Source: Verrucomicrobiota bacterium
GTDB taxonomy: Bacteria > Verrucomicrobiota > Verrucomicrobiia > Verrucomicrobiales > V1-33
Length of the DNA: 64,000 nt
Direction: 5' to 3'
Assembly (NCBI GenBank): GCA_003402705.1
Contig: QQNF01000003.1
Span: 62,001-126,000, forward strand
The notes beneath the pieces were generated by a model. The model worked only from the letters and a program-made list of their open reading frames with translations. It searched no databases and was not told the DNA's origin. The position numbers and the translations under genes were made by a program. Position 1 is the stretch's first letter. Each line of letters starts with the position of its first letter. This document shows, piece after piece, positions 1 through 64,000 of the stretch.

Positions 1-942
1 GAGGATGGAGGTGAACTGCCGTTCCTTCAGGAACAGGCCTAACAGGCGGCCTTCACCGCAGCCGAGGTCGAGCACCCTGGTGGCCCCGGAGGTTTTGAGA
101 ACGGCCATGACCGAACCGAGGCGCTGATCGTTGAGACGGTGGCGCGGCCCGCTGGGTTCATCAGGTTCGGCTAGTGGGTCGGCGACTTCTTCGGGAGCCA
201 TGCCGTCCTCGGCGGCGAGACGGAGGAGGGCTTCGTCGATCAGACTGGGACGGTGTTTGAGATAGCGACGCGTGATCTGATTCCGCTCGGGATGGGCGGG
301 GAGCCAGCCCTCGCCGTGGCGCATGAGCTTGAGGACTTCCTCTTCGCCGACCCAGTAATGCTTGTCGTTGTCGAGGACGGGCATGAGCACGTAGAGATGC
401 GAGAGGAGTAGATGGAGCGGCAGCGTGGCGGCGAGCGTGACGTTAGAAAACGGACTGCCTCCCCAGTCGGGAAAGTGTTCGTCGAGCGGGAGCCGTCGGG
501 CGGTCACGGTGTAGCCGAGCGGCTCGAAGAGACTGCGGAGGAAGCCTTCGCCCCCGCGGCACGGCAGAGCGGGCAGTTCGACGGTCAGCGGCAGCGGCAG
601 GTCAGCGAGTTCGGGCTTTTCCTTGCAGCCACCGGCGAGGGCGCTGCTGAAAACGTCTGCGATGGCGACGCTGAGGAACGACGAGGGGACGTACGGGCGG
701 TCATTGACGTACTGTTCGAGCGGACGGCCGTTATCGGCCGATCCGCGACGTCCGCGGACCAGACCGATGGGATCGACTTCGACGAGCAGGGCGACCGTGC
801 AGCATTCCGGGGAGGCGACCGGGTAGAAGACGTGCGCGGTGCCGAAGGAAAGGCTGAACGACTGCGCGCGGGCGGGATTCTTGCGAAGCAGGAATCCGAG
901 ATCCGTGGCGTTCTCGTGGGTTGAAGTGATGGTCATCAGCAT
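1..942 (-). CDS. hen1: RNA 3'-terminal ribose 2'-O-methyltransferase Hen1 (partial, left edge)
   Basis: The first 314 codons are present; the 3' end lies beyond the left edge. Bacterial Hen1 methylates the 2'-OH of broken RNA 3' ends so that Pnkp-type repair leaves a cut-resistant junction. The N-terminus MLMTITSTHENATDLG and the following FGTAHVFYP and VDPIGLVRGR segments match the Hen1 N-terminal (ligase-activating) domain. The SAM-binding motif I, VLDLGCGEGRLL, begins near residue 289. The metal-binding Glu/His motif of the methyltransferase should lie off the edge. The start at 942 fits the family; an in-frame ATG at 936 is the alternative. A pnkp gene would be expected further left but cannot be seen. 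Confidence 0.88.
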   Translation of the reverse strand, partial: MLMTITSTHENATDLGFLLRKNPARAQSFSLSFGTAHVFYPVASPECCTVALLVEVDPIGLVRGRRGSADNGRPLEQYVNDRPYVPSSFLSVAIADVFSSALAGGCKEKPELADLPLPLTVELPALPCRGGEGFLRSLFEPLGYTVTARRLPLDEHFPDWGGSPFSNVTLAATLPLHLLLSHLYVLMPVLDNDKHYWVGEEEVLKLMRHGEGWLPAHPERNQITRRYLKHRPSLIDEALLRLAAEDGMAPEEVADPLAEPDEPSGPRHRLNDQRLGSVMAVLKTSGATRVLDLGCGEGRLLGLFLKERQFTSIL

Positions 943-982
943 GGCGGGGCCTTTCCTTGTGCGGGCTGGAGTCAGGGAGAAG

Positions 983-1261
983 TCAGTTGGCTAGCGCTTC
1001 CAGTTTCTCCAGGGAGAAGGCATCACCGCCGCGGAGGAAGAAGCGGGTGATGCACTCGCGGAGGTGGCGGTAGAGGGCGGGATCGGTGTGGATGAGGGAC
1101 TTGGGCGCGTCGTTGCGGGCGTAGCGGACGAGGGCGGCGAGTTTGGCCCACTCCTTATTCTTGAAGCAGACGTCTATCTCGTCCTGGTGCTCGAGGAGGT
1201 GGCGGGCGATCAGTTCTTCTTCACCTAGGGTCATCCGGTTGAGAAATGCCCTGATCGGCAT
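983..1261 (-). CDS. Small hypothetical protein upstream of hen1
   Basis: A 92-residue protein read from the ATG at 1261; an in-frame TTG at 1270 would add three residues. It ends 40 bases before hen1 on the same strand. The sequence looks like a compact helical soluble protein (segments EEELIARHLLEHQDEIDVC and EWAKLAALVRYARND) with no signal peptide or membrane segment. I do not recognise the family. The spacing suggests co-transcription with hen1, so a link to RNA repair is possible, but that is inference only. Confidence 0.6.
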   Translation of the reverse strand: MPIRAFLNRMTLGEEELIARHLLEHQDEIDVCFKNKEWAKLAALVRYARNDAPKSLIHTDPALYRHLRECITRFFLRGGDAFSLEKLEALAN

Positions 1262-1352
1262 CAAAAGCAACCGCCCCGGCGATTGCTGACCGTAGGACGA
1301 CGGCTGCTGCCGGAGTGGGCGACCGAAGGGCTCGCGGTGGAATCGCTGGGTG

Positions 1353-1562
1353 TTATTCTACGGAAACCGTTTTCACGCTGGTTCCGTCGAAGAACGCATT
1401 GATCCTCGCCACCTGGGCTTTCGAAAACTTACGCTTCGGACGAGGACGGCCTGAAACGGGGGAGCCTGGCTTGCTGGCCACGCGGGAGCCTGTCACGGCG
1501 CTATGGGTGAATTCAATGGACAGGAGCCGATCAGAGAGTGCGGATTTCTGGGCCTTCGTCAT
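1353..1562 (-). CDS. Small basic hypothetical protein
   Basis: A 69-residue frame, rich in Lys, Arg and Ser, with a central Gly/Pro/Arg/Lys stretch (SGRPRPKRKFSKAQVAR). It lies 31 bases after the GNAT-like gene and about 90 bases before the small gene preceding hen1, all on the minus strand. No family is recognised. A plus-strand frame overlaps the region but has no better coding character. It could be a real small protein or chance. Confidence 0.4.
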   Translation of the reverse strand: MTKAQKSALSDRLLSIEFTHSAVTGSRVASKPGSPVSGRPRPKRKFSKAQVARINAFFDGTSVKTVSVE

Positions 1563-1593
1563 ACCAGTTTGCTACTCGTTTTGAGGGAGGAGG

Positions 1594-2292
1594 TCAAGCT
1601 GAGGGTTCACTGGCTGGCGCGGCATTGATGGTTCGCATCTCGCTGAGCAGCTTCATTTCGCTGTCGCCAAATGTGAACCGGTCGAGAAGTGCCCCGGGCA
1701 GCTGCAATGCGGCGAGGGTGAACGATTTGGTGCGCAGATCTTCGTCGAGTTTCGCTTTGAGGAGGTCGGTCTTCACCCTCTGGTAAAAACCGCGCGACCC
1801 CTCAGTGCATTCGCCCCAGATTTCAGAGGCGCCCACCCCTCGAGCTATCAGGGAGAGATACGCGAGCATCTGCTGGCCAACGCCGCTGCATCCCTTCGGA
1901 GCCATGGAGCCGAGAAATTCCAGACAAAGATTTCCGCTCCACAGTCGCCGGAGATGACTGAAGCCCACCGTGCGCCATATGCGGCCTTCTGGCATTTGCA
2001 TCAGAAGGGCGAATCCAAACTCATTCCTCGGATGTTGCGTTGCACGGGCTTCCACGTCCTGCGGACTCCGGGCACACTCACCGCGGCTGCTCAGGTATTG
2101 CCAGCGTTCTCCGGCAATGACCGCAAACTCCAGCGAGTCCGCATCATTCGGATTTTCGGTTTGGTCCGCCCTCTGCTGCCACTCGTCGACAAACGACCAA
2201 TCCTTTGGGGTGGTTACCCAGCATAACCGCGCAGGCACTGCCCGGGGTCTGTCGTCAGCGAATTTCAGATTGCAGAGGGAAACCGGCTTCAT
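1594..2292 (-). CDS. GNAT-like acetyltransferase family protein
   Basis: A 232-residue protein. The C-terminal half resembles the GNAT acetyl-CoA fold: a beta strand (NLCLEFLGSMAP), a pyrophosphate-loop-like CSGVGQQMLAYLSL, then GASEIWGECTEGSRGFYQRV, which fits the strand and helix where GNAT enzymes end in a conserved aromatic residue. The N-terminal 90 residues are not recognised. The substrate cannot be inferred. It is the first gene of a same-strand run leading to hen1. Its ATG lies immediately after the U-tract of the ppdK terminator, so it has almost no leader of its own. Composition is less GC-biased than in neighbouring genes. Confidence 0.55.
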   Translation of the reverse strand: MKPVSLCNLKFADDRPRAVPARLCWVTTPKDWSFVDEWQQRADQTENPNDADSLEFAVIAGERWQYLSSRGECARSPQDVEARATQHPRNEFGFALLMQMPEGRIWRTVGFSHLRRLWSGNLCLEFLGSMAPKGCSGVGQQMLAYLSLIARGVGASEIWGECTEGSRGFYQRVKTDLLKAKLDEDLRTKSFTLAALQLPGALLDRFTFGDSEMKLLSEMRTINAAPASEPSA

Positions 2293-2333
2293 GGAGAAAA
2301 CAAAAGAGCCGCCTCGGTTTCCCGAGGCGGCTC
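2292..2333 (-). terminator. Rho-independent terminator of ppdK
   Basis: A 12-bp perfect GC-rich stem (2306-2317 paired with 2322-2333, four-base loop) lies 25 bases after the ppdK stop. On the minus strand it is followed by TTTTGTTTT. The T-tract runs directly into the start codon of the GNAT-like gene at 2292. Confidence 0.9.
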
Positions 2334-2358
2334 CAGTGAGCGTCAGATCGGGACGGGC

Positions 2359-5157
2359 TTACTTCTTCTTAGCGGCCTTTTTGGCTGGGGCGGCTTTGGA
2401 GCCGGAGGCGCGTTTTTCCTCGATGGCGGCCTGGGCGGCGGCGAGGCGTGCGACTGGGACGCGGTAAGGCGAGCAGCTGACGTAGGCGAGACCGATCTTG
2501 TGACAGAACTTGACGCTGTCCGGGTCACCGCCGTGTTCACCGCAGATGCCGAGCTTGATGTCCGGGCGGACGGAGCGGCCTTTGGTGACGGCGGTCTGCA
2601 TGAGCTGACCGACGCCGGTGGTGTCGAGGGTGGCGAACGGGTTCTTTTTGAAGATCTCGTTTTCGGTGTACGGCATGAGGAAGGAACCCATGTCGTCGCG
2701 GCTGATGCCGAGAGCGGTCTGCGTGAGGTCGTTCGTGCCGAAGCTGAAGAACTCGGCATTGACGGCGATTTCGTCGGCGGTGAGGGCGCCGCGCGGGACT
2801 TCGATCATGGTGCCGACCTGATAGGAGAATTTGATCTTCTTCTCGGCCATGACTTCTGCGGCGACGCGGTGGACGATTTCGGCCTGGAGGTCGAATTCCT
2901 TTTTGAACCCGACGAGCGGGATCATGACTTCTGGCTTCACGGGGATTTTCTTCTTGGCCACGTCGGCGGCGGCTTCGAAGATGGCGCGGGCCTGCATTTC
3001 GGTGATTTCCGGGTAGGCGATGCCGAGACGGCAGCCGCGGTGACCGAGCATCGGGTTGAACTCGTGGAGTTGTTCGACGCGGTGTTTCACTTTCTCAGCG
3101 GAGACGCCCATCTTCTTGGCGAGGTCCGCCTGGGCCTTGGCCTCATGCGGCACGAATTCGTGCAGCGGTGGGTCGAGGAGACGGATGGTGGCAGGGAGGC
3201 CCTTGAGGGCTGTGAAGATGCCGGTGAAGTCCTCGCGTTGATAGGGGAGGAGCTTGGCGAGAGCGGCCTTGCGGGCTTCGAGGGTTTCCGCGAGGATCAT
3301 TTCGCGGACCGCGTCGATGCGGTCGCCTTCGAAGAACATGTGTTCCGTGCGGGTGAGGCCGATGCCCTGAGCGCCGAAGGCGATGGCCTGGGCGGTTTGT
3401 TCCGGGTTGTCGGCGTTGGTGCGGACGGCGAGGCGTGTGGCCTTGGAGCACCAGTCCATGAGTTCCTTGAAGGCGGCGAATTTCTCCGTCTTCTGAGCGG
3501 CCTTGTCGCCGAAGAGGAGGCCCATGACGATGGAGGATGGACCGGTCTTGAGCTTACCGCCGTAGATCGTGCCGGCGGTGCCGTCGATGCTGAGGCTGTC
3601 TTTGCCTTCGTGGAACGTCTGGCCGGCGATGGTGACCGTCTTCTTGTCGTAGTCGATTTCGACGGCGCTGGCGCCGCAGATGCAGACCTTACCCATCTGA
3701 CGGGCGACGAGCGCGGCGTGGGACGAAACCCCGCCCTTTGCGGTGAGGATCCCGACGGCGGCGATCATGCCGCGGAGGTCTTCCGGCGACGTTTCGTTGC
3801 GGACGAGGAGGACGTCGGCGCCTTTTTCGGCGGCGGCGGCAGCGCGGTCGGCATTTAGGTAGATGACGCCGGAAGCGGCGCCTGGACCTGCGGGGAGACC
3901 GGAGGCGAGGATTGTGGCCTTTTTGAGTTCGGTGATGTCGAAGTCAGGAGCGAGGAGTTGCTCGAGCTGATCGGCTGGGTTGCGCAGGATGGCGGTTTCC
4001 CAGTCGATGAGTTTTTCCTTCACCATGTCGGAGGCGAACTTGAGGGCGGCGGCGGCGGTGCGCTTGCCGTTCCGGGTCTGGAGCATGAAGAGCTTGCCGG
4101 CCTGGATGGTGAACTCGACGTCCTGAACGTCTTTGAAGTGCTTTTCGAGCGTGGCGCGGACCTTGAGGAGTTCCGCGTAGGCCTTGGGCATTTCGTTCTT
4201 GAGTTGGGCGACGGGTTCCGGGGTACGGACACCGGCGACGACGTCTTCGCCCTGGGCGTTGATGAGGAATTCGCCGTAGAATTCGTTGACCCCGTTGGCT
4301 GGGTTGCGGGTGAAGGCGACGCCTGAACCGGAGTCATTGCCGGTGTTGCCGTAGACCATGGCCTGGACGTTGACGGCGGTGCCCCACTCGGAGGGGATGT
4401 TGTATTTGCGGCGATAGACGATGGCGCGGTCGTTCATCCACGAGCCGAAGACGGCGCCGGCGGCACCGCGGAGCTGGTCCCATGGGTCGTTCGGGAAGAC
4501 CTTGCCGGTGCGTTCCTTGACGAGGGCCTTGAATTGCTTGACGAGATCCTTCTGGTCGTCGGCGGTGAGGTCGGAGTCGAGGATGTCCTTGCCGTACTTG
4601 TGGTGTTTGAAGCTTTCGATGACGACTTCGAATGGTTCGTGGTCTTCACCTTCGCGTTTCTGGACGCCGAGGACGACGTCGCCGTACATCTGGATGAAGC
4701 GGCGGTAGCAGTCCCATGCGAAGCGTTCGTTTTTGGTGGCGGAGCTGAGGGAGAGGACCGTCTGGTCGTTGAGACCGAGGTTGAGGATGGTGTCCATCAT
4801 GCCGGGCATGGAGTCGCGGGCGCCGGAGCGGACGGCGACGAGGAGGGGCATGCCCTTGGCGTCACCGAACTTGCAGCCCATGATTTTCTCCATGTTTTTG
4901 ACACCGGCTTCCATCTGGGACTGGAGGACGGATGGGTAGGACTTCTTGTTTGCGTAGAAGTAGGTGCAGACCTCGGTGGTGATGGTGAATCCGGGAGGCA
5001 CTGGGAGGCTGATGCGGGTCATTTCCGCGAGATTGGCGCCTTTTCCGCCGAGGAGGGCCTTCATGGAACCGTCGCCGTCGGCTTTACCGGCTCCCCATGT
5101 GTAAACGTATTTGGCGGCTTTGCCGGAGGATTTCGCGGCGGCTTTCTTGGCAGGCAT
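2359..5157 (-). CDS. ppdK: Pyruvate, phosphate dikinase
   Basis: A 932-residue protein that interconverts pyruvate + ATP + Pi with phosphoenolpyruvate + AMP + PPi. The N-terminal ATP-grasp domain has [10 protein letters not shown] and [21 protein letters not shown] type segments. The swivelling phosphohistidine domain has [12 protein letters not shown] with catalytic His480. The C-terminal TIM barrel ends with [10 protein letters not shown] carrying the catalytic Cys. The start is set at MPAKKAAAK because an upstream in-frame extension to 5226 looks non-coding. Both termini carry Lys/Ala-rich tails ([16 protein letters not shown] and [12 protein letters not shown]) that the core enzyme does not need. 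It is transcribed alone, with its own terminator. Confidence 0.96.
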
Positions 5158-5257
5158 GATGTGTGCTATGTTTGTTATGGTTGGTGTAGAAACGGACGGC
5201 GAGACTGGGCCGTAGAGAACTGGCACGGATCACCCCGGTCCGGGGAAGGAGGGGCGG

Positions 5258-5285
5258 AAGTTATGCACAGGCGCGGGCGAGTCAA
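5258..5285 (-). promoter_or_regulatory. Possible sigma-70-type promoter for ppdK
   Basis: On the minus strand, TTGACT (5285-5280) is followed after 16 bases by TAACTT (5263-5258), about 100 bases upstream of the ppdK start. The -35 is close to consensus and the -10 is weak, so this is only a candidate. The rest of the 194-base divergent gap to the next gene shows nothing else clear. Confidence 0.25.
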
Positions 5286-5351
5286 ACCGGGAGTTTGCAC
5301 AGGTTCGGACGTGCTTGCTGCGGTGGCTGGGAGCCATTAGGCTGGGTTTGC

Positions 5352-7316
5352 ATGCGTGCCTTTGAATCCATTGCCTTCTTTCTTTTTCTTGCCGGGGTAC
5401 TGCTGACCGGGGTGTTCGGCACCTGGACGGTGATGGCACCGATGTGGCTGGGAGCGCCGCTGATCTGGGCGTCGGCGGTCCTTGTGGTGGCGACGGCGGG
5501 TGGGGGGATTCGGGGGCGACTGGCGACGGTGCCGGCGGGGGCGATGCTGGTGTTTGTGGGGTGGATCGGGTTTCGGGCGCTGACGCACGGGGTGCGGGCG
5601 CTGGCGCTGGAGGACGTGTATTTTGCGGGGACTGGGGCGGTGGCGTATTATTTAATGGCGGTGCGGTTTGACCGGCCGTGGCAGCGGTTTTCGGTGGTGA
5701 GCGTGTGGGGTGCCTTGATCATGCTGAATCTCGGGCTAGGGTTGTATCAGTGGGCGGGGCATGCGTCGGCGAGTCCTCTGTGGTTCATTGGGCAGCGGCG
5801 GCCGGTGCAGGATGCGGTGTTCGGTGGGTTGTTTCCGAACTCGAATCACCTGTGCGGGTTCATGGAACTGGCGGCGTTTCCGCTGCTGGCGCTGGCGTGT
5901 TTTTCGAGGGTGCACAGTTTTGTGCGGATGGTGTGCTGGATCGTGTTTGCGGCGGCGGTGACGTGTGTGGTGATGTCGACTAGCCGTGGCGGGCTGGCGT
6001 TCGGGGTGGGAGTGGTGGCGCTGGCGGGGATGTTGTTTGTGCTGCGGGCGGGGCGGTCGACGGGGCGGCGGACGAACAACCGGGCGGGGATGGCGGTGCT
6101 GACGGGATTGCTGCTGCTGGGAGCGGGTGGCGGCGTGGTGGCGCTGCGGGTGCTGGAGGCGAAGTTCGGCGAGGGCCGGGTGTTTGAGAATCTAAACGGG
6201 CGCGGGGGGATGTGGGAACGGGCGATCGAGCAGTGGCAGTTGAGTCCGCTCACGGGGACGGGGGCGAGGTCTTACGAGTATTATGAGCGGTATTTCCGGG
6301 ACTTGAAGACGAACTGGGTTTTCTGGAGCGACACGGAGATCGACGCGGTGTTTGCGCACAATGACTGGCTGCAGGTGCTGGCGGATTACGGGCTGATCGG
6401 GCTGGTGCTGGTGGTGGTGATGCTGCTGGCGCATGCGTGGAATGCGCTGGGATTTCTGCTAGTCGAGACTGGGCATGAACGGGTGCACCGCGGGTTGTTT
6501 CCGGATTACCGCGGGTCGCTGGTGGTCGGGGCGCTGGCGGGATTGTGTGCGTTTGCGGTGCACTGTGCGGGAGATTTTCAGATGCACGTGGGGGTGAATG
6601 TGGTGACAGCGGCGATCCTGCTGGCGATTCTGGCGAATCCGGGGGAACCTGACGAAAGGCAATCGGGGGTGCCGGTCGAGCGCGGGCAGCGGGCGGCGGG
6701 CGGGTTGGCGCTGCTGGGGACGGCGGCGGTGGCGCTGGTGCTGCTGGTGTCTGCGCCGCACCGTGCGGTGGGCGACTATCATTTCCGGCGGTCGGTGAAT
6801 GTGTTCACGCGGGCAGATGGGCTAGGGGGTTATCTGCAGGCGGCGGCGGGATTTGCGAAGGCGGCGGAGGCGAATCCTGAGGATCCTAATATTTACTTCT
6901 ACTGGGGGATGGCGGATCTGAAGGCGGCGGACGAGATGCCGGCGATCAGCCGACAGTATGTGGAGAAGGCGATCGAGCATTTCGAGCAGGGCATCCGGCT
7001 GTATCCGCCGCATCCGTACATGGCGATGTGGCTAGGGAGGTCGTGCGATGCGCTGCAGAGGTATGAGGAAGCGGGGCGGTGGTTTGAAACGGCGCTGCGC
7101 TGGGGGAATGGGTCGCGGGAAGTGCACCACAAGTATGGCGACCACCTTGTGTTCACGAAGCGGCCGGCGGAAGCGCTGCCGCACTTTGTGGCGGCGATGC
7201 ACCGCTACCCGAGGGAATCGTTAGACCGGATGGAACTGCAGGCGAAGATCAACTACTGCATGGCGGAGGCGAAGCGGAGCAGTGCGCCGGTGCCGGTGCC
7301 TGCGGAGACGCCCTGA
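5352..7316 (+). CDS. O-antigen ligase-like (Wzy_C) membrane protein with C-terminal TPR domain
   Basis: A 654-residue protein. Residues 1-450 hold about ten to twelve hydrophobic helices of the O-antigen ligase/polymerase family, with the family's large periplasmic loop (AHNDWLQVLADYGLIGL). Residues from about 480 form tetratricopeptide-like helices (NPEDPNIYFYWGMADLKAAD, EEAGRWFETALRWGN, PAEALPHFVAAMHRYP). Members join or polymerise glycans on lipid carriers, or glycosylate proteins. No glycan cluster surrounds it, so the substrate is unknown. The ATG at 5352 is chosen because the hydrophobic N-terminus starts there; the frame is open back to 5295. It converges with the next gene with only four bases between stops. 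Confidence 0.8.
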   Translation: MRAFESIAFFLFLAGVLLTGVFGTWTVMAPMWLGAPLIWASAVLVVATAGGGIRGRLATVPAGAMLVFVGWIGFRALTHGVRALALEDVYFAGTGAVAYYLMAVRFDRPWQRFSVVSVWGALIMLNLGLGLYQWAGHASASPLWFIGQRRPVQDAVFGGLFPNSNHLCGFMELAAFPLLALACFSRVHSFVRMVCWIVFAAAVTCVVMSTSRGGLAFGVGVVALAGMLFVLRAGRSTGRRTNNRAGMAVLTGLLLLGAGGGVVALRVLEAKFGEGRVFENLNGRGGMWERAIEQWQLSPLTGTGARSYEYYERYFRDLKTNWVFWSDTEIDAVFAHNDWLQVLADYGLIGLVLVVVMLLAHAWNALGFLLVETGHERVHRGLFPDYRGSLVVGALAGLCAFAVHCAGDFQMHVGVNVVTAAILLAILANPGEPDERQSGVPVERGQRAAGGLALLGTAAVALVLLVSAPHRAVGDYHFRRSVNVFTRADGLGGYLQAAAGFAKAAEANPEDPNIYFYWGMADLKAADEMPAISRQYVEKAIEHFEQGIRLYPPHPYMAMWLGRSCDALQRYEEAGRWFETALRWGNGSREVHHKYGDHLVFTKRPAEALPHFVAAMHRYPRESLDRMELQAKINYCMAEAKRSSAPVPVPAETP

Positions 7317-7320
7317 GGGA

Positions 7321-10300
7321 TCAGAGGCCCCACGCGCCGCCGCCGGGGGTTTCCATGGTGAGGGTATCGCCGGGCTGGACGAGGACGGCGGTGGTGGCAG
7401 GGAGCAGTTCGATGTGACCGTCGGCGCGGGTGAGCCACTGACGGCCGGGTGCGCCGGCGGTGCCGCCGTGAAGGCCCTGAGGGCCGGCGGTGCGGTGTTC
7501 GGTCAGGAGCGAGACGGTCAGGGGCGCGAGGAAGTGCCATGAACGGATGAGGCCATCGCCGCCGCGATGGAGGCCGGTGCCGCCGGAGCCGTGGCGGAGT
7601 TTGAAAGCGGTGATACGGACCGGGTAGCGGCGTTCGATGATTTCGACGTCGGTGATAGCCGTGTTGGTCATGTGCGAGTGGACCCCGTCGAGGCCGTCGT
7701 AGGCGGGGCCTGCGCCGGTGCCGCCGCCGATGGTTTCGTAGTGGCCGAATGAGGCGTTGCCGAAGATGACATTGTTCATGGTGCCCTGGCTGGCGGCTTC
7801 GAGGCCGAGGGCCTGAATGAGGAGTTCGACGACCCGCTGACTGGTTTCGACGTTGCCGCCGACCACGGCTGGGGACGCGGCGGGATTGTCAGCGAACGGA
7901 GGATTGAGGAGACCTTCCGGGAGGATGAGGTTGACGGGATCGAAGAGCCCCTCGTTGAGCGGGAGTGGTTCACCGATCCAGAGACGGAGGACGTAGAGGA
8001 GAGCGCTGCGGACGATGGCGGGAGTGGCGTTGCGGTTGCCGGGGTGGACTGGGCCGCTGCCGGAGAAGTCGACGGAGAGACGGCCGCAGTGGATCGTTAG
8101 GCGCACGCAGAGGGGGGTGCCGTCGTCCATGGTGCTGGCGGCGTGCCATTCCCTGCCCTCGGGGAACGCGGCGAGGCGGCGGGCCATGGCGCGGGCCGCG
8201 GCGGCGGTGATATCGTGGAGACGGCGGGTGGCGGCGGGTAGACCGTGGCGGGAGCAGAGGTCGAGGAAGGCGTCGGCTCCGTGTCGGGCGGCGGCGACCT
8301 GAGCGCGGAGGTCGGCGAGATTGTCGGGGATGGCGCGTGACGGCCACGGGTGGTGGCAGAGCAGATCGGCGATGGTGGATTCGGCTAGCCGCTGTGGCGG
8401 GATGACAACGCCTTCTTCGGCGAGCGCGCGCGCGGCGGGCGGCATTGAACCGGGAGTGATGCCGCCGATTTCGGCGTGATGGGCGCGATTGGCGGTGTAG
8501 CCAGCGAGGGTGCCGTCGGCGGTGAAGACCGGGCAGATGACGGTGACATCCGGGAGGTGGGAACCGCCGCAGGCTGGGTCGTTAGTAATGAAGATGTCGC
8601 CGGGTTGCGGGGAGAGGAGGGCGGCGGTGCGGCGGACGCATTCACCGAGAGCACCGAGGTGGACGGGGATGTGCGGGGCGTTGACGACGAGCCGGCCGGC
8701 GGCGTCGAGGACAGCGCAGGAGTAATCGAGTCGTTCCTTGACGTTGGTGGAGACGGCGGTGCGGCGGAGCAGCTCGCCCATGGCGTCGGCGATGCCCTGG
8801 AGACGGGCGCGGAACAATTCGGAGGCGGCGGCTTCGGCTTCCGGGCTGGCGGCGGGGGAATCGCTAGCGGCTCGGGTGAGCCGCCATGATCCGGCGGTGC
8901 CCTTGCGGGCTTCCCAGCCGGGTTCGATGACGAGCGTGCTGAAGCCATCCTGAATGATGTCGGGGCCGTGGAGGACGGAGGCGTCGTCGAAGGATTCGGG
9001 CGGCCAGGGCGTGGGCAGCGTGGCGGCGGCGGCGCGGAGGCTGACGAGTTCGACGGCGCGGCCGGATGGCGGCGGGGAGCCGTAGAGACGCGAGTATTCC
9101 GCGGTGAAGGCGGGGGCGCAATCGGCGGCGGCTGCGATGGGGATGGTGAGGGCGGAATCCTGACCGGCGAGACGGAGTTGAGCGAAGCAGGTGGCGGTGC
9201 CGGGGGCGGCGAGACCGGCGAGCGCCTCGGCGCGGAGATCGGCGAGGATGTTATCCGTTAGCGTCAGGGAATCGTGAAGCGGCTGGAGGATCTGGCGGAC
9301 GGCGAAGGCCTCGCGGGGGGCGGTGAGGGCACCGCAGGCGGAGAGGAGCCCAGCTTGACGGGAGACGAGGACGCGCTGGATGCCTAACTGGTCGGCGACG
9401 GCGCAGGCGTGCTGGGGACCGGCTCCGCCGAAGGCGACGAGCGAGTATTCGGAGGGATCGCAGCCGTCGCGGACGGAGATCCGGCGGACGGCTTCGGCCA
9501 TGCGGGAGACGGCGACATCGAGGAGACCGCGGAGGAGGGCCTCGTCGGAGGGTGGTGGAGGGAGACCATGGGCGGCCATGCTGGCGCGCAATTCGGCTAG
9601 TCTGACGCGGGCGGGTTCGGGGTCGAGCGGGAGCCCTGCCCTGTCCGGGTCGAGCCGGCCGAGGAGGAGATTGACATCGGTGAGGGTGAGCGGGCCGCCG
9701 CGGCCGTAGCAGGCGGGGCCGGGATTGGCACCGGCACTGCGGGGGCCGACGGTGAGGCCTTCGGCGGTGACATCGCAGACGGAGCCGCCGCCGGCGGCGA
9801 CGGTTTCGATGCTGAGGGCCGGGGCGAGGATGACGGAGCGGCCGGTGCGCTGTTCGAATTGATAGAGCGGGCGGCCTTCCGAGCGGGCGACATCGGTGCT
9901 GGTGCCGCCCATGTCGAGGGTGAGGACGCGGGGGTCGCGGCAGGAGTTGGCGAGAGCGGCGGCACCGGCGACCCCTCCGGCGGGACCGCTGAGGAGACTG
10001 TCGCAGGGCCGGAAGGAGTCGGCGGGGGCGAGACCGCCGGCACTGGTGAGGAAACGGAGCGAGACGTCAGGGCCCATGGCGCTGCGGATGTCGGCGACGA
10101 AGCGGGCCATGACGGGGGCGAGGGCGGCATTGACGACGGCGGTCTGGGCGCGCGGCAGGAGACGGATGACTGGGGCGAGTTCGCTGCTGATGGAGATGGC
10201 GGTGAATCCGGCGGATTGGAGAATGGCGGCGACGGCGCGTTCGTGCGCGGGATTCACATCGCTGTGGGCGAGGGCGATGGCGGCGGTGCGGCAACCGGCC

Positions 10301-10971
10301 GCGGCGAGCGCGGCAGCTTTGCTAGCGAGGGCGTCACGGTCGAGCGGCACGATAACCCTGCCGGTGGCGTCGAGACGTTCGGTGACCTCGACGACCTCGC
10401 CGTGGAGCGGGGCGTCGCGGTGGTGGCCGAGGGCGAAGAGATCGGCGCGGCGCTGGTCGCCGATGATGAGGAGATCGGGGAATCCGGCGGTGATGAAGAG
10501 GACGGGGCGGGCGCTGGTGCCTTCGAGGAGGGCGTTCGTGGCGAGCGTGGTGGCGAGCCGGTATTCCATGGGTGGGAAGGCCGATCCGACGGGCGTGCCG
10601 GTGAGCAGGCGTGCGCCGACGACCGGGGCGGGTTCACCGGTGGAGAGTTCGAGGACGTCGCCGGGGGCGGGCGTGAGGTCTGGGCGATCCCATGAAAGGG
10701 TGCCGTTCTGCCAGCTTGTTATGGTGGCTGGGGGACCGTCAGCGAAGCGGATCTGCCAGCCGACGAAGCAACCATCGGGGACGTCCCATGGGCGGTCGGG
10801 GCGGCAGGATTGCGGGCTGGTGAGGGCGGCGACGCGGGCGCGGAGGATGCCTGAGGAGAGGACCTTGCAGCGTTTGAATTCGCCGGAGGGCGTGAGGGCG
10901 GCGCAGTCGGTGAAGGTGCCGCCGCGGTCGGCGGCGAGCCTCCATGCCGATGGGTGTTGGGGTGGAGGCAT
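7321..10971 (-). CDS. Fused hydantoinase A/B family protein (5-oxoprolinase type)
   Basis: A 1216-residue protein fusing both halves of the ATP-dependent hydantoinase/oxoprolinase family. The HyuA part has the N-terminal phosphate loop (LAADRGGTFTDCAAL) and the ATPase motif DMGGTSTDVARSEG near residue 350. The HyuB part begins near residue 690 (RLQGIADAMGELLRRTAVS) and contains NDPACGGSHLPDV. The length is close to the fused eukaryotic-type 5-oxoprolinase, which opens 5-oxoproline to glutamate using ATP. Hydantoin or acetone-type substrates cannot be excluded. The gene stands alone between a convergent gene and the start of a different minus-strand unit. Confidence 0.88.
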   Translation of the reverse strand: MPPPQHPSAWRLAADRGGTFTDCAALTPSGEFKRCKVLSSGILRARVAALTSPQSCRPDRPWDVPDGCFVGWQIRFADGPPATITSWQNGTLSWDRPDLTPAPGDVLELSTGEPAPVVGARLLTGTPVGSAFPPMEYRLATTLATNALLEGTSARPVLFITAGFPDLLIIGDQRRADLFALGHHRDAPLHGEVVEVTERLDATGRVIVPLDRDALASKAAALAAAGCRTAAIALAHSDVNPAHERAVAAILQSAGFTAISISSELAPVIRLLPRAQTAVVNAALAPVMARFVADIRSAMGPDVSLRFLTSAGGLAPADSFRPCDSLLSGPAGGVAGAAALANSCRDPRVLTLDMGGTSTDVARSEGRPLYQFEQRTGRSVILAPALSIETVAAGGGSVCDVTAEGLTVGPRSAGANPGPACYGRGGPLTLTDVNLLLGRLDPDRAGLPLDPEPARVRLAELRASMAAHGLPPPPSDEALLRGLLDVAVSRMAEAVRRISVRDGCDPSEYSLVAFGGAGPQHACAVADQLGIQRVLVSRQAGLLSACGALTAPREAFAVRQILQPLHDSLTLTDNILADLRAEALAGLAAPGTATCFAQLRLAGQDSALTIPIAAAADCAPAFTAEYSRLYGSPPPSGRAVELVSLRAAAATLPTPWPPESFDDASVLHGPDIIQDGFSTLVIEPGWEARKGTAGSWRLTRAASDSPAASPEAEAAASELFRARLQGIADAMGELLRRTAVSTNVKERLDYSCAVLDAAGRLVVNAPHIPVHLGALGECVRRTAALLSPQPGDIFITNDPACGGSHLPDVTVICPVFTADGTLAGYTANRAHHAEIGGITPGSMPPAARALAEEGVVIPPQRLAESTIADLLCHHPWPSRAIPDNLADLRAQVAAARHGADAFLDLCSRHGLPAATRRLHDITAAAARAMARRLAAFPEGREWHAASTMDDGTPLCVRLTIHCGRLSVDFSGSGPVHPGNRNATPAIVRSALLYVLRLWIGEPLPLNEGLFDPVNLILPEGLLNPPFADNPAASPAVVGGNVETSQRVVELLIQALGLEAASQGTMNNVIFGNASFGHYETIGGGTGAGPAYDGLDGVHSHMTNTAITDVEIIERRYPVRITAFKLRHGSGGTGLHRGGDGLIRSWHFLAPLTVSLLTEHRTAGPQGLHGGTAGAPGRQWLTRADGHIELLPATTAVLVQPGDTLTMETPGGGAWGL

Positions 10972-11015
10972 GGCGGACGGAGCCGCGCTGGCGCGGCACG
11001 GAGCCGGCAGGGGCC

Positions 11016-11885
11016 TTACTGACCGAGCGTTTCGAGCCAGCCGACCTCGACGAGGGAGTCGTTGTAGACCTCGTTGAGTTCAGCGGGGTAGATTTTTTTG
11101 GCGGAGTCGAGCCATTCGGCGGCTTCTTCCTTCTTTTCGTTTACGAAGCATTGGGCGGCCTGGGCGAAGTAGAAGGCTGGGGTGGCGTCGTCGTACTGGT
11201 CGAAGGTTTTGAGGATGGCTTCGGCTTCGTCGGTTTTCTTCTGCTGGAAGTCACAGATCATGATTTTGAATTTCATGAGTGTGAGGCTGCCTTTGTCCGC
11301 GGTGGCTTTTTCCTTGATGAGGGCCTGAAAGCCTGCGCGGGCGGCGTCCCAGTCTTTTTCGACGAAGCTGATTTCTGCGAGATTGAAGCGTGGGTGGAAC
11401 AATTCGCCGGCGATGCCTTTGGATAGTTCGGCGGCTTTGGTGAAGTGTTCGCGGGCGGATTTGAAGTCGCGCATGCGGGTGAAGACGGCACCGCGGAGAT
11501 TTTCGACGTAGTGGGACGGGCCGGTGACCTTCGCGACGTCGGTGAGTTTTTCGAGTGCTTCCTGCCAGCGGACGCCGCGGATGTAGGTGCCGACGTCGCC
11601 GAGGTCCTTCATGACGGCGGTGCGTTGAGCGGCGGAGAGTTTTTCGAGGCCGGGGATCTGGATATTGGGAGGCGGCTGCGGGGCTGCGGGAGCGGCGGCC
11701 GGCGTCGGAGCGTCGGATGGCGCGTCGAGTTTGAGCGGGGCTTCTTCTTCGGTGCCACCGGCGTCGAGCTGGAGTCTGGCACCGGCTGCTGGAGCGGCTG
11801 GTTTTGCGGGATCGGTCACTTGTGCGCCGAGGTTGGGCAGGAACGAGAGCGTCAGGCCGGCGGAAAGGAGGAGGGAAGCTTTCAT
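11016..11885 (-). CDS. Exported tetratricopeptide-repeat protein
   Basis: A 289-residue protein with a signal peptide (MKASLLLSAGLTLSFLPNLGAQ), then an Ala/Pro-rich segment (about 25-80), then helical repeats resembling TPRs (KSAREHFTKAAELSKG, AARAGFQALIKEKATAD, TDEAEAILKTFDQYDD). The expected location is periplasmic or outer membrane. The ATG at 11885 is chosen because the signal peptide starts there; the frame is open to 11921. It is the last gene of a minus-strand run beginning with an Hsp70-like gene, 70 bases after the middle gene. Its role is unknown; TPRs usually bind proteins. Confidence 0.7.
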   Translation of the reverse strand: MKASLLLSAGLTLSFLPNLGAQVTDPAKPAAPAAGARLQLDAGGTEEEAPLKLDAPSDAPTPAAAPAAPQPPPNIQIPGLEKLSAAQRTAVMKDLGDVGTYIRGVRWQEALEKLTDVAKVTGPSHYVENLRGAVFTRMRDFKSAREHFTKAAELSKGIAGELFHPRFNLAEISFVEKDWDAARAGFQALIKEKATADKGSLTLMKFKIMICDFQQKKTDEAEAILKTFDQYDDATPAFYFAQAAQCFVNEKKEEAAEWLDSAKKIYPAELNEVYNDSLVEVGWLETLGQ

Positions 11886-11955
11886 GCGGAGAGGGTTAAA
11901 CGGGAAACGGGAGTGAAGCAACGGAGGATGCCTCCGATGTCGGGCGGGTGTGTGA

Positions 11956-12324
11956 TCAGGAGGGCGGGAGCTTTTCCTTCACGGCGGCGATGGCGTCGAG
12001 CATGATGGCGGCTTCGTCGCGGAGTTTGGCGTCGAGGCTGGTGGCGGCGCGGTTGTGGCGGCGGTGGAGTTCGGCGAGCCGCTGATCGATTTCGAGGGGC
12101 GACATGCCTTCGGTGATGCCGCAGAGGGCTTCCGGGGAGGCGGTGGCGTCGATGGATTTGGCGGCGGCTTCGGCCCAGCGTTCGCGGGCACCCTGGGGTT
12201 TGGGGTCTGGGGCGGTGGCGCGGCCGGGGGCTGCGGCGGGGCGACGCGGGGCGGATCCGGTCGGCTGGTTCCGGGAAGCGGCGGGCTTGGAGAGCCCGAA
12301 GAGGCGTTTGAGGAATTCGATCAT
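11956..12324 (-). CDS. Small hypothetical protein between Hsp70-like and TPR genes
   Basis: A 122-residue protein. It has a short amphipathic N-terminus (MIEFLKRLFGLSKP), a disordered Pro/Ala/Arg/Gln-rich middle (about 15-47) and a C-terminal helical, probably coiled-coil half (SPLEIDQRLAELHRRHNRAA then KLRDEAAIMLDAIAAVKEKL). It starts 24 bases after the stop of the Hsp70-like gene, so the two are probably co-transcribed. The family is not recognised. A partner or adaptor role for the chaperone is a guess from position only. Confidence 0.6.
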   Translation of the reverse strand: MIEFLKRLFGLSKPAASRNQPTGSAPRRPAAAPGRATAPDPKPQGARERWAEAAAKSIDATASPEALCGITEGMSPLEIDQRLAELHRRHNRAATSLDAKLRDEAAIMLDAIAAVKEKLPPS

Positions 12325-12348
12325 GCGTGGGGATGCAGGAGGGATGGT

Positions 12349-13845
12349 TCACTCGATGCGGAGGGAGTCGAAGGCCTCGCGGCGGGCTTCGACTTCGCTG
12401 TCGCTGAGGACACCGGCTCCTTCGTAGGAGATGGCGACCTCGGTGGTTTTGCCGGAGCGTTCGTCGCGGACGGTGGCTTTGACGCGCTGGTTTTCGTCGT
12501 AGCGGTAGGTGACGGTGACTTCGCAGCCGGCCGGGCGGTTGGGAGGGACTTTGAGGGCGATGCGGCCGATGATGTCGACGTATTTGGGATCGGAGTCTTC
12601 GCCCTGGGTGATTTCGACCTCGATGAGGTTTTCGTTGTCTTCGGAGGTGACGTAGGTCTGGCTCTGCTCGCAGGGAATGGGGGTGTTTTTGGGGATGACG
12701 ATGGTATTGGCGTAGGTTTCTGCGCCGGTGGCAGCGTCTTCGATAAGGGCGAGGGTGCCGTAGCTGTGGTTACAGACTTCTTCGACGTCTGCGCCTTTCA
12801 TGGCGAAGAGGGCGGCACCGAGGGCGACGCATTCGTCGACATTGCCGCAGGTTTTGGGTTCGGTGCCGAAGTAATCCTTGAGCATGCGGCGGACGCCTGG
12901 CATGCGGGTGCCGCCGCCGACGAGGGCGACGTGGTCGATGTCCTGAGGGGAGAAGCGGACGGAGGCGAGGGCTTGTTCGACGAGGAGGATGGTGCGGGTG
13001 AAGAGACGGCTGACGGCGGCTTCGAAGACCTCGCGGGTGAGTTCGATGCGGGCGACGCCGCCGCGCTGGCTGCCGACGGTTTCGCTGGCCTGGCGGAGTT
13101 TGGAGAGCATTTTCTTGAGGTCTTCCCCGCTCTGGAGGACGCGGCGGCGCTCGAGTTCATTTTCCCAGAGCCCGACCCCGTGGGCGCTCTGATAGGCGTC
13201 GGCGATGAGTTCGAGGATGCGTTCGTCGAAGTCCGAGCCGCCGAGGCGGCCGGCACCTTCGGAGGCGAGGCAGCGGATGCCGTGGTCGTCGACTTCGAGG
13301 ATGGTGATGTCGAGCGTGCCGCCGCCGAGATCGTAGACCATGATGCGGCCGCGGAGTTTCTGGGCGTGGGCGTAGTAGAGGGCGGCGGCGGTCGGTTCGT
13401 TGACGATCCGGCGGACATTGAGGCCGGCGATGCGGCCGGCGGCGAGAGTGGCCTTGCGGGCGAGTTCGTTGAAATTGGCGGGGACGGTGAGGACGGCGTC
13501 TTCGATGGGGCCGATGATCTGGGAGCAGTCCCGGCGCATTTTGGCGAGGATGATCGCGGAGATTTCGGCGGGGGTCCAGATGCGGCCGTCCATGGAGACC
13601 GTGAATTCCGGATCGTCCATGTGGCGTTTGATGAGCTGGACGGTGCGGTCCGGGTCGCCACTGTCGCGGGCGGCGACGCCGACGAGTTTGACGTCCTCAT
13701 GGGGGTCGAAATAGACGACGGAGGGCGTGAGGCGTTCGCCGTCGGCATTGGGGACGATCTCGGGATTTCCGTCTGGCCTGATCCATGCGAGCCCCGTGGT
13801 GGTGGTGCCGAGATCGATGCCGACGAATTGGGGAGATGATTGCAT
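12349..13845 (-). CDS. Hsp70 (DnaK-like) chaperone lacking the C-terminal lid
   Basis: A 498-residue protein. The nucleotide-binding domain has phosphate 1 GIDLGTTTTGLAW (8-20), IVNEPTAAALYY, phosphate 2 VYDLGGGTLDITILEV and the adenosine motif HVALVGGGTRMPGVR. The beta substrate-binding domain follows (NTPIPCEQSQTYVTSEDNEN and VEITQGED, about 395-470). The protein stops just after it, where full DnaK (about 630 residues) has the helical lid. This is a specialised Hsp70, not the housekeeping DnaK. No grpE or dnaJ is adjacent. AGGAAAG lies about nine bases before the ATG. It leads a three-gene minus-strand run. Confidence 0.88.
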   Translation of the reverse strand: MQSSPQFVGIDLGTTTTGLAWIRPDGNPEIVPNADGERLTPSVVYFDPHEDVKLVGVAARDSGDPDRTVQLIKRHMDDPEFTVSMDGRIWTPAEISAIILAKMRRDCSQIIGPIEDAVLTVPANFNELARKATLAAGRIAGLNVRRIVNEPTAAALYYAHAQKLRGRIMVYDLGGGTLDITILEVDDHGIRCLASEGAGRLGGSDFDERILELIADAYQSAHGVGLWENELERRRVLQSGEDLKKMLSKLRQASETVGSQRGGVARIELTREVFEAAVSRLFTRTILLVEQALASVRFSPQDIDHVALVGGGTRMPGVRRMLKDYFGTEPKTCGNVDECVALGAALFAMKGADVEEVCNHSYGTLALIEDAATGAETYANTIVIPKNTPIPCEQSQTYVTSEDNENLIEVEITQGEDSDPKYVDIIGRIALKVPPNRPAGCEVTVTYRYDENQRVKATVRDERSGKTTEVAISYEGAGVLSDSEVEARREAFDSLRIE

Positions 13846-14007
13846 GCCCGGGTCTTTCCTAACTAATTTTTGGGACGGTATCCGCCGGAGATGGGAAAGT
13901 CAAAGTGAACCTGCGGGGCCCTGCGGGTCTGGGGGGATGGCAAGGTCGAGGGGAGGCGGGGGTGAAATTTCTGCGTTGCGGCGGACGTTTCCTCTGCGAC
14001 GCTGCGA

Positions 14008-14024
14008 CTGAGACGCGTTCTCAG
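14008..14024 (+). promoter_or_regulatory. Inverted repeat upstream of the feo operon (possible operator)
   Basis: CTGAGA-CGCGT-TCTCAG, two perfect six-base arms around a five-base spacer, centred about 32 bases before the first feoA start in the divergent gap with the Hsp70-like gene. The position suits an iron-responsive repressor of the DtxR or Fur class, but the sequence is not a textbook Fur or DtxR box. Assignment is by position only. The remaining 160 bases of the gap show no other clear element. Confidence 0.35.
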
Positions 14025-14047
14025 AAGAGAACAGAAGCGAGGAACCC

Positions 14048-14308
14048 ATGACACACGACCCTGCCTGCCATCAAGACGGCTGCATCTGCCAACCGCTTTC
14101 GGAAGCGCGGCGTGGGCAGCGGGTGGTGGTGCGGCATCTGCACGGGGGAGCGGAGGATTGCCGGAGGCTGAGGGAGATGGGGTTTCATGAGGAGGCGGAG
14201 GTGCGGCTGGTGTGTGCGAGTCCGACGGTGCTGGCGCAGGTGAAGGATGCGCGGGTATGCCTGAGTGGACGGATGGCGGCGGCGGTGCTGGTGGCACCGG
14301 TGATGTGA
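14048..14308 (+). CDS. feoA: FeoA domain protein 1, with Cys-rich N-terminus
   Basis: An 86-residue SH3-like FeoA protein, the small cytoplasmic partner of the FeoB ferrous iron transporter. The family core LREMGFHEEAEVRLVC and a terminal beta segment are present. The first 15 residues carry three cysteines plus His (CHQDGCIC), which typical FeoA proteins lack; a metal or redox role is possible but inferred. GAGGAA lies seven bases before the ATG. It is the first gene of the feo operon, with the second feoA 13 bases downstream. Confidence 0.88.
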   Translation: MTHDPACHQDGCICQPLSEARRGQRVVVRHLHGGAEDCRRLREMGFHEEAEVRLVCASPTVLAQVKDARVCLSGRMAAAVLVAPVM

Positions 14309-14321
14309 AGGGAGTAGTAAT

Positions 14322-14576
14322 ATGAATCGGCGACGCTGTCCGTTGTCCATGCTGCTGCCTGGGGAGACTGGGGTGATTGTGACCTTGCCGGAGGGCGCGC
14401 CGAGTTTGACGCGATTGAGGGAGATGGGGTTGCTGCCGGGGACGCGGGTGGAGTTTATCCGGCGGGCACCGATGGGTGATCCTGTGGAGATCGGGGTGCG
14501 GGGAGCGCTGTTGTCGCTGCGGGATGCTGAGGCGAGCCTGATCGAGGTGGAAACGGAGAGGGTGGTCGGGAAATGA
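14322..14576 (+). CDS. feoA: FeoA domain protein 2
   Basis: An 84-residue FeoA-type protein. Its core LREMGLLPGTRVEFIRRAPM and VEIGVRGALLSLRDAEASLI match the family closely, so this is the more canonical of the two FeoA copies. A GGGAG ribosome-binding site precedes the ATG. The last codons overlap the feoB start (ATGA), implying translational coupling. Confidence 0.93.
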   Translation: MNRRRCPLSMLLPGETGVIVTLPEGAPSLTRLREMGLLPGTRVEFIRRAPMGDPVEIGVRGALLSLRDAEASLIEVETERVVGK

Positions 14577-16699
14577 AGGCGACTGTTTACAGCGAAGGGC
14601 TGGTGTATGCGCTGGTGGGGAATCCCAACTGCGGGAAGACGACCTTGTTCAATGCGCTGACGGGACTGCGGCAGAAAGTGGGGAATTATCCCGGGGTAAC
14701 GATTGAGCGGAAAGAAGGCGAGTTTTATTCACAGCATGGGGTGCGGCTGCGGGTGATTGATCTGCCAGGGGCTTACAGTTTGAATGCGCGGTCGCCGGAC
14801 GAGGCGATTCTGCGGGATGTGCTGCTGGGGCGGCGGCCGGATACGCCGCGGCCGGACCGGATTGTGTGTGTGGTGGACGCGTCAAATCCGGAGCGGAACC
14901 TTTATCTGTTCACACAGATTCTGGAGTTGGGAGTGCCGGTGATTCTGGTGCTGAACATGGTGGATGTGGCGGAGCGGAACGGGTTGCGGTTTGATGTGGA
15001 GCGGCTGGCGGAGCGGTTCGGGGTGCCGGTGATTCCGATGGTAGCGAGTCAGAAAAAGGGACTGGTGGAATTGAAGGTGGCGATGAGCCGTCAGGAACTG
15101 CCATCGCCGAAGCCATTGCTGGACGCGATGCCGGTGCCGGTGCGTGGGGCGCTGGTGCGGGCACGGGAGAATCTGGCGGCGGCGGGGATTGTGGCGGCGA
15201 CGGCGTCCCCGCTGGAGCCGCTGTATCTGATTTCCGGGCACGATCCGACGCATTACGGGATTGCGCCGGCGGCGGTGGCGATGATCCAGTTAGGGAGGGA
15301 ACAGCTGGAGCGCGAAGTGCCAGGATGGGAGGATCGGCTGGTGGCGGCGCGGTACGATGCGATTCATGCGGCACTGGAGAGCGTGGTGCGACGGCCGGAG
15401 AGTGCCTCGGCGACATTGACGGACAAGCTGGACACGGTGCTGCTGCACAAGGTGTGGGGCTGGCTGGCGCTCGCGGGAACGCTAGGGTTTCTATTCTACC
15501 TGATTTTCTCGGTCGTGGAGATTCCGGTGGGGTGGATTGAGAGTGGGTTTTCGGCGCTGACGGCGAAGATCACGGGGACGTCGGAAGTTCCGGGCTGGAT
15601 GCCTGACGGTGACTTGCGCAGTCTGGTGACTGACGGGGTGATTTCCGGGGTGAGCGGGGTGATTGTTTTCCTGCCGCAGATTCTGATTCTATTCTTCTTC
15701 ATCGGCTTCATGGAGGACACCGGTTACATGGCGCGGGTGGCGTTTCTGATGGACCGGATCATGAGCCGGGTGGGATTGACCGGGAAGAGCTTCCTGCCGA
15801 TTCTCGGGTCGCATGCGTGCGCGGTGCCCGGGGTGATGGCGGCGCGGACGATTGAGAGTCCAAGGGACCGTTTGATCACGATTCTGGTGGCTCCCCTGGC
15901 GGCGTGTTCGGCGCGATTGCCGGTGTACCTGCTGCTGATTGCGGCGCTGGTTCCGGGCAAGGTGGTCCCTGCCCCGATGAAGGCAGGGATCCTGACAGGA
16001 TTGTACGCGGCGGGGATTGCCGGGGTGTTCTGTTTTGCGTGGCTGTTCAACAGGAAGCTGCTGCCGGGCGCGCCGTCGGCGATGATTCTGGAATTGCCGG
16101 CGTACAAGATGCCGTCGTTCGGGAACATTGCCAGGCAGATGGCGGGACGCGCGTGGATGTTCATCCGGCGGGCGGGCACGGTGATTCTGGGGCTTTCGAT
16201 TCTGCTCTGGGGGGCATCGACCTATCCGAAACTGCGGAATGCGGACGGCTCGCTGTCGGAAGATAAATCGGCCGCGCTGGCCCACAGTGCGGCGGGACGG
16301 CTCGGGCATGCGATCGAGCCCGTGATCCGGCCGATGGGAGCGGACTGGAAGATCGGGATCGGGCTGATCTCGTCGTTTGCGGCGCGCGAGGTTTTTGTCA
16401 GCACGATGAGTGTGATCTACAACGTCGAGGCGGAGGACGACGATGACGGGACGCGGCGGCTGCGCGACCGGCTGGCGGCGGAACGGAGGCCCGACGGGAC
16501 CCCGGTTTACACGCCGGCGCTGTGCGCATCGCTGATGGTGTTCTTTGTCTTTGCGATGCAGTGTTTGAGCACGATTGCGGTGGTGAGGCGGGAGACGCAC
16601 TCGTGGAAATGGCCCCTGTTTCAGCTGGCCTATATGACCGGGACAGCATGGCTGTTAGCGACGGCGGCGTACCAACTGATTAGCACCCTGTCGTCATGA
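14573..16699 (+). CDS. feoB: Ferrous iron transporter B
   Basis: A 708-residue inner-membrane Fe(II) uptake protein. The N-terminal GTPase domain has G1 GNPNCGKTTLF, G3 DLPGAYSL and G4 NMVD. A GDI-like spacer leads to the membrane core, starting near residue 285. The core carries the conserved FLPILGSHACAVPGVMAAR and CSARLPVY segments of the permeation region. Length is in the normal range. It overlaps feoA by four bases upstream and the Cys-rich peptide gene by four bases downstream, so the operon is tightly coupled. Confidence 0.97.
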   Translation: MKATVYSEGLVYALVGNPNCGKTTLFNALTGLRQKVGNYPGVTIERKEGEFYSQHGVRLRVIDLPGAYSLNARSPDEAILRDVLLGRRPDTPRPDRIVCVVDASNPERNLYLFTQILELGVPVILVLNMVDVAERNGLRFDVERLAERFGVPVIPMVASQKKGLVELKVAMSRQELPSPKPLLDAMPVPVRGALVRARENLAAAGIVAATASPLEPLYLISGHDPTHYGIAPAAVAMIQLGREQLEREVPGWEDRLVAARYDAIHAALESVVRRPESASATLTDKLDTVLLHKVWGWLALAGTLGFLFYLIFSVVEIPVGWIESGFSALTAKITGTSEVPGWMPDGDLRSLVTDGVISGVSGVIVFLPQILILFFFIGFMEDTGYMARVAFLMDRIMSRVGLTGKSFLPILGSHACAVPGVMAARTIESPRDRLITILVAPLAACSARLPVYLLLIAALVPGKVVPAPMKAGILTGLYAAGIAGVFCFAWLFNRKLLPGAPSAMILELPAYKMPSFGNIARQMAGRAWMFIRRAGTVILGLSILLWGASTYPKLRNADGSLSEDKSAALAHSAAGRLGHAIEPVIRPMGADWKIGIGLISSFAAREVFVSTMSVIYNVEAEDDDDGTRRLRDRLAAERRPDGTPVYTPALCASLMVFFVFAMQCLSTIAVVRRETHSWKWPLFQLAYMTGTAWLLATAAYQLISTLSS

Positions 16700-16857
16700 A
16701 CGGGGAATGGCAGAGCATCACAGCGGCCGCCGTGGTGGCGGGAACGGCCCTGGTGTTTCTTGTCAGGATAATCCGCCGGCGGGGTGCGGGCGGGCGGCCG
16801 GGATGCGGGGGCTGCGGCGGCCGCCACTGTGCGCCTCCGGTGCGGAAGAGTCAGTGA
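16696..16857 (+). CDS. FeoB-associated Cys-rich membrane protein
   Basis: A 53-residue protein starting at the ATG that overlaps the feoB stop codon (ATGA). It has one membrane helix (about residues 8-24, ITAAAVVAGTALVFLVRII), then a basic stretch and a Cys-rich tail (CGGCGGRHC). This is the layout of the small FeoB-associated Cys-rich proteins encoded right after feoB in many bacteria. Their exact role is unproven; handling of iron at FeoB is the usual suggestion. Confidence 0.85.
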   Translation: MNGEWQSITAAAVVAGTALVFLVRIIRRRGAGGRPGCGGCGGRHCAPPVRKSQ

Positions 16858-16878
16858 ACGGCGCGGGGCCGCGGAGTT

Positions 16879-17265
16879 TCAGACCCACTGCGGGAGATTG
16901 AGATCGAAGGGCGGGATCGGGACGATGTAGATCTGGCCGTCGTCCGTCTGAGCGAAGTAGGCTCCTTCGGCGCGGCTGTCCTGGCTGACGGTGTGGCAGG
17001 AATTGTAAGGAAATTCGGCACCGGGTTCGAGACGGGGGAACTGGCCGATGACGCCATCGCCTTCGACGACGATGACCTCACCGTTTTTCTGGCGGACGAC
17101 CCATTTGCGGGCGCGGACGGTGACGGTGTGAGCCGAGCGGTTCCTGATGGTGATGTAATAGACGAAGGGGAACGGCCGGTCGTCGGGCGCGTCGAGCCCG
17201 GGCATGTAGAGGACCTCGTCGACACTGGCCTCGAGACCTGGTAGTTCCTTGAAATAGTGATTCAC
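16879..17265 (-). CDS. apaG: ApaG domain protein
   Basis: A 128-residue protein covering the whole ApaG (DUF525) immunoglobulin-like fold. Typical segments are FPFVYYITIRNRSAHTVTVRARKW then GEVIVVEGDGVIGQFPRLEPGAEF, YNSCHTVS, and a closing IPPFDLNLP. ApaG proteins are small cytoplasmic beta proteins linked to magnesium/cobalt resistance and Ap4A metabolism in enterics; the biochemical role is not settled. It converges with the feo operon (21 bases between stops) and diverges from thiD. Confidence 0.93.
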   Translation of the reverse strand: MNHYFKELPGLEASVDEVLYMPGLDAPDDRPFPFVYYITIRNRSAHTVTVRARKWVVRQKNGEVIVVEGDGVIGQFPRLEPGAEFPYNSCHTVSQDSRAEGAYFAQTDDGQIYIVPIPPFDLNLPQWV

Positions 17266-17301
17266 CGATTCGCCGGGTAAACGAGGGCGCGCTTGAGGTC
17301 A

Positions 17302-18165
17302 ATGGAATCTCCCGCGAACGGTCGGCGCATGAAGCCAGAGTTTTCTAGTCCACCGGTCGCCCTCACCATTGCCGGGAGCGATTGCTCGTCCGGCGCGGGG
17401 ATTCAGGCGGATCTGAAGACATTCAGTGCGTTCGGGGTTTACGGGCTGACGGCGGTGACCTGTGTGGTGGCGGAGATTCCGGGCAAGGTGTCGAAGATTC
17501 TGCCGGTGACGCGTCCGGTGCTGGAGGAGCAGTTGCGGTTGCTGCTGGCGGGATTTCCGGTGGCTGCGGTGAAGACGGGGATGCTTTACAGCCGTCCGCT
17601 GATCGAAGCGACGGCGGCGGCCCTTGGGACGATAGGGCGGAGCGGACGGGTGCCGCTGGTGGTGGATCCTGTGATGGTGGCGACGAGCGGCGATCCATTG
17701 ATGCAGCGGGCGGCGGTGCGGACTTGTGCGCGTCTGCTGTTTCCAATAGCGACGCTGCTGACACCGAATCTCGATGAGGCCGCGGTGCTGCTGGGTCGAA
17801 CGGTGACACGGGTCGGGGAGCTTGCGGCGGCGGCGCGGGAACTGCGGGAACGGTGCGGCTGCGCGGTGCTGCTCAAGGGCGGTCACCTGCGCGGGAAGAC
17901 GGCGGTGGACGTGCTGGCCGACGACGATGGCGAGCTGGAACTGACGGCTCCGTACGTGGCTGGAGTGGCCACCCATGGAACGGGCTGCACGTATTCCGCG
18001 GCGATTGCGGCGGGGCTGGCGGCGGGAGTCCCGCTGAGGACCGCGGTGGCGGATGCCAAGGCATTTGTGAGTGGAGCGATCGCGCGGCCGTTCCGCTGGA
18101 ACGCGGCCGGTGCCCGGGTGGACGCGCTCAATCATTCTGACGCGCCGACGCTCCCGGGGCGCTGA
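17302..18165 (+). CDS. thiD: Hydroxymethylpyrimidine/phosphomethylpyrimidine kinase
   Basis: A 287-residue ribokinase-fold enzyme that phosphorylates HMP and HMP-P to HMP-PP for thiamine synthesis. Typical motifs are ALTIAGSDCSSGAGIQADLK near the N-terminus, TPNLDEAAVLLGR in the middle and the anion-hole/catalytic GTGCTYSAAIAAGLA near the C-terminus. The ATG at 17302 has a GAGG five bases upstream; the ATG at 17329, closer to the conserved core, is an alternative. No TPP riboswitch or other thi genes are visible here. Confidence 0.93.
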   Translation: MESPANGRRMKPEFSSPPVALTIAGSDCSSGAGIQADLKTFSAFGVYGLTAVTCVVAEIPGKVSKILPVTRPVLEEQLRLLLAGFPVAAVKTGMLYSRPLIEATAAALGTIGRSGRVPLVVDPVMVATSGDPLMQRAAVRTCARLLFPIATLLTPNLDEAAVLLGRTVTRVGELAAAARELRERCGCAVLLKGGHLRGKTAVDVLADDDGELELTAPYVAGVATHGTGCTYSAAIAAGLAAGVPLRTAVADAKAFVSGAIARPFRWNAAGARVDALNHSDAPTLPGR

Positions 18166-18267
18166 GCAGCCTCCAAAGAGTCGCGGATTTTATCACTGGC
18201 GGGCGGCAGACGGGCGGCGCATGGTGCCACTTGTTTCCGTCGGCGCGTCCGGCATTTTCAATTCGAC

Positions 18268-19143
18268 ATGACTTCTCAGGAAATCTTCGACGGCCTCGCC
18301 GTCATTGCCAGTCTCGTGCTCATCGAGGGTCTTCTTTCCGTGGACAACGTGCTGGGCATTGCGGCGCTCGCGCGCGGCCTGCCGCCGGACGATCAGAAGA
18401 AGGCGATCCGGCTCGGGATGGCGGGGGCCTATCTGTTCCGCGTGCTGGCGCTGCTGGCGGCGACGTGGCTCATTAGCAATACATGGGTGCGCTGGCTCGG
18501 GGCCGGCTACCTGATTTACCTGATGGCGTCGCACCTATGCGAGGAGCATGCGGTCGAGGAAGCCGACGGCTCGGCTGGCAGTGGAGACGCAGGTGCGCCG
18601 GGCAAAGCGGCCATATCAAAGGCTGGCCTGGCCGCAGTGCTGGTGCAGATCGGTCTGATGGATCTTAGTCTGAGCATCGACAATGTCATCGCGGCGGTGG
18701 GGCTCAGCGAGAAGCGACCGGATGGATCGCATATCATGTGGCCGATTTATGCGGGCGTCGGGTTTGCGATTCTGGCGCTGCAGGCGATTGCGCCGCACGC
18801 GGTCAAGCTGCTGAAGCGGTTCCCGATTCTCGAGCCTGCGGCCTTTGTGCTCATCGGGTATGTCGGCTGCATTCTGCTGGCTGAGGAAGCCTGGCCGCTG
18901 CTGCATTCCGGGCACAAACTGCACGTCGAGTCGTGGCAGAAGTTCATCGGCATCATCCTGATTGTGTTTATCGCCTTTCTGTATTCGAACAATCGCGGCC
19001 TGCAGCGCCTCCTCAATCCTGTGTTTGCCATCGCGCGGCCGGTGATGAAGGGATTTGCGCGGTCGGTTGAAATTGTTTTCCTGCCCTTGAGCCTCACCGT
19101 GAAGGCCATCACAGGCATTTTCCGCAAAACGACGGCCGCTTGA
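18268..19143 (+). CDS. TerC family integral membrane protein
   Basis: A 291-residue protein with about seven to nine membrane helices and the two TerC signature segments: SVDNVLGIAALARGL near residue 24 and SLSIDNVIAAVGL near residue 133. The family includes tellurite-resistance TerC and the Alx-type manganese exporters; metal export, often Mn, is the best current role. A charged loop (about 92-115) separates the two halves. No tellurite-resistance genes are adjacent. Confidence 0.9.
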   Translation: MTSQEIFDGLAVIASLVLIEGLLSVDNVLGIAALARGLPPDDQKKAIRLGMAGAYLFRVLALLAATWLISNTWVRWLGAGYLIYLMASHLCEEHAVEEADGSAGSGDAGAPGKAAISKAGLAAVLVQIGLMDLSLSIDNVIAAVGLSEKRPDGSHIMWPIYAGVGFAILALQAIAPHAVKLLKRFPILEPAAFVLIGYVGCILLAEEAWPLLHSGHKLHVESWQKFIGIILIVFIAFLYSNNRGLQRLLNPVFAIARPVMKGFARSVEIVFLPLSLTVKAITGIFRKTTAA

Positions 19144-19174
19144 GTGCGCGCCAATTTCCCGAAATCATCCAGCT

Positions 19175-20323
19175 ATGTTCATTGATCACATCCGCATTCT
19201 AGCTCAGGCCGGCGACGGCGGCGACGGTGCGGTCAGTTTCCGCCGCGAGAAGTTCATCCCCCGAGGCGGCCCGGACGGCGGCGACGGGGGCAAGGGCGGC
19301 GACGTCGTTCTTCGTGTCGATCCGCACATCGACAACCTGCGGCCGTTTTTCTACAATCCGAACCTCAAGGCCGAGCATGGTGCAAAAGGCGGGTTCCGTC
19401 TGCGCAGCGGCCGCAGCGGCGAAGACCTTGTGGTTCTCGTGCCGCAGGGAACGCTAGTGTACCGCGACAAGACGGCGGACGTTCCGGCCGATGACGGCGC
19501 CGCGGACGCTTCCGGCGATGACTTTCTGGTGGATGAGGAAGAAGGCGGTGAGACCGAAGAGGCAGCCACGGTGCGCCGGTCGCTCAAGGAACGGATTGAT
19601 GCCGGTCACGAGCTGGAACTGGCGGCCGACCTCACAGAAATCGGTCAGGAATTCATCCTCTGCCGCGGCGGCAAGGGCGGCAAAGGGAACAACAACTTCA
19701 AGACACCGACGCACCGGGTGCCTTACGAGTTCACCCCCGGCGAAGAGGGTGAGGGCGGGCACTTCTATTTCGAGCTGCGGCAGATTGCCGACGCGGGGTT
19801 TGTGGGTTTTCCCAATGCGGGGAAGAGTTCACTGCTCACGCAGCTGAGCGCGGCTCGTCCGAAAGTGGCGGCCTATCCGTTCACGACACTGCATCCGATG
19901 GTGGGCGTCATCGAGTACCCCGAGTACAAGCGCGTGGTCGTAGCGGACATTCCCGGGCTGATCGAAGGCGCGCACGCGAACATCGGGCTGGGGCATGAAT
20001 TCCTGCGGCACCTGCTGCGCTGCCGCTTTCTGCTGTTTGTGGTGGATACGGCGGGCAGCGAGGGCCGCGATCCATGTTCCGACCTGACGATTCTGCGCAA
20101 GGAGATCTCGCTTTACGATGAGAGCCTTGCGAAGCGTCCGTGGATCATTCTGGCAAACAAGACGGACCTGCCGGAGGCGGTGGACAATCTCGCGGCGATC
20201 AAGGCCCGGTTTCCGAAGATCAAGGTCCTGCCGGTTTCCGCGCAGGAAGGCGACGGGATTGCCGCGCTGAAGACGGAATTGCTCAAACGCGTCCATGGCA
20301 GCGCGCGCAGTAAAAAAGCCTGA
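19175..20323 (+). CDS. obgE: Obg family GTPase
   Basis: A 382-residue ribosome-associated GTPase for 50S maturation and stress control. The Gly-rich Obg fold begins MFIDHIRILAQAGDGGDGAV; the G domain has G1 GFPNAGKSSLL, G3 DIPGLIEGAH and G4 NKTDLPE. An acidic insertion of about 45 residues (about 107-150, with DDGAADASGDDF and DEEEGGETEE) interrupts the Obg fold between the Gly-rich motifs, where most homologues have only a short loop. The usual C-terminal OCT domain is absent. The end overlaps vsr by 29 bases. Confidence 0.95.
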   Translation: MFIDHIRILAQAGDGGDGAVSFRREKFIPRGGPDGGDGGKGGDVVLRVDPHIDNLRPFFYNPNLKAEHGAKGGFRLRSGRSGEDLVVLVPQGTLVYRDKTADVPADDGAADASGDDFLVDEEEGGETEEAATVRRSLKERIDAGHELELAADLTEIGQEFILCRGGKGGKGNNNFKTPTHRVPYEFTPGEEGEGGHFYFELRQIADAGFVGFPNAGKSSLLTQLSAARPKVAAYPFTTLHPMVGVIEYPEYKRVVVADIPGLIEGAHANIGLGHEFLRHLLRCRFLLFVVDTAGSEGRDPCSDLTILRKEISLYDESLAKRPWIILANKTDLPEAVDNLAAIKARFPKIKVLPVSAQEGDGIAALKTELLKRVHGSARSKKA

Positions 20324-20765
20324 GGGCCCGCCATCGGCTAGCCGCGACCGTCTTTCTCAGGAACGGCGGTCGTGGAACATGTCGCGGATCGGGAGCAAGG
20401 ATACGCATCCGGAACTGGCCGTGCGCCGCCTGCTCACGGAAATGGGGCTGCGCTACCGGCTGCACCGGCGCGACCTGCCGGGAAAGCCTGACATTGTCTT
20501 CGGTCCTCGGCGGCTGGTGTTGTTTGTCCACGGGTGTTTCTGGCACCGGCACCGGGGTTGCCGTTTGGCGTCCACACCGTCGGGGAACGCAGCCTTCTGG
20601 CAGACGAAATTCGATGCGAACACAGCTCGCGACCGACGGAACACCGCGGCCCTGAAGCAGGCGGGATGGCGCGTAGCGGTGATCTGGGAATGCGAAACGC
20701 GGCAGCCGGAACGCCTCGCCCGGCGCTTGCAGCGGCTGCTGCCCGTGGTCTCAGTGTCGGCATGA
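20295..20765 (+). CDS. vsr: Very short patch repair (Vsr) endonuclease
   Basis: A 156-residue PD-(D/E)XK-type nuclease. Vsr nicks 5' of T in T:G mismatches left by deamination of 5-methylcytosine. Family landmarks are RSWNMSRIGSKDTHPE, LPGKPDIVF (catalytic Asp), FVHGCFWHRHRGC (zinc ligand/active-site His) and RRNTAALKQAGWRVAVIWEC. The first 29 residues overlap obgE in another frame, so a start further in is possible; conserved sequence begins near residue 20. No cytosine methyltransferase gene occurs in the window, so this copy is orphan. Its stop overlaps the next start (ATGA). Confidence 0.92.
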   Translation: MAARAVKKPEGPPSASRDRLSQERRSWNMSRIGSKDTHPELAVRRLLTEMGLRYRLHRRDLPGKPDIVFGPRRLVLFVHGCFWHRHRGCRLASTPSGNAAFWQTKFDANTARDRRNTAALKQAGWRVAVIWECETRQPERLARRLQRLLPVVSVSA

Positions 20766-22243
20766 AACCCTACGAGGAACTTTCCGCCCGCTTCCGCGAA
20801 GCCGCCCGCATCAAATCCATCCAGGCGGTCCTCGGGTGGGATCAGGAAACGTTCCTCCCTGACAAAGCAGCCGCGTGGCGCGGCGAGCAGCTCTCGTGGC
20901 TTGCCGGGGCGCACCACCGTCTCGTGACCGCACCGGAAACGGCGGCGGGCATCGACGCCTGTGAAGCCGCCGGATTTGCCGCGGACACGGTCGAAGCCAC
21001 TAACGTGCGCGGCTGGCGACGGGATTACGACCTCGCGGCGAAGCTCCCCTCGGCATTCGTGGAGGAACTTTCCCGCACCACCTCGGAGGCAACTCACGTG
21101 TGGGCCGAGGCCCGCCGCCGTTCGGATTTTGCGCACTACCGCCCGATGCTGGAAAAACTGGTGACGCTGACCCGGCAGAAGGCTGATTTGCTAGGCTGGG
21201 AGGCGTGCCGTTACGACGCACTGCTCGACGAATACGAACCCGGCGCACGCACCGCGGACATCAGCGCGCTCTTTGCCGAACTCGCGCCTCAGATCGCCGC
21301 ACTGGTCGGCCCCGCCACGGAGGTTTCCGCGCGGATTCCGGCGGATCTGCTGACGGGACACTATCCGATTGCCGCGCAGCAGGCCTTCAACCGCGAGGTC
21401 GCCGAAGCATTCGGATTCGACTTCTTCGCCGGGCGGATCGACACGACCACGCATCCGTTCTGCACCAGCCTCGGACCTGAAGACACTCGGCTGACGACCC
21501 GTTATGACGAAGCGGATTTCCTGTCGTCGCTTTATGGCGTGCTCCATGAAGCCGGGCACGGCCTTTACGAACAGGGGCTGAACAAAAGCGAGTGGAGCCT
21601 CCCCGCGGGTGACGCCTGCTCGCTGGGCATTCATGAGAGTCAGAGCCGTCTCTGGGAAAACCACATCGGCGGCAGCGAAGCGTTCTGGAATCACTGGCTG
21701 CCGCGGGCGGCCGTGCATTTCCCTGGCCTAGCCGCCTTCACACCGCAGCAGGTCGCGGCCGCGGCGCGGCGGGTGTCCCCGAGTTTCATCCGTGTGGATG
21801 CAGACGAGGTGACGTACGACCTGCACATCATTCTGCGGTTCGAGATCGAGAACCTGCTGATCAACGGCGGGCTCGAAGTCAAGGATCTGCCAGAGGCATG
21901 GAACGCGCGGTTCCGGGAACTGACCGGACTCACCGTGCCCGACGACGCCCGGGGCTGCCTGCAGGACATTCACTGGAGTTTCGCCGGCTTCGGGTACTTC
22001 TGCACCTACACCTTGGGGAACCTCAATGCCTCGCAACTGATGCGGGCCGCACGGCGCGACGATCCGGGACTCGATAGCTCGCTGGCGTCCGGGCAATACG
22101 CCCCGCTGCTGAACTGGCTGCGCAGCCGGGTTCATGCGCATGGCCGCCGCTGGTCCGCGCCCGAACTGATGCGCCACGCCACCGGCGAACCCACCCGTGC
22201 CGACTATCATCTCGAATACCTGCGCGCGAAATTCCTAGCGTGA
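20762..22243 (+). CDS. M32 family carboxypeptidase (Taq type)
   Basis: A 493-residue zinc metallocarboxypeptidase releasing C-terminal residues. It starts MKPYEELSARFREAARI with the family's AVLGWDQETFLP segment near residue 25. The zinc site HEAGH lies in LHEAGHGLYEQGL, followed by the third-ligand region IHESQSRLWENHIGGS. Length is normal for Taq-type carboxypeptidases. The ATG at 20762 overlaps the vsr stop by four bases, so translation of the two is probably coupled. Confidence 0.95.
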   Translation: MKPYEELSARFREAARIKSIQAVLGWDQETFLPDKAAAWRGEQLSWLAGAHHRLVTAPETAAGIDACEAAGFAADTVEATNVRGWRRDYDLAAKLPSAFVEELSRTTSEATHVWAEARRRSDFAHYRPMLEKLVTLTRQKADLLGWEACRYDALLDEYEPGARTADISALFAELAPQIAALVGPATEVSARIPADLLTGHYPIAAQQAFNREVAEAFGFDFFAGRIDTTTHPFCTSLGPEDTRLTTRYDEADFLSSLYGVLHEAGHGLYEQGLNKSEWSLPAGDACSLGIHESQSRLWENHIGGSEAFWNHWLPRAAVHFPGLAAFTPQQVAAAARRVSPSFIRVDADEVTYDLHIILRFEIENLLINGGLEVKDLPEAWNARFRELTGLTVPDDARGCLQDIHWSFAGFGYFCTYTLGNLNASQLMRAARRDDPGLDSSLASGQYAPLLNWLRSRVHAHGRRWSAPELMRHATGEPTRADYHLEYLRAKFLA

Positions 22244-22263
22244 AGCAGGGACCGGCGGAAGCT

Positions 22264-23031
22264 TCAGCTGTAGCGCAGGGCCCGCTCGATTTCCCTGAGT
22301 CCGCGCGTCATGGGAACGCTGCGGCCGCTTTGAAGGATGACCACATGGTCGCCTTTGAAGAGCGGCTGCAGCTCGCGCACATGGTCGAGATTGACAATCG
22401 CGCCGCGGCTGACACGGAGAAATCGGGTAGGATCCAGTTGCGCCTCCAATTCAGAGAGCGTCTCCCGGATGACATGCTCGCGGCCCTCGGAGTGAACGAC
22501 CACGTAATTGCCCGCGCTTTCGATGCACTCGATGTCCGCAGCCTTCACAAAGGTGATTTTCTCACCGTTCTTCACTGGAAGGCGGCTGAGATGGCGGGCG
22601 GATCGCTGCTCCAGCAGACCGAGCAGTCGGCGGGTTTCCGCTCCCGCGTCGCGGCGCGCATGCAGGTCGCGGGCACGTTGCACGGCTTCGCTGAAGCGGG
22701 CGGGCTTGAAGGGTTTCAGCAGATAATCGAGCGCATGGGCATCGAAGGCGCGCAGCGCGTGCTGGTCCCATGCAGTCGTGAAGATGACCGTAGGCAGGTG
22801 CGCGGGATCCAGTGCTTCCAGCACGCCGAATCCATCGAGCCCGGGCATCTGGATGTCGAGGAAGAGCAGATCCGGACGGTGTTCAGCAACAGCGGTGACG
22901 GCGGCGGGACCGTCTTCGCATTCCGCGACAACCTCGATGTCAGGGTGACTGCGGAGAAGATGGCGGACGCGCTCGCGGGCAAGCGGTTCGTCATCGGCGA
23001 TGATGGCGCGAAGGGTCACGGGAGATGCCAT
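22264..23031 (-). CDS. LytTR family response regulator
   Basis: A 255-residue response regulator. The receiver domain has the acidic pair in IIADDEP (residues 13-14), the phosphoacceptor in LLFLDIQMPG (Asp59) and LLKPF near residue 107. A LytTR DNA-binding domain occupies about 150-250 (IECIESAGNYVVVHSEGREH, FLRVSRGAIVNLDHVREL). Its start overlaps the end of the cognate kinase gene by 16 bases. LytTR regulators bind direct repeats; no site could be assigned here. Confidence 0.95.
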   Translation of the reverse strand: MASPVTLRAIIADDEPLARERVRHLLRSHPDIEVVAECEDGPAAVTAVAEHRPDLLFLDIQMPGLDGFGVLEALDPAHLPTVIFTTAWDQHALRAFDAHALDYLLKPFKPARFSEAVQRARDLHARRDAGAETRRLLGLLEQRSARHLSRLPVKNGEKITFVKAADIECIESAGNYVVVHSEGREHVIRETLSELEAQLDPTRFLRVSRGAIVNLDHVRELQPLFKGDHVVILQSGRSVPMTRGLREIERALRYS

Positions 23032-24284
23032 GGCAGCGAAAGCGTGATGCAGGTGCCGCCGCGGGGCGCGGCCGCAATCGTGAGGTGCTGCGCGTCGCCG
23101 TAAAGCGCGCGGAGCCGGTCTCTGGTGTTAGCAAGTCCGATGCCGCTGCCCCGGGCCGGACGGCCGGGATCAAATCCGATGCCGTCATCGCAAACCGTCA
23201 GGATGAGGCGGTCCCCTTCCCTGCGCGCGTCGACCGAAACCTTGCCGGGTCCTGGGCGCGGTTCGAGACCGTGGCGCACCGCATTCTCGACAAGCGGCTG
23301 CAGCACCAGCGCGGGGACCAGCGCGGCACGGCATTCGGCGTCTATCGACTCGTTGAATTCAATGCGTTCCCCGAACCGCGTGCGTTCAATGCTCGTGTAG
23401 AGTCCTAGCAGTTCCAGTTCGCGGGTAAGCGTGATTTCATGACTGCCGGTCCCCTGGAGCGATGCGCGCAGCAGTTCGCTGAGGCTTCCGATCATCTCGT
23501 CGGCAGCGTCAGGGCGGGAGTGGACCAGCGAAGCAGCCGCATTGAGGGTGTTGAAGAGAAAGTGCGGATTAATCTGGAGCCGGAGCGCATCGAGTCGTGC
23601 CCGGGACAGGCTAGCTTCGAGTTCAAGCGTGCGGCGCTCGCGCTGACGAGACCGCCGGAGAAAGGCTAGCGCGCAGGTCATACTGACGACGCCCCCGTAG
23701 ATGACAGTGTCGATGACCGTGCGGAATCCGAATGCCCCGAATCCGTTGCGCGGGCGGCCGGGTTCGTCTGGACGGCCTTGTCGGCCGGGCGGGCGTCCCT
23801 GCCGTGGCGGCCCCGGGCCATCGTTGCGGTACGCCCCTGGCGGCGGTCCTTGGAACTCGCGCGGGCGTTCACCACCGTCGCGGGGCGGCGGTCCTTGAAA
23901 GTCACGCGGGCGATTCCCTCGTTCCCCCATTTCCGCGGGCGGGCCGGGGATGTCGCGGGGCCGTTCGGCATCCCGGTATGGCATGCGTTCCGACGTGTAC
24001 AGGTGGCAGGCCATGACCGCCGTCGTGCAGCCGAGCACGTGAGCACCGAGACTCCATGCCAGCGGAGTCTCGCGATGGAGCAGCCAGCGGGTCATTCCCC
24101 ATGTCAGGGGAAGCAGCAGTAACCAGGGCATCCAGAAGACCGATGAACGCCGCAGGGCTTCCGTCCATTCGAGCGAACCCGTGAGTACAAACTGCGCGGC
24201 GAAGAACGTCACGAGCGCACCCCACACGGACGCCAGCACCACAAAGGCGAGCACCAGGGATTTCCATGAACGGAGCGCAGTCAT
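23016..24284 (-). CDS. LytS-type sensor histidine kinase with Pro/Arg/Gly-rich loop
   Basis: A 422-residue membrane kinase. Three hydrophobic helices lie in the first 100 residues and a fourth after about residue 180. Between helices 3 and 4 is an about 80-residue loop rich in Pro, Arg and Gly, with a repeated RPR(D/E)FQGPPP unit; simple topology puts it outside the membrane. The kinase part has the His_kinase motif LRLQINPHFLFNTLNAA and the ATP-binding GSGIGLANTRDRL. The ATG at 24284 is chosen because the first helix follows it. It is coupled to the downstream regulator. Confidence 0.92.
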   Translation of the reverse strand: MTALRSWKSLVLAFVVLASVWGALVTFFAAQFVLTGSLEWTEALRRSSVFWMPWLLLLPLTWGMTRWLLHRETPLAWSLGAHVLGCTTAVMACHLYTSERMPYRDAERPRDIPGPPAEMGERGNRPRDFQGPPPRDGGERPREFQGPPPGAYRNDGPGPPRQGRPPGRQGRPDEPGRPRNGFGAFGFRTVIDTVIYGGVVSMTCALAFLRRSRQRERRTLELEASLSRARLDALRLQINPHFLFNTLNAAASLVHSRPDAADEMIGSLSELLRASLQGTGSHEITLTRELELLGLYTSIERTRFGERIEFNESIDAECRAALVPALVLQPLVENAVRHGLEPRPGPGKVSVDARREGDRLILTVCDDGIGFDPGRPARGSGIGLANTRDRLRALYGDAQHLTIAAAPRGGTCITLSLPWHLP

Positions 24285-24307
24285 GACCGTGGAATCTATC
24301 ACCGACA

Positions 24308-24339
24308 GCGCCCGCCGGGCAGGGATTCCCGGCGGGCGC
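24308..24339 (-). terminator. Strong hairpin between EF-hand and kinase genes
   Basis: A 12-bp perfect GC stem (24308-24319 with 24328-24339, eight-base loop) lies in the gap between the EF-hand gene stop and the kinase start. No T-tract follows on the minus strand, so it may be a partial terminator or mRNA processing/stability element that lowers kinase expression relative to the EF-hand gene. Confidence 0.5.
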
Positions 24340-24381
24340 CATGGGCTTCAGGGTTGGGAAGCGGGAGCGCTGCTGAAACGC

Positions 24382-24999
24382 TTACTGACCACCAGGAGGG
24401 CGGCCCGGACCACGTCCGCCGCGTCCGCCTTTCGGACCACCTTCCGGACCGCCGGGAGGGCGGCCGCCAGGATCACCCTGGCCGCGACCACCTGCACGCG
24501 GGAGCTTGAGGGAACCGTCTTCAATGGCAGTGGCCACCGCTGCCTGTTCGGTTTCATCGATCGTGCCGCTCTTGTCCTTGTCATGAGGTGCCAGGGATTC
24601 GAAGAGCTTCGCAGCTCCGGTCGCCGCACGCTTCCCGTTAGGCTTGCCGCCTTTGCCACCTTCCGGTCCACCAGGGGGCTTACCACCTTTGCCACCGTCA
24701 GGTCCACCAGGAGGACGGCCGCCGGGAGGCCCCATTTCGAGGGAACCGTCTTCGATGGCCGCCACGACCTTGTCGAGTTCCGCAGCCTCAAGCTTGCCGC
24801 TCGTGTCGGCATCGAAAGCGGCGAGGGCCGCATAACGCTTGCTGAGTTCCGCGGCAGCTTCCGCTGGCGAAGGAGGTGCCGGACGGTCGCCGCCTTGTCC
24901 GCCGGGACCGCCGGGCCCGCGTCCGCCGGGGCCTTGAGCGATGGAGAGGCTCAGTGATGCGCCGAAGAGCGCGGAAGCGATGATCAGGGTTGTTTTCAT
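24382..24999 (-). CDS. Exported EF-hand protein with Gly/Pro/Lys-rich linkers
   Basis: A 205-residue protein with a signal peptide (MKTTLIIASALFGASLSLSIAQ). Two EF-hand-like calcium loops are visible: FDADTSGKLEAAELD (about 67-81) and DKDKSGTIDETEQ (about 142-154), each followed by a (V/A)xAIEDGSL(E/K)(M/L) helix. They are separated and flanked by low-complexity Gly/Pro/Lys/Arg stretches (GGKGGKPPGGPEGGKGGK and the C-terminus). The ATG at 24999 is chosen for the signal peptide. It is encoded upstream of the LytTR kinase pair on the same strand. Calcium binding is likely; function is unknown. Confidence 0.8.
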   Translation of the reverse strand: MKTTLIIASALFGASLSLSIAQGPGGRGPGGPGGQGGDRPAPPSPAEAAAELSKRYAALAAFDADTSGKLEAAELDKVVAAIEDGSLEMGPPGGRPPGGPDGGKGGKPPGGPEGGKGGKPNGKRAATGAAKLFESLAPHDKDKSGTIDETEQAAVATAIEDGSLKLPRAGGRGQGDPGGRPPGGPEGGPKGGRGGRGPGRPPGGQ

Positions 25000-25159
25000 T
25001 GTCTTGGTTTGGGTTGGGTTTGTTTGTGCAGCGGATAGTTCCGCTGATGGCCACAGGATGCCACAATCCGCGCATTCGGCGCTTCGTTTGAGACGAATCG
25101 CAGGTTTCGCGGGATGAAACCGCCTTGGGCCGGGGATGAAACGGCCCGCCCTCGTGCCG

Positions 25160-27424
25160 TCACGGCACCGGAACCAGCCAGATGGCGTCCGCATGCACGA
25201 AGCCATCGCCACCTTCCGCCGTGAGTGTCACAGAGACGGATTCGCCAGCCTTGACGGTGACGCTGCCGATGCTCTGGAATCCATCCGGGCGGTCCGCTGC
25301 CTTGCGTTGATTGATCCTGACATCCCGTCCGCTGACCGTGACACGGGCGTTCGTGGCCCGATTGGCATGCGGTGCCCACTTCATCCGGACTTCCCATGTG
25401 CCACCGGTCGGCAAAGTAGCCACAAACCGCGCCGTCGCATCGCTGCCCTGCGGAGCGTAACGGTAGCCTTTGCCCACGAATCCCGGGAGCCCGCTGGCCT
25501 CGGTCCACGGGCCGCTGCACGCAGCCTGACTGTCATCCACCACTACCCCCGGCAGCGATTTCGGATCCAGCCCGCCCGCGGCCCGCTTGGCCACCACCGG
25601 TGGTTTCCACCCCGGAGGCACCGCAAGAGGCTCGCGGAGCGACGCCCGGCGCGCACCTCCCGGCTGCCGCCAGAGTTCCTTGAGTTCATCGAGGTGGCTC
25701 TGATAGACACCTCGCGGTGTCGTGCCCCGCGTGACGGCCACCCATGCGGCCTTGCCGACGACTTCACCCATCATTCCACAGGTACGCATGACCCTGACTG
25801 TTCCTAACGCCTCATGAGTGACACTGATGCAGCGTCCCGCCATGAAGAGGTTGTCGACATCCTTCGAATAGAGGCAGCGGTAAGGAATCGGATAGCCATT
25901 TTCCCGGTCCACACCCTTCCCGAACTGCGCCCGGCTGATGAACGGGTTGTCAGGAAACTTTTTCGCATACTGTTCCTTGGGGTAATGCAGATCAAGATCC
26001 CACGTGGTCGGGACACACCCGTCGGGAAACGGCCGCTTCTCCACGATGTCGCGATCCGTGAGGACGACATCACCCTGAAGCAGGCGGCTCTCCCGGGTAC
26101 CCCCGATCGCCGCAACCCATGACAAATGAGCGTCAGGGTTCGCCGTGCGGCGAAGCGTTCCAAAGGCCCCGTAGACGGCCCTCAGGTTCCAGTCGCGCGT
26201 CAGTTCAAGGTCGTTGAGCGGATGCCGGTCGAAGCCGCTTTCCCAGAACCACTCGCCTTTGTGAAACAGGGATGCCGTCTTCTCGGCCTTGCGGGTCGGC
26301 GGAAAATCACCCGGCTCGAGCTGGAGCGCCCACGGGGTATCAGGCCACGGCGAGGGCGTCGCAGATGGCTGCCAGCTCCACATGTTGCTCATGCCGAGAT
26401 GCCCCTTTTCCAGCATCGTGAACGAGGCACCGGCTAGGGCTCCGACGGATCCATGCCCGGTGCAGTCGGCAAAGAGCTTGCCGCGGAAACGCACTTCACG
26501 CCCACTCCGTGTATCAAGCGCAGTCACGCTGCGGATCATGCGGTGCCCGGACAATGATGCATCACCCTGTACCGCAGCGATGACGTGATGATTGAGAAAC
26601 AGAGCAATGCCGGACTCGGCCCGGATCGCGGCCTCCTTGCGCGCGTCGCCATACTCGTCCACCTCACCGGGGGAATTGGCAGCATGATCGGCAAATTCCT
26701 CGATGATCTCTCCAAGATGCGGATAAAGCCCGCGCATGGTACCACCTTGAGCCCAGACCTGAATCTCGCTGGATCCATTGCCGCCAAGGACGGGGCGGTT
26801 CTGCAGCAGCGCCACTTTAAGCCCCTGCCTCGCCGCAGCAATGGCCGCCCCCATGCCGGAATAACCACCACCGCAGACGACAAGATCATACTCCTCCGAC
26901 TCCGGCGTCTGTTCAGGAAGCCCTAGGAGCCTGCGCCGATCCGAGAGGGTCGCCGGCGGCACTGCATTGGCATCGTTAGTTAGATAAATGGCATCGCAGC
27001 GCCCGTCGAACCCGGTGAGGTCGTGAAGGGCGATCGCTGCGTCCCCAGCCGGAAGCTCCACGGTCCCACCGGGCTGCCAGTGCCATCCACCACTGGTGCC
27101 GAACGTCTCGGGAAGCACCTTGCCGTTAATGAGCAACGAGAACTTTCCCGGAGCACCTGGCGCCTGCCACGGCGAGACCCAGTCCTTTGTCCGGACAAAC
27201 ACCCGCCACTGCCCGGCCTCCGGAATCCTGACTTTCGCGGCAGCATCAGCAACCGGTCTTCCCAGCCCGTGCGCCAGTAGATAGGGCGATCCCATGATCT
27301 CGATGAACTGGGTGTCGAGTGTCCAGCCGCCATGACTTGCAAAGCTCTCGGCTTCGACAAGGATTTCAGCGGCTCTGGCAGCTGCCGGGAGCAGCAGGAG
27401 GGAAAGGATCCGGAGGGGCTTCAT
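25160..27424 (-). CDS. Exported FAD-dependent oxidoreductase
   Basis: A 754-residue protein. It has a signal peptide (MKPLRILSLLLLPAAARAA), a beta-rich N-terminal module (EILVEAESFASHGGWTLD, about 20-165), a Rossmann FAD domain with YDLVVCGGGYSGMGAAIAAA near residue 180, and a C-terminal golvesin-like beta domain (VVDDSQAACSGPWTEASGLP and DAIWLVPVP, about 620-754). Such proteins are common in Verrucomicrobiota and Planctomycetota that degrade polysaccharides; the substrate is unknown. It starts ten bases after the stop of a truncated gene and may depend on its promoter. Confidence 0.88.
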   Translation of the reverse strand: MKPLRILSLLLLPAAARAAEILVEAESFASHGGWTLDTQFIEIMGSPYLLAHGLGRPVADAAAKVRIPEAGQWRVFVRTKDWVSPWQAPGAPGKFSLLINGKVLPETFGTSGGWHWQPGGTVELPAGDAAIALHDLTGFDGRCDAIYLTNDANAVPPATLSDRRRLLGLPEQTPESEEYDLVVCGGGYSGMGAAIAAARQGLKVALLQNRPVLGGNGSSEIQVWAQGGTMRGLYPHLGEIIEEFADHAANSPGEVDEYGDARKEAAIRAESGIALFLNHHVIAAVQGDASLSGHRMIRSVTALDTRSGREVRFRGKLFADCTGHGSVGALAGASFTMLEKGHLGMSNMWSWQPSATPSPWPDTPWALQLEPGDFPPTRKAEKTASLFHKGEWFWESGFDRHPLNDLELTRDWNLRAVYGAFGTLRRTANPDAHLSWVAAIGGTRESRLLQGDVVLTDRDIVEKRPFPDGCVPTTWDLDLHYPKEQYAKKFPDNPFISRAQFGKGVDRENGYPIPYRCLYSKDVDNLFMAGRCISVTHEALGTVRVMRTCGMMGEVVGKAAWVAVTRGTTPRGVYQSHLDELKELWRQPGGARRASLREPLAVPPGWKPPVVAKRAAGGLDPKSLPGVVVDDSQAACSGPWTEASGLPGFVGKGYRYAPQGSDATARFVATLPTGGTWEVRMKWAPHANRATNARVTVSGRDVRINQRKAADRPDGFQSIGSVTVKAGESVSVTLTAEGGDGFVHADAIWLVPVP

Positions 27425-27434
27425 ATAGTCAGGA

Positions 27435-27686
27435 TTAATTTATTGGGACACCCGACGGCCGGATCACCACCACATCATCCTCCCGTGTGATACCCTGCCA
27501 TTCCTGCGAAACCAGCTTGAGCAGCCGCACCTCGCAGTCACCCAGCGTCGGCCGTGACATTTCGCTCCATCGATAGGCAGGCTCTGGCTTCGCAAGGTAG
27601 GCCGCAAGGTCCGCCCGGGAGAACGGAGCACTCACCGCAATCGCAATCGCGCACAGGAAAGCTTTTGGAAAATAGATCGGACGCAT
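27435..27686 (-). pseudogene. N-terminal remnant of a PhoPQ-activated pathogenicity-related (PqaA-like) protein
   Basis: An 83-residue frame with a signal peptide (PKAFLCAIAIAVSAPFSRA) followed by DLAAYLAKPEPAYRWSEMS and LVSQEWQGITREDDVVVIRP. This matches, from memory, the start of the mature PqaA-like alpha/beta-hydrolase-related proteins, normally about 450 residues or more. A stop follows after RPSGVPIN and the FAD oxidoreductase begins ten bases later, so most of the gene is missing. It is either a deletion remnant or a short secreted peptide. Confidence 0.6.
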
Positions 27687-27742
27687 GGAACAAGCCCAAT
27701 AGCGCCTCCCCCCTGCCCTGTCACGCCCGTTCCTCGACGTGA

Positions 27743-27780
27743 CTGTGCCCGGGCCGGCTACTCACCGGACCCGGGCACAG
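27743..27780 (-). terminator. Hairpin downstream of amtB
   Basis: Arms of 15 and 16 bases (11 perfect GC-rich pairs plus four after a one-base bulge) around a seven-base loop, 46 bases after the amtB stop. No T-tract follows on the minus strand, so termination strength is uncertain. It sits in the 139-base gap before the PqaA-like remnant. Confidence 0.55.
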
Positions 27781-27825
27781 CGTTTTGCAGCAACCCCCGA
27801 ATTTTACGCGGGACACCACCCGAGC

Positions 27826-29400
27826 TCAGGCCCCGTGGTATCCTTCTTCGCCGTGCTCGGCGACGTCCAGACCCTGCGTTTCCGCTTCTTCACTGGCGCG
27901 TAGCCCGATCGTGAACTTGATCGCATACGCCAGAACTGCTGTGACCACCACGGACAGCACAATCGTGCCCGCGCAGATGATCACGTGATTCACCAGCAGC
28001 CCGGAACTCGCCTTGCCGTCCTCACCGAAGAACTTCGCGAGGCCGTTCACCTTGGCGTAGGCATCCGAGATAAGGTTCGGATTCACTTTGCTATCGGCAA
28101 AGACCGCAGTCAGGATGGCGCCGAGCGTGCCGCCGACACCGTGAATGCCAAAGGTGTCGAGCGAATCGTCGTACCCGATCAGGGCCTTCAGCTTGGTGCA
28201 CGCGAAGAACGGCACAATGCCAGCCAGTACACCCATGATGAAGGCCGACTTGGCAGTCACGAATCCAGCCGCAGGAGTGATCACGACGAGACCAGCAACC
28301 GCCCCGGAGCAAAGTCCAAGAACGGAAACTTTCCCTCGGGTGACACCCTCAAGCACACCCCACACGAAGCAGGCCACCGCCGCAGCAATCGTCGTCGTCA
28401 TGAACGCCGTGGCAGCAAGCCCATCAGCAGCCAGTGCGGAACCCGCATTGAACCCGTACCACCCCACCCAGAGCATCCCGGTCCCGACCATGCACAGAAC
28501 CATGCTGTGCGGAGCCATCGGCTGCTTGCCGAATCCATTGCGCTTGCCGAGGATCAGGCAGAGTACCAACGCCGACCATCCAGACGTCATGTGCACCACC
28601 GTACCGCCGGCAAAGTCAATCCCAGGCGTCGAAGCGCCACCGTTCCAGACGCCATTGAACTTGCCGTCAAAACCCCAGACCATGTGCGCCATCGGGAAGT
28701 ACACGAGGAACATCCACGCCCCGACAAACGTGATGATCGCCGCAAACTTCATCCGCTCGGCAATCGCGCCGATAATGAGCGCCGGTGTGATGATCGCGAA
28801 CATCAACTGGTACATCGCAAAAGCAGCATGCGATGGCCATCCTGTGTAGTTCGCATTCGGCGCACCGCCCACCCCTTCAAGGAAAGCATACTTCATCGAA
28901 CCGAGGTAACCCGCCCACTTCGGAGTTGCCGCAGGATCGTGCTCGCCGAACACCAGCGAGTACCCGCACGCAAACCACAGGATCGTCACCAGCCCGGAAA
29001 TCATCAGACATTGGGCCATCACAGACAGGATGTTCTTCGAGCGGACAAGTCCTCCGTAGAACAGCGCCAGACCCGGCAATGTCATGAAGAGCACCAGCGC
29101 CGCGCAGATCATGATAAAGGCGTTGTGACCAGGCCCGGGCTTTCCAGCCAGTGGTCCGGTCGCCGCAACGTTGTCGAAATACGCCGTGACATCCTTTTCA
29201 AAGGCCGTCGGCTCAGCTGCCGGCACCGCTGCCGGCGTTGCTTCAGCAGCCGCAGGCACAGCCTCCGCCGCAGCCGGGGCCACCTCGGCCGCGACCGGCG
29301 CAGCTTCAGCAACTGGCGGCACTGCGTCCTGCGCCTGCGTCACCAGCGTGCCGAATTGGGCGCACACCACTAAAGTGAGAAGTCGGAAAATCGATTTCAT
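27826..29400 (-). CDS. amtB: Ammonium transporter
   Basis: A 524-residue Amt/Rh channel for ammonium. It has a signal peptide (MKSIFRLLTLVVCAQFGTLVTQAQ), then an unusual Ala/Glu/Pro-rich segment of about 45 residues with PVAAEVAPAAAEAVP-type repeats, then 11 expected membrane helices. Family landmarks are WFACGYSLVFGE, AGGTVVHMTSGWSAL with the first pore His, and DTFGIHGVGGTLGAILT with the second. The ATG at 29400 starts the signal peptide. It is 34 bases downstream of glnK, the usual arrangement, with GlnK gating the channel. Confidence 0.95.
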   Translation of the reverse strand: MKSIFRLLTLVVCAQFGTLVTQAQDAVPPVAEAAPVAAEVAPAAAEAVPAAAEATPAAVPAAEPTAFEKDVTAYFDNVAATGPLAGKPGPGHNAFIMICAALVLFMTLPGLALFYGGLVRSKNILSVMAQCLMISGLVTILWFACGYSLVFGEHDPAATPKWAGYLGSMKYAFLEGVGGAPNANYTGWPSHAAFAMYQLMFAIITPALIIGAIAERMKFAAIITFVGAWMFLVYFPMAHMVWGFDGKFNGVWNGGASTPGIDFAGGTVVHMTSGWSALVLCLILGKRNGFGKQPMAPHSMVLCMVGTGMLWVGWYGFNAGSALAADGLAATAFMTTTIAAAVACFVWGVLEGVTRGKVSVLGLCSGAVAGLVVITPAAGFVTAKSAFIMGVLAGIVPFFACTKLKALIGYDDSLDTFGIHGVGGTLGAILTAVFADSKVNPNLISDAYAKVNGLAKFFGEDGKASSGLLVNHVIICAGTIVLSVVVTAVLAYAIKFTIGLRASEEAETQGLDVAEHGEEGYHGA

Positions 29401-29434
29401 GGATTGATTGGAAGTTCTCCTTGGTTTGTCAGGT

Positions 29435-29941
<507 letters not shown>

Positions 29942-29943
29942 CT

Positions 29944-30303
29944 ATGCCAGACGCCGAAACCAGCCTCCGCCAGCTTGCCGCCTTGAAGAATCTCGGGGAG
30001 AAAACCGCCCAGTGGCTTCTCGATGCCGGAGTCAAAACAAAGTCGGAACTGGCCAAACTCGGCGCCATCGAAGTCTGCCGCCGCATGCTCCAGGTCGGTC
30101 ATCCCGTTTCAGTCGTCGCCGCCTACGCCATCGAAGGCGCCCTCACCGACACCCACTGGAATGAAATTCCCGCCTCGAAGAAACTCGAACTGCAGCGCCT
30201 CTTCGCCATCATGAAGCGCGAACTCGGACCAGTCGAAATCAAGCGCGCACCCCGCAAAAAAGCCGCTCCGAAATCACCGCCGAAACCCGCAAGCGGCCGC
30301 TGA
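29944..30303 (+). CDS. TfoX C-terminal domain protein
   Basis: A 119-residue protein. Residues 5-85 match the helical TfoX C-terminal domain: LRQLAALKNLGEKTAQWLLD, GVKTKSELAKLGAIEVCRRM, then NEIPASKKLELQRLF. The N-terminal TfoX domain is absent. The domain has a helix-hairpin-helix-like start and is found alone in many bacteria; competence regulation is known only for full TfoX. The C-terminus is a Lys/Pro/Ala-rich tail (RKKAAPKSPPKPASGR). Confidence 0.85.
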   Translation: MPDAETSLRQLAALKNLGEKTAQWLLDAGVKTKSELAKLGAIEVCRRMLQVGHPVSVVAAYAIEGALTDTHWNEIPASKKLELQRLFAIMKRELGPVEIKRAPRKKAAPKSPPKPASGR

Positions 30304-30330
30304 CCCAACCCTGATCTCCCTTATCCGCCT

Positions 30331-30370
30331 CGGGCTCCCGTGCAGCATCGCACCGGAGCCCGTGCTTTTT
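30331..30370 (+). terminator. Rho-independent terminator after the TfoX-domain gene
   Basis: A hairpin with eight GC-rich pairs, one C-C mismatch and four inner pairs (30331-30343 with 30350-30362) around a six-base loop, followed by TGC and five T. It isolates the TfoX-domain gene from the oxidoreductase downstream. Confidence 0.8.
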
Positions 30371-30468
30371 CTCATGCGAAAAGCGCAAGAATTACTGGTT
30401 TCCTTCTCCAGAAAGCGCCAGATTCAGCGCAAATCCTCATTCTCTCCCCCTCTCACCCAAGTCCTCCC

Positions 30469-31617
30469 ATGCCAGCCAAAGCCAAAAAAACCTATCAGAA
30501 AGTGAATGTGGCCATCGTCGGCCTCGGGTTTGGCGCCGAATTCATCCCGATTTATCTGCGCCACCCGAAGGCAAACATGTACGCCATCTGCCAGCGCACC
30601 CAGGCCAAACTCGACGCCATCGGCGACGCCTTTGAAATCGAAAAACGCTACACAGACTTCGCCGAAATGCTCAAAGATCCGGACATCGATCTGGTCCACA
30701 TCAACTCTCCCATCCCAGACCACGGCTGGCAGTCCATCGCCGCCCTGAAAGCCGGAAAACACGTCGCCTGCACCGTGCCCATGGCAACCAGCATCGAGGA
30801 ATGCAGACAAATCGTCGAACTCGTCAAAAAAACCGGCCTGAAATACATGATGGCGGAAACCGTCGTCTACGCCCGCGAGTACCTCTACATGAAGGAACTC
30901 AAGGACAAAGGTATCCTCGGAAAACTCCAGTTCGTCCAGGCATCCCACCAGCAGGACATGGACGGCTGGCCCAATTACTGGCCCGGTCTTCCCCCCATGT
31001 GGTACGCCACCCACTGCGTCGGCCCAGTCGCCGGTCTCGCCGACGCAGACGCTGAATACGTCAGTTGCTTCGGGTCCGGCACCGTCCGGGAAGAACTCCA
31101 GCAGCACTACGGCAGTCCCTTCGCCGTCGAAACCGCCCACATCAAGTTCCGCAACAGCGACCTCTCCGCACGCATCATCCGCAGTCTCTTCGACACCGCG
31201 CGCCAGTACCGCGAAAGCATCGACGTCTACGGCGACAAAGTCTCCGTCGAATGGCCGCTCGTCGAACACGAACCCCTCGTGATGCATCGCGCCAAACTCC
31301 CGGAACACAAAATCCCCAAACAGATCAAGTCTCCAGACTACGCCAAACGCCTGCCAAAAGCCATCCAGCCGTTCACCACCAAGGGCGTCTACGATCTCGG
31401 CAAGAAATCACACCTCAGCTTCGTCCAAGGCGCAGGCCACGGCGGCAGCCACCCGCACCTCGCCCACGAAATCATCAGCGCTCTCGTCGACGACCGCGAC
31501 CCGTTCCCAAACGCCCGTCAGTCCGCCAACTGGACCTGCGTCGGCCTCTGCGCCCACGAATCCGCACTCAAGGGCGGCCAGATCGTCAAGCTGCCGGCCT
31601 TCACGCTGTCGTCCTGA
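30469..31617 (+). CDS. Gfo/Idh/MocA family oxidoreductase
   Basis: A 382-residue NAD(P)-dependent sugar or sugar-alcohol dehydrogenase family protein. The Rossmann domain begins VNVAIVGLGFGAEFIPIY (about 12) and has GKHVACTVPMATSIEEC in place of the usual EKP motif: the family Lys after Glu in that loop is replaced by Val-Pro, so the typical catalytic Lys is not obvious. The C-terminal sheet domain contains KYMMAETVVYAREY and HGGSHPHLAHE. The start at 30469 is set by the family N-terminus. The XylR-type regulator 24 bases downstream suggests a sugar substrate. Confidence 0.88.
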   Translation: MPAKAKKTYQKVNVAIVGLGFGAEFIPIYLRHPKANMYAICQRTQAKLDAIGDAFEIEKRYTDFAEMLKDPDIDLVHINSPIPDHGWQSIAALKAGKHVACTVPMATSIEECRQIVELVKKTGLKYMMAETVVYAREYLYMKELKDKGILGKLQFVQASHQQDMDGWPNYWPGLPPMWYATHCVGPVAGLADADAEYVSCFGSGTVREELQQHYGSPFAVETAHIKFRNSDLSARIIRSLFDTARQYRESIDVYGDKVSVEWPLVEHEPLVMHRAKLPEHKIPKQIKSPDYAKRLPKAIQPFTTKGVYDLGKKSHLSFVQGAGHGGSHPHLAHEIISALVDDRDPFPNARQSANWTCVGLCAHESALKGGQIVKLPAFTLSS

Positions 31618-31641
31618 CAGCTCAGGGCGGCGCGCCCCCAG

Positions 31642-32811
31642 ATGCCTGCCTTCCCCAAAGTCGCACTGCTCATCGAAACCTCGAACGCCTACGCGCGCGG
31701 GTTGCTCGGAGGGATCCAAGCGTACATCCGGGAACACCGCCCCTGGTCGGTGTACCTCGATGAGCAGAGCCGTGGCGATCAACCACCCCGCTGGCTCAAA
31801 AAATGGAAGGGCGACGGCATCATCGCCCGCATCGAAAACCCAGCCATCGCCCGCGCCATCGCCGCTTTGGGCATTCCCTCAGTCGATCTCAGCGCCGGAA
31901 GACTGCTGCCAGAACTCCCCATGCTCGAAATCGACGAGGCCGCCGTCGGCCGCATGGCCGCCGATCATTTCATCGAACGCGGCTTCCGCCACTTCGCATG
32001 GTGCGGCGACCCCCGCTTCGTCTGGTCCCGACTGCGCGGCGACGCTTACGAGGCAGCTCTCAAGGAGGCCGGCCACACCGTCGCACGTTACGAACCGACG
32101 CCAGCCTCACGCCGCGATGATGAAGATGCCGGCCTCGAAGCCCTCGGCCAATGGCTCCTCAGTCAGCCGCGCCCTCTCGCAGTCTTCACTTGTTATGATA
32201 TCCTCGGCCGCGAGGTGCTCGATGCCTGCCGCCGCTTCTCCATCCACGTCCCTGACGAAGTCGCCGTGCTCGGTATCGACAACGATGAACTCCTCTGCTC
32301 CCTCGCCTTCCCGCCCCTGTCCAGCGTAACACCCAACGCTCGGCGCACCGGCTACGAAGCCGGCGCCGTCCTCGAAAAACTCATGGCTGGCGAAGATCCA
32401 GGAATCCCCGTGCGCCACATCCCGCCAACAGGAATCGCCACTCGGCAAAGCACTGATGTCCTCGCCGTCGAAGACCTCAATGTCGCCAAGGCCGTCCGCT
32501 ACATCCGCGAACACGCCTGCGAAGGCATCTGCGTGGACGACGTCGTCACGCACGCCGCCCTCTCGCGGCGTCTTCTCGAAACCCGCTTCAAACGGCTCCT
32601 CGGACGCAGCCCCCACGACGAAATCACCCGCATTCAGTTGCGGCGCGTCAAGGAACTCCTAGCAGAATCCGATCTGCCGCTTTCCGAAATCGCAGACCGT
32701 ACCGGCTTCCGCTACGTCGAATACCTTTCCGCAGTCTTCAAAAACAAGACCGGTCGCCCTCCCGGCCATTACCGCGCGGAACACCGGCCCAGACGCAAGG
32801 GAAAAGCCTGA
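31642..32811 (+). CDS. XylR-type AraC family transcriptional regulator
   Basis: A 389-residue regulator. Residues about 5-275 form a LacI/periplasmic-binding-like sugar sensor (KVALLIETSNAYARGLLGGI, then RFVWSRLRGDAYEAAL and VPDEVAVLGIDNDELLCSLA). Residues about 285-385 form the double helix-turn-helix AraC domain (ALSRRLLETRFKRLLGRSPH and LSEIADRTGFRYVEYLSAVF). This is the architecture of xylose regulator XylR. It follows the oxidoreductase gene closely and probably controls it or a distant sugar operon. Confidence 0.93.
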   Translation: MPAFPKVALLIETSNAYARGLLGGIQAYIREHRPWSVYLDEQSRGDQPPRWLKKWKGDGIIARIENPAIARAIAALGIPSVDLSAGRLLPELPMLEIDEAAVGRMAADHFIERGFRHFAWCGDPRFVWSRLRGDAYEAALKEAGHTVARYEPTPASRRDDEDAGLEALGQWLLSQPRPLAVFTCYDILGREVLDACRRFSIHVPDEVAVLGIDNDELLCSLAFPPLSSVTPNARRTGYEAGAVLEKLMAGEDPGIPVRHIPPTGIATRQSTDVLAVEDLNVAKAVRYIREHACEGICVDDVVTHAALSRRLLETRFKRLLGRSPHDEITRIQLRRVKELLAESDLPLSEIADRTGFRYVEYLSAVFKNKTGRPPGHYRAEHRPRRKGKA

Positions 32812-32896
32812 CTCCTGCCCGCCCGGGAATCATTGACCCCCAGCCACGCGCCCGCTACGCTGCCGCGGAATTCCCCCGCCTGCGCCCCCATCTCCC

Positions 32897-35800
32897 ATGA
32901 AACTTTCCGCCTGCGCCATGGCTTGTGCCATCGGCCTCCTGCTCCCGTTTTCCGCAACCGCCGCCGTCGTCATCAACGAAATCCATTACCGCCCAGGCAC
33001 CGCATTCCCAGAAAACGCCGCACTCGAATTCATCGAACTCCACAACACCGCCAACGCCCCGGCAACCATCGGCGGCTGGAGCTTCACCAGCGGCATCAGC
33101 TACACCATCCCCTCCGGCACCATCCTTCCAGCTAACGGCTATCTCGTCATCGCCGCCAATCCGACCGCCGTCTCCACCCAGTGGAATGTGACAGGCATCC
33201 TCGGTCCCTGGCTCGCAGACACCGGTCTCGCCAATAACGGCGAACGCATCAGGCTATCCATGCCAGGCACCACCGCAGGCTCTCTCGTGACCGTCGACGA
33301 GGTCACCTACGCCAGTGAGGGCGACTGGGCCCAGCGCGTCCGCGAATCAACCTTCAATGGTTGGGACTGGCTCACCGCCGCCAGCGGCGGCGGGGCCTCG
33401 CTGGAACTCATCAATCCACTCCACTCCAACGCCAACGGCCAGAACTGGCTCCCTGGCACCGCCCCCGCCGGTGCCACCCCCGGAGCCGTCAACAGCGTCC
33501 GCGCCAACAACGTCGCCCCTCTCGTCAGCAGCGTCCGCCACCGCCCGGAAATACCCGCCCCCGGCCAGTCCGTCACCATCACCTGCACGCTGGATGATGA
33601 AACTCCGGCCTCCATCACCGCCACCCTCTTCTGGCGCAATGCCACCACCACGTCCCCTGGCCCGTTCCTTGCCGTCCCGATGACCTCGGACACCAGCGGC
33701 ACATGGACGGCTGCCATCCCCGGCCTCCCTGACAAATCCATCGCCGAATTCTACATCCAGGCCGGAGACGGCACCGCCGCCAGAACATGGCCAGCCCCCG
33801 CCGACGGTGCACAACAGGCAAACTGCCAGTTCCTCGTCGACAGCGAAGCACCCGGCCCCTCCGACTCGTTCTATCGCCTCATCCTCACAGCCACCGAAAA
33901 CGCCGCCTTCGAAAGCCTCGCCTCCAGCACTCCCTCCAGCGACCGCCAGTTCAATGCCACCCTGATCGCCTCGCAGGCCGGCAATCACACCGTCCGCTAC
34001 CGTTCCTCCATGCGGATCCGCGGCAACAGCAGCCGCAACTATCAATTCAAACCACTGCGCATCTCTATCCCCAACGACAACCCGTGGGACGGCGTCACCG
34101 ACTTCAATCTCAATCCCAAATACCCGTGGCTCCAGTTCATCGGCATGAAAATGCTCCGCGCCGCCGGCCTCGCCTCGTTCGACGTCCTGCCCATCGAACT
34201 CCGCCGCAACGGCATCGAACAATCCAGCGGCACCACTAGCGCTCAGGACTACGGCAAATGGGTCCGCATGGAAGAAATCAACGGCAACATGGCCACTCGC
34301 CAGTGGCCCCTCGCATCCTCCGGCAATCTCTACAAAAAAGGCCGCCCCGACGAATTCTGGCGCGCCACCCAGCCATCTCCCTCCACGCCCGACGGTCTCC
34401 TCGACGGCTGGTCCAAACAGAACAACTCCGCCGCCAACGACTGGAGCGACCTCACCAACTTCTTCCTCGCATGGCAGTCCGCCGCCGCCCCGTACTTCAA
34501 CGGCGAATCCCTCAACGACGCCGACACCGGCACATGGACCGGCAATCCATTCACCGACGATGCCCTCGATACCCTCGACGCCGTCGCAGAAACCAACCAG
34601 TGGGCCCGCTGGTTCGCCATGATGACCATCCTCCAGTCTAACGAAACCAACATCTCCAACGGCCAGGACGACGACTACTCCGTCTATTTCGCACCCGACA
34701 ACGCCGGTCGGCGGCGCCTCAATCTGCTGCCCCACGACCTCGACACCATCCTCGGCCAGGGCGACAGCCCCCTCGCCGCCAATGCCCGCGGCCTCTACGA
34801 CGCCACCGCCGAAAGTTCCATCTTCAAACCCCTCCTGCCTCTCCTCGGCAATTCCACCACCACAGGACACCCGGGCTTCCGCGCGCTCTATCACAGCAGC
34901 ATCCGCGTCCTCCTCGGATCGGTCTTCAACGCCGACACCGCCTCCGCCTCCGTCCCGCCAGCCCACGCCTTCATCGACAATCACCTCACCGGTTGGGTCC
35001 CGTCCGCCATGCGCGGCGTCCTCAAAACCTTCATGACCGCACGCCAGTCACATCTCCTCAATATCATCGGCAGCCCCGCCGTCATCCCGGCCGCCCCCAC
35101 CGCCACCTCCTCCCTCACCCAGCCACGCACCGGAGCCATCCTCAACGAAATCCTCGCCTCCAACGCCGCCGCCCACGCCAACGGATCCACCTTCCCGGAC
35201 GTCATCGAAATCCGCAACTCCTCCGCCGCTCCCGTCGATCTCAGCGGATTCACCCTGACAGACGATCCCGCCATCCGCACCAAATTCACCTTCCCGGCAG
35301 GCACAGTCCTCGCCCCGGATGCCCTCCTCATCGTCTCCGCCGACAGCGACTTCACCGCCCCCGGCCTCCACACCGGCTTCGCCCTCGATGATGGCGGCGA
35401 AATCGTCTACTTCCACGACAACGCCGCGACCCTCCTCGACTCCCTCCCCTTCGGCCCCCAGCCAGCCGACTTCAGCCTCAGCCGCACCGGTCCCGACGGA
35501 TCCACATGGACCCTTACCAACCCCTCCATCGGTCAGCCTAACGGCTCACCAGTCCCCCTCGGCCTCCCCCGCGACCTCCGCATCAACGAATGGTTCGCCG
35601 CACCCGACTTCCGCCTCCCCTCCGAATTCGTCGAACTCCACAACGCCACCACCCGCCCCATCCCCATGGGCGGGCTCCGGCTCACCGACGACTTCATCAA
35701 CGAACCGTCAAAACACACGCTGCCCGCCCTCAGCTTTGCCCCACCTAGCGGCTATACTCTCCTCCGCCCCTTCGGCAGCAGCGCTGATCCCGCAAAAGCC

Positions 35801-37990
35801 TCCGATCTCCCCTTCCGCCTCGACGCCAACTTCGGCTGGCTCGCCCTCACCGGTCAGAACGGCACGCTCATCGACCGCATCGACCTCATCGGCCAGAACC
35901 CGGACACCGCCACCGGCCGAACCCCGGACAGCGGCATCCCATGGGCTGACTTCTCCCTGCCGACCCCCGGCATCGCCAATGCCGCGCCACCCGCCACCAT
36001 CACCGCCCTAGCCAATCAGCTCCGCATCACCGAACTCCTCTTCCGCCCCAACGGCGGCAGCGACTTCGAATTCGTCGAACTCCAGAACACCGGCGCTACC
36101 ACCATCGATCTCTCCGGCGTCCGCTTCACCGGTGGCATCGACTACACCTTCCCCACAGCCACCTCGCTCGCCGCCGGCCGCTTCATCGTCGTCAGCCGCA
36201 GCCGCGACATCTTCGTCGCTCACTGGCCGTCCGCCGCCAGCATCCTCGCTCCAGGCCAGTTCACCGGAGCCCTCGACAACAGCGGCGAAACCATCACCCT
36301 CACGCTCCCCCTCCCATGGCGCGCCGCCATCCTCTCCTTCCGCTACGAACCAGCATGGGAACCGCTCGCCGCCACCGCCGGACACTCGCTCACCACCGTC
36401 GATGCCGCCACCACCGCCGCGCGCGACTGGGATCAGCGCACCACATGGTCCGCTTCACCTCAACCCGATGGCTCCCCGGGAAGCGCGGGCCCGCCCTCCA
36501 TCACCAGCACCCTCACCGCAGCCAGCACCACCGGCGACGCATTCTCCTATCAAATCACCGCTTCCCGCAACCCGACCGCCTTCGATGCCAGCGGCCTGCC
36601 TTCATGGCTCAGCCTCAATCCCGCCACCGGTCTCATCACCGGCACCACCGGCGCAGCAGGCACATGGCCCCTGCAGATCTCCGCCGAAAACTCCGGCGGC
36701 TCCGACACCAGAACCCTCACGCTCACCGTCACCGGATCCGGTCCCGCCGAGTCCCTCCAATGGGATTACACCCCCAGCGCCGCATTCGCCGGATTCCCCT
36801 TCCCCGTCCGCATCACCGCCCGCGACTCCAAGGGACGTCAGGCCCTAGCTGAACAGGGCTCTCTCGCCCTCAGCGCATCCATCCCCGGCGACACATCCTC
36901 CACCATCGTCTTCAGCGAGATCTCCGAACTCAACCCGGATCGCTTCGAAATCACCAACGTCACCAACCGCACCATCAGCACCGCCGGCTGGCGCGTCTTC
37001 GTCTCCCACAACAATCAGGCCATCTCCTCCTACTTCAACGTCCAGTGGAGTCTCCCCTCAACCCTCACCCCCGGCCAGACCATCCTCGTCCTCGACACCG
37101 CCAGCAGCAGCCTGCCAGGCGTCTTCTTCGGCGGCGACTTCCTCTGGGCCACCAACAGCAGGGCATGGGCCCTCATCGTTGATGCCGCTAACAATCCAGT
37201 CGACTTCATCACATGGGCCCACTCCGACGCCGACCTTCTCAGCGGCACCATCGTCATCGGCCAGAAATCCATCGCCGTCAGCTCCATCTGGAAAGGATCC
37301 GCTCTCCCCGCCCTCAATAATCGCGCCGCCCAGCGAAAAGGCACCGCCGATTCCGACAGCGCCGCCGACTGGGAAATCTTCGCCCCCGCCAGCGGCACAT
37401 GGGGATCTCCAAACCCCTCGCTCTCCCTCCCATGGCAGACCTCCGCTCCTCTCGCCGTCACCCCATCCACCATCACCCTCACCAATGGCGAGTTCACCGG
37501 CTGGCTCACCCTCGGAACCGCCGGACCTGTTCAGGTCTCCGCCATCGGCAACGGACGCAGCGCCCTCAGTAACACCATCGCCGCCGCTCCACCCCCCGCC
37601 GACGCCGACCTCGACAGCATGCCCGATGCCTGGGAGTCCTCCAATGGCACCAATCCTAACACCGACGACCGCACGGCCGATCCCGACGGCGACGGCCTCA
37701 GCAACTACACCGAATACCTCGGCGGCACGCTCCCGCTAGACCTCACCTCGGGCACCTTCGCCCTCTCCCTGCAGCCGCTCCCCGACGGTCGTCTCGGATT
37801 CTCCGCCAACGGTCAGCCCGGCCGCCCCTACCGCCTCGCATGGACCGACGGAATCCTCCCATGGACACCCGTCCCCGGCGGCGGCCTCATGTCCCCATCC
37901 GCCGCCCCGCAAAACACCACCGTCCAGCCTCCAATCGGCAGCAGCACCCGCGCCTTCTTCAGAGCCGAGCTGGCGCTTCCCCTTCCCTAA
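32897..37990 (+). CDS. Giant exported CotH-kinase/lamin-tail domain protein 1
   Basis: A 1697-residue exported protein with signal peptide MKLSACAMACAIGLLLPFSATA. Lamin-tail beta domains start near residue 23 (VVINEIHYRP), 745 (ILNEILASNAA), 895 (LRINEWFAAPD), 1038 (LRITELLFRPN) and possibly 1330. A CotH-like kinase region spans about 320-700 (RIRGNSSRNYQFKPLRISIP, NLLPHDLDTILGQ). A putative-Ig/cadherin-like domain lies near 1195-1280 (LPSWLSLNPATGLITGTTG). Near the end is an Asp-rich calcium motif (DADLDSMPDAWE, DPDGDGLSNYTEYL). CotH proteins phosphorylate other proteins; the target is unknown. It overlaps the next convergent gene by 32 bases. Confidence 0.88.
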   Translation: MKLSACAMACAIGLLLPFSATAAVVINEIHYRPGTAFPENAALEFIELHNTANAPATIGGWSFTSGISYTIPSGTILPANGYLVIAANPTAVSTQWNVTGILGPWLADTGLANNGERIRLSMPGTTAGSLVTVDEVTYASEGDWAQRVRESTFNGWDWLTAASGGGASLELINPLHSNANGQNWLPGTAPAGATPGAVNSVRANNVAPLVSSVRHRPEIPAPGQSVTITCTLDDETPASITATLFWRNATTTSPGPFLAVPMTSDTSGTWTAAIPGLPDKSIAEFYIQAGDGTAARTWPAPADGAQQANCQFLVDSEAPGPSDSFYRLILTATENAAFESLASSTPSSDRQFNATLIASQAGNHTVRYRSSMRIRGNSSRNYQFKPLRISIPNDNPWDGVTDFNLNPKYPWLQFIGMKMLRAAGLASFDVLPIELRRNGIEQSSGTTSAQDYGKWVRMEEINGNMATRQWPLASSGNLYKKGRPDEFWRATQPSPSTPDGLLDGWSKQNNSAANDWSDLTNFFLAWQSAAAPYFNGESLNDADTGTWTGNPFTDDALDTLDAVAETNQWARWFAMMTILQSNETNISNGQDDDYSVYFAPDNAGRRRLNLLPHDLDTILGQGDSPLAANARGLYDATAESSIFKPLLPLLGNSTTTGHPGFRALYHSSIRVLLGSVFNADTASASVPPAHAFIDNHLTGWVPSAMRGVLKTFMTARQSHLLNIIGSPAVIPAAPTATSSLTQPRTGAILNEILASNAAAHANGSTFPDVIEIRNSSAAPVDLSGFTLTDDPAIRTKFTFPAGTVLAPDALLIVSADSDFTAPGLHTGFALDDGGEIVYFHDNAATLLDSLPFGPQPADFSLSRTGPDGSTWTLTNPSIGQPNGSPVPLGLPRDLRINEWFAAPDFRLPSEFVELHNATTRPIPMGGLRLTDDFINEPSKHTLPALSFAPPSGYTLLRPFGSSADPAKASDLPFRLDANFGWLALTGQNGTLIDRIDLIGQNPDTATGRTPDSGIPWADFSLPTPGIANAAPPATITALANQLRITELLFRPNGGSDFEFVELQNTGATTIDLSGVRFTGGIDYTFPTATSLAAGRFIVVSRSRDIFVAHWPSAASILAPGQFTGALDNSGETITLTLPLPWRAAILSFRYEPAWEPLAATAGHSLTTVDAATTAARDWDQRTTWSASPQPDGSPGSAGPPSITSTLTAASTTGDAFSYQITASRNPTAFDASGLPSWLSLNPATGLITGTTGAAGTWPLQISAENSGGSDTRTLTLTVTGSGPAESLQWDYTPSAAFAGFPFPVRITARDSKGRQALAEQGSLALSASIPGDTSSTIVFSEISELNPDRFEITNVTNRTISTAGWRVFVSHNNQAISSYFNVQWSLPSTLTPGQTILVLDTASSSLPGVFFGGDFLWATNSRAWALIVDAANNPVDFITWAHSDADLLSGTIVIGQKSIAVSSIWKGSALPALNNRAAQRKGTADSDSAADWEIFAPASGTWGSPNPSLSLPWQTSAPLAVTPSTITLTNGEFTGWLTLGTAGPVQVSAIGNGRSALSNTIAAAPPPADADLDSMPDAWESSNGTNPNTDDRTADPDGDGLSNYTEYLGGTLPLDLTSGTFALSLQPLPDGRLGFSANGQPGRPYRLAWTDGILPWTPVPGGGLMSPSAAPQNTTVQPPIGSSTRAFFRAELALPLP

Positions 37991-39554
37991 CCGCCGCAAT
38001 CTCCCGCTCCACAGCCCGCAGCTTCCCAAACTCCCGCCGCCCAAACCACAGCGCCACCAGCCACCAGATCACTGCTGACATCAGCGCCGCAGAAAGCACC
38101 GCCGGCATCAGCTCAAGCACCATTCCCTGTCTCAGCTCGTACCACCCTGACGTGTAGTACCCGTCTCTGCCCAATCGCATCCGCATCAGGTCCCCGGCCA
38201 TTTCCTCCGCCATGGCCGGAGCCACAATCCCTGCTCCCGGCCACACCATCGACAGCAGCATCAGCCCCCTCGACGGAAACGGCCCCAACAGCGCCAGCAC
38301 GATCCCCGAAACCACCGCCCCGATCGCCGTCGCCGCCAGCCACCGCCAGAAGTTCCACGCCGCCAGCTTCCGGAAAATCCCCGCCAGCCCAATCGGGAAG
38401 ACAAAGAAACCCAGCGCGCCACAGCACCCCGTCGCGATCATCAGGGCCTCAACCCGCAGATTCACCGGGCTCCCACTGCCATTGTACGCCAAATAAGCCG
38501 CCGTCACTCCGGCCGCCGCAAGGACCCACAGCGTCGCGTAGATCAACCCCGTGTGCCACCCCGGCAGCAGCACTCGTCCCGCCATCCGCCCGAAAAACCC
38601 ACGCCGCGCAAACGGCAGCACCAGAGGCCTCAAATGCGCCGGTTGCTCACTCATCGCCTGCACCACCGTCAGCAGCGCCGCCCCTAGCGCAAAAAATCCA
38701 CCCGCCTCCCGGAAATCATTCTCCTTCGAATACACCGACAACACCGTCGCCACCGGCACCATCACCATCGCCGCCAATCGCCGCGGCGTCGCCCGATTCT
38801 CGGAGTCAGGAGCCAGTTGCGATGCCCCCAGATCCAGAAAGAAAAAAATCGCCCACACCAGCAGCACCACACAGTACCAGATCCCCGCCGTCCCGATATC
38901 GTCGTGCAGGTACTCAATCCCATACCGCTGCCTCGCGATCTGGAGAATCGCCCCGACGCAGAATCCAAACGTCGGCAGCAGCACCGCCAGCAGCACCGCC
39001 GCTCGTAACAGAAAATACTTCAGAAACGACAACCCCAGCAGCACCGCCGACGCCGTCAGCCCCAGCAGCAGGAACAACCCCAGCCACGCAATCTCCTGCA
39101 CCACGTCAATCCCGCCCGCAAAATACCGCAAAATTAGATAGGGAAGCACCGTCAGCGCCATCAGTACCTGCAGCGCCGCCGTCGCAACCCACTTGCCTAG
39201 CACAATCCGCCAGCCGCTCAGCCGCGTCAGCACCAGCGTGTCCATCGTGTTCCCGCCCATCTCCTCCCGCAGCGCCGCCGACAACCGCAGCGGCAGCAGC
39301 AGACACACCGGTCCCGCCAGACACCACCAGAAAACAATCCCCATGTCCTCGCCTCCCCTCCCCGCAAACATCAGGCTCAGCAGCGCCAGCAGCAGCTGCA
39401 CCCCCAGCAAACCCCACACAAAAAACGGCGACTTCAGCCCCATCCGCAGCTCCTTCACCAGCATCGGACTCATCCAGTCCCCAAAATCCTTCAGCGGACG
39501 GACTCCCCCAGACGGACTCACAGGCAAAGGCGGCGCTTCAGCAGACATGCCCAT
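37959..39554 (-). CDS. ABC-2-like multi-helix membrane protein
   Basis: A 531-residue protein with about 12 hydrophobic helices. The start resembles ABC-2 export permeases: SPMLVKELRMGLKSPFFVWG followed by helices, and EEMGGNTMDTLVLTRLSGWRIVLGKW, the cytoplasmic coupling-helix type segment. No ATPase gene is adjacent, so a partner encoded elsewhere or a different function is possible. The C-terminus overlaps the end of the convergent CotH gene by 32 bases. Confidence 0.65.
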   Translation of the reverse strand: MGMSAEAPPLPVSPSGGVRPLKDFGDWMSPMLVKELRMGLKSPFFVWGLLGVQLLLALLSLMFAGRGGEDMGIVFWWCLAGPVCLLLPLRLSAALREEMGGNTMDTLVLTRLSGWRIVLGKWVATAALQVLMALTVLPYLILRYFAGGIDVVQEIAWLGLFLLLGLTASAVLLGLSFLKYFLLRAAVLLAVLLPTFGFCVGAILQIARQRYGIEYLHDDIGTAGIWYCVVLLVWAIFFFLDLGASQLAPDSENRATPRRLAAMVMVPVATVLSVYSKENDFREAGGFFALGAALLTVVQAMSEQPAHLRPLVLPFARRGFFGRMAGRVLLPGWHTGLIYATLWVLAAAGVTAAYLAYNGSGSPVNLRVEALMIATGCCGALGFFVFPIGLAGIFRKLAAWNFWRWLAATAIGAVVSGIVLALLGPFPSRGLMLLSMVWPGAGIVAPAMAEEMAGDLMRMRLGRDGYYTSGWYELRQGMVLELMPAVLSAALMSAVIWWLVALWFGRREFGKLRAVEREIAAVREGEAPARL

Positions 39555-39583
39555 AACCTGCCCGCCTCACCACCATCGTGCAA

Positions 39584-41149
39584 TCACGGACTGGCGTCCC
39601 CACCCGCTCCCGTCCCTGCCGGATCCCGCCGCACTCCCTCCGCCGCCTCACGGATCGCCGCCCGCGCCGTCTCATCCAGTCGCTCCAGCTGCCTCACCTG
39701 CATCGCCGCCCGCGGATTAGCCCGCAGCACCTTCTCGTGACGCATCATGAAATCCCAGTACAGCGTCGTGAACGGACACGCCTCCGGCCCAGTCGACAGC
39801 GCCGGATTCTTCGGACACCGCTGACAGTACCCGCTCATCCGCTGAATGTACTTCCCAGACGCAATGTACGGCTTCGACGCCATCAGCCCGCCATCCGCAT
39901 ACTGCGACATCCCGATCGTGTTAGGCATCTCCACCCACTCCACCGCATCGACATACACCGCCAGATACCACTCGTGCAGCTTCCGCGGGTTCACCCCGAC
40001 CAGCAGCGCGTACAGCCCCGTCACCATCAGGCGCTGAATGTGATGCGCGTACCCGTACTTCAAAGTCTGCCCCAGCGCATCACTCAGGCAGGCATATGGC
40101 GTCTCGCCAGTCCAGTAGAATCCCGGCAGCGGCTCGCTCGCCCCTAGCGCATTCCGTTCCTCATAGCCCGGCATGTGCATCCAGTAGATCCCGCGCACAT
40201 ACTCCCGCCACCCGAGGATCTGACGGATGAATCCCTCCACCGCCGCCAGCGGAGCCCGCCCATCCCGCCAAGCCTTCTCAGCCGCCGCCACCACTTCCGC
40301 AGCCACCAGCAATCCCAGGTTCAACGACGACGACAGCAGCGAATGCCACAACCACGGCTCGCCCGGCCACATCGCGTCCTGCCACCGCCCGAACCCGCCC
40401 AGCCGCCCACTCACAAATCCCTCCAGCGCCCGCAGCGCATCCTCCCGCGTCACCGGCCACCCGAATGTCTCAAGGCTCCCCGGATGATCCGGAAACCGCA
40501 ACGCCACCAGCGCTATCACCTCCCGCGTCACCGCATCCGGCGGAAACATCAGCGGCACCGGCACGTCCTCAGGACCCTTCCGCCCGAAACTCCCCCGGTT
40601 CTCCTCGTCGTAATTCCACTCCCCACCCGCCGGCTTGCCATCCTCCATCAGAATCCCGTAACGCCGCCGCATCTCCCGGTAGAAATACTCCATCCGCAGT
40701 TCCTTGCGCCCCGCCGCATGCTTCCGGAACGCCTCCAGACTGCAGAAATATCGCCGGTCCTCACAAATCGTCAGCGGCACGCCCGCGCGCCGGCAGACCT
40801 GCTCCACTCCCCGCAGAATCCGATATTCCCCGGGGTGCGTGCACCACACTTCCTCCGGCCGCCGCTCCTCCAGAAACTCCGCCAGCACGCCCCCTAACGT
40901 CCCCGGATGATCAGGCTTATCCAGCGCCGTGTAATCCACCGTCCAACCATCCGCCCGCAGTCGATCCCGGAAATGCCTCATCGCCGCCAGAAATAACACG
41001 ATCCGCTGCCGGTGCGACCACACCACCGTCGCCTCCGATGACGCCTCCGCCATCCAGACCACATCGCGATCCCGGTCCGCCCCGTCAAAAACAGAGGCAT
41101 CGGCACTTAGCTGATCACCAAAGACCAGCAGTAGGCGTCTCAGGGGCAT
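39584..41149 (-). CDS. Iron-sulfur photolyase (FeS-BCP / PhrB type)
   Basis: A 521-residue cryptochrome/photolyase-family protein. It starts LRRLLLVFGDQLS, has the deoxyribodipyrimidine photolyase-related N-domain and a C-terminal FAD-binding helical domain (ILGWREYVRGIYW, YGYAHHIQRLMVTG, YVDAVEWVEMPN). Four Cys suit the Fe-S cluster of this class: one in TPYACLSDALG and three in GYCQRCPK and EACPF. Known members repair (6-4) photoproducts. The ATG at 41149 has AGGAG seven bases upstream; the ATG at 41155 lies too close to it. Confidence 0.93.
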   Translation of the reverse strand: MPLRRLLLVFGDQLSADASVFDGADRDRDVVWMAEASSEATVVWSHRQRIVLFLAAMRHFRDRLRADGWTVDYTALDKPDHPGTLGGVLAEFLEERRPEEVWCTHPGEYRILRGVEQVCRRAGVPLTICEDRRYFCSLEAFRKHAAGRKELRMEYFYREMRRRYGILMEDGKPAGGEWNYDEENRGSFGRKGPEDVPVPLMFPPDAVTREVIALVALRFPDHPGSLETFGWPVTREDALRALEGFVSGRLGGFGRWQDAMWPGEPWLWHSLLSSSLNLGLLVAAEVVAAAEKAWRDGRAPLAAVEGFIRQILGWREYVRGIYWMHMPGYEERNALGASEPLPGFYWTGETPYACLSDALGQTLKYGYAHHIQRLMVTGLYALLVGVNPRKLHEWYLAVYVDAVEWVEMPNTIGMSQYADGGLMASKPYIASGKYIQRMSGYCQRCPKNPALSTGPEACPFTTLYWDFMMRHEKVLRANPRAAMQVRQLERLDETARAAIREAAEGVRRDPAGTGAGGDASP

Positions 41150-41205
41150 GGACATACTCCTACCTACGCCCGCCGCCCCCATCCCGCTGCCCGTGATTCA
41201 GCACA

Positions 41206-43245
41206 TCACTGTGCCAGTGGATGCGTCGCCATCGCGTTCCAGTCCGCCATAAACTGCGTATGAATCGCCTCACTCTCAATCCGCAACATCGTCTCGTCAT
41301 TCCCAGTCAGCGCCGGATCCGTGAAATTCTGCGATCCCGTCAGCACCACCTTCCGCTGCGCACTCCGCCACACGCCATCCATCAGCAGATACTTGGAATG
41401 CAATGGAGCATACCGCCGCACCGGAATCCCCGCACCCTCCAGCAGCGCCAGAATCTCCGATCCCGCCTCTGCAGGATTCACCAGCACCGCCACGTCCACT
41501 CCCGCCTGGTGCAGCGTCACCAGTTTCCGCGCAATCGCACTCCGCGGATTCGACCACGTCGCCATCGCCACCCTGATCGACCCACCCGCATTCGCATCCA
41601 GTCCATCCAGCGCCTCCACCACCGGATCACCGCTGCCAGTACCGGCATCCGCCGTTGCCCTCGGAAAACAATGCAGCCCAATCGGCCCCGTCTGTCCGCT
41701 CACCCGGTAGTAATCCGGCTCCGCCACGCACAGCGACATATCGTTCCAATAACGCAGGTACGCGTCGTAAACCTCAGGCCGACCCCGGAGAATCACCATG
41801 TTGTTGTTCCGCGTCAGCTGGAATTCCGTCAGGTTCGCCGACGATTGCACCGTCACCTTCGCCCCGTCCCCCGTCACATCGGAAAACAGGAAGAACTTGT
41901 TATGATTGATCCGCCCACCCATCGCTCCCATCACCTCTCCCTGCGCATTCCGGCAGGCAATCACATGCCCCGCCGGAAGTCGTTCCACAAGGCTCTGCAC
42001 CGCCGGAAAATCACCGCCGGACAGGATGCGCACATCCACCCCGCGCTCCTGCGCCGCCACAAACGCATCCGCCATGCTCATCCGATCCCACGTGTATACC
42101 GCCGCCCTAACCGACGACCCGGGCTTCGCCTTCGCCAGCAATTCCAGCAATCGGCCTTCAAGCACCGTATCCGCCGTCGTTCCGTCCGGACCAATCGCGC
42201 TGAATAACGCCTCAACCTGCCCGTCCAGCAGCGGCGCTGCCACCGGTGCCGCCTCCCGCTGCACCACCCGGTAAAACCCGCTCTCCCCCACATCATCCAC
42301 AAATCCTAGCGCCCGACCCGCCGCCTCAAACGGCACCCCGCCGTCCGCAGGCCACACCGCCAGATCCCGACTCCGCTGCAGTTCGTAAAATCTCCCAGGC
42401 ACCGTGTCCCACGACAACCGCACCCGATCCGACGGCACCGGCGCAATCGTCAGTGAAGGCGGAGCCGGCGGCCCCGGTATCGTGATCTTCAGATCATCAA
42501 TCCCCACGCCCGCATCAAAACCGCCATCGTCCCGGTCATTCCACCGCAGAAACAGCACCGCCCCCGGTTGCCAGTCAAGACCCGTCACGTCGCCGCTCAC
42601 CTTGCTCCGGAACGCCTCACTGTTGCCATCCCGCTGCCGCGCCGGATTGTCCCCGTCAACCGCCAGCGTCAGCGTCAATTCCCCCGGCGCGATCGCATCA
42701 AGGTCCGATGCCGCCGTCATCAGCGGGCTCGTCAGAAAACTGGTCTCCGTCAACTCGGGCCCCGCCACCCCCCACGCAAATGCCAGCCGGTTCGTGTACT
42801 GATTCGCCGTCGTCGTGCTCTGCAGCATCCACGTCTCACGCCAGAACTCAATGTGCAGCGCCGTGACCACCTTCCCCGTGTCATTGATCAGCCTCGTGCC
42901 GAATGCCATCGCCGCCGTCCCGGAACCCAGCGCCCCGAGCGCCCGTTCCGCAACCCCACTGGAACCATACGAATACAACCTTCCTCCCGTCAGCTGCGCC
43001 GTCTGGATCGTCACGTTCGACGTCCCCGTCCCCGTGATCCGCGCCGCCCGCCATCCCGGCAAACCCGGCACCGCCACCTGCAACCCTAGCGTCGCAGTGC
43101 CCGCAAGGCTTTGCGACCCAACCGCAGGAAGTGTGTCAAACCCCTCCTCGTAGCTCCCGGTAAACGATATCTGCGCCGCCGCAGAAACCACACACGCCAG
43201 CACCACCGCCGCTGTCAGCCCAGCAGCATGAAATTCAGTCATCAT
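41206..43245 (-). CDS. Exported phospholipase D-superfamily protein with a PEP-CTERM-paralogue N-domain
   Basis: A 679-residue protein with a signal peptide (MMTEFHAAGLTAAVVLACVVSAAA). Residues about 27-265 align along their whole length with the protein encoded just upstream (shared FxxLPAV, GDNPxRQRDGNS and GIDD motifs). A short fibronectin-like segment follows (LSWDTVPGRFYELQRSRDL, about 290-350). The C-terminal half is a PLD-superfamily domain with both HKD motifs (HNKFFLFSD and HSKYLLMDG) and QSSANLT and TGSQNFTD after them. The expected activity is hydrolysis of a phosphodiester, lipid or nucleic acid, outside the cell. No VPEP anchor is present. It starts 25 bases after the paralogue's stop. 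Confidence 0.85.
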   Translation of the reverse strand: MMTEFHAAGLTAAVVLACVVSAAAQISFTGSYEEGFDTLPAVGSQSLAGTATLGLQVAVPGLPGWRAARITGTGTSNVTIQTAQLTGGRLYSYGSSGVAERALGALGSGTAAMAFGTRLINDTGKVVTALHIEFWRETWMLQSTTTANQYTNRLAFAWGVAGPELTETSFLTSPLMTAASDLDAIAPGELTLTLAVDGDNPARQRDGNSEAFRSKVSGDVTGLDWQPGAVLFLRWNDRDDGGFDAGVGIDDLKITIPGPPAPPSLTIAPVPSDRVRLSWDTVPGRFYELQRSRDLAVWPADGGVPFEAAGRALGFVDDVGESGFYRVVQREAAPVAAPLLDGQVEALFSAIGPDGTTADTVLEGRLLELLAKAKPGSSVRAAVYTWDRMSMADAFVAAQERGVDVRILSGGDFPAVQSLVERLPAGHVIACRNAQGEVMGAMGGRINHNKFFLFSDVTGDGAKVTVQSSANLTEFQLTRNNNMVILRGRPEVYDAYLRYWNDMSLCVAEPDYYRVSGQTGPIGLHCFPRATADAGTGSGDPVVEALDGLDANAGGSIRVAMATWSNPRSAIARKLVTLHQAGVDVAVLVNPAEAGSEILALLEGAGIPVRRYAPLHSKYLLMDGVWRSAQRKVVLTGSQNFTDPALTGNDETMLRIESEAIHTQFMADWNAMATHPLAQ

Positions 43246-43270
43246 GTCAGGAAATTGGACGCCCGCCACC

Positions 43271-44116
43271 TCACCACCGCCGGCGCGGCAGCAGCACTGC
43301 CGCAGCACCCACCATCACCGAGATCCACACCGACGGCTCCGGCACCGCCGAAAAGGCAAAATCATCAATCCCCTGCGTCGCATCAAATCCCGGCGAATCA
43401 CTGTCGCTCCAGCGCAGATACAGGCTCGCACCCGGCTCCCACGATATCCCGCTCACCGTCGCCGTCTTCAGCGTCCGGAACCCCGCACTGTTCCCGTCCC
43501 GCTGCCGGTTCGGATTGTCACCGCTCGCCGCGCCTAACACCATATTGCTCGCCGGACTCACCGCATCAAGATCCGCCAGCGCAATCAACGATGAATTCGT
43601 CAGATAGTTCGCCGCAGTCGCGGTTCCACCCGAAAACCCATAGGCAAATGCCATCCGGTCCTCGGCCGCATTCTGCGTCCCCGTCCCCTGCACCGCCCAG
43701 ATCTCATGCGCGTAACTCACCGTGAACGATGTCAGCGTCGCGCCGCTGTTGTTCACCAGCGACGTACCGACCGCTCCGAAGAAGGTCCCGGACCCCAGCG
43801 CCGCCACCGCGCGGTCAGACACAGCCGAACCAGCGGAATAGAATCGCCCGCCCGTTGAGTATGCTACGTTGATCGCCGTGTCCGTCGTCGCTGACCCCCC
43901 GCGCCGCGCCACTTCCCAGTCGCTCGCCCCAGGCAATGCCACCTGAATTCCAACCACCCCCGTCCCCACCAGCGTCGTGTTCACCGCCGGCAGCGCATTG
44001 AAATTCTGCGTCACCAGCAGGCCCTCAGCTGTGTAGGAAATCGCCGCAGAGGCCATCGGCAGGCCAGCAGCTGTCATAGCAAGAAACGGCAGGACAAAAG
44101 TGATGTTCGGGTTCAC
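43271..44116 (-). CDS. PEP-CTERM sorting domain protein
   Basis: A 281-residue exported protein. The signal peptide is MNPNITFVLPFLAMTAAGLPMASA. A single beta-rich domain of about 230 residues follows, containing FNALPAVN, GDNPNRQRDGNSAGF and TQGIDDFAFS. The C-terminus has the VPEPS motif, a hydrophobic helix and the basic end PRRRW, the exosortase sorting signal. No exosortase gene lies in the window. It is upstream of and paralogous to the phospholipase D gene, probably co-transcribed. Confidence 0.88.
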   Translation of the reverse strand: MNPNITFVLPFLAMTAAGLPMASAAISYTAEGLLVTQNFNALPAVNTTLVGTGVVGIQVALPGASDWEVARRGGSATTDTAINVAYSTGGRFYSAGSAVSDRAVAALGSGTFFGAVGTSLVNNSGATLTSFTVSYAHEIWAVQGTGTQNAAEDRMAFAYGFSGGTATAANYLTNSSLIALADLDAVSPASNMVLGAASGDNPNRQRDGNSAGFRTLKTATVSGISWEPGASLYLRWSDSDSPGFDATQGIDDFAFSAVPEPSVWISVMVGAAAVLLPRRRW

Positions 44117-44226
44117 CCTTCCATGCTACCCTCCACCCCGCCTCCCCCGCAACGGACGCGCTTCAACGATTTCGTCACTCTCCCGCAGCATTCCAGTCCC
44201 CGCCGCCTTTCTGCCAAATACCCCAA

Positions 44227-44252
44227 GGCTGCGCCGCCTTCCCGGCGCAGCC
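44227..44252 (-). terminator. Hairpin downstream of acsA
   Basis: A 10-bp perfect stem (44227-44236 with 44243-44252, six-base loop) 17 bases after the acsA stop. The following minus-strand sequence has only scattered T (TTGGGGTATTTGG), so it is a probable rather than classical terminator. Confidence 0.5.
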
Positions 44253-44268
44253 ACCATTCCCGCACCAC

Positions 44269-46239
44269 TCATCCCTCGTCCCCGCCAGTACTCGCCGCCA
44301 GCGACGCCACCACGCTGAAATCCTCCAGCGTCGTCGTATCACCCTTCACCTCCCCACCCGCACAGATCTCCTTCAGGAGCCGCCGCATGATCTTCCCCGA
44401 CCGCGTCTTCGGCAGCGCCGTCGTGAACCGGATGTCGTCGGGCCGCGCAATCGCCCCGATCTCCTTCGCCACATGCGCCTTCAGCGCCTTCGTCAGTTCC
44501 GCACTCGCATGCTGCCCCGTCTTCAGCGTCACAAACGCCACCACCCCCTGCCCCTTGATCTCGTCAGGACGCCCCACCACCGCCGCCTCCGCCACCGCAG
44601 GATGCGAAACCAGCGCACTCTCCACCTCCGCCGTCCCCAGCCGGTGCCCTGACACATTCAGCACGTCATCCAAGCGCCCCACAATCCAGAAATTCCCGTC
44701 CTTGTCACGCCGCGCCCCGTCTCCCGTCAGATAATACCCCAGCTTCTTGTACTCCTTCCAGTACACATCCACATAACGCTTCTTGTCCCCCCACAGCGTC
44801 CGCAGCATCGACGGCCATGGCTTCCGCACCACCAACCGCCCGCCCTGGTTCGGCCCCACTTCATTACCCTCCTCATCCACAATCGCCGCATCGACCCCGA
44901 AGAACGGCAGCGTCGCCGTCCCAGGCTTCGTCGGCGTCGCCCCAGGCAGCGGCGAAATCAGAATCGACCCCGTCTCGGTCTGCCACCACGTGTCCACAAT
45001 CGGACAACGCCCGCCGCCAATCATCCTGTGATACCACATCCACGCCTCCGGATTGATCGGCTCACCCACACTCCCTAACAACCTAAGGCTCGACAGATCG
45101 TACTTGGTCACATGCTCGTCGCCCCACTTGATGAACGCCCGGATCGCCGTCGGCGCAGTATACAAGATCGTCGCCTGGTACTTCTCGATGATCTCCCAGA
45201 ACCTCCCCATGTGCGGCGTGTCCGGCGCTCCCTCGTACATCAGCACCGTCGCCCCGTTCAGCAGCGGCCCGTACGCAATGTAACTGTGCCCCGTGATCCA
45301 CCCCACATCCGCCGTGCACCAGTAAATGTCATCATCCCGCAGATCGAAAATGTACTTCGCCGTCGCATACGTCTGCACCGCATAACCACCCGTCGTGTGC
45401 AGAATCCCCTTCGGCTTCCCCGTGCTCCCGCTCGTGTACAGAATGAACAACGGGTGCTCCGCATCAAATCCCACCGCCGGACAAACCGCGTTCACCTTCG
45501 CCATCTCATCGTGCCACCACGCATCCCGACCCACCGTCATGTGCACTTCCTGCGCCGTCCGCTTCAGCACAATCACCCGCTTCACCGGCGTCTTCCCCAT
45601 CGCCAGCGCCGTGTCCACATTGTCCTTCAATGGCACCACCTTCGCCCGCCGCCAGCCCCCGTCCGCCGTAATCACATGCGTCGCCCCACTATCAAGAATC
45701 CGGTCGTAAATCGCATTGGCACTGAACCCGCCGAAAATCACACTGTGAACCGCCCCGATGCGCGCACACGCCAGCATCGCAATCACCGCCTCCGGCACCA
45801 TCGGCATGTAGATGATCACCCGGTCCTTCGCCTTCACCCCATTCGCCTTCAGCATGTTCGCCGCCCGGCTCACCTCGCGCTGCAGCTGCAGATACGTCAG
45901 CGTCCGCGTGTCCCCGGGCTCACCCTCGAAAATGATCGCCGCCTTGTTCTTCCGCGCCGGATTCGCCGCATGCCGATCCACACAGTTCTCCGCCATGTTC
46001 AGCTTCCCGCCCGTAAACCACTTCGCAAACGGCGCCGTCCACTCCAGCACTTTCCCCCACTTCGTCTGCCATGTCAGCTCCCCGGCCTCCCGCGCCCAGA
46101 ACTTGTCAGGCGTCTTCACACTCTCCTCCCACAACTTCTTGTACTCCGCCATCGATCCGACTCGCGCCTTCTTCGCAAAAGCGACCGACGGCTTGAAAAC
46201 GCGTTTTTCAACAAGGCTGGATTCGATCTTCTGGGACAT
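44269..46239 (-). CDS. acsA: Acetyl-CoA synthetase
   Basis: A 656-residue AMP-forming enzyme activating acetate to acetyl-CoA. The AMP-binding signature [11 protein letters not shown], adenylate motif [18 protein letters not shown], hinge [20 protein letters not shown] and the C-terminal catalytic, acetylation-regulated Lys in [14 protein letters not shown] are all visible. Full length for the family. The N-terminal [18 protein letters not shown] is family-like. It is preceded by the tig terminator and transcribed separately. Confidence 0.97.
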
Positions 46240-46353
46240 GTTCGGGAGGGAGAGAAATCAATGAAGAGTGGGGCGCGACCGTAACGGCGGCTGCCCTCCC
46301 GCTCAAGGAAAATGGCAACCTTCCGGGAAAACGGGGCCGCTCCCCTCACCCCG

Positions 46354-46392
46354 GAAAAAAAAGCCCGCCCGGCACCAGCACCGGACGGGCTT
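46354..46392 (-). terminator. Rho-independent terminator of tig
   Basis: A hairpin with arms 46361-46371 and 46382-46392, one internal mismatch and an eight-to-ten-base loop, 26 bases after the tig stop. On the minus strand it is followed by a run of T (complement of 46355-46362). Confidence 0.88.
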
Positions 46393-46417
46393 CTCGCCTC
46401 AGAAATAGCTCCTGCCA

Positions 46418-47746
46418 TCAGTCCTGCGGTGCACCCGTCGGCACCGGCTCCATATTCTCGTCCACCTCCACCACCGCATGCGCCACCAGCACGTCGAGCG
46501 CCTTCGCCAGCACAATCGAGTGACGCAGGTTGTCGAAGCCGTTATTCTTCTGCAGGGTCTTGACCACCTTCTGCGGGGTGGTCCGGGAACTCGTCGCAAT
46601 CGCCGTCACCCGCCTCACCATTTCCTCCTGCGTCGCCTGAAGATTCTCACGGGCCACAATCTCCAGCAGGATGAACTCGTCCTTCACATCCACCCGCGCC
46701 TGATCCGCCGCCGCCTTGATGATCTCCTCCTCGTTCTCCACAATCATGTCCTGCGGCACGCCCCGCTCCATGTTCATCCGCACCAGCTGCTGCGCCCGCT
46801 CCCGCGTCGCATTGTTCACCACCGCTTCCGGCAGCTCAAACTCGATCTTCTCACGCAGCGCCACCATCGCGGCAATCCGCTTCTGCTCGACATCCCGCTG
46901 CACCGCTTCCCTCTCAAGATGCTGACGGATCAGCCCCTTCAAACCTTCCAGCGTCTGTCCCGCAATCACCTGCTCGGCAAAAGCATCATTCAGCTCCGGC
47001 AGAATCGCCTCCTTCACCTCCTGAACCGTCACCGTGTACACCACTTCCTTGCCAGCCACCGCCTCGTTCACATTCTCCGCAGGCATCGTCACCGTGACGT
47101 CCTTCGTCTCACCCTTCTTCATCCCCACCAGTTGTGCCGAAAAACCCGGCAGAAAACTGCTCTCCACCGCCTTCACCAGATACCCAGTGTTCGCCGCAAG
47201 GAAATGCTCCGACTCAGGCAGCAGTTCCGTCAAAGGCTGATCCCCGGCCTTCGCCGTGTAGTCAATCTTCAGAAAATCGCCGTCCTGCACCGCACGGTCA
47301 GCCTCCGTAATCGTCGCAAGGCTCTCCTGCTGCCGCTTCAAAACCTCGTCCACCTTCGCGTCCGTCACCGCAAACGACGGCACCCGGATCGTCAATCCCT
47401 TGTATTCCGGCAACGCCACTTCCGGAGCCAGCACCACGTTCAGCGTGAACGTCGTCTCGTTCTCGGGCCGATCCCCGCCCACCGACAGCACCCGCAGGTT
47501 CTCCTGCTTCACCGCCACGCCCAGGGCATCGTTCGCCAGCCGGTCAATCAGCTCACGCTCAATCTCGTCATGAAAACGCTTCTCCACCACCGGACGCGGC
47601 ACCTTGCCTTTGCGGAATCCCGGAAGGGCAGCATCGCGGGCATAAGCCCCCACAATCGCATCGCGGGCTGCTTTGCGGGTGGCCTCGGGCACCTGCACGC
47701 GTACATTGGCGGTGCAGTTCTGTTGTTTTTCGACGGTGATGTTCAT
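46418..47746 (-). CDS. tig: Trigger factor
   Basis: A 442-residue ribosome-bound chaperone. The N-terminal ribosome-binding domain includes the signature region PGFRKGKVPRPVVEKRF. The FKBP-like domain spans about 150-240 (DGDFLKIDYTAKAGDQ, FSAQLVGMKKGETKDVTV), and the long helical C-domain follows. The start MNITVEKQQNCTANV is family-like. Unlike the common arrangement, clpP and clpX do not follow it. Confidence 0.96.
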   Translation of the reverse strand: MNITVEKQQNCTANVRVQVPEATRKAARDAIVGAYARDAALPGFRKGKVPRPVVEKRFHDEIERELIDRLANDALGVAVKQENLRVLSVGGDRPENETTFTLNVVLAPEVALPEYKGLTIRVPSFAVTDAKVDEVLKRQQESLATITEADRAVQDGDFLKIDYTAKAGDQPLTELLPESEHFLAANTGYLVKAVESSFLPGFSAQLVGMKKGETKDVTVTMPAENVNEAVAGKEVVYTVTVQEVKEAILPELNDAFAEQVIAGQTLEGLKGLIRQHLEREAVQRDVEQKRIAAMVALREKIEFELPEAVVNNATRERAQQLVRMNMERGVPQDMIVENEEEIIKAAADQARVDVKDEFILLEIVARENLQATQEEMVRRVTAIATSSRTTPQKVVKTLQKNNGFDNLRHSIVLAKALDVLVAHAVVEVDENMEPVPTGAPQD

Positions 47747-47904
47747 GTCAGATTGGAGAAAATGGACTGTCCGCACCCCCCGGAAACCTCGATTCACAAC
47801 CACCGGGCAATCCTCAGGCTGCTCTCCGACCGGGACGGACGGGAGGGCGGATTATAGGAACCACCCCAGCGATGACAACGGAAGTTTTCGCCGTTCTCAC
47901 TTCT

Positions 47905-49848
47905 TCATTTCCCTTCCGCCTCCCCATTCTCCACCCGCAGCGCCTCCAGCAGCGCCACCACCGCACCCGCATCGTAAAACGGCTCGGTCCCCGTCCGCTG
48001 CCACCGGACCTTCCCCGCCGCATCCGTCACAAACGTCCCGTGCACCGGCCGCCCGCCGTACCCATCCCACGCTCCCCACGCCTTGAACCGCCCCAGCTCC
48101 GGATCCGCAAGGATCGGAAAAGGATACCGCTCCTCCTTCGTCCGGTCCGGCCCGGCCCACGTCCGCGCCACCCGCTCCGCATTGTCCACACTCACCGCCA
48201 CCAGCGACGCCCCCGCCGCCCGAATCCGCGCCTCCCACAGCCGAAATATATCCAGCTGTTTCAGGCAGTGATCACAACGGTACCCCAGAAAAAAAATCAC
48301 CACCCTCGGCCCCGCCGTCTCCATCCCCGGCAATCCCGGCGCAGCCACCAGCGACCACATCGGCCCCATCTTCCCCTCCGGCATCAACTCACCGTCTCCC
48401 TCCCGCCGCGCCCACCGCGCCACCATCCCGTCCGGCACCGACGCCATCCACGCCGCCGCCGCCCGCCACTCCGGCAACCCCGCGGGCACCAGCTCCTTGA
48501 ATGCCGCCGGAATCTCCGCCTCCCGACCCGCCGCCTTCATCAGCGCCCCTAACCGAACCACCGGCACTAACGCATCCACCGCAGGCCACCCCGTCACCGG
48601 CTGCCCCTGAATCACCGCAATCCATCCCTCCGTCTCCCGGATCAGATTCGCCGCCGCCTCCAATCCCGCAGCCTCCGCCAGCCCCGGCGTCACCCGCATC
48701 TGCTCATAGGCCCCCCGCATCGCCGCCAGCTTCGGAAACATCCTCAGCAAATCCCGCTCCCGCGCCGCACCCAGTGCCTCCGCATGCAGCCACCGGATCC
48801 TCTCCAGCGAAGGCCCCGACAACGCCGCCAGCGCCCGCCGACTCGTCTCCCGCACCACCCCCCACTCCTCCAACCGCACCGCCGTCTCCAGCACACACGC
48901 CTCACCAGCCTCCCGCGCCGCCTCCAGCGCCTCATCCACCGCCCCCGCCGACGCCAGCACCCTCGCCCGCCCGCACAACGCCTCATGCAATCCCCGCATC
49001 GCCCGCCCATCCCCCGGATCATTTGTCAGGGCCGCACTCGCCAGCCGCGCCGCCTCACCAAACCACGCCGCCGCTTCCCGCAGCCATCCCGCCCGCTCCA
49101 ACCCCGACGCCCACGCCACCGCAGCATCCGCAGACGGTGCCACGCGCGCCGGCGGCACCGGTCGTTCCCCAGGCCCTCTCAGCCAATCCAGCGCCTGCCC
49201 CGGAAACTTCTCCGCTCCCCGCCGCATCATTGCCTCATCCACTCCACCCTCACCCCTCGACAACCGCAGCCGCGCCAGCAGCATCCCCGCCAGCGGTTCC
49301 CCCACCGCCAATCCCGCCAGCCGCTCTCCTAACACCTTTGCCGCCTCCCCCGCATCATACTTCCGCCGACTCCCCGCCGCCAGCAACTCCGCACGCGACG
49401 CCCCGTCCGACACCCTCGCCGCCGGCAACGCACTCAGACTCGCCACCCACGCCGCCGCCAGCTCCCGCATCAATCCCGACGCACCCTCACCCATCACCGC
49501 CAGCGCCTGCCTCGCCGCCGCCGCCGCCCTCCCCGGCATCCCGGAATTCGCCGCCGCCAACCCCACCATCGCCTCCCCACTCTCCGGCTCACGCTCCAGC
49601 GCCACCCTAAACCACCGCTCCGCCGCTCCATCATCCAGCCGCAACACCGCCGCCCACCCCTCCCGGCAACTCTCCGCCACCCCACGCTCCGCACCCTCCG
49701 GCCTCCGAAACGGCCCCTCCGCAAAAAACTCATCCCACACCGGCACCGCCAGCGGATCCCCACCCCGACCATGCATCCAATGCTCCCCCGCAACCACCCG
49801 CGGCAGCAGCCCGGCAACCAGTAGCAACCAGATCATCATCCATCTCAT
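47905..49848 (-). CDS. Exported TPR-like protein with C-terminal redoxin domain
   Basis: A 647-residue protein. It has a signal peptide (MRWMMIWLLLVAGLLPRVVA), then about 450 residues of Ala-rich helices resembling tetratricopeptides, then an AhpC/TSA-type redoxin domain from about 500. The likely active site is the CDHC pair in FFLGYRCDHCLKQLDIF near residue 525. A cis-Pro loop comparable to VHGTFVTD follows. It probably acts in periplasmic thiol redox chemistry or peroxide reduction, recruited by the helical repeats. The start could also be the ATG at 49857. Confidence 0.78.
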   Translation of the reverse strand: MRWMMIWLLLVAGLLPRVVAGEHWMHGRGGDPLAVPVWDEFFAEGPFRRPEGAERGVAESCREGWAAVLRLDDGAAERWFRVALEREPESGEAMVGLAAANSGMPGRAAAAARQALAVMGEGASGLMRELAAAWVASLSALPAARVSDGASRAELLAAGSRRKYDAGEAAKVLGERLAGLAVGEPLAGMLLARLRLSRGEGGVDEAMMRRGAEKFPGQALDWLRGPGERPVPPARVAPSADAAVAWASGLERAGWLREAAAWFGEAARLASAALTNDPGDGRAMRGLHEALCGRARVLASAGAVDEALEAAREAGEACVLETAVRLEEWGVVRETSRRALAALSGPSLERIRWLHAEALGAARERDLLRMFPKLAAMRGAYEQMRVTPGLAEAAGLEAAANLIRETEGWIAVIQGQPVTGWPAVDALVPVVRLGALMKAAGREAEIPAAFKELVPAGLPEWRAAAAWMASVPDGMVARWARREGDGELMPEGKMGPMWSLVAAPGLPGMETAGPRVVIFFLGYRCDHCLKQLDIFRLWEARIRAAGASLVAVSVDNAERVARTWAGPDRTKEERYPFPILADPELGRFKAWGAWDGYGGRPVHGTFVTDAAGKVRWQRTGTEPFYDAGAVVALLEALRVENGEAEGK

Positions 49849-49954
49849 CACCCCCATACCCTGTCCCACCTCCCACCCCAAGTCCAGCAGCGAAACCACC
49901 CGCCGCCTCCCTCATTGTTTTTGACACTGCCACCGCCCCGCGGACACTCGCCCC

Positions 49955-51316
49955 ATGCAACTGTCCGTCAAAGCAGCCCTCGCCAGTGCCTCCCCTCACG
50001 ACGCCGTCCTCCTCTCCGGTTGGGTCCGCACCCGCCGCGACGCCAAATCCTTCTCCTTCCTCGAACTCAACGACGGCTCCTGCCTCAAAGGCATCCAGAT
50101 CGTCGCCGACGCCGGCATCCCCGGCTCCGGTGACCTCCACAAAATGACCACCGGCGCTTCCATCGCCGTTTCCGGCAAGCTCGTCCCCAGTCAGGGCTCC
50201 GAACAGCAATGGGAAGTCCACGCCGCTTCCCTCTCCCTCATCGGCCCAGCCGACGAATCCTATCCTCTCCAGAAAAAAGGCCACTCCCTCGAGTTCCTCC
50301 GCAGCATCGCCCACCTCCGCCCGCGCTCCAATCTCTTCGGCGCCGTCTTCCGCATCCGCAGCCGCCTCACCTTCGCCGTCCACCGCTTCTTCCAGGAACG
50401 CGGCTTCGTCAACGTCCACACCCCCCTCATCACCGCCAGCGACTGCGAAGGCGCCGGCGAAATGTTCCGCGTCACCACTCTCCCCCAGGGCGCTAACACC
50501 CCACCCGAACAGGACTTCTTCGGCCGCAACGCCTTCCTGACCGTCAGCGGCCAGCTCGAAGCCGAAACCTTCGCCTGCGCCCTCGGCAAGGTCTACACCT
50601 TCGGCCCCACCTTCCGCGCCGAAAACAGCAACACGTCACGCCACGCCGCTGAATTCTGGATGATCGAACCCGAAGTCGCCTTCTCCGACCTAGCCGCCGA
50701 CATGGACCTCGCCGAAGCCCACGTCAAAGACATGGTCCGCACCGTCCTAGCCGAATGCCGCGAAGACATCGAGTTCTGCAACCGCTTCGTCGACAAGGAT
50801 CTCATCGCCAGACTCACCATGGTCGCAGATACCCCCTTCCAGCGCCTCACCTACGAAGACGCCGTCGCCATCCTCAAGGCCTCCTCACATCCCTTCGAAT
50901 ACCCTGTCGAATACGGCCTCAACCTCCAGAGCGAACACGAACGCTTCCTCACAGAACAGCACTTCAAATGCCCGGTCACCGTCTATAACTACCCCAAGGA
51001 AATCAAACCGTTCTACATGCGCCTCAACGACGACGACCGCACCGTCGCCGCCATGGACCTCCTCGTCCCAGGCATCGGCGAACTCATCGGCGGCAGTCAG
51101 CGCGAGGAACGTCTCGATGTCCTCCTCGCCAGCATGGCCCGCCACTCCGTCAATCCAGAAGACTACTGGTGGTACACCGACCTCCGGAAATACGGCTCCG
51201 TCCCCCACGCCGGCTACGGCATGGGCTTCGAACGTCTCCTCATGTTCGTCACCGGCGTCGGCAACATCCGCGACGTCATCCCCTTCGCACGCACCCCGGG
51301 CAGCGCGGATTTCTAA
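49955..51316 (+). CDS. asnS: Asparaginyl-tRNA synthetase
   Basis: A 453-residue class II aminoacyl-tRNA synthetase. The OB-fold anticodon domain is at the N-terminus (VLLSGWVRTRRDAKSFSFLE). Catalytic motif 2 is FGPTFRAENSNTSRHAAEF and motif 3 GYGMGFERLLMFVTG with the ending DVIPFARTPGSADF. The AsnRS identity, not AspRS, fits the length and these residues. It is divergent from the redoxin gene (106-base gap) and nine bases before the DUF2459 gene start. Confidence 0.96.
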   Translation: MQLSVKAALASASPHDAVLLSGWVRTRRDAKSFSFLELNDGSCLKGIQIVADAGIPGSGDLHKMTTGASIAVSGKLVPSQGSEQQWEVHAASLSLIGPADESYPLQKKGHSLEFLRSIAHLRPRSNLFGAVFRIRSRLTFAVHRFFQERGFVNVHTPLITASDCEGAGEMFRVTTLPQGANTPPEQDFFGRNAFLTVSGQLEAETFACALGKVYTFGPTFRAENSNTSRHAAEFWMIEPEVAFSDLAADMDLAEAHVKDMVRTVLAECREDIEFCNRFVDKDLIARLTMVADTPFQRLTYEDAVAILKASSHPFEYPVEYGLNLQSEHERFLTEQHFKCPVTVYNYPKEIKPFYMRLNDDDRTVAAMDLLVPGIGELIGGSQREERLDVLLASMARHSVNPEDYWWYTDLRKYGSVPHAGYGMGFERLLMFVTGVGNIRDVIPFARTPGSADF

Positions 51317-51324
51317 CCACTCCC

Positions 51325-52050
51325 ATGACCACCAACCCCGCCCCTCTGCGCCCCCCGTTCTTCGTCCGCTGGTGGCGGCGGCTCACCAATCTCCTCGCCC
51401 TCATCGTCCTCATCCCCGTCATCTACCTCGCCGCAGGCTTCGGCCTCGGCACCATCACCCGCAAAGGCACCACCAAAGACAAAGGCGGCATCGATGTCTG
51501 GATCGTCTCCAACGGCATGCACACCAGCGTCGTCCTCCCAGCCACCGGCGCAGGCTACGACCTCGCCGCCTTCTTCGGCCTCCCCACCGGCCCCGCCGCC
51601 CCACGCCGTCTCATGATCGGCTGGGGCGATCGCGAATTCTTCGAACGCGTCCCCGAATGGCAGGACCTCACCGCAGAAATCGCCGCCGGCGCCGCCTTCG
51701 GCATGCACGCCTCCGCCCTCTCCGTCACCAGAGTCGACGATTCCCCGGACCTCTTCACCGACAGCCGTCGCCTCAAGGCATCCCCGGATCAGATCCGCAG
51801 CCTCGCCACCTTCATCAAAGATACTGCCGAACAACGCCCCGGCGGCGGTGCCCAGCAGTTCATCCTCAACCGCGACACCCCCGGCGAAACCTTCTACCGC
51901 GCCCGCGGCCACTATCACCTCATCCGCACCTGCAATCAGTGGACCACCGAAGCCCTCGCCGCCGCTGACCTCCCCCGCGGCTTCTGGACTCCCTTCGCCC
52001 CCTCAGTCATGCGCCACTGGCCCCTCACCAAAGCCGGCGATACCAACTGA
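51325..52050 (+). CDS. DUF2459 (TIGR02117) family protein
   Basis: A 241-residue protein with one N-terminal membrane helix (LTNLLALIVLIPVIYLAAGF, about 17-36) and an extracytoplasmic domain typical of DUF2459: IDVWIVSNGMHTSVVLP, MIGWGDREFFERVPEW, and a closing HYHLIRTCNQWTTEAL with possible His/Cys active-site residues. The biochemical role is unknown. It follows asnS by nine bases, so co-transcription is likely. Confidence 0.85.
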   Translation: MTTNPAPLRPPFFVRWWRRLTNLLALIVLIPVIYLAAGFGLGTITRKGTTKDKGGIDVWIVSNGMHTSVVLPATGAGYDLAAFFGLPTGPAAPRRLMIGWGDREFFERVPEWQDLTAEIAAGAAFGMHASALSVTRVDDSPDLFTDSRRLKASPDQIRSLATFIKDTAEQRPGGGAQQFILNRDTPGETFYRARGHYHLIRTCNQWTTEALAAADLPRGFWTPFAPSVMRHWPLTKAGDTN

Positions 52051-52074
52051 CCGCCCGCCCGCTCCCCCTTCCCC

Positions 52075-52545
52075 TCAGCGGTGCTCAGGCTGCGTCACCG
52101 TCCGCCGCTTCCCAGGAACGTCCGAAGGCGGCACGCCCTCCGGCCCAGTCTGATCCACCGGCACCGGCACCGCTTCCTCAGACCCGAATCCCACCGGAAT
52201 CGCCACCGCACCAGACCGCACCGGACCACCACCCTCACGCACCGCCGCTGGCTCCACCACCACTCCACCACCACCACCCGGCGTCGCCGCAGGCGGATCA
52301 TTCCTCAGAAAATACCCCGCCGCAAACGCCGCCGCCGCCAGCCCCACCGGCCACGCCACCGCCGGCCGCCGCAACACCCCCGCAATCCATTCCATCCAGC
52401 CCATCGCCGCCATCCCCGGCCGCTCCTTCCGCTCATCCCTCAATCGCTCCCGCAACCGCTCCACCAATTCATCCGAATACCCCTCAGGCGGGCTCTGACG
52501 CCCCTTCGTGCGGAGAAATTCCTGCAGTAATGCTTCCTTATCCAT
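52075..52545 (-). CDS. Putative membrane anti-sigma partner of the ECF sigma factor
   Basis: A 156-residue protein. The cytoplasmic N-terminus has charged helices (MDKEALLQEFLRTKGRQSPP, ELVERLRERLRDERKERPG). A single membrane helix occupies about 62-81, and a Gly/Pro/Val-rich extracytoplasmic tail follows. It starts 17 bases after the sigma gene. Size, topology and position suit an anti-sigma factor, although the zinc-binding HxxxCxxC motif of ZAS-type anti-sigmas is absent. Confidence 0.6.
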   Translation of the reverse strand: MDKEALLQEFLRTKGRQSPPEGYSDELVERLRERLRDERKERPGMAAMGWMEWIAGVLRRPAVAWPVGLAAAAFAAGYFLRNDPPAATPGGGGGVVVEPAAVREGGGPVRSGAVAIPVGFGSEEAVPVPVDQTGPEGVPPSDVPGKRRTVTQPEHR

Positions 52546-52561
52546 AACGTTAAAACGGGTT

Positions 52562-53152
52562 TCAGTGGAGGCAGTCAGAAAGCCAGGCCTGCAGCTGCTT
52601 GTGCGCATAATGCAGTCTGGACCGGACCGTCCCTTCCGACACTCCAAGGACGCGGCTGATCTCCGCATGGGGTATCCCCTGAATGTCGAACATGGTAACA
52701 ACGGCCCGATGATCTTCAGACAACCTCTGCAGCGCTTCGTTCAATCGCACCTGCAATTCATGCAGCCCAGCCTCCCGCACCGGATCCGTCACGTCCGTCA
52801 ACCCATCCAGCGCCGCCTGCGGCACCGTCCCGTCCGGCCCGTCCAGACTCAGCGTCTTCCTCCGGTTCCGCCGCTTCAGAAAATTCAGCGTCATGTTCAC
52901 CGCAATGCTGTACACCCACGTGTAAAACCCGCTCTCCCCTCGGAATCGCACAAGGCTCCGGTGCACCCTCAGAAAGATATCCTGCATCAGGTCGTCCGTA
53001 TCCTCATGACTCGCCGTCATGTTGAATACCATCCCGTATAGCCGCGGCACATACTTCCTCACCAGCACCTCAAACGCCGCCGCATCCCCCTCCCGCGCCC
53101 GCTCCACCAGCGCCCGGTCCACCTCCTGTTCACTCGGTTCACTCGCACTCAT
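52562..53152 (-). CDS. ECF-type RNA polymerase sigma factor
   Basis: A 196-residue sigma-70-family factor. Region 2 (AAFEVLVRKYVPRLYGMVFN, DTDDLMQDIFLRVHRSL, FYTWVYSIAVNMTLNFLKR) and region 4 (RLSEDHRAVVTMFDIQGIPH, SRVLGVSEGTVRSRLHYAHK) are clear, with no region 3. Its ATG overlaps the folB stop by four bases (ATGA), so it is translated from the same message. The next gene encodes a one-helix membrane protein fitting an anti-sigma. Confidence 0.95.
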   Translation of the reverse strand: MSASEPSEQEVDRALVERAREGDAAAFEVLVRKYVPRLYGMVFNMTASHEDTDDLMQDIFLRVHRSLVRFRGESGFYTWVYSIAVNMTLNFLKRRNRRKTLSLDGPDGTVPQAALDGLTDVTDPVREAGLHELQVRLNEALQRLSEDHRAVVTMFDIQGIPHAEISRVLGVSEGTVRSRLHYAHKQLQAWLSDCLH

Positions 53153-53529
53153 CGGCTCTCCCGGCTTCCGGCCCCCCGCTCCACCGTCACCGCCACACTC
53201 CCGCAATCCGCTAATATAAACTTCCGCACCGTCACCCGCACCGCCCGCAACCGCCACCCCGCCAGCAACACCTCAGCCACCTCCTCCGCCAGCGTCTCAA
53301 TCAACCGCCGCTCCCGCTCCCCAGCCACCTCCCGGCATCGCTCCGCCACCGCACCATAATCCACCGTCCCTCCCAACTCATCCCCCAAACCCAGAAACCC
53401 TCGCTCCGGCCACATCCAAACATCCAACTCCAATCGCTGCGCCACCGCACGCTCATCATCAGGCACCCCCATCCGGCTCGCCACCCCTAGCCCTTTGATC
53501 TCTATCAGGTCATTCTCCAGCTCGCTCAT
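53149..53529 (-). CDS. folB: Dihydroneopterin aldolase
   Basis: A 126-residue folate-pathway enzyme converting dihydroneopterin to 6-hydroxymethyl-dihydropterin. Family landmarks are DLIEIKGLGVASRMGVPDDE with the Glu, VDYGAVAERCREVAG, RLIETLAEEVAEVLL and a late Lys in VRVTVRKFIL. The start at 53529 is the only good choice. No other folate genes are nearby. The overlap with an ECF sigma gene is unusual. Confidence 0.88.
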   Translation of the reverse strand: MSELENDLIEIKGLGVASRMGVPDDERAVAQRLELDVWMWPERGFLGLGDELGGTVDYGAVAERCREVAGERERRLIETLAEEVAEVLLAGWRLRAVRVTVRKFILADCGSVAVTVERGAGSRESR

Positions 53530-53578
53530 CGGTCACTCAGGTTACGCTCAGGTTCCCGCCGCCCGCTCAACTCCCCTC

Positions 53579-54898
53579 TCACCGCTTGATGCTCGTCACC
53601 GATTGCAGAATCACACTCACCATCATGTACGCCATCGTCCCCACCAGCAGCGCCATGATGAAAATAATCACCGGCGTGATCATCGCCATCCCCCGGTCAA
53701 TCGTCTTCTGCAATTCCTTGTCATAACGCTGCGCCGACCGCTCCAGCGAATGCTCCAGGTCCCCAGTCTGCTCCCCCACCGTGATCATGTCCGTCAGCAG
53801 CTCCGGAAAAAATCCCACCTTCTTCAGCGACCGCGACAGCGATCCCCCTTCCCCCACCATCCCAATCACCTTCTGCAGCAATCCCTTCAGATAACGGTTC
53901 ACCGTCGCATCCCGCGTCAACTCCAGCGCCCGCAGCAGCGGCAACCCGTTCCCCACCAGATTCGATAGGGTCTCCAGAAACTGCACGAAAAACCGCGCAC
54001 TGATCAAAGGCCCGAAAAACGGCAGGCTCACACTCTTCTCATCCCACTTCGCACGCCACTTCGGAATCTCCAGCAGCTTCTGAAATCCCCAGATCCCCAG
54101 CCCGATCACCAGCGCTATCGCCCACCAGTACCCAAACAGAAAATCACCAGCCTTCATCAGCAGCTTCGCCGCCGTCGGCAGTTCCTTCCCCATCGACTTC
54201 AAAAGCTGCGTCAGCTGCGGAATCAGATAGGACACAAACAGCAGGCTCACCCCGATCCCCGCCACCAGCAGACAAACCGGATAAATCATCGCCGTCGTCA
54301 CCTTCGCCTGCAGGTTCTGCACCGAAATCAGATACTCCGACTGGCGCTTCAGAATCTTCGGCAGCGCCCCCGACACCTCACCAGCCGCCGCCAGATTGCA
54401 GTACAATTCCCCGAACGACGGACTCGCACCTTTCAGCGCCGACGAAAAACTCGACCCGTCCCGGATCCTCGATCGCAGCAGCGCCGTCACATCCTTCACC
54501 GCCGACAACTCATCCCGCGACTCCATGATCCGCAGCGCCGGCTCCAGCTGCAATCCCGCTCCTAGCAAATCACTCAGCTCCTCCGTCATCATGATGATGT
54601 CAGCCTTCTTCAGCTTCACCGGCTTCATCTGCGCGATGTCCTTCGCCTTCGCCTTCGCCACCGCCTTCTCACTCATCGGCTTCCCAGCCTTGTCCAGCGG
54701 CGCGTCCTTACCCTTCCCCGCCGCCTTCGCATCCGCCGCCTTCGCCTCCGCCACCACATCCTCCTTCAGCTTCACCGCCACCGGCTGCAACCCGTTCCGC
54801 TCCAGCCGCCGCAGCGCATCCGGACGGTCCGTCGCATTCATCTCGCCAGCCGCTTTGCTGCCGTCCTGCTTGAGTGCCGTGTATGTGAAGACTGACAT
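53579..54898 (-). CDS. gspF: Type II secretion/type IV pilus inner-membrane platform protein (GspF/PilC)
   Basis: A 439-residue protein with two copies of the T2SSF helical domain (about 120-240 and 320-430) and three membrane helices, including the last (MITPVIIFIMALLVGTMAYM). It begins MSVFTYTALKQDGSKAAGEM as in the family. A Lys/Ala-rich linker of about 45 residues (with KAADAKAAGKGKDA and EKAVAKAKAKDIA) is inserted after the N-terminal region. It follows the GspE-type ATPase by 38 bases. Pilins are not encoded here. Confidence 0.93.
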   Translation of the reverse strand: MSVFTYTALKQDGSKAAGEMNATDRPDALRRLERNGLQPVAVKLKEDVVAEAKAADAKAAGKGKDAPLDKAGKPMSEKAVAKAKAKDIAQMKPVKLKKADIIMMTEELSDLLGAGLQLEPALRIMESRDELSAVKDVTALLRSRIRDGSSFSSALKGASPSFGELYCNLAAAGEVSGALPKILKRQSEYLISVQNLQAKVTTAMIYPVCLLVAGIGVSLLFVSYLIPQLTQLLKSMGKELPTAAKLLMKAGDFLFGYWWAIALVIGLGIWGFQKLLEIPKWRAKWDEKSVSLPFFGPLISARFFVQFLETLSNLVGNGLPLLRALELTRDATVNRYLKGLLQKVIGMVGEGGSLSRSLKKVGFFPELLTDMITVGEQTGDLEHSLERSAQRYDKELQKTIDRGMAMITPVIIFIMALLVGTMAYMMVSVILQSVTSIKR

Positions 54899-54936
54899 GG
54901 TTTGGACCGCTGGCGGTGTTCAGATGTTCTCCTCGT

Positions 54937-56742
54937 TCAATCCGGCTCCCCGATCATCATGTCGGCCGCCGTCGCACTAACCACTTCCTCCAGCGTCGTG
55001 TCCCCGTCAAAACACTTGTAGATCCCATACTCCCGCATCGGAATGAATCCCTGCTTCAGCGCCATCTCCTTCAGCTGCGCCTCCGTCGCACGCTTCGTGA
55101 TCAGATCCTCAATCTGCTTCGTCACCACACAAATCTCGTATATCGCCATCCGGCCGTGGAACCCGGAATGACTGCACGCATCACACCCGCCCGGCTTCGC
55201 CGTCATCACCCGACGGTTCTCCGGCGACCGGAAACCCACCGCCCGCAACTCCACCGCCGTCACCTCACCCGGCTGCCGGCACTTCGTGCACAGCTTCCGC
55301 ACCAGCCGCTGCGCCAGAAAGCACCGCACCGACGCCGCCACCAGAAACGGCTCCACCCCCATGTCGATCAACCGGCTGATCCCCGAAATCGCATCATTCG
55401 TGTGCAGCGTGCTGAACACAAGGTGCCCAGTCAGCGCCGCACGAATCGCAATCTCCACCGTCTCAAGGTCCCGCATTTCCCCGATCATCACAATGTCAGG
55501 ATCCGCCCGCAGAATCGACCGCAGCGCCGTCGCAAATGTCAGGTTGATCTCGCTCTTCACCGCAATCTGCACCACCCCCTCGATCTTGTTTTCCACAGGA
55601 TCCTCCACCGTGATGATCCGGCTGTCGATCGTGTTCAGTTCGCTCAGAAACGTGTACAGACTCGTCGATTTCCCCGAACCCGTCGGCCCCGTGATCAGCA
55701 CAATCCCGTTCGGCAGCTTCAGCATGTTGTCGATCACATTCCGCACCTGCGGAATCATCCCCAGCTTATCCAGATTGAACTTCTGCTGGTTCAGCAGCCG
55801 GAGGCTCACCGTCTCCCCTAGCACACTCGGAATCGTCGCCACCCGCACGTCGATCTGATTGCCGTCCAACTCCAGCCCGATCCGTCCGTCCTGCGGCAGC
55901 CGCCGCTCCGCAATGTCCAGCCGCGACATGATCTTCAGTCGCGCAATCACCATGTTCTGCAGCGCCTTGATGTTCTCAGGCACCGGCACATCCACCAGCA
56001 AACCGTCAATCCGGTACCGGATCCGCAGGAAGCTCTCCATCGGCTCCACATGAATATCCGTCGCCCGCTGAGTCAGCGCCTGACGAATGATCTGGTTCAC
56101 AAATTTCACCACCGACGCCTCATCGTCATCATCATCAATGATGTTCGTCTCCTCCCCCATGTCCAGCCCCTGCGTGTCCGCCAGATCCCGTCCCTTCAGA
56201 ATCGCCTCAAACGTGTCCGCTCCCACCCCGTACAGCTTCTGAATCCCCTGCAGCAGCCGCGTCCGGCTCGCCATGTGCCACTCGATCCGGCACGGAATCG
56301 CCTGCGCCACCGCATGCCGCGCATGGTAATTGAACGGATCATACGTCGCCAGCGCCAGCACCGGCTCCCCCTCCACATGCCCCTCAGGCACCGGCATCGG
56401 CTCTCCCTCCTCATCCATCTCCCCCATCATCCGCGCCGGATCCCCATACCACAACGGCAGCAACCGGTAACGCAACGCCACCGCCGCAGAACACACTTCC
56501 TTCAATCGCCTCGCATTCCGCGGCTTCAAATCACTCTCCCAGTGCAACCGCAGCCACTGACTCAGATTCCCCAGAAAATCCTCCTCCGGCATCAGCTGCG
56601 CATCCAGCAGATCGTCCACCACACTCCGCTGCGCCTGCGCCGACTGCGCAATCACCGCCACCACCGCCTCCTGGTTCTCCGCCCCCGCCGCTTCGGCAGA
56701 TCGAACCAGCATTTCATTCATCCGTTGGGCAAGCGAGGACAT
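54937..56742 (-). CDS. gspE: GspE/PilB-type secretion or pilus ATPase
   Basis: A 601-residue hexameric ATPase. Walker A GPTGSGKSTSLYTFL, the Asp box VEDPVENKIEG, Walker B-type DPDIVMIGEMRD and the His box TGHLVFSTLHTND are all present. Two CxxC pairs (CTKC near residue 490, CDAC) form the zinc site of PilB/GspE extension ATPases. An acidic linker (DDDDDE) precedes the N2 domain. The start at 56742 is chosen because upstream sequence looks non-coding. It forms an operon with the GspF gene. Confidence 0.94.
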   Translation of the reverse strand: MSSLAQRMNEMLVRSAEAAGAENQEAVVAVIAQSAQAQRSVVDDLLDAQLMPEEDFLGNLSQWLRLHWESDLKPRNARRLKEVCSAAVALRYRLLPLWYGDPARMMGEMDEEGEPMPVPEGHVEGEPVLALATYDPFNYHARHAVAQAIPCRIEWHMASRTRLLQGIQKLYGVGADTFEAILKGRDLADTQGLDMGEETNIIDDDDDEASVVKFVNQIIRQALTQRATDIHVEPMESFLRIRYRIDGLLVDVPVPENIKALQNMVIARLKIMSRLDIAERRLPQDGRIGLELDGNQIDVRVATIPSVLGETVSLRLLNQQKFNLDKLGMIPQVRNVIDNMLKLPNGIVLITGPTGSGKSTSLYTFLSELNTIDSRIITVEDPVENKIEGVVQIAVKSEINLTFATALRSILRADPDIVMIGEMRDLETVEIAIRAALTGHLVFSTLHTNDAISGISRLIDMGVEPFLVAASVRCFLAQRLVRKLCTKCRQPGEVTAVELRAVGFRSPENRRVMTAKPGGCDACSHSGFHGRMAIYEICVVTKQIEDLITKRATEAQLKEMALKQGFIPMREYGIYKCFDGDTTLEEVVSATAADMMIGEPD

Positions 56743-56925
56743 GGCAGAGAGCGTTGAATAAAGGGGAAAATCGGAAGCACCGCGACCGTAACCCGGCGCT
56801 GCCTTCGGACAACGGCATTTCTTCCCGCGTTCAATGTTGCGGACGGAATTTCCACCCATCTCCCCCTCCACGCCCCCCCTTCAATCCGGTTTGCTCACCC
56901 CCACCCACCCCCGCATCCATCCCCC

Positions 56926-57476
56926 ATGCCCCTCTCCCGCCGCCGCCTCCTCGCCTCCCCGACGGCCTCTACTCCGAAATCACCACCGAACGCGGCACCA
57001 TCATCGCCGAACTCTTCTACAACAAAACCCCGCTCACCGTCACCAACCACGTCGGCCTCGCCGAAGGCACCCTCGGCCCCAACCCCGGAAAACCCTTCTA
57101 CAACGGCCTCACATGGTGCCGCGTCGTCCCAGGCCTCGTCGTCCAGGGCGGCGACCCCACAGGCACCGGCAACGGCGACGCCGGTTACCTCTTCCCAGAC
57201 GAAATCCTCCCAGGCCTCCGCCACGACGCCATCGGCACGCTCCAGATGGGCAACCACGGCCCAGACACCAACGGCTCCCAGTTCTGCCTCATGCTCAGCC
57301 AGCAACACCGCCTCAACTACGAACACTCGGTCTTCGGCAAAGTCGTCCGCGGCCTCGACCTCCTCCCACTCATCCGTCAGGGCGACACCATGAAGGTCCG
57401 TATCCTCAGAATCGGCCCGGTCGCCGCCGCCGTCCTCGACGGGCTCATCTTCAAACTCGAAGCCTCTCTCCCCTGA
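56926..57476 (+). CDS. Peptidyl-prolyl cis-trans isomerase (cyclophilin), apparently frameshifted near its start
   Basis: The domain from about 56961 to 57476 is a complete cyclophilin: DGLYSEITTERGTIIAELFY, NHVGLAEGTLGP, RVVPGLVVQGGDPTGTG, MGNHGPDTNGSQFCLML and EHSVFGKVVRGLD. In that frame there is no ATG and the only upstream start is a TTG at 56754. A good start, MPLSRRRLLASP, lies in another frame at 56926; adding one C in the CCCC run at 56957-56960 would join it directly to DGLYSE. So a one-base deletion, real or an assembly error, is likely. The SRRRLL start could be a short export signal. Confidence 0.75.
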
Positions 57477-57502
57477 CAATTCCTAACCCAACCCGCGTCC
57501 GC

Positions 57503-58492
57503 TCAGTCCCCGAAAAGATTGCCCAGCCCGCCAATCAGCGACCCCTGATCGTTCTTCGCCGACCCCGCAGAATTCGCCAGCACCCGGTCCGCCAGCCGCG
57601 AAAACGGCAGGCTCTGCAGCAGCACCGTCCCGTGCCCTCTCAGCGTCGCCACAAACAATCCCTCGCCCCCGAACACCATGCTCTTCAGGTTCCCCGCACG
57701 CTGAATGTTATACTCAATCCCCTTCGTGAACGCCACCAGACACCCCGTGTCCACAATCAGCGTCTCCCCCTTCAACTCCTTCTTCATCACATGCCCGCCC
57801 GCATGAATGAACGCACGCCCCTCCCCGTTGATCTTCTGCAGCACAAATCCCTCACCTCCAAACAACCCGGTCCCTAACCGCTGCGCAAACGCAATCCCTA
57901 ACTTCGTTCCCATCGCCGCACACAGAAACGAATCCTTCTGACAGATAATCTCCCCACCCCATTCCCGCAACTCCAGCGGAATGATCTTGCCAGGATACGG
58001 CGCCGCAAACGCCACCCGCTTCTTCCCAGTCCCGTGATTCGTGAAATGCGTCATGAACAGGCTCTCCCCCGTCAGCGCACGCTTCCCCACCTGCTTCATC
58101 TTGTCCCAGAAATTGTTCGTCGGTGACGACCCGTCTCCCATCTTCGTCTCAAACCGGATCTCGCTGTCCATGTAATTCATCGACCCAGCCTCCGCGATCA
58201 CCGTCTCCCCGGGATCCAGCTCAATCTCCACAATCTGCATCTCGCTCCCGAACAGCTCGTAATCAATCTCATGCGCCGCCCCCGTCGCCCGCAGCGGCGG
58301 CGGCCCCACCCGCGCCGCCCCAGCTCCCGCCAGATCCGGCCGCACCACCCGCAACGGCTGCCAGTCCGCCATCCCTTCCTTCCACACCAGGGTCTCCCCG
58401 CTCACCGCCCCGCTGGCAATCAGCCCAGCTAATTCACTCTCCTCCGCGGTCAGCTGCTGACGATTCGGTCCGGAATAATAGATGGCGGCCAT
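57503..58492 (-). CDS. GYF-domain plus AIM24 (TIGR00266) family protein
   Basis: A 329-residue protein. The first 55 residues are a GYF_2/DUF4339 domain ([37 protein letters not shown]), a peptide-binding module common in Verrucomicrobiota and Planctomycetota. The rest is the double beta-helix AIM24/TIGR00266 domain ([79 protein letters not shown]). Its role is not established; mitochondrial AIM24 acts at membranes. The ATG at 58492 is the family start. It converges with the cyclophilin gene. Confidence 0.88.
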
Positions 58493-58649
58493 GGTCTCGG
58501 ATTTTATTGGGTTGTCTCCGCTCACCATACGCACCTCCGCGCCCCGCGAAACGGTTTTCTCTACCCCCTCCCACCCTCACTCATGAAAAGCCCATGAACA
58601 GGCCGAGCATTGACGCCCCCACCCCATTTCCCTTACGCTGACGTTCCGC

Positions 58650-61600
58650 ATGAATCGCGCCGTGCCCATCCTGCTGTCTGCCGCCGCACTCCTGTGCCCG
58701 GCAACCGCCCCAGCACGCCCCTCCGCTCCTTACATCTCCGAAATCGTCGCCCGCAACACCAACGGCATCACCGACGAAGACGGCGACCGCACCGACTGGA
58801 TCGAACTCTTCAACCCCAACGGCCAGCCCTTCGACCTCACCGGCTGCTCCCTCTCCGACAATCCCGCAGATCCCGCCAAATGGGCCTTCCCAGCCCAAAT
58901 CTCCATCCCCGCTGGCGGCTACCTCGTCGTCTTCGCCAGCAGCAAAAACCGCGCCACCGCCGGCCTCCCGCTCCACACCTCCTTCAGCATCGCCTCCGCA
59001 GGCGAATACCTCAGCTTCACCGACGCCTCCGGCAACGTCATCTCCTCCTTCTCCCCTTCCTATCCACCCCAGTCCGCAAACGTCTCATGGGGCGTCATCT
59101 CCACCGTCCCATCCCTCCGCTACGCCGCCTTCAACTCACCCACCCCCGGCACCGCCAACAACACCGCCAGCGCCCCAGCCCCCCCAGTCTCCTTCTCCCC
59201 ACCAAGCCGCACCTTCCCACTCACCTCCTCCATCTCCGTCGCCATCACCACCCCATGGCTCGGCCCCGTCATCCGCTACACCACCGACGGCAGCGTCCCC
59301 AACGCAACCTCCCCCATCGTCTCCGGCCCCCTCACCATCTCCGCCACAAGACGCATCCGCGCCCGCGCCTTCGAACAAGGCCGCCCCGACGGCCCACTCC
59401 GCGGCGAATCCTATCTCGCTCTCGACCCCGCCGCCGCCGACTTCTCCTCCAACCTCCCCATCGTCCTCACCCACCTCTGGAACTCCGGCCCGCTCCCCAC
59501 CTCCGAAGCCCCGCGCGAAGGCACATGGATGATCTTCGAACCTTCCTCCCCCTCTTCCCTCTCACGCCTCTCCAACCCTCCCTCCCTCTCCGGCTACGGC
59601 CGCTTCGAACGCCGCGGCTCCTCCACCCTCTCCGCCGCCAAATACTCCTTCTCCCTCGAAGCATGGGACGAAAGCAACGCCGACCTCCCCATCTCACCCT
59701 TCGGCATGCCCGCAGAATCCGACTGGATCCTCCACGCCCCCTTCCAGTTCGACCGATCCCTCATCCGCAATAATCTCCTCTATCAACTCAGCCGCAACGC
59801 CGGCCGCTACGCACCACGCACCCGCTTCGTCGAACACTTCCACAGCACCGCCGACGCCATCGTCAACGGCGCCATCTCCGGCCCAGACTACTTCGGCGTC
59901 TACAGCTTCATGGAAAAAATCGACCGCGACGGCGACCGCGTCGATGTCGAAAAACTCTCCCTCCTCAACAACTCGGAACCCGAAATCTCCGGCGGCTACA
60001 TCCTCAAAATCGACCGCCTCGACACCGGCGACTCAGGCCTCGCCGCCGCCAACCAGCTCCTCGGCCTCGTCTACCCAAAGGAACGCTCGCCCAACCCTGC
60101 CACCATGGCCAGCACTCCCCAGAAAATCTGGCTCCAGAATTACCTCAACTCCATGTGGGCCGCTCTCAATGCCCCGGACTTCTGGAAACCGGACTCCGGC
60201 TACGCCAGATTCATCGACCCCGCCGCCGCCATCGACCACCACCTCCTCAATACCACAGCCAAAAACATCGACGCCCTCCGCCTCAGCGCCTACTTCCACA
60301 AACCTCGCTCCGCCCGTCTCTCCCCAGGCCCAGTCTGGGACTTCGACCGCTCCATGGGCTCCGCAGACGGCCGCGACCTCAACCCCCGCTCATGGCGCGG
60401 CGAAGGCGGTGACCTCGGCACCGACTTCTTCCACTACCCATGGTACGCCGAAATGTTCCGCGACTCAAACTTCTGGCAGGCATGGATCGACCGACTCGAC
60501 GCCCTCCGCAACGGCCCCCTCCACACCACCCGCGTCCACGCCCTCATCGACCAGCTCGCCGCCGAACTCAACCCCTCCCCTCTCCCCCCGGGCCTCGCCG
60601 CTTCCCCCGCCGCCCGCAATCAGCTCCGCTGGGCCTCCTCCACCTTCACCCCTCGCCCACCCAATCCCTCCACCCCCGGCACCGACGGCTCCTTCTCCGG
60701 CGAAATCGCATGGCTCCGCAACTGGTGGGCCGCTCGCCTCGCCTTCATCGACGGCCAATTCACCCGCCCGCCCTCCGCCTCCCCACCCCCAGGCACCGCC
60801 ACTCCAGACACCTCCGTCTCCCTCTCCTCCCCCAGTCTCTCCGTCCCTGGCGCAAAAATCTACTTCACCACAGACGGCTCAGACCCCCGCCGCTTCGACA
60901 CCACCCACGATACCCAGGAACCCTCCGTCACCTTCATCCCCGCAATCCACACCATCCGCGGCATCGTCCCTAACCTCCCCTTCCACTCCACATGGGGCTC
61001 CGCATGGCGCGGCTCAGACCTCAACAACAACGGCGACCACACCGACGACTTCGACGACTCCTCATGGCACGCCAACCCCTCTGGCTCCATCGCAGGCGTA
61101 GGCTACGACGACTCCACCGGCCCCTCCTCCATCAGCTACCTCCCCTTCATCGGCCTCCGCTGGCTCTCCGCCCCCTCCGGCGACAACTCCAGCGTCATGA
61201 AATCCGTCAACCAGTCCTGCTACCTCCGCATCCCTTTCCAAACCGACGCCGCTTCCCTCAACGACCTCGTCTTCCTCACCCTCCGCGCTCGCTTCGACGA
61301 CGGCTTCGTCGCCTTCCTCAACGGCTCGGAAATCGCACGCGCCAACCCGCCCCCATCCTACCCCACCACCCCGCTCGCATGGAACGCCGGCGCACGCGCC
61401 ACCAACGCAGACTCCAGCGCCATCCAGGAAGCCGTCTTCAACGTCTCCGCAGCCATCCCTCTCCTCCACCCCGGGAACAACCTCCTCGCCATCCACGGGC
61501 TCAACTACGGCCTCTCCAGCTCGGACTTCCTCTTCCAGGCCACCCTCGCCGGCGGCCCAGCCTTCTCCGACGCCCCGGAACCCTCCCCCTCCGCCATCGA

Positions 61601-62648
61601 ATACTCCTCCCCCATCCCCATCTCCTCCCCTACCATCATCACCGCCCGCACCTACAACCCAGCCACCCCCTCCGACCCTCCCACCCAGAACGGCGGCGGC
61701 TCCGGCAACGTCCCCAACGGCTCACGCTGGAGCGCCCCAGTCAAACTCCAGTACTTCCCAGGCACCATCCCCGCCTCCCCTCAAAACCTCACCCTCTCCG
61801 AAATCCTCTACCACCCCGCAAGTCCCTCCGCCTCAGAAACCGCCGCCGGCTTCCTCTCCGAAAACGACTTCGAATTCATCCGCCTCACCAATTCCTCCAC
61901 CTCCCCCATCGACCTCACCGGCATCCTCTTCACCGCAGGCATCTCCTTCTCCGCTGCCCCTAACCTCCAGAACCTCCTCCCCCCCAACGCCAGCACCGTC
62001 ATCGTCCGCAACGCCCGCGCATGGTCCGCCCGCTTCGGCTCCCTCTGGCCCATCCTCGGCGAATTCTCCGGCCAGCTCGACAACGGCGGCGAATCCATCT
62101 CCCTCCTCTCCGCCTCAGGCGAACCCATCGCCAGCTTCACCTACGACGACCGCTCCCCATGGCCCAACGACAGCCCTCGCGGCTTCTCCATCGTCCTCTC
62201 CCCCAATCTCCCACCAGACCACCCTGCCTCATGGTCCCCCTCCCTTGACCCCGGCGGCTCAGGCGTCCACTCCTTCGCCCTCTGGCGTCAACGCCACTTC
62301 CCAGACGCCCCAGACCCCTCAGAATCCCTCGCCCTCGCCGACCCCGACGCCGACGGTCTCCCCAATCTCATCGAATACGCCCTCGCCACCGACCCCGCAC
62401 GCCCAGGCCCCATCCCTTCCCCAGCCCTCTCCCTCTCCCCTTCACCCTCCCTCTCCATCGCCCGACGCATCACCTCCGACCTCTCATGGGCCCCGGAAGA
62501 CATCTCCTTCCCCTCCTCCCCTTCCCCCATCCACTCCCTCCCCTCCACCTCCACTCTCTCCACCTCCACAGAATCCGCCTCATGGCCCCTCCCTCCTCCC
62601 ACCTGCCCACACCGCCGCTCCCTCAGACTCCGCGTCCGGCTCCCCTGA
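58650..62648 (+). CDS. Giant exported CotH-kinase/lamin-tail domain protein 2
   Basis: A 1332-residue exported protein with signal peptide MNRAVPILLSAAALLCPATAPA. A lamin-tail domain spans 28-140 (YISEIVARNTNGITDEDGD). Chitobiase-C-like beta domains lie near 175-250 (IRYTTDGSVPNATSPIVSGP) and 710-780 (IYFTTDGSDPRRF). A CotH kinase region spans about 270-680 (VWDFDRSMGSADGRDL). A discoidin-like segment follows, then a further lamin-tail domain near 1045 (LTLSEILYHPASPSAS). The end has one Asp-rich motif (DPDADGLPNLIEYALATDP). It shares plan but not domain order with protein 1. The substrate is unknown. Confidence 0.87.
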   Translation: MNRAVPILLSAAALLCPATAPARPSAPYISEIVARNTNGITDEDGDRTDWIELFNPNGQPFDLTGCSLSDNPADPAKWAFPAQISIPAGGYLVVFASSKNRATAGLPLHTSFSIASAGEYLSFTDASGNVISSFSPSYPPQSANVSWGVISTVPSLRYAAFNSPTPGTANNTASAPAPPVSFSPPSRTFPLTSSISVAITTPWLGPVIRYTTDGSVPNATSPIVSGPLTISATRRIRARAFEQGRPDGPLRGESYLALDPAAADFSSNLPIVLTHLWNSGPLPTSEAPREGTWMIFEPSSPSSLSRLSNPPSLSGYGRFERRGSSTLSAAKYSFSLEAWDESNADLPISPFGMPAESDWILHAPFQFDRSLIRNNLLYQLSRNAGRYAPRTRFVEHFHSTADAIVNGAISGPDYFGVYSFMEKIDRDGDRVDVEKLSLLNNSEPEISGGYILKIDRLDTGDSGLAAANQLLGLVYPKERSPNPATMASTPQKIWLQNYLNSMWAALNAPDFWKPDSGYARFIDPAAAIDHHLLNTTAKNIDALRLSAYFHKPRSARLSPGPVWDFDRSMGSADGRDLNPRSWRGEGGDLGTDFFHYPWYAEMFRDSNFWQAWIDRLDALRNGPLHTTRVHALIDQLAAELNPSPLPPGLAASPAARNQLRWASSTFTPRPPNPSTPGTDGSFSGEIAWLRNWWAARLAFIDGQFTRPPSASPPPGTATPDTSVSLSSPSLSVPGAKIYFTTDGSDPRRFDTTHDTQEPSVTFIPAIHTIRGIVPNLPFHSTWGSAWRGSDLNNNGDHTDDFDDSSWHANPSGSIAGVGYDDSTGPSSISYLPFIGLRWLSAPSGDNSSVMKSVNQSCYLRIPFQTDAASLNDLVFLTLRARFDDGFVAFLNGSEIARANPPPSYPTTPLAWNAGARATNADSSAIQEAVFNVSAAIPLLHPGNNLLAIHGLNYGLSSSDFLFQATLAGGPAFSDAPEPSPSAIEYSSPIPISSPTIITARTYNPATPSDPPTQNGGGSGNVPNGSRWSAPVKLQYFPGTIPASPQNLTLSEILYHPASPSASETAAGFLSENDFEFIRLTNSSTSPIDLTGILFTAGISFSAAPNLQNLLPPNASTVIVRNARAWSARFGSLWPILGEFSGQLDNGGESISLLSASGEPIASFTYDDRSPWPNDSPRGFSIVLSPNLPPDHPASWSPSLDPGGSGVHSFALWRQRHFPDAPDPSESLALADPDADGLPNLIEYALATDPARPGPIPSPALSLSPSPSLSIARRITSDLSWAPEDISFPSSPSPIHSLPSTSTLSTSTESASWPLPPPTCPHRRSLRLRVRLP

Positions 62649-62748
62649 ACCCAATGTGACGAACTCATCACATTGTCCGTTTTCACATGCGGTGATTTCA
62701 TCGCAATCTCCACCTACCCCAACCGCCCGCTCCACGATTCCATTCCCC

Positions 62749-63384
62749 ATGATCTCCCTCCAGAAACTCTTCGGCAAAGACGATCTCTTCTTCTCCCTCC
62801 TCGAGGCCTCCGCAGAACAAGGCCGCAACAGCATCCACGGCCTCAACAACATCCTCGCCAAACCATGGGAGGAAACCAGCGTCACCGCCTTCCACCAATC
62901 CAAGGAAGCCGACAAACGCATCACCGACCAAATCAACCAGGCCCTCGTCACCAGCTTCGTCACCGCCCTCGAAAAAGAAGACATCGAGGCCCTCAGCGCC
63001 GTCCTCTACAGAATCCCAAAAACCGTCGAGAAATTCGTCGAACGCTTCGCCATCAGCGGCATCCTCGTCAAAGGCATCGACTTCTCACGCCACATCGCTC
63101 TCCTCAGCGCCGCCACCGAACAGGTCGTCAAGCTCATCAAAACCCTCCGCGGCCTCGGCTCCGGCCAGGTCGCCAAAGCCAAGGAATGCAACCAGCGCCT
63201 CCAGCAGATCGAAGGCGACGCCGATAAACTCATCCTCGAAATCCTCAAAGACCTCTACTCCGGTGCCCACGACCCCATCAAGGTCCTCGCTCTCCGCGAC
63301 CTCTACGAACTCCTCGAAACCGTCATCGACCGCTGCCGCGACGCCGGCATCGTCGTCATGCACATCGTCCTCAAAAATTCCTGA
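62749..63384 (+). CDS. DUF47 (PhoU-like) protein 1
   Basis: A 211-residue all-helical protein of the DUF47/PhoU-related family, starting MISLQKLFGKDDLFFSLLEA and containing EADKRITDQINQALVTSFVT, EKEDIEALSAVLYRIPKTVE and VLALRDLYELLETVIDRCRD with conserved Asp/Glu. Members usually accompany PiT phosphate transporters. The ATG at 62749 is the family start; upstream sequence to 62649 is non-coding. A paralogue follows after 22 bases. Confidence 0.92.
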   Translation: MISLQKLFGKDDLFFSLLEASAEQGRNSIHGLNNILAKPWEETSVTAFHQSKEADKRITDQINQALVTSFVTALEKEDIEALSAVLYRIPKTVEKFVERFAISGILVKGIDFSRHIALLSAATEQVVKLIKTLRGLGSGQVAKAKECNQRLQQIEGDADKLILEILKDLYSGAHDPIKVLALRDLYELLETVIDRCRDAGIVVMHIVLKNS

Positions 63385-63406
63385 CCTCCCCACCTCCCCA
63401 AGCGGC

Positions 63407-64000
63407 ATGATCTCCATCCAGCGTCTCCTCGGCCGCCCGCACGAATTCTTCGGCCTCCTCGAACAAAGCGCCGCCCTCGGCAAACAGGCCGTCACAGAAA
63501 TCAAGGCCATCCTCGCTCAACCCTCAGGCCCCCCAGACCTCTCAGGCCTCCGCTCCGCCCGCCGCAAAGGCAAGGAAGTCATGGGCCAACTCGAAAACCT
63601 CCTCACCAGAGTCTTCGTCACCCCCATCGAACGCGAAGACCTCGAAGCCCTCGGCCAGGATCTCTACCGGCTCCCCAAAACCGCAGAGAAATTCGCAGAA
63701 CGCTACGAAATCGTCCACGACCAGATGCGCGCCACCGACTTCTCCATCCTAGCAGGTCTCCTCGAACGCGCCGCCGGCATCGTCCAGGAAATGATCTCCC
63801 GCGTCAGCTCCGGCGACTCCTCCGCTCTCTCCGCCATCAAGACCCTCGACGCCAGTCTCGGCCAGATCGAAGTCGAAGCCGCTCACCTCGTCCTCAACGC
63901 CACTAAGCAGCTCTACTCCGCTCCCGCTCCACCCCTCCAAGCCATCATCAGCAAGGACCTCCACGACCTCCTCGGCGAATGCATCGAATGCTGCCGCACC
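63407..64000 (+). CDS. DUF47 (PhoU-like) protein 2 (partial, right edge)
   Basis: The first 198 codons of a second DUF47 protein, starting MISIQRLLGRPHEFFGLLEQ and continuing with RVFVTPIEREDLEALGQDLY, RLPKTAEKFAERYEI and DLHDLLGECIECCRT. It is clearly paralogous to the gene 22 bases upstream and nearly complete. A phosphate (PiT) permease gene beyond the right edge is the expected next neighbour. Confidence 0.9.
   Translation, partial: MISIQRLLGRPHEFFGLLEQSAALGKQAVTEIKAILAQPSGPPDLSGLRSARRKGKEVMGQLENLLTRVFVTPIEREDLEALGQDLYRLPKTAEKFAERYEIVHDQMRATDFSILAGLLERAAGIVQEMISRVSSGDSSALSAIKTLDASLGQIEVEAAHLVLNATKQLYSAPAPPLQAIISKDLHDLLGECIECCRT

Follow-up and report, generated by a model that had tools for sequence, protein, structure and literature searches.

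The locus lies on the minus strand of the window, by which we mean the whole 64,000-nucleotide stretch of DNA that was analysed, and consists of two adjacent genes. The first (43271..44116) is an open frame for a PEP-CTERM protein of 281 amino acids that ends in a TIGR02595 tail and has orthologues in the genomes G010, G011 and G003. The second encodes a protein of about 680 amino acids in which a signal region is followed by a domain resembling the neighbouring protein, a fibronectin-like linker and a domain of the phospholipase D (PLD) superfamily. Both open frames were found where the initial annotation had placed them, and the fibronectin-like segment and PLD domain that it described after the shared domain are present. 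The start that it gave for the PLD gene, 43308, is too early: the GTG at that position sits inside the PEP-CTERM gene and the methionine at 43248 is kept in both orthologues, for which reasons the ATG at 43248 is most likely the true start and the gene is taken here as 41206..43248. This leaves 22 bases between the stop codon of the PEP-CTERM gene and the ATG of the PLD gene on the same strand, a distance that makes co-transcription of the two plausible. A promoter and terminator scan gave no signal above chance.

The pair is bordered on one side by acs, a gene at 44269-46239 whose sequence identifies its product as acetyl-CoA synthetase, and on the other by a photolyase-related DPRP gene (39584-41182), which directly follows the PLD gene. 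Further along, the window encodes a hydrophobic membrane-type protein of 531 residues (37959-39554) that has no Pfam match and is represented in G010 by a tandem pair with 90% and 85% identity to the window protein. Lamin-tail and CotH kinase domains occur in two large proteins encoded at 32897-37990 and 58650-62648. The nearest named relatives of the genome are metagenome-assembled genomes of Verrucomicrobiaceae, one of them labelled pond.

The PEP-CTERM protein aligns with the first 240 or so residues of the PLD protein at 107 identities in 242 positions (44%; 63% similar; BLASTP E 3e-62), in agreement with the whole-length alignment claimed at the outset. As this alignment scores 195 bits and the maximum among 100 shuffles was 22.7 bits, the similarity is not due to chance, and the homology supports descent of the two domains from one ancestor, one copy being anchored-type and the other non-anchored. 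The shared module occupies about residues 24-257 of the PEP-CTERM protein (43346..44047, minus strand; profile match 7.4e-69) and the N-terminal ~235 residues of the PLD protein (42466..43176, minus strand; profile match 7.2e-74). Its length is about 226 residues and its conserved columns are FxxLP, RALGxLxSG, an E-x-W pair, DGN...R and LRWxD...GxD...IDD. The motifs that the initial annotation had listed as shared map to these columns; they do occur in both proteins, and for the most part they are positions conserved across a far larger family of domains and not a signature of the pair.

The sorting signal on the PEP-CTERM copy consists of a VPEP motif, a hydrophobic stretch and an RRR end (43274..43345, minus strand). 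The TIGR02595 match to this tail is borderline: against a cut-off of 16 bits, it scores 18.8 bits when the genome is searched and 14.3 bits when the whole protein is scanned. Three exosortase (PF09721) matches over the cut-off were found in the genome and, together with the tail match, bear out the exosortase-type signal proposed earlier. The genome encodes about 30 PEP-CTERM proteins; given this number and the three exosortases, the 43271-44116 protein is one client of many. It has the signal region, PEP motif, hydrophobic stretch and basic end of the PEP-CTERM/exosortase sorted proteins described previously (PMC1569441), with an exosortase in the genome, and differs from them in that its body is an unnamed module and its tail-less homologue is the adjoining enzyme fusion. 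That homologous proteins occur in pairs of which one has a PEP-CTERM tail and the other lacks it had already been described in 2006 (PMC1569441).

With a profile of 19 rows, the shared module was detected in roughly one in seven Verrucomicrobiota genomes (53 of 388), distributed over 39 genera. With the whole PLD protein as the query, matches were obtained in 50 of the 387 genomes of the order, all to the N-terminal domain except for the full-length copies of the genus itself and a single PLD half, that of G002. Searches of Pfam, NCBIfam and PDB sequences gave no match to the module, save four stray single-member matches, and its sequence profile matched none of the solved structures. Structure prediction of the two proteins, from shallow six-row alignments drawn from the proteins of the window and of related loci, returned mean pLDDT values of 36 and 41, which are of very low confidence. 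The literature search found no paper on the module or on PLD with PEP-CTERM, and no experiment on members of the family.

Most stand-alone copies of the module end in PEP-CTERM. Among 71 larger module-bearing proteins scanned, at least 27 matches to phosphoesterase domains were recorded (at least 16 Exo_endo_phos, at least 3 Endonuclease_NS, at least 1 Endonuclease_1 (Endonuclease I) and at least 7 Metallophos), these partner counts being lower bounds to which one alignment contributes the first 25 of 44 families listed. The other domains encountered included pectate lyase, porphyranase, chondroitinase-like, BD-FAE, CotH, LTD, LamG and Ig-like repeats. The frequent, non-exclusive pairing of the module with secreted phosphoesterases is a lead and not a result, since the phosphoesterase share counts kin, most of the Exo_endo_phos cases being related proteins.

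Several further copies of the module were noted. In G010 and G011, a CotH/LTD-type protein bears it at the N-terminus. The window's own genome holds a third copy outside the window, in a 1087-residue protein (L051:3656-6916, G000:C14) where the module is fused to RCC1-like repeats, which were named by eye ('VAWG...VPAGLSGVTAIAAG'). Close-set copies also occur in G681, G499 and G419, and neighbouring copies are therefore not peculiar to the 41206-44116 locus. At L138 of G419 (G419:C120:15000-31000), two stand-alone module proteins flank a module-bearing beta-helix protein of chondroitinase-B-like type, forming an anchored-plus-enzyme neighbourhood with a lyase instead of a PLD.

The PLD protein begins with a predicted signal peptide (43177..43248, minus strand) that has a hydrophobic core and an AxA-type end and is fast-evolving, though on few changes counted. 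Between the module and the catalytic part lies the fibronectin-like linker of the YELQRSRDLAVW type (42244..42465, minus strand), which is weakly matched elsewhere in the same genome too. Both halves of the PLD-superfamily domain (41209..42243, minus strand) are recognised by PLDc_2 (PF13091) in two stretches (103.1 bits, cut-off 27; 1.4e-29). The initial annotation credited the domain with both HKD motifs. The second, HSKYLLMD...GSQN (41326..41400, minus strand), is indeed complete; in the first, HNKFFLFS...SSAN (41833..41904, minus strand), serine replaces the aspartate of HxKx4D and SSAN replaces GSxN. The aspartate position is variable in relatives, which do not keep the aspartate either, and the serine is thus a property of the group and not a sign of decay; it may alter activity.

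PLD halves of the same type were found in 7 of the 388 genomes of the phylum at E 1e-8, six of them weak. The domain aligns over its whole length, at about 31% identity, with Streptomyces and haloarchaeal PLD-like proteins (WP_257375596.1, WP_331737964.1, WP_254525596.1, WP_246975673.1), which share an H-N-K-F first motif with SSxN/TSAN and a second motif with GSxN. These four proteins are plasmid-borne and stand-alone and, unlike the protein described here, possess neither the N-terminal module nor the fibronectin-like linker. When a profile of the PLD half was compared with solved structures, the nearest relatives were mostly nucleases, namely Nuc (1byr), MitoPLD/Zucchini, NucT and PLD3, all of which have the HxK plus (G/S)SxN active-site pattern. 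The module-bearing secreted endonuclease/exonuclease/phosphatase and Endonuclease_NS proteins of Verrucomicrobiota have a comparable multi-domain arrangement, in which the same module is joined to a phosphoesterase, whereas their catalytic fold differs from that of PLD. Nuc and NucT are single-motif chains that act as dimers; the present protein differs from them in carrying two motifs in one chain together with the added module.

The earlier proposal of a secreted PLD with nucleic acid or lipid as its extracellular target is supported as plausible. If lipid were the substrate, the protein would be a secreted phospholipase D engaged in scavenging phosphate or fatty acids, and the module would serve simply as a spacer or for adhesion. 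Annotated relatives are named phospholipase D-like and a phospholipase, 7e0m, is one of the distant solved relatives, in keeping with such a role, but the predominance of nucleases among the nearest solved relatives and their presence among the other partners of the module speak against it, and we consider a lipid-acting enzyme unlikely, with perhaps a minor share of the probability. A nuclease-type enzyme is the reading that we prefer.

Both genes, with the same flanks, are present in three of the four species of the genus, and the order acs - PEP - PLD - DPRP is kept in G010 and G011. Neither protein was matched in G012, the other species of the genus, where a different gene (by eye seryl-tRNA synthetase) follows acs and DPRP is on another contig, so that G012 presents no clean empty site. 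In G003, of a sister genus, the PEP-CTERM protein is 56% identical and the gene after it encodes a lamin-tail protein; no PLD lies downstream, and the contig starts just upstream. In G002, of the same family, the PLD half is 48% identical and the N-terminal part is cut off by the contig end.

In the phylogenetic tree, the G003 protein groups with the PEP copies (99/96) and the PLD-type copies form the sister group (100/98, whole set). The two copies therefore split before the genera did, and the duplication is older than the genus and took place within the family. The tree speaks against a recent duplication in the genome, and lends no support to the earlier picture of a sorting signal exchanged for a PLD part as a recent event in this genome. 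Between-species dN/dS estimates (Nei-Gojobori) were 0.10-0.11 and 0.09-0.14 in the N-terminal and PLD domains of the PLD protein, respectively, and 0.21-0.24 in the PEP copy; the acs control gave 0.03. These low values are those of purifying selection, and hence both genes are maintained.

The initial annotation had viewed the genes as a dedicated two-component surface system, in which the anchored copy would hold the soluble PLD copy at the envelope through pairing of the like domains while the PLD acted on incoming DNA or lipids. The adjacency of the genes on one strand at 22 bases, their retention in three species, the purifying selection on both proteins and the occurrence of stand-alone copies near a fusion or other copies elsewhere (G419, G681, G499) would all suit such a system. 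The module, however, has many unrelated partners, G003 keeps the PEP copy beside a lamin-tail gene without a PLD, G012 lacks a match to either protein and has a different gene beside acs, and the two copies are only 44% identical. The profile search with the shared domain, which the annotation had suggested, located the module in 53 of the 388 genomes. A PLD fusion next to a PEP-CTERM copy was confirmed only in three closely related species among the 387 genomes of the order (with G002 cut by the contig end), and did not recur across the lineages sampled. The annotation had also stated that the pair would lose its meaning as a system if the domain were a generic module with random neighbours and the fusion unique to this genome; this largely applies, in that the module is generic and has many partners, but the fusion is not unique to this genome and occurs in three related species. 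We accordingly regard the dedicated system as quite improbable, more so than a lipid-acting enzyme. A defence nuclease against phages or plasmids is the least probable of all. Weak profile matches to the PLD-type defence proteins DrmC and DpdK would favour it, but they fall far below the curated cut-offs and reflect the PLD superfamily (DISARM DrmC, NF038319: 22.2 bits against a cut-off of 133). The PLD protein has by its sequence an export signal, and none of the neighbouring genes examined was recognised as part of DISARM or of another defence system.

On balance, the locus probably encodes a secreted PLD phosphodiesterase of the nuclease type equipped with a common accessory module, and next to it a sorted copy of this module. 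The product of the 41206-43248 gene would be exported and would degrade nucleic acid (or phospholipid) outside the cell as a means of scavenging. The N-terminal module of the protein appears to be an accessory part that Verrucomicrobiota attach to secreted hydrolases, and would probably serve to hold the enzyme near the cell surface or to bind matrix or substrate. The upstream gene would supply the stand-alone module with a PEP-CTERM tail, by which an exosortase would sort it to the envelope; both copies stem from the old duplication within the family and have been kept adjacent in one genus. Because the module is widespread on many secreted enzymes, the pair is more likely an instance of ordinary domain reuse than a special system, although the conservation in three species and the purifying selection on both genes leave room for a joint function. 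A bolder proposal, which we put forward as a long shot, is that the module binds cell-surface polysaccharide or extracellular nucleic acid and so places secreted phosphodiesterases, the PLD included, at the surface; the exosortase-sorted stand-alone copies would then make up a docking layer in which anchored and enzyme-borne copies cooperate.

The pair by itself changes little, and the module is the more useful product of this analysis. Absent from Pfam and NCBIfam, it is common to exosortase-sorted surface proteins and to secreted nucleases, phosphatases and polysaccharide lyases, and may merit curation. Knowing its fold and ligand would shed light on the function of some PEP-CTERM proteins, which is still poorly understood.
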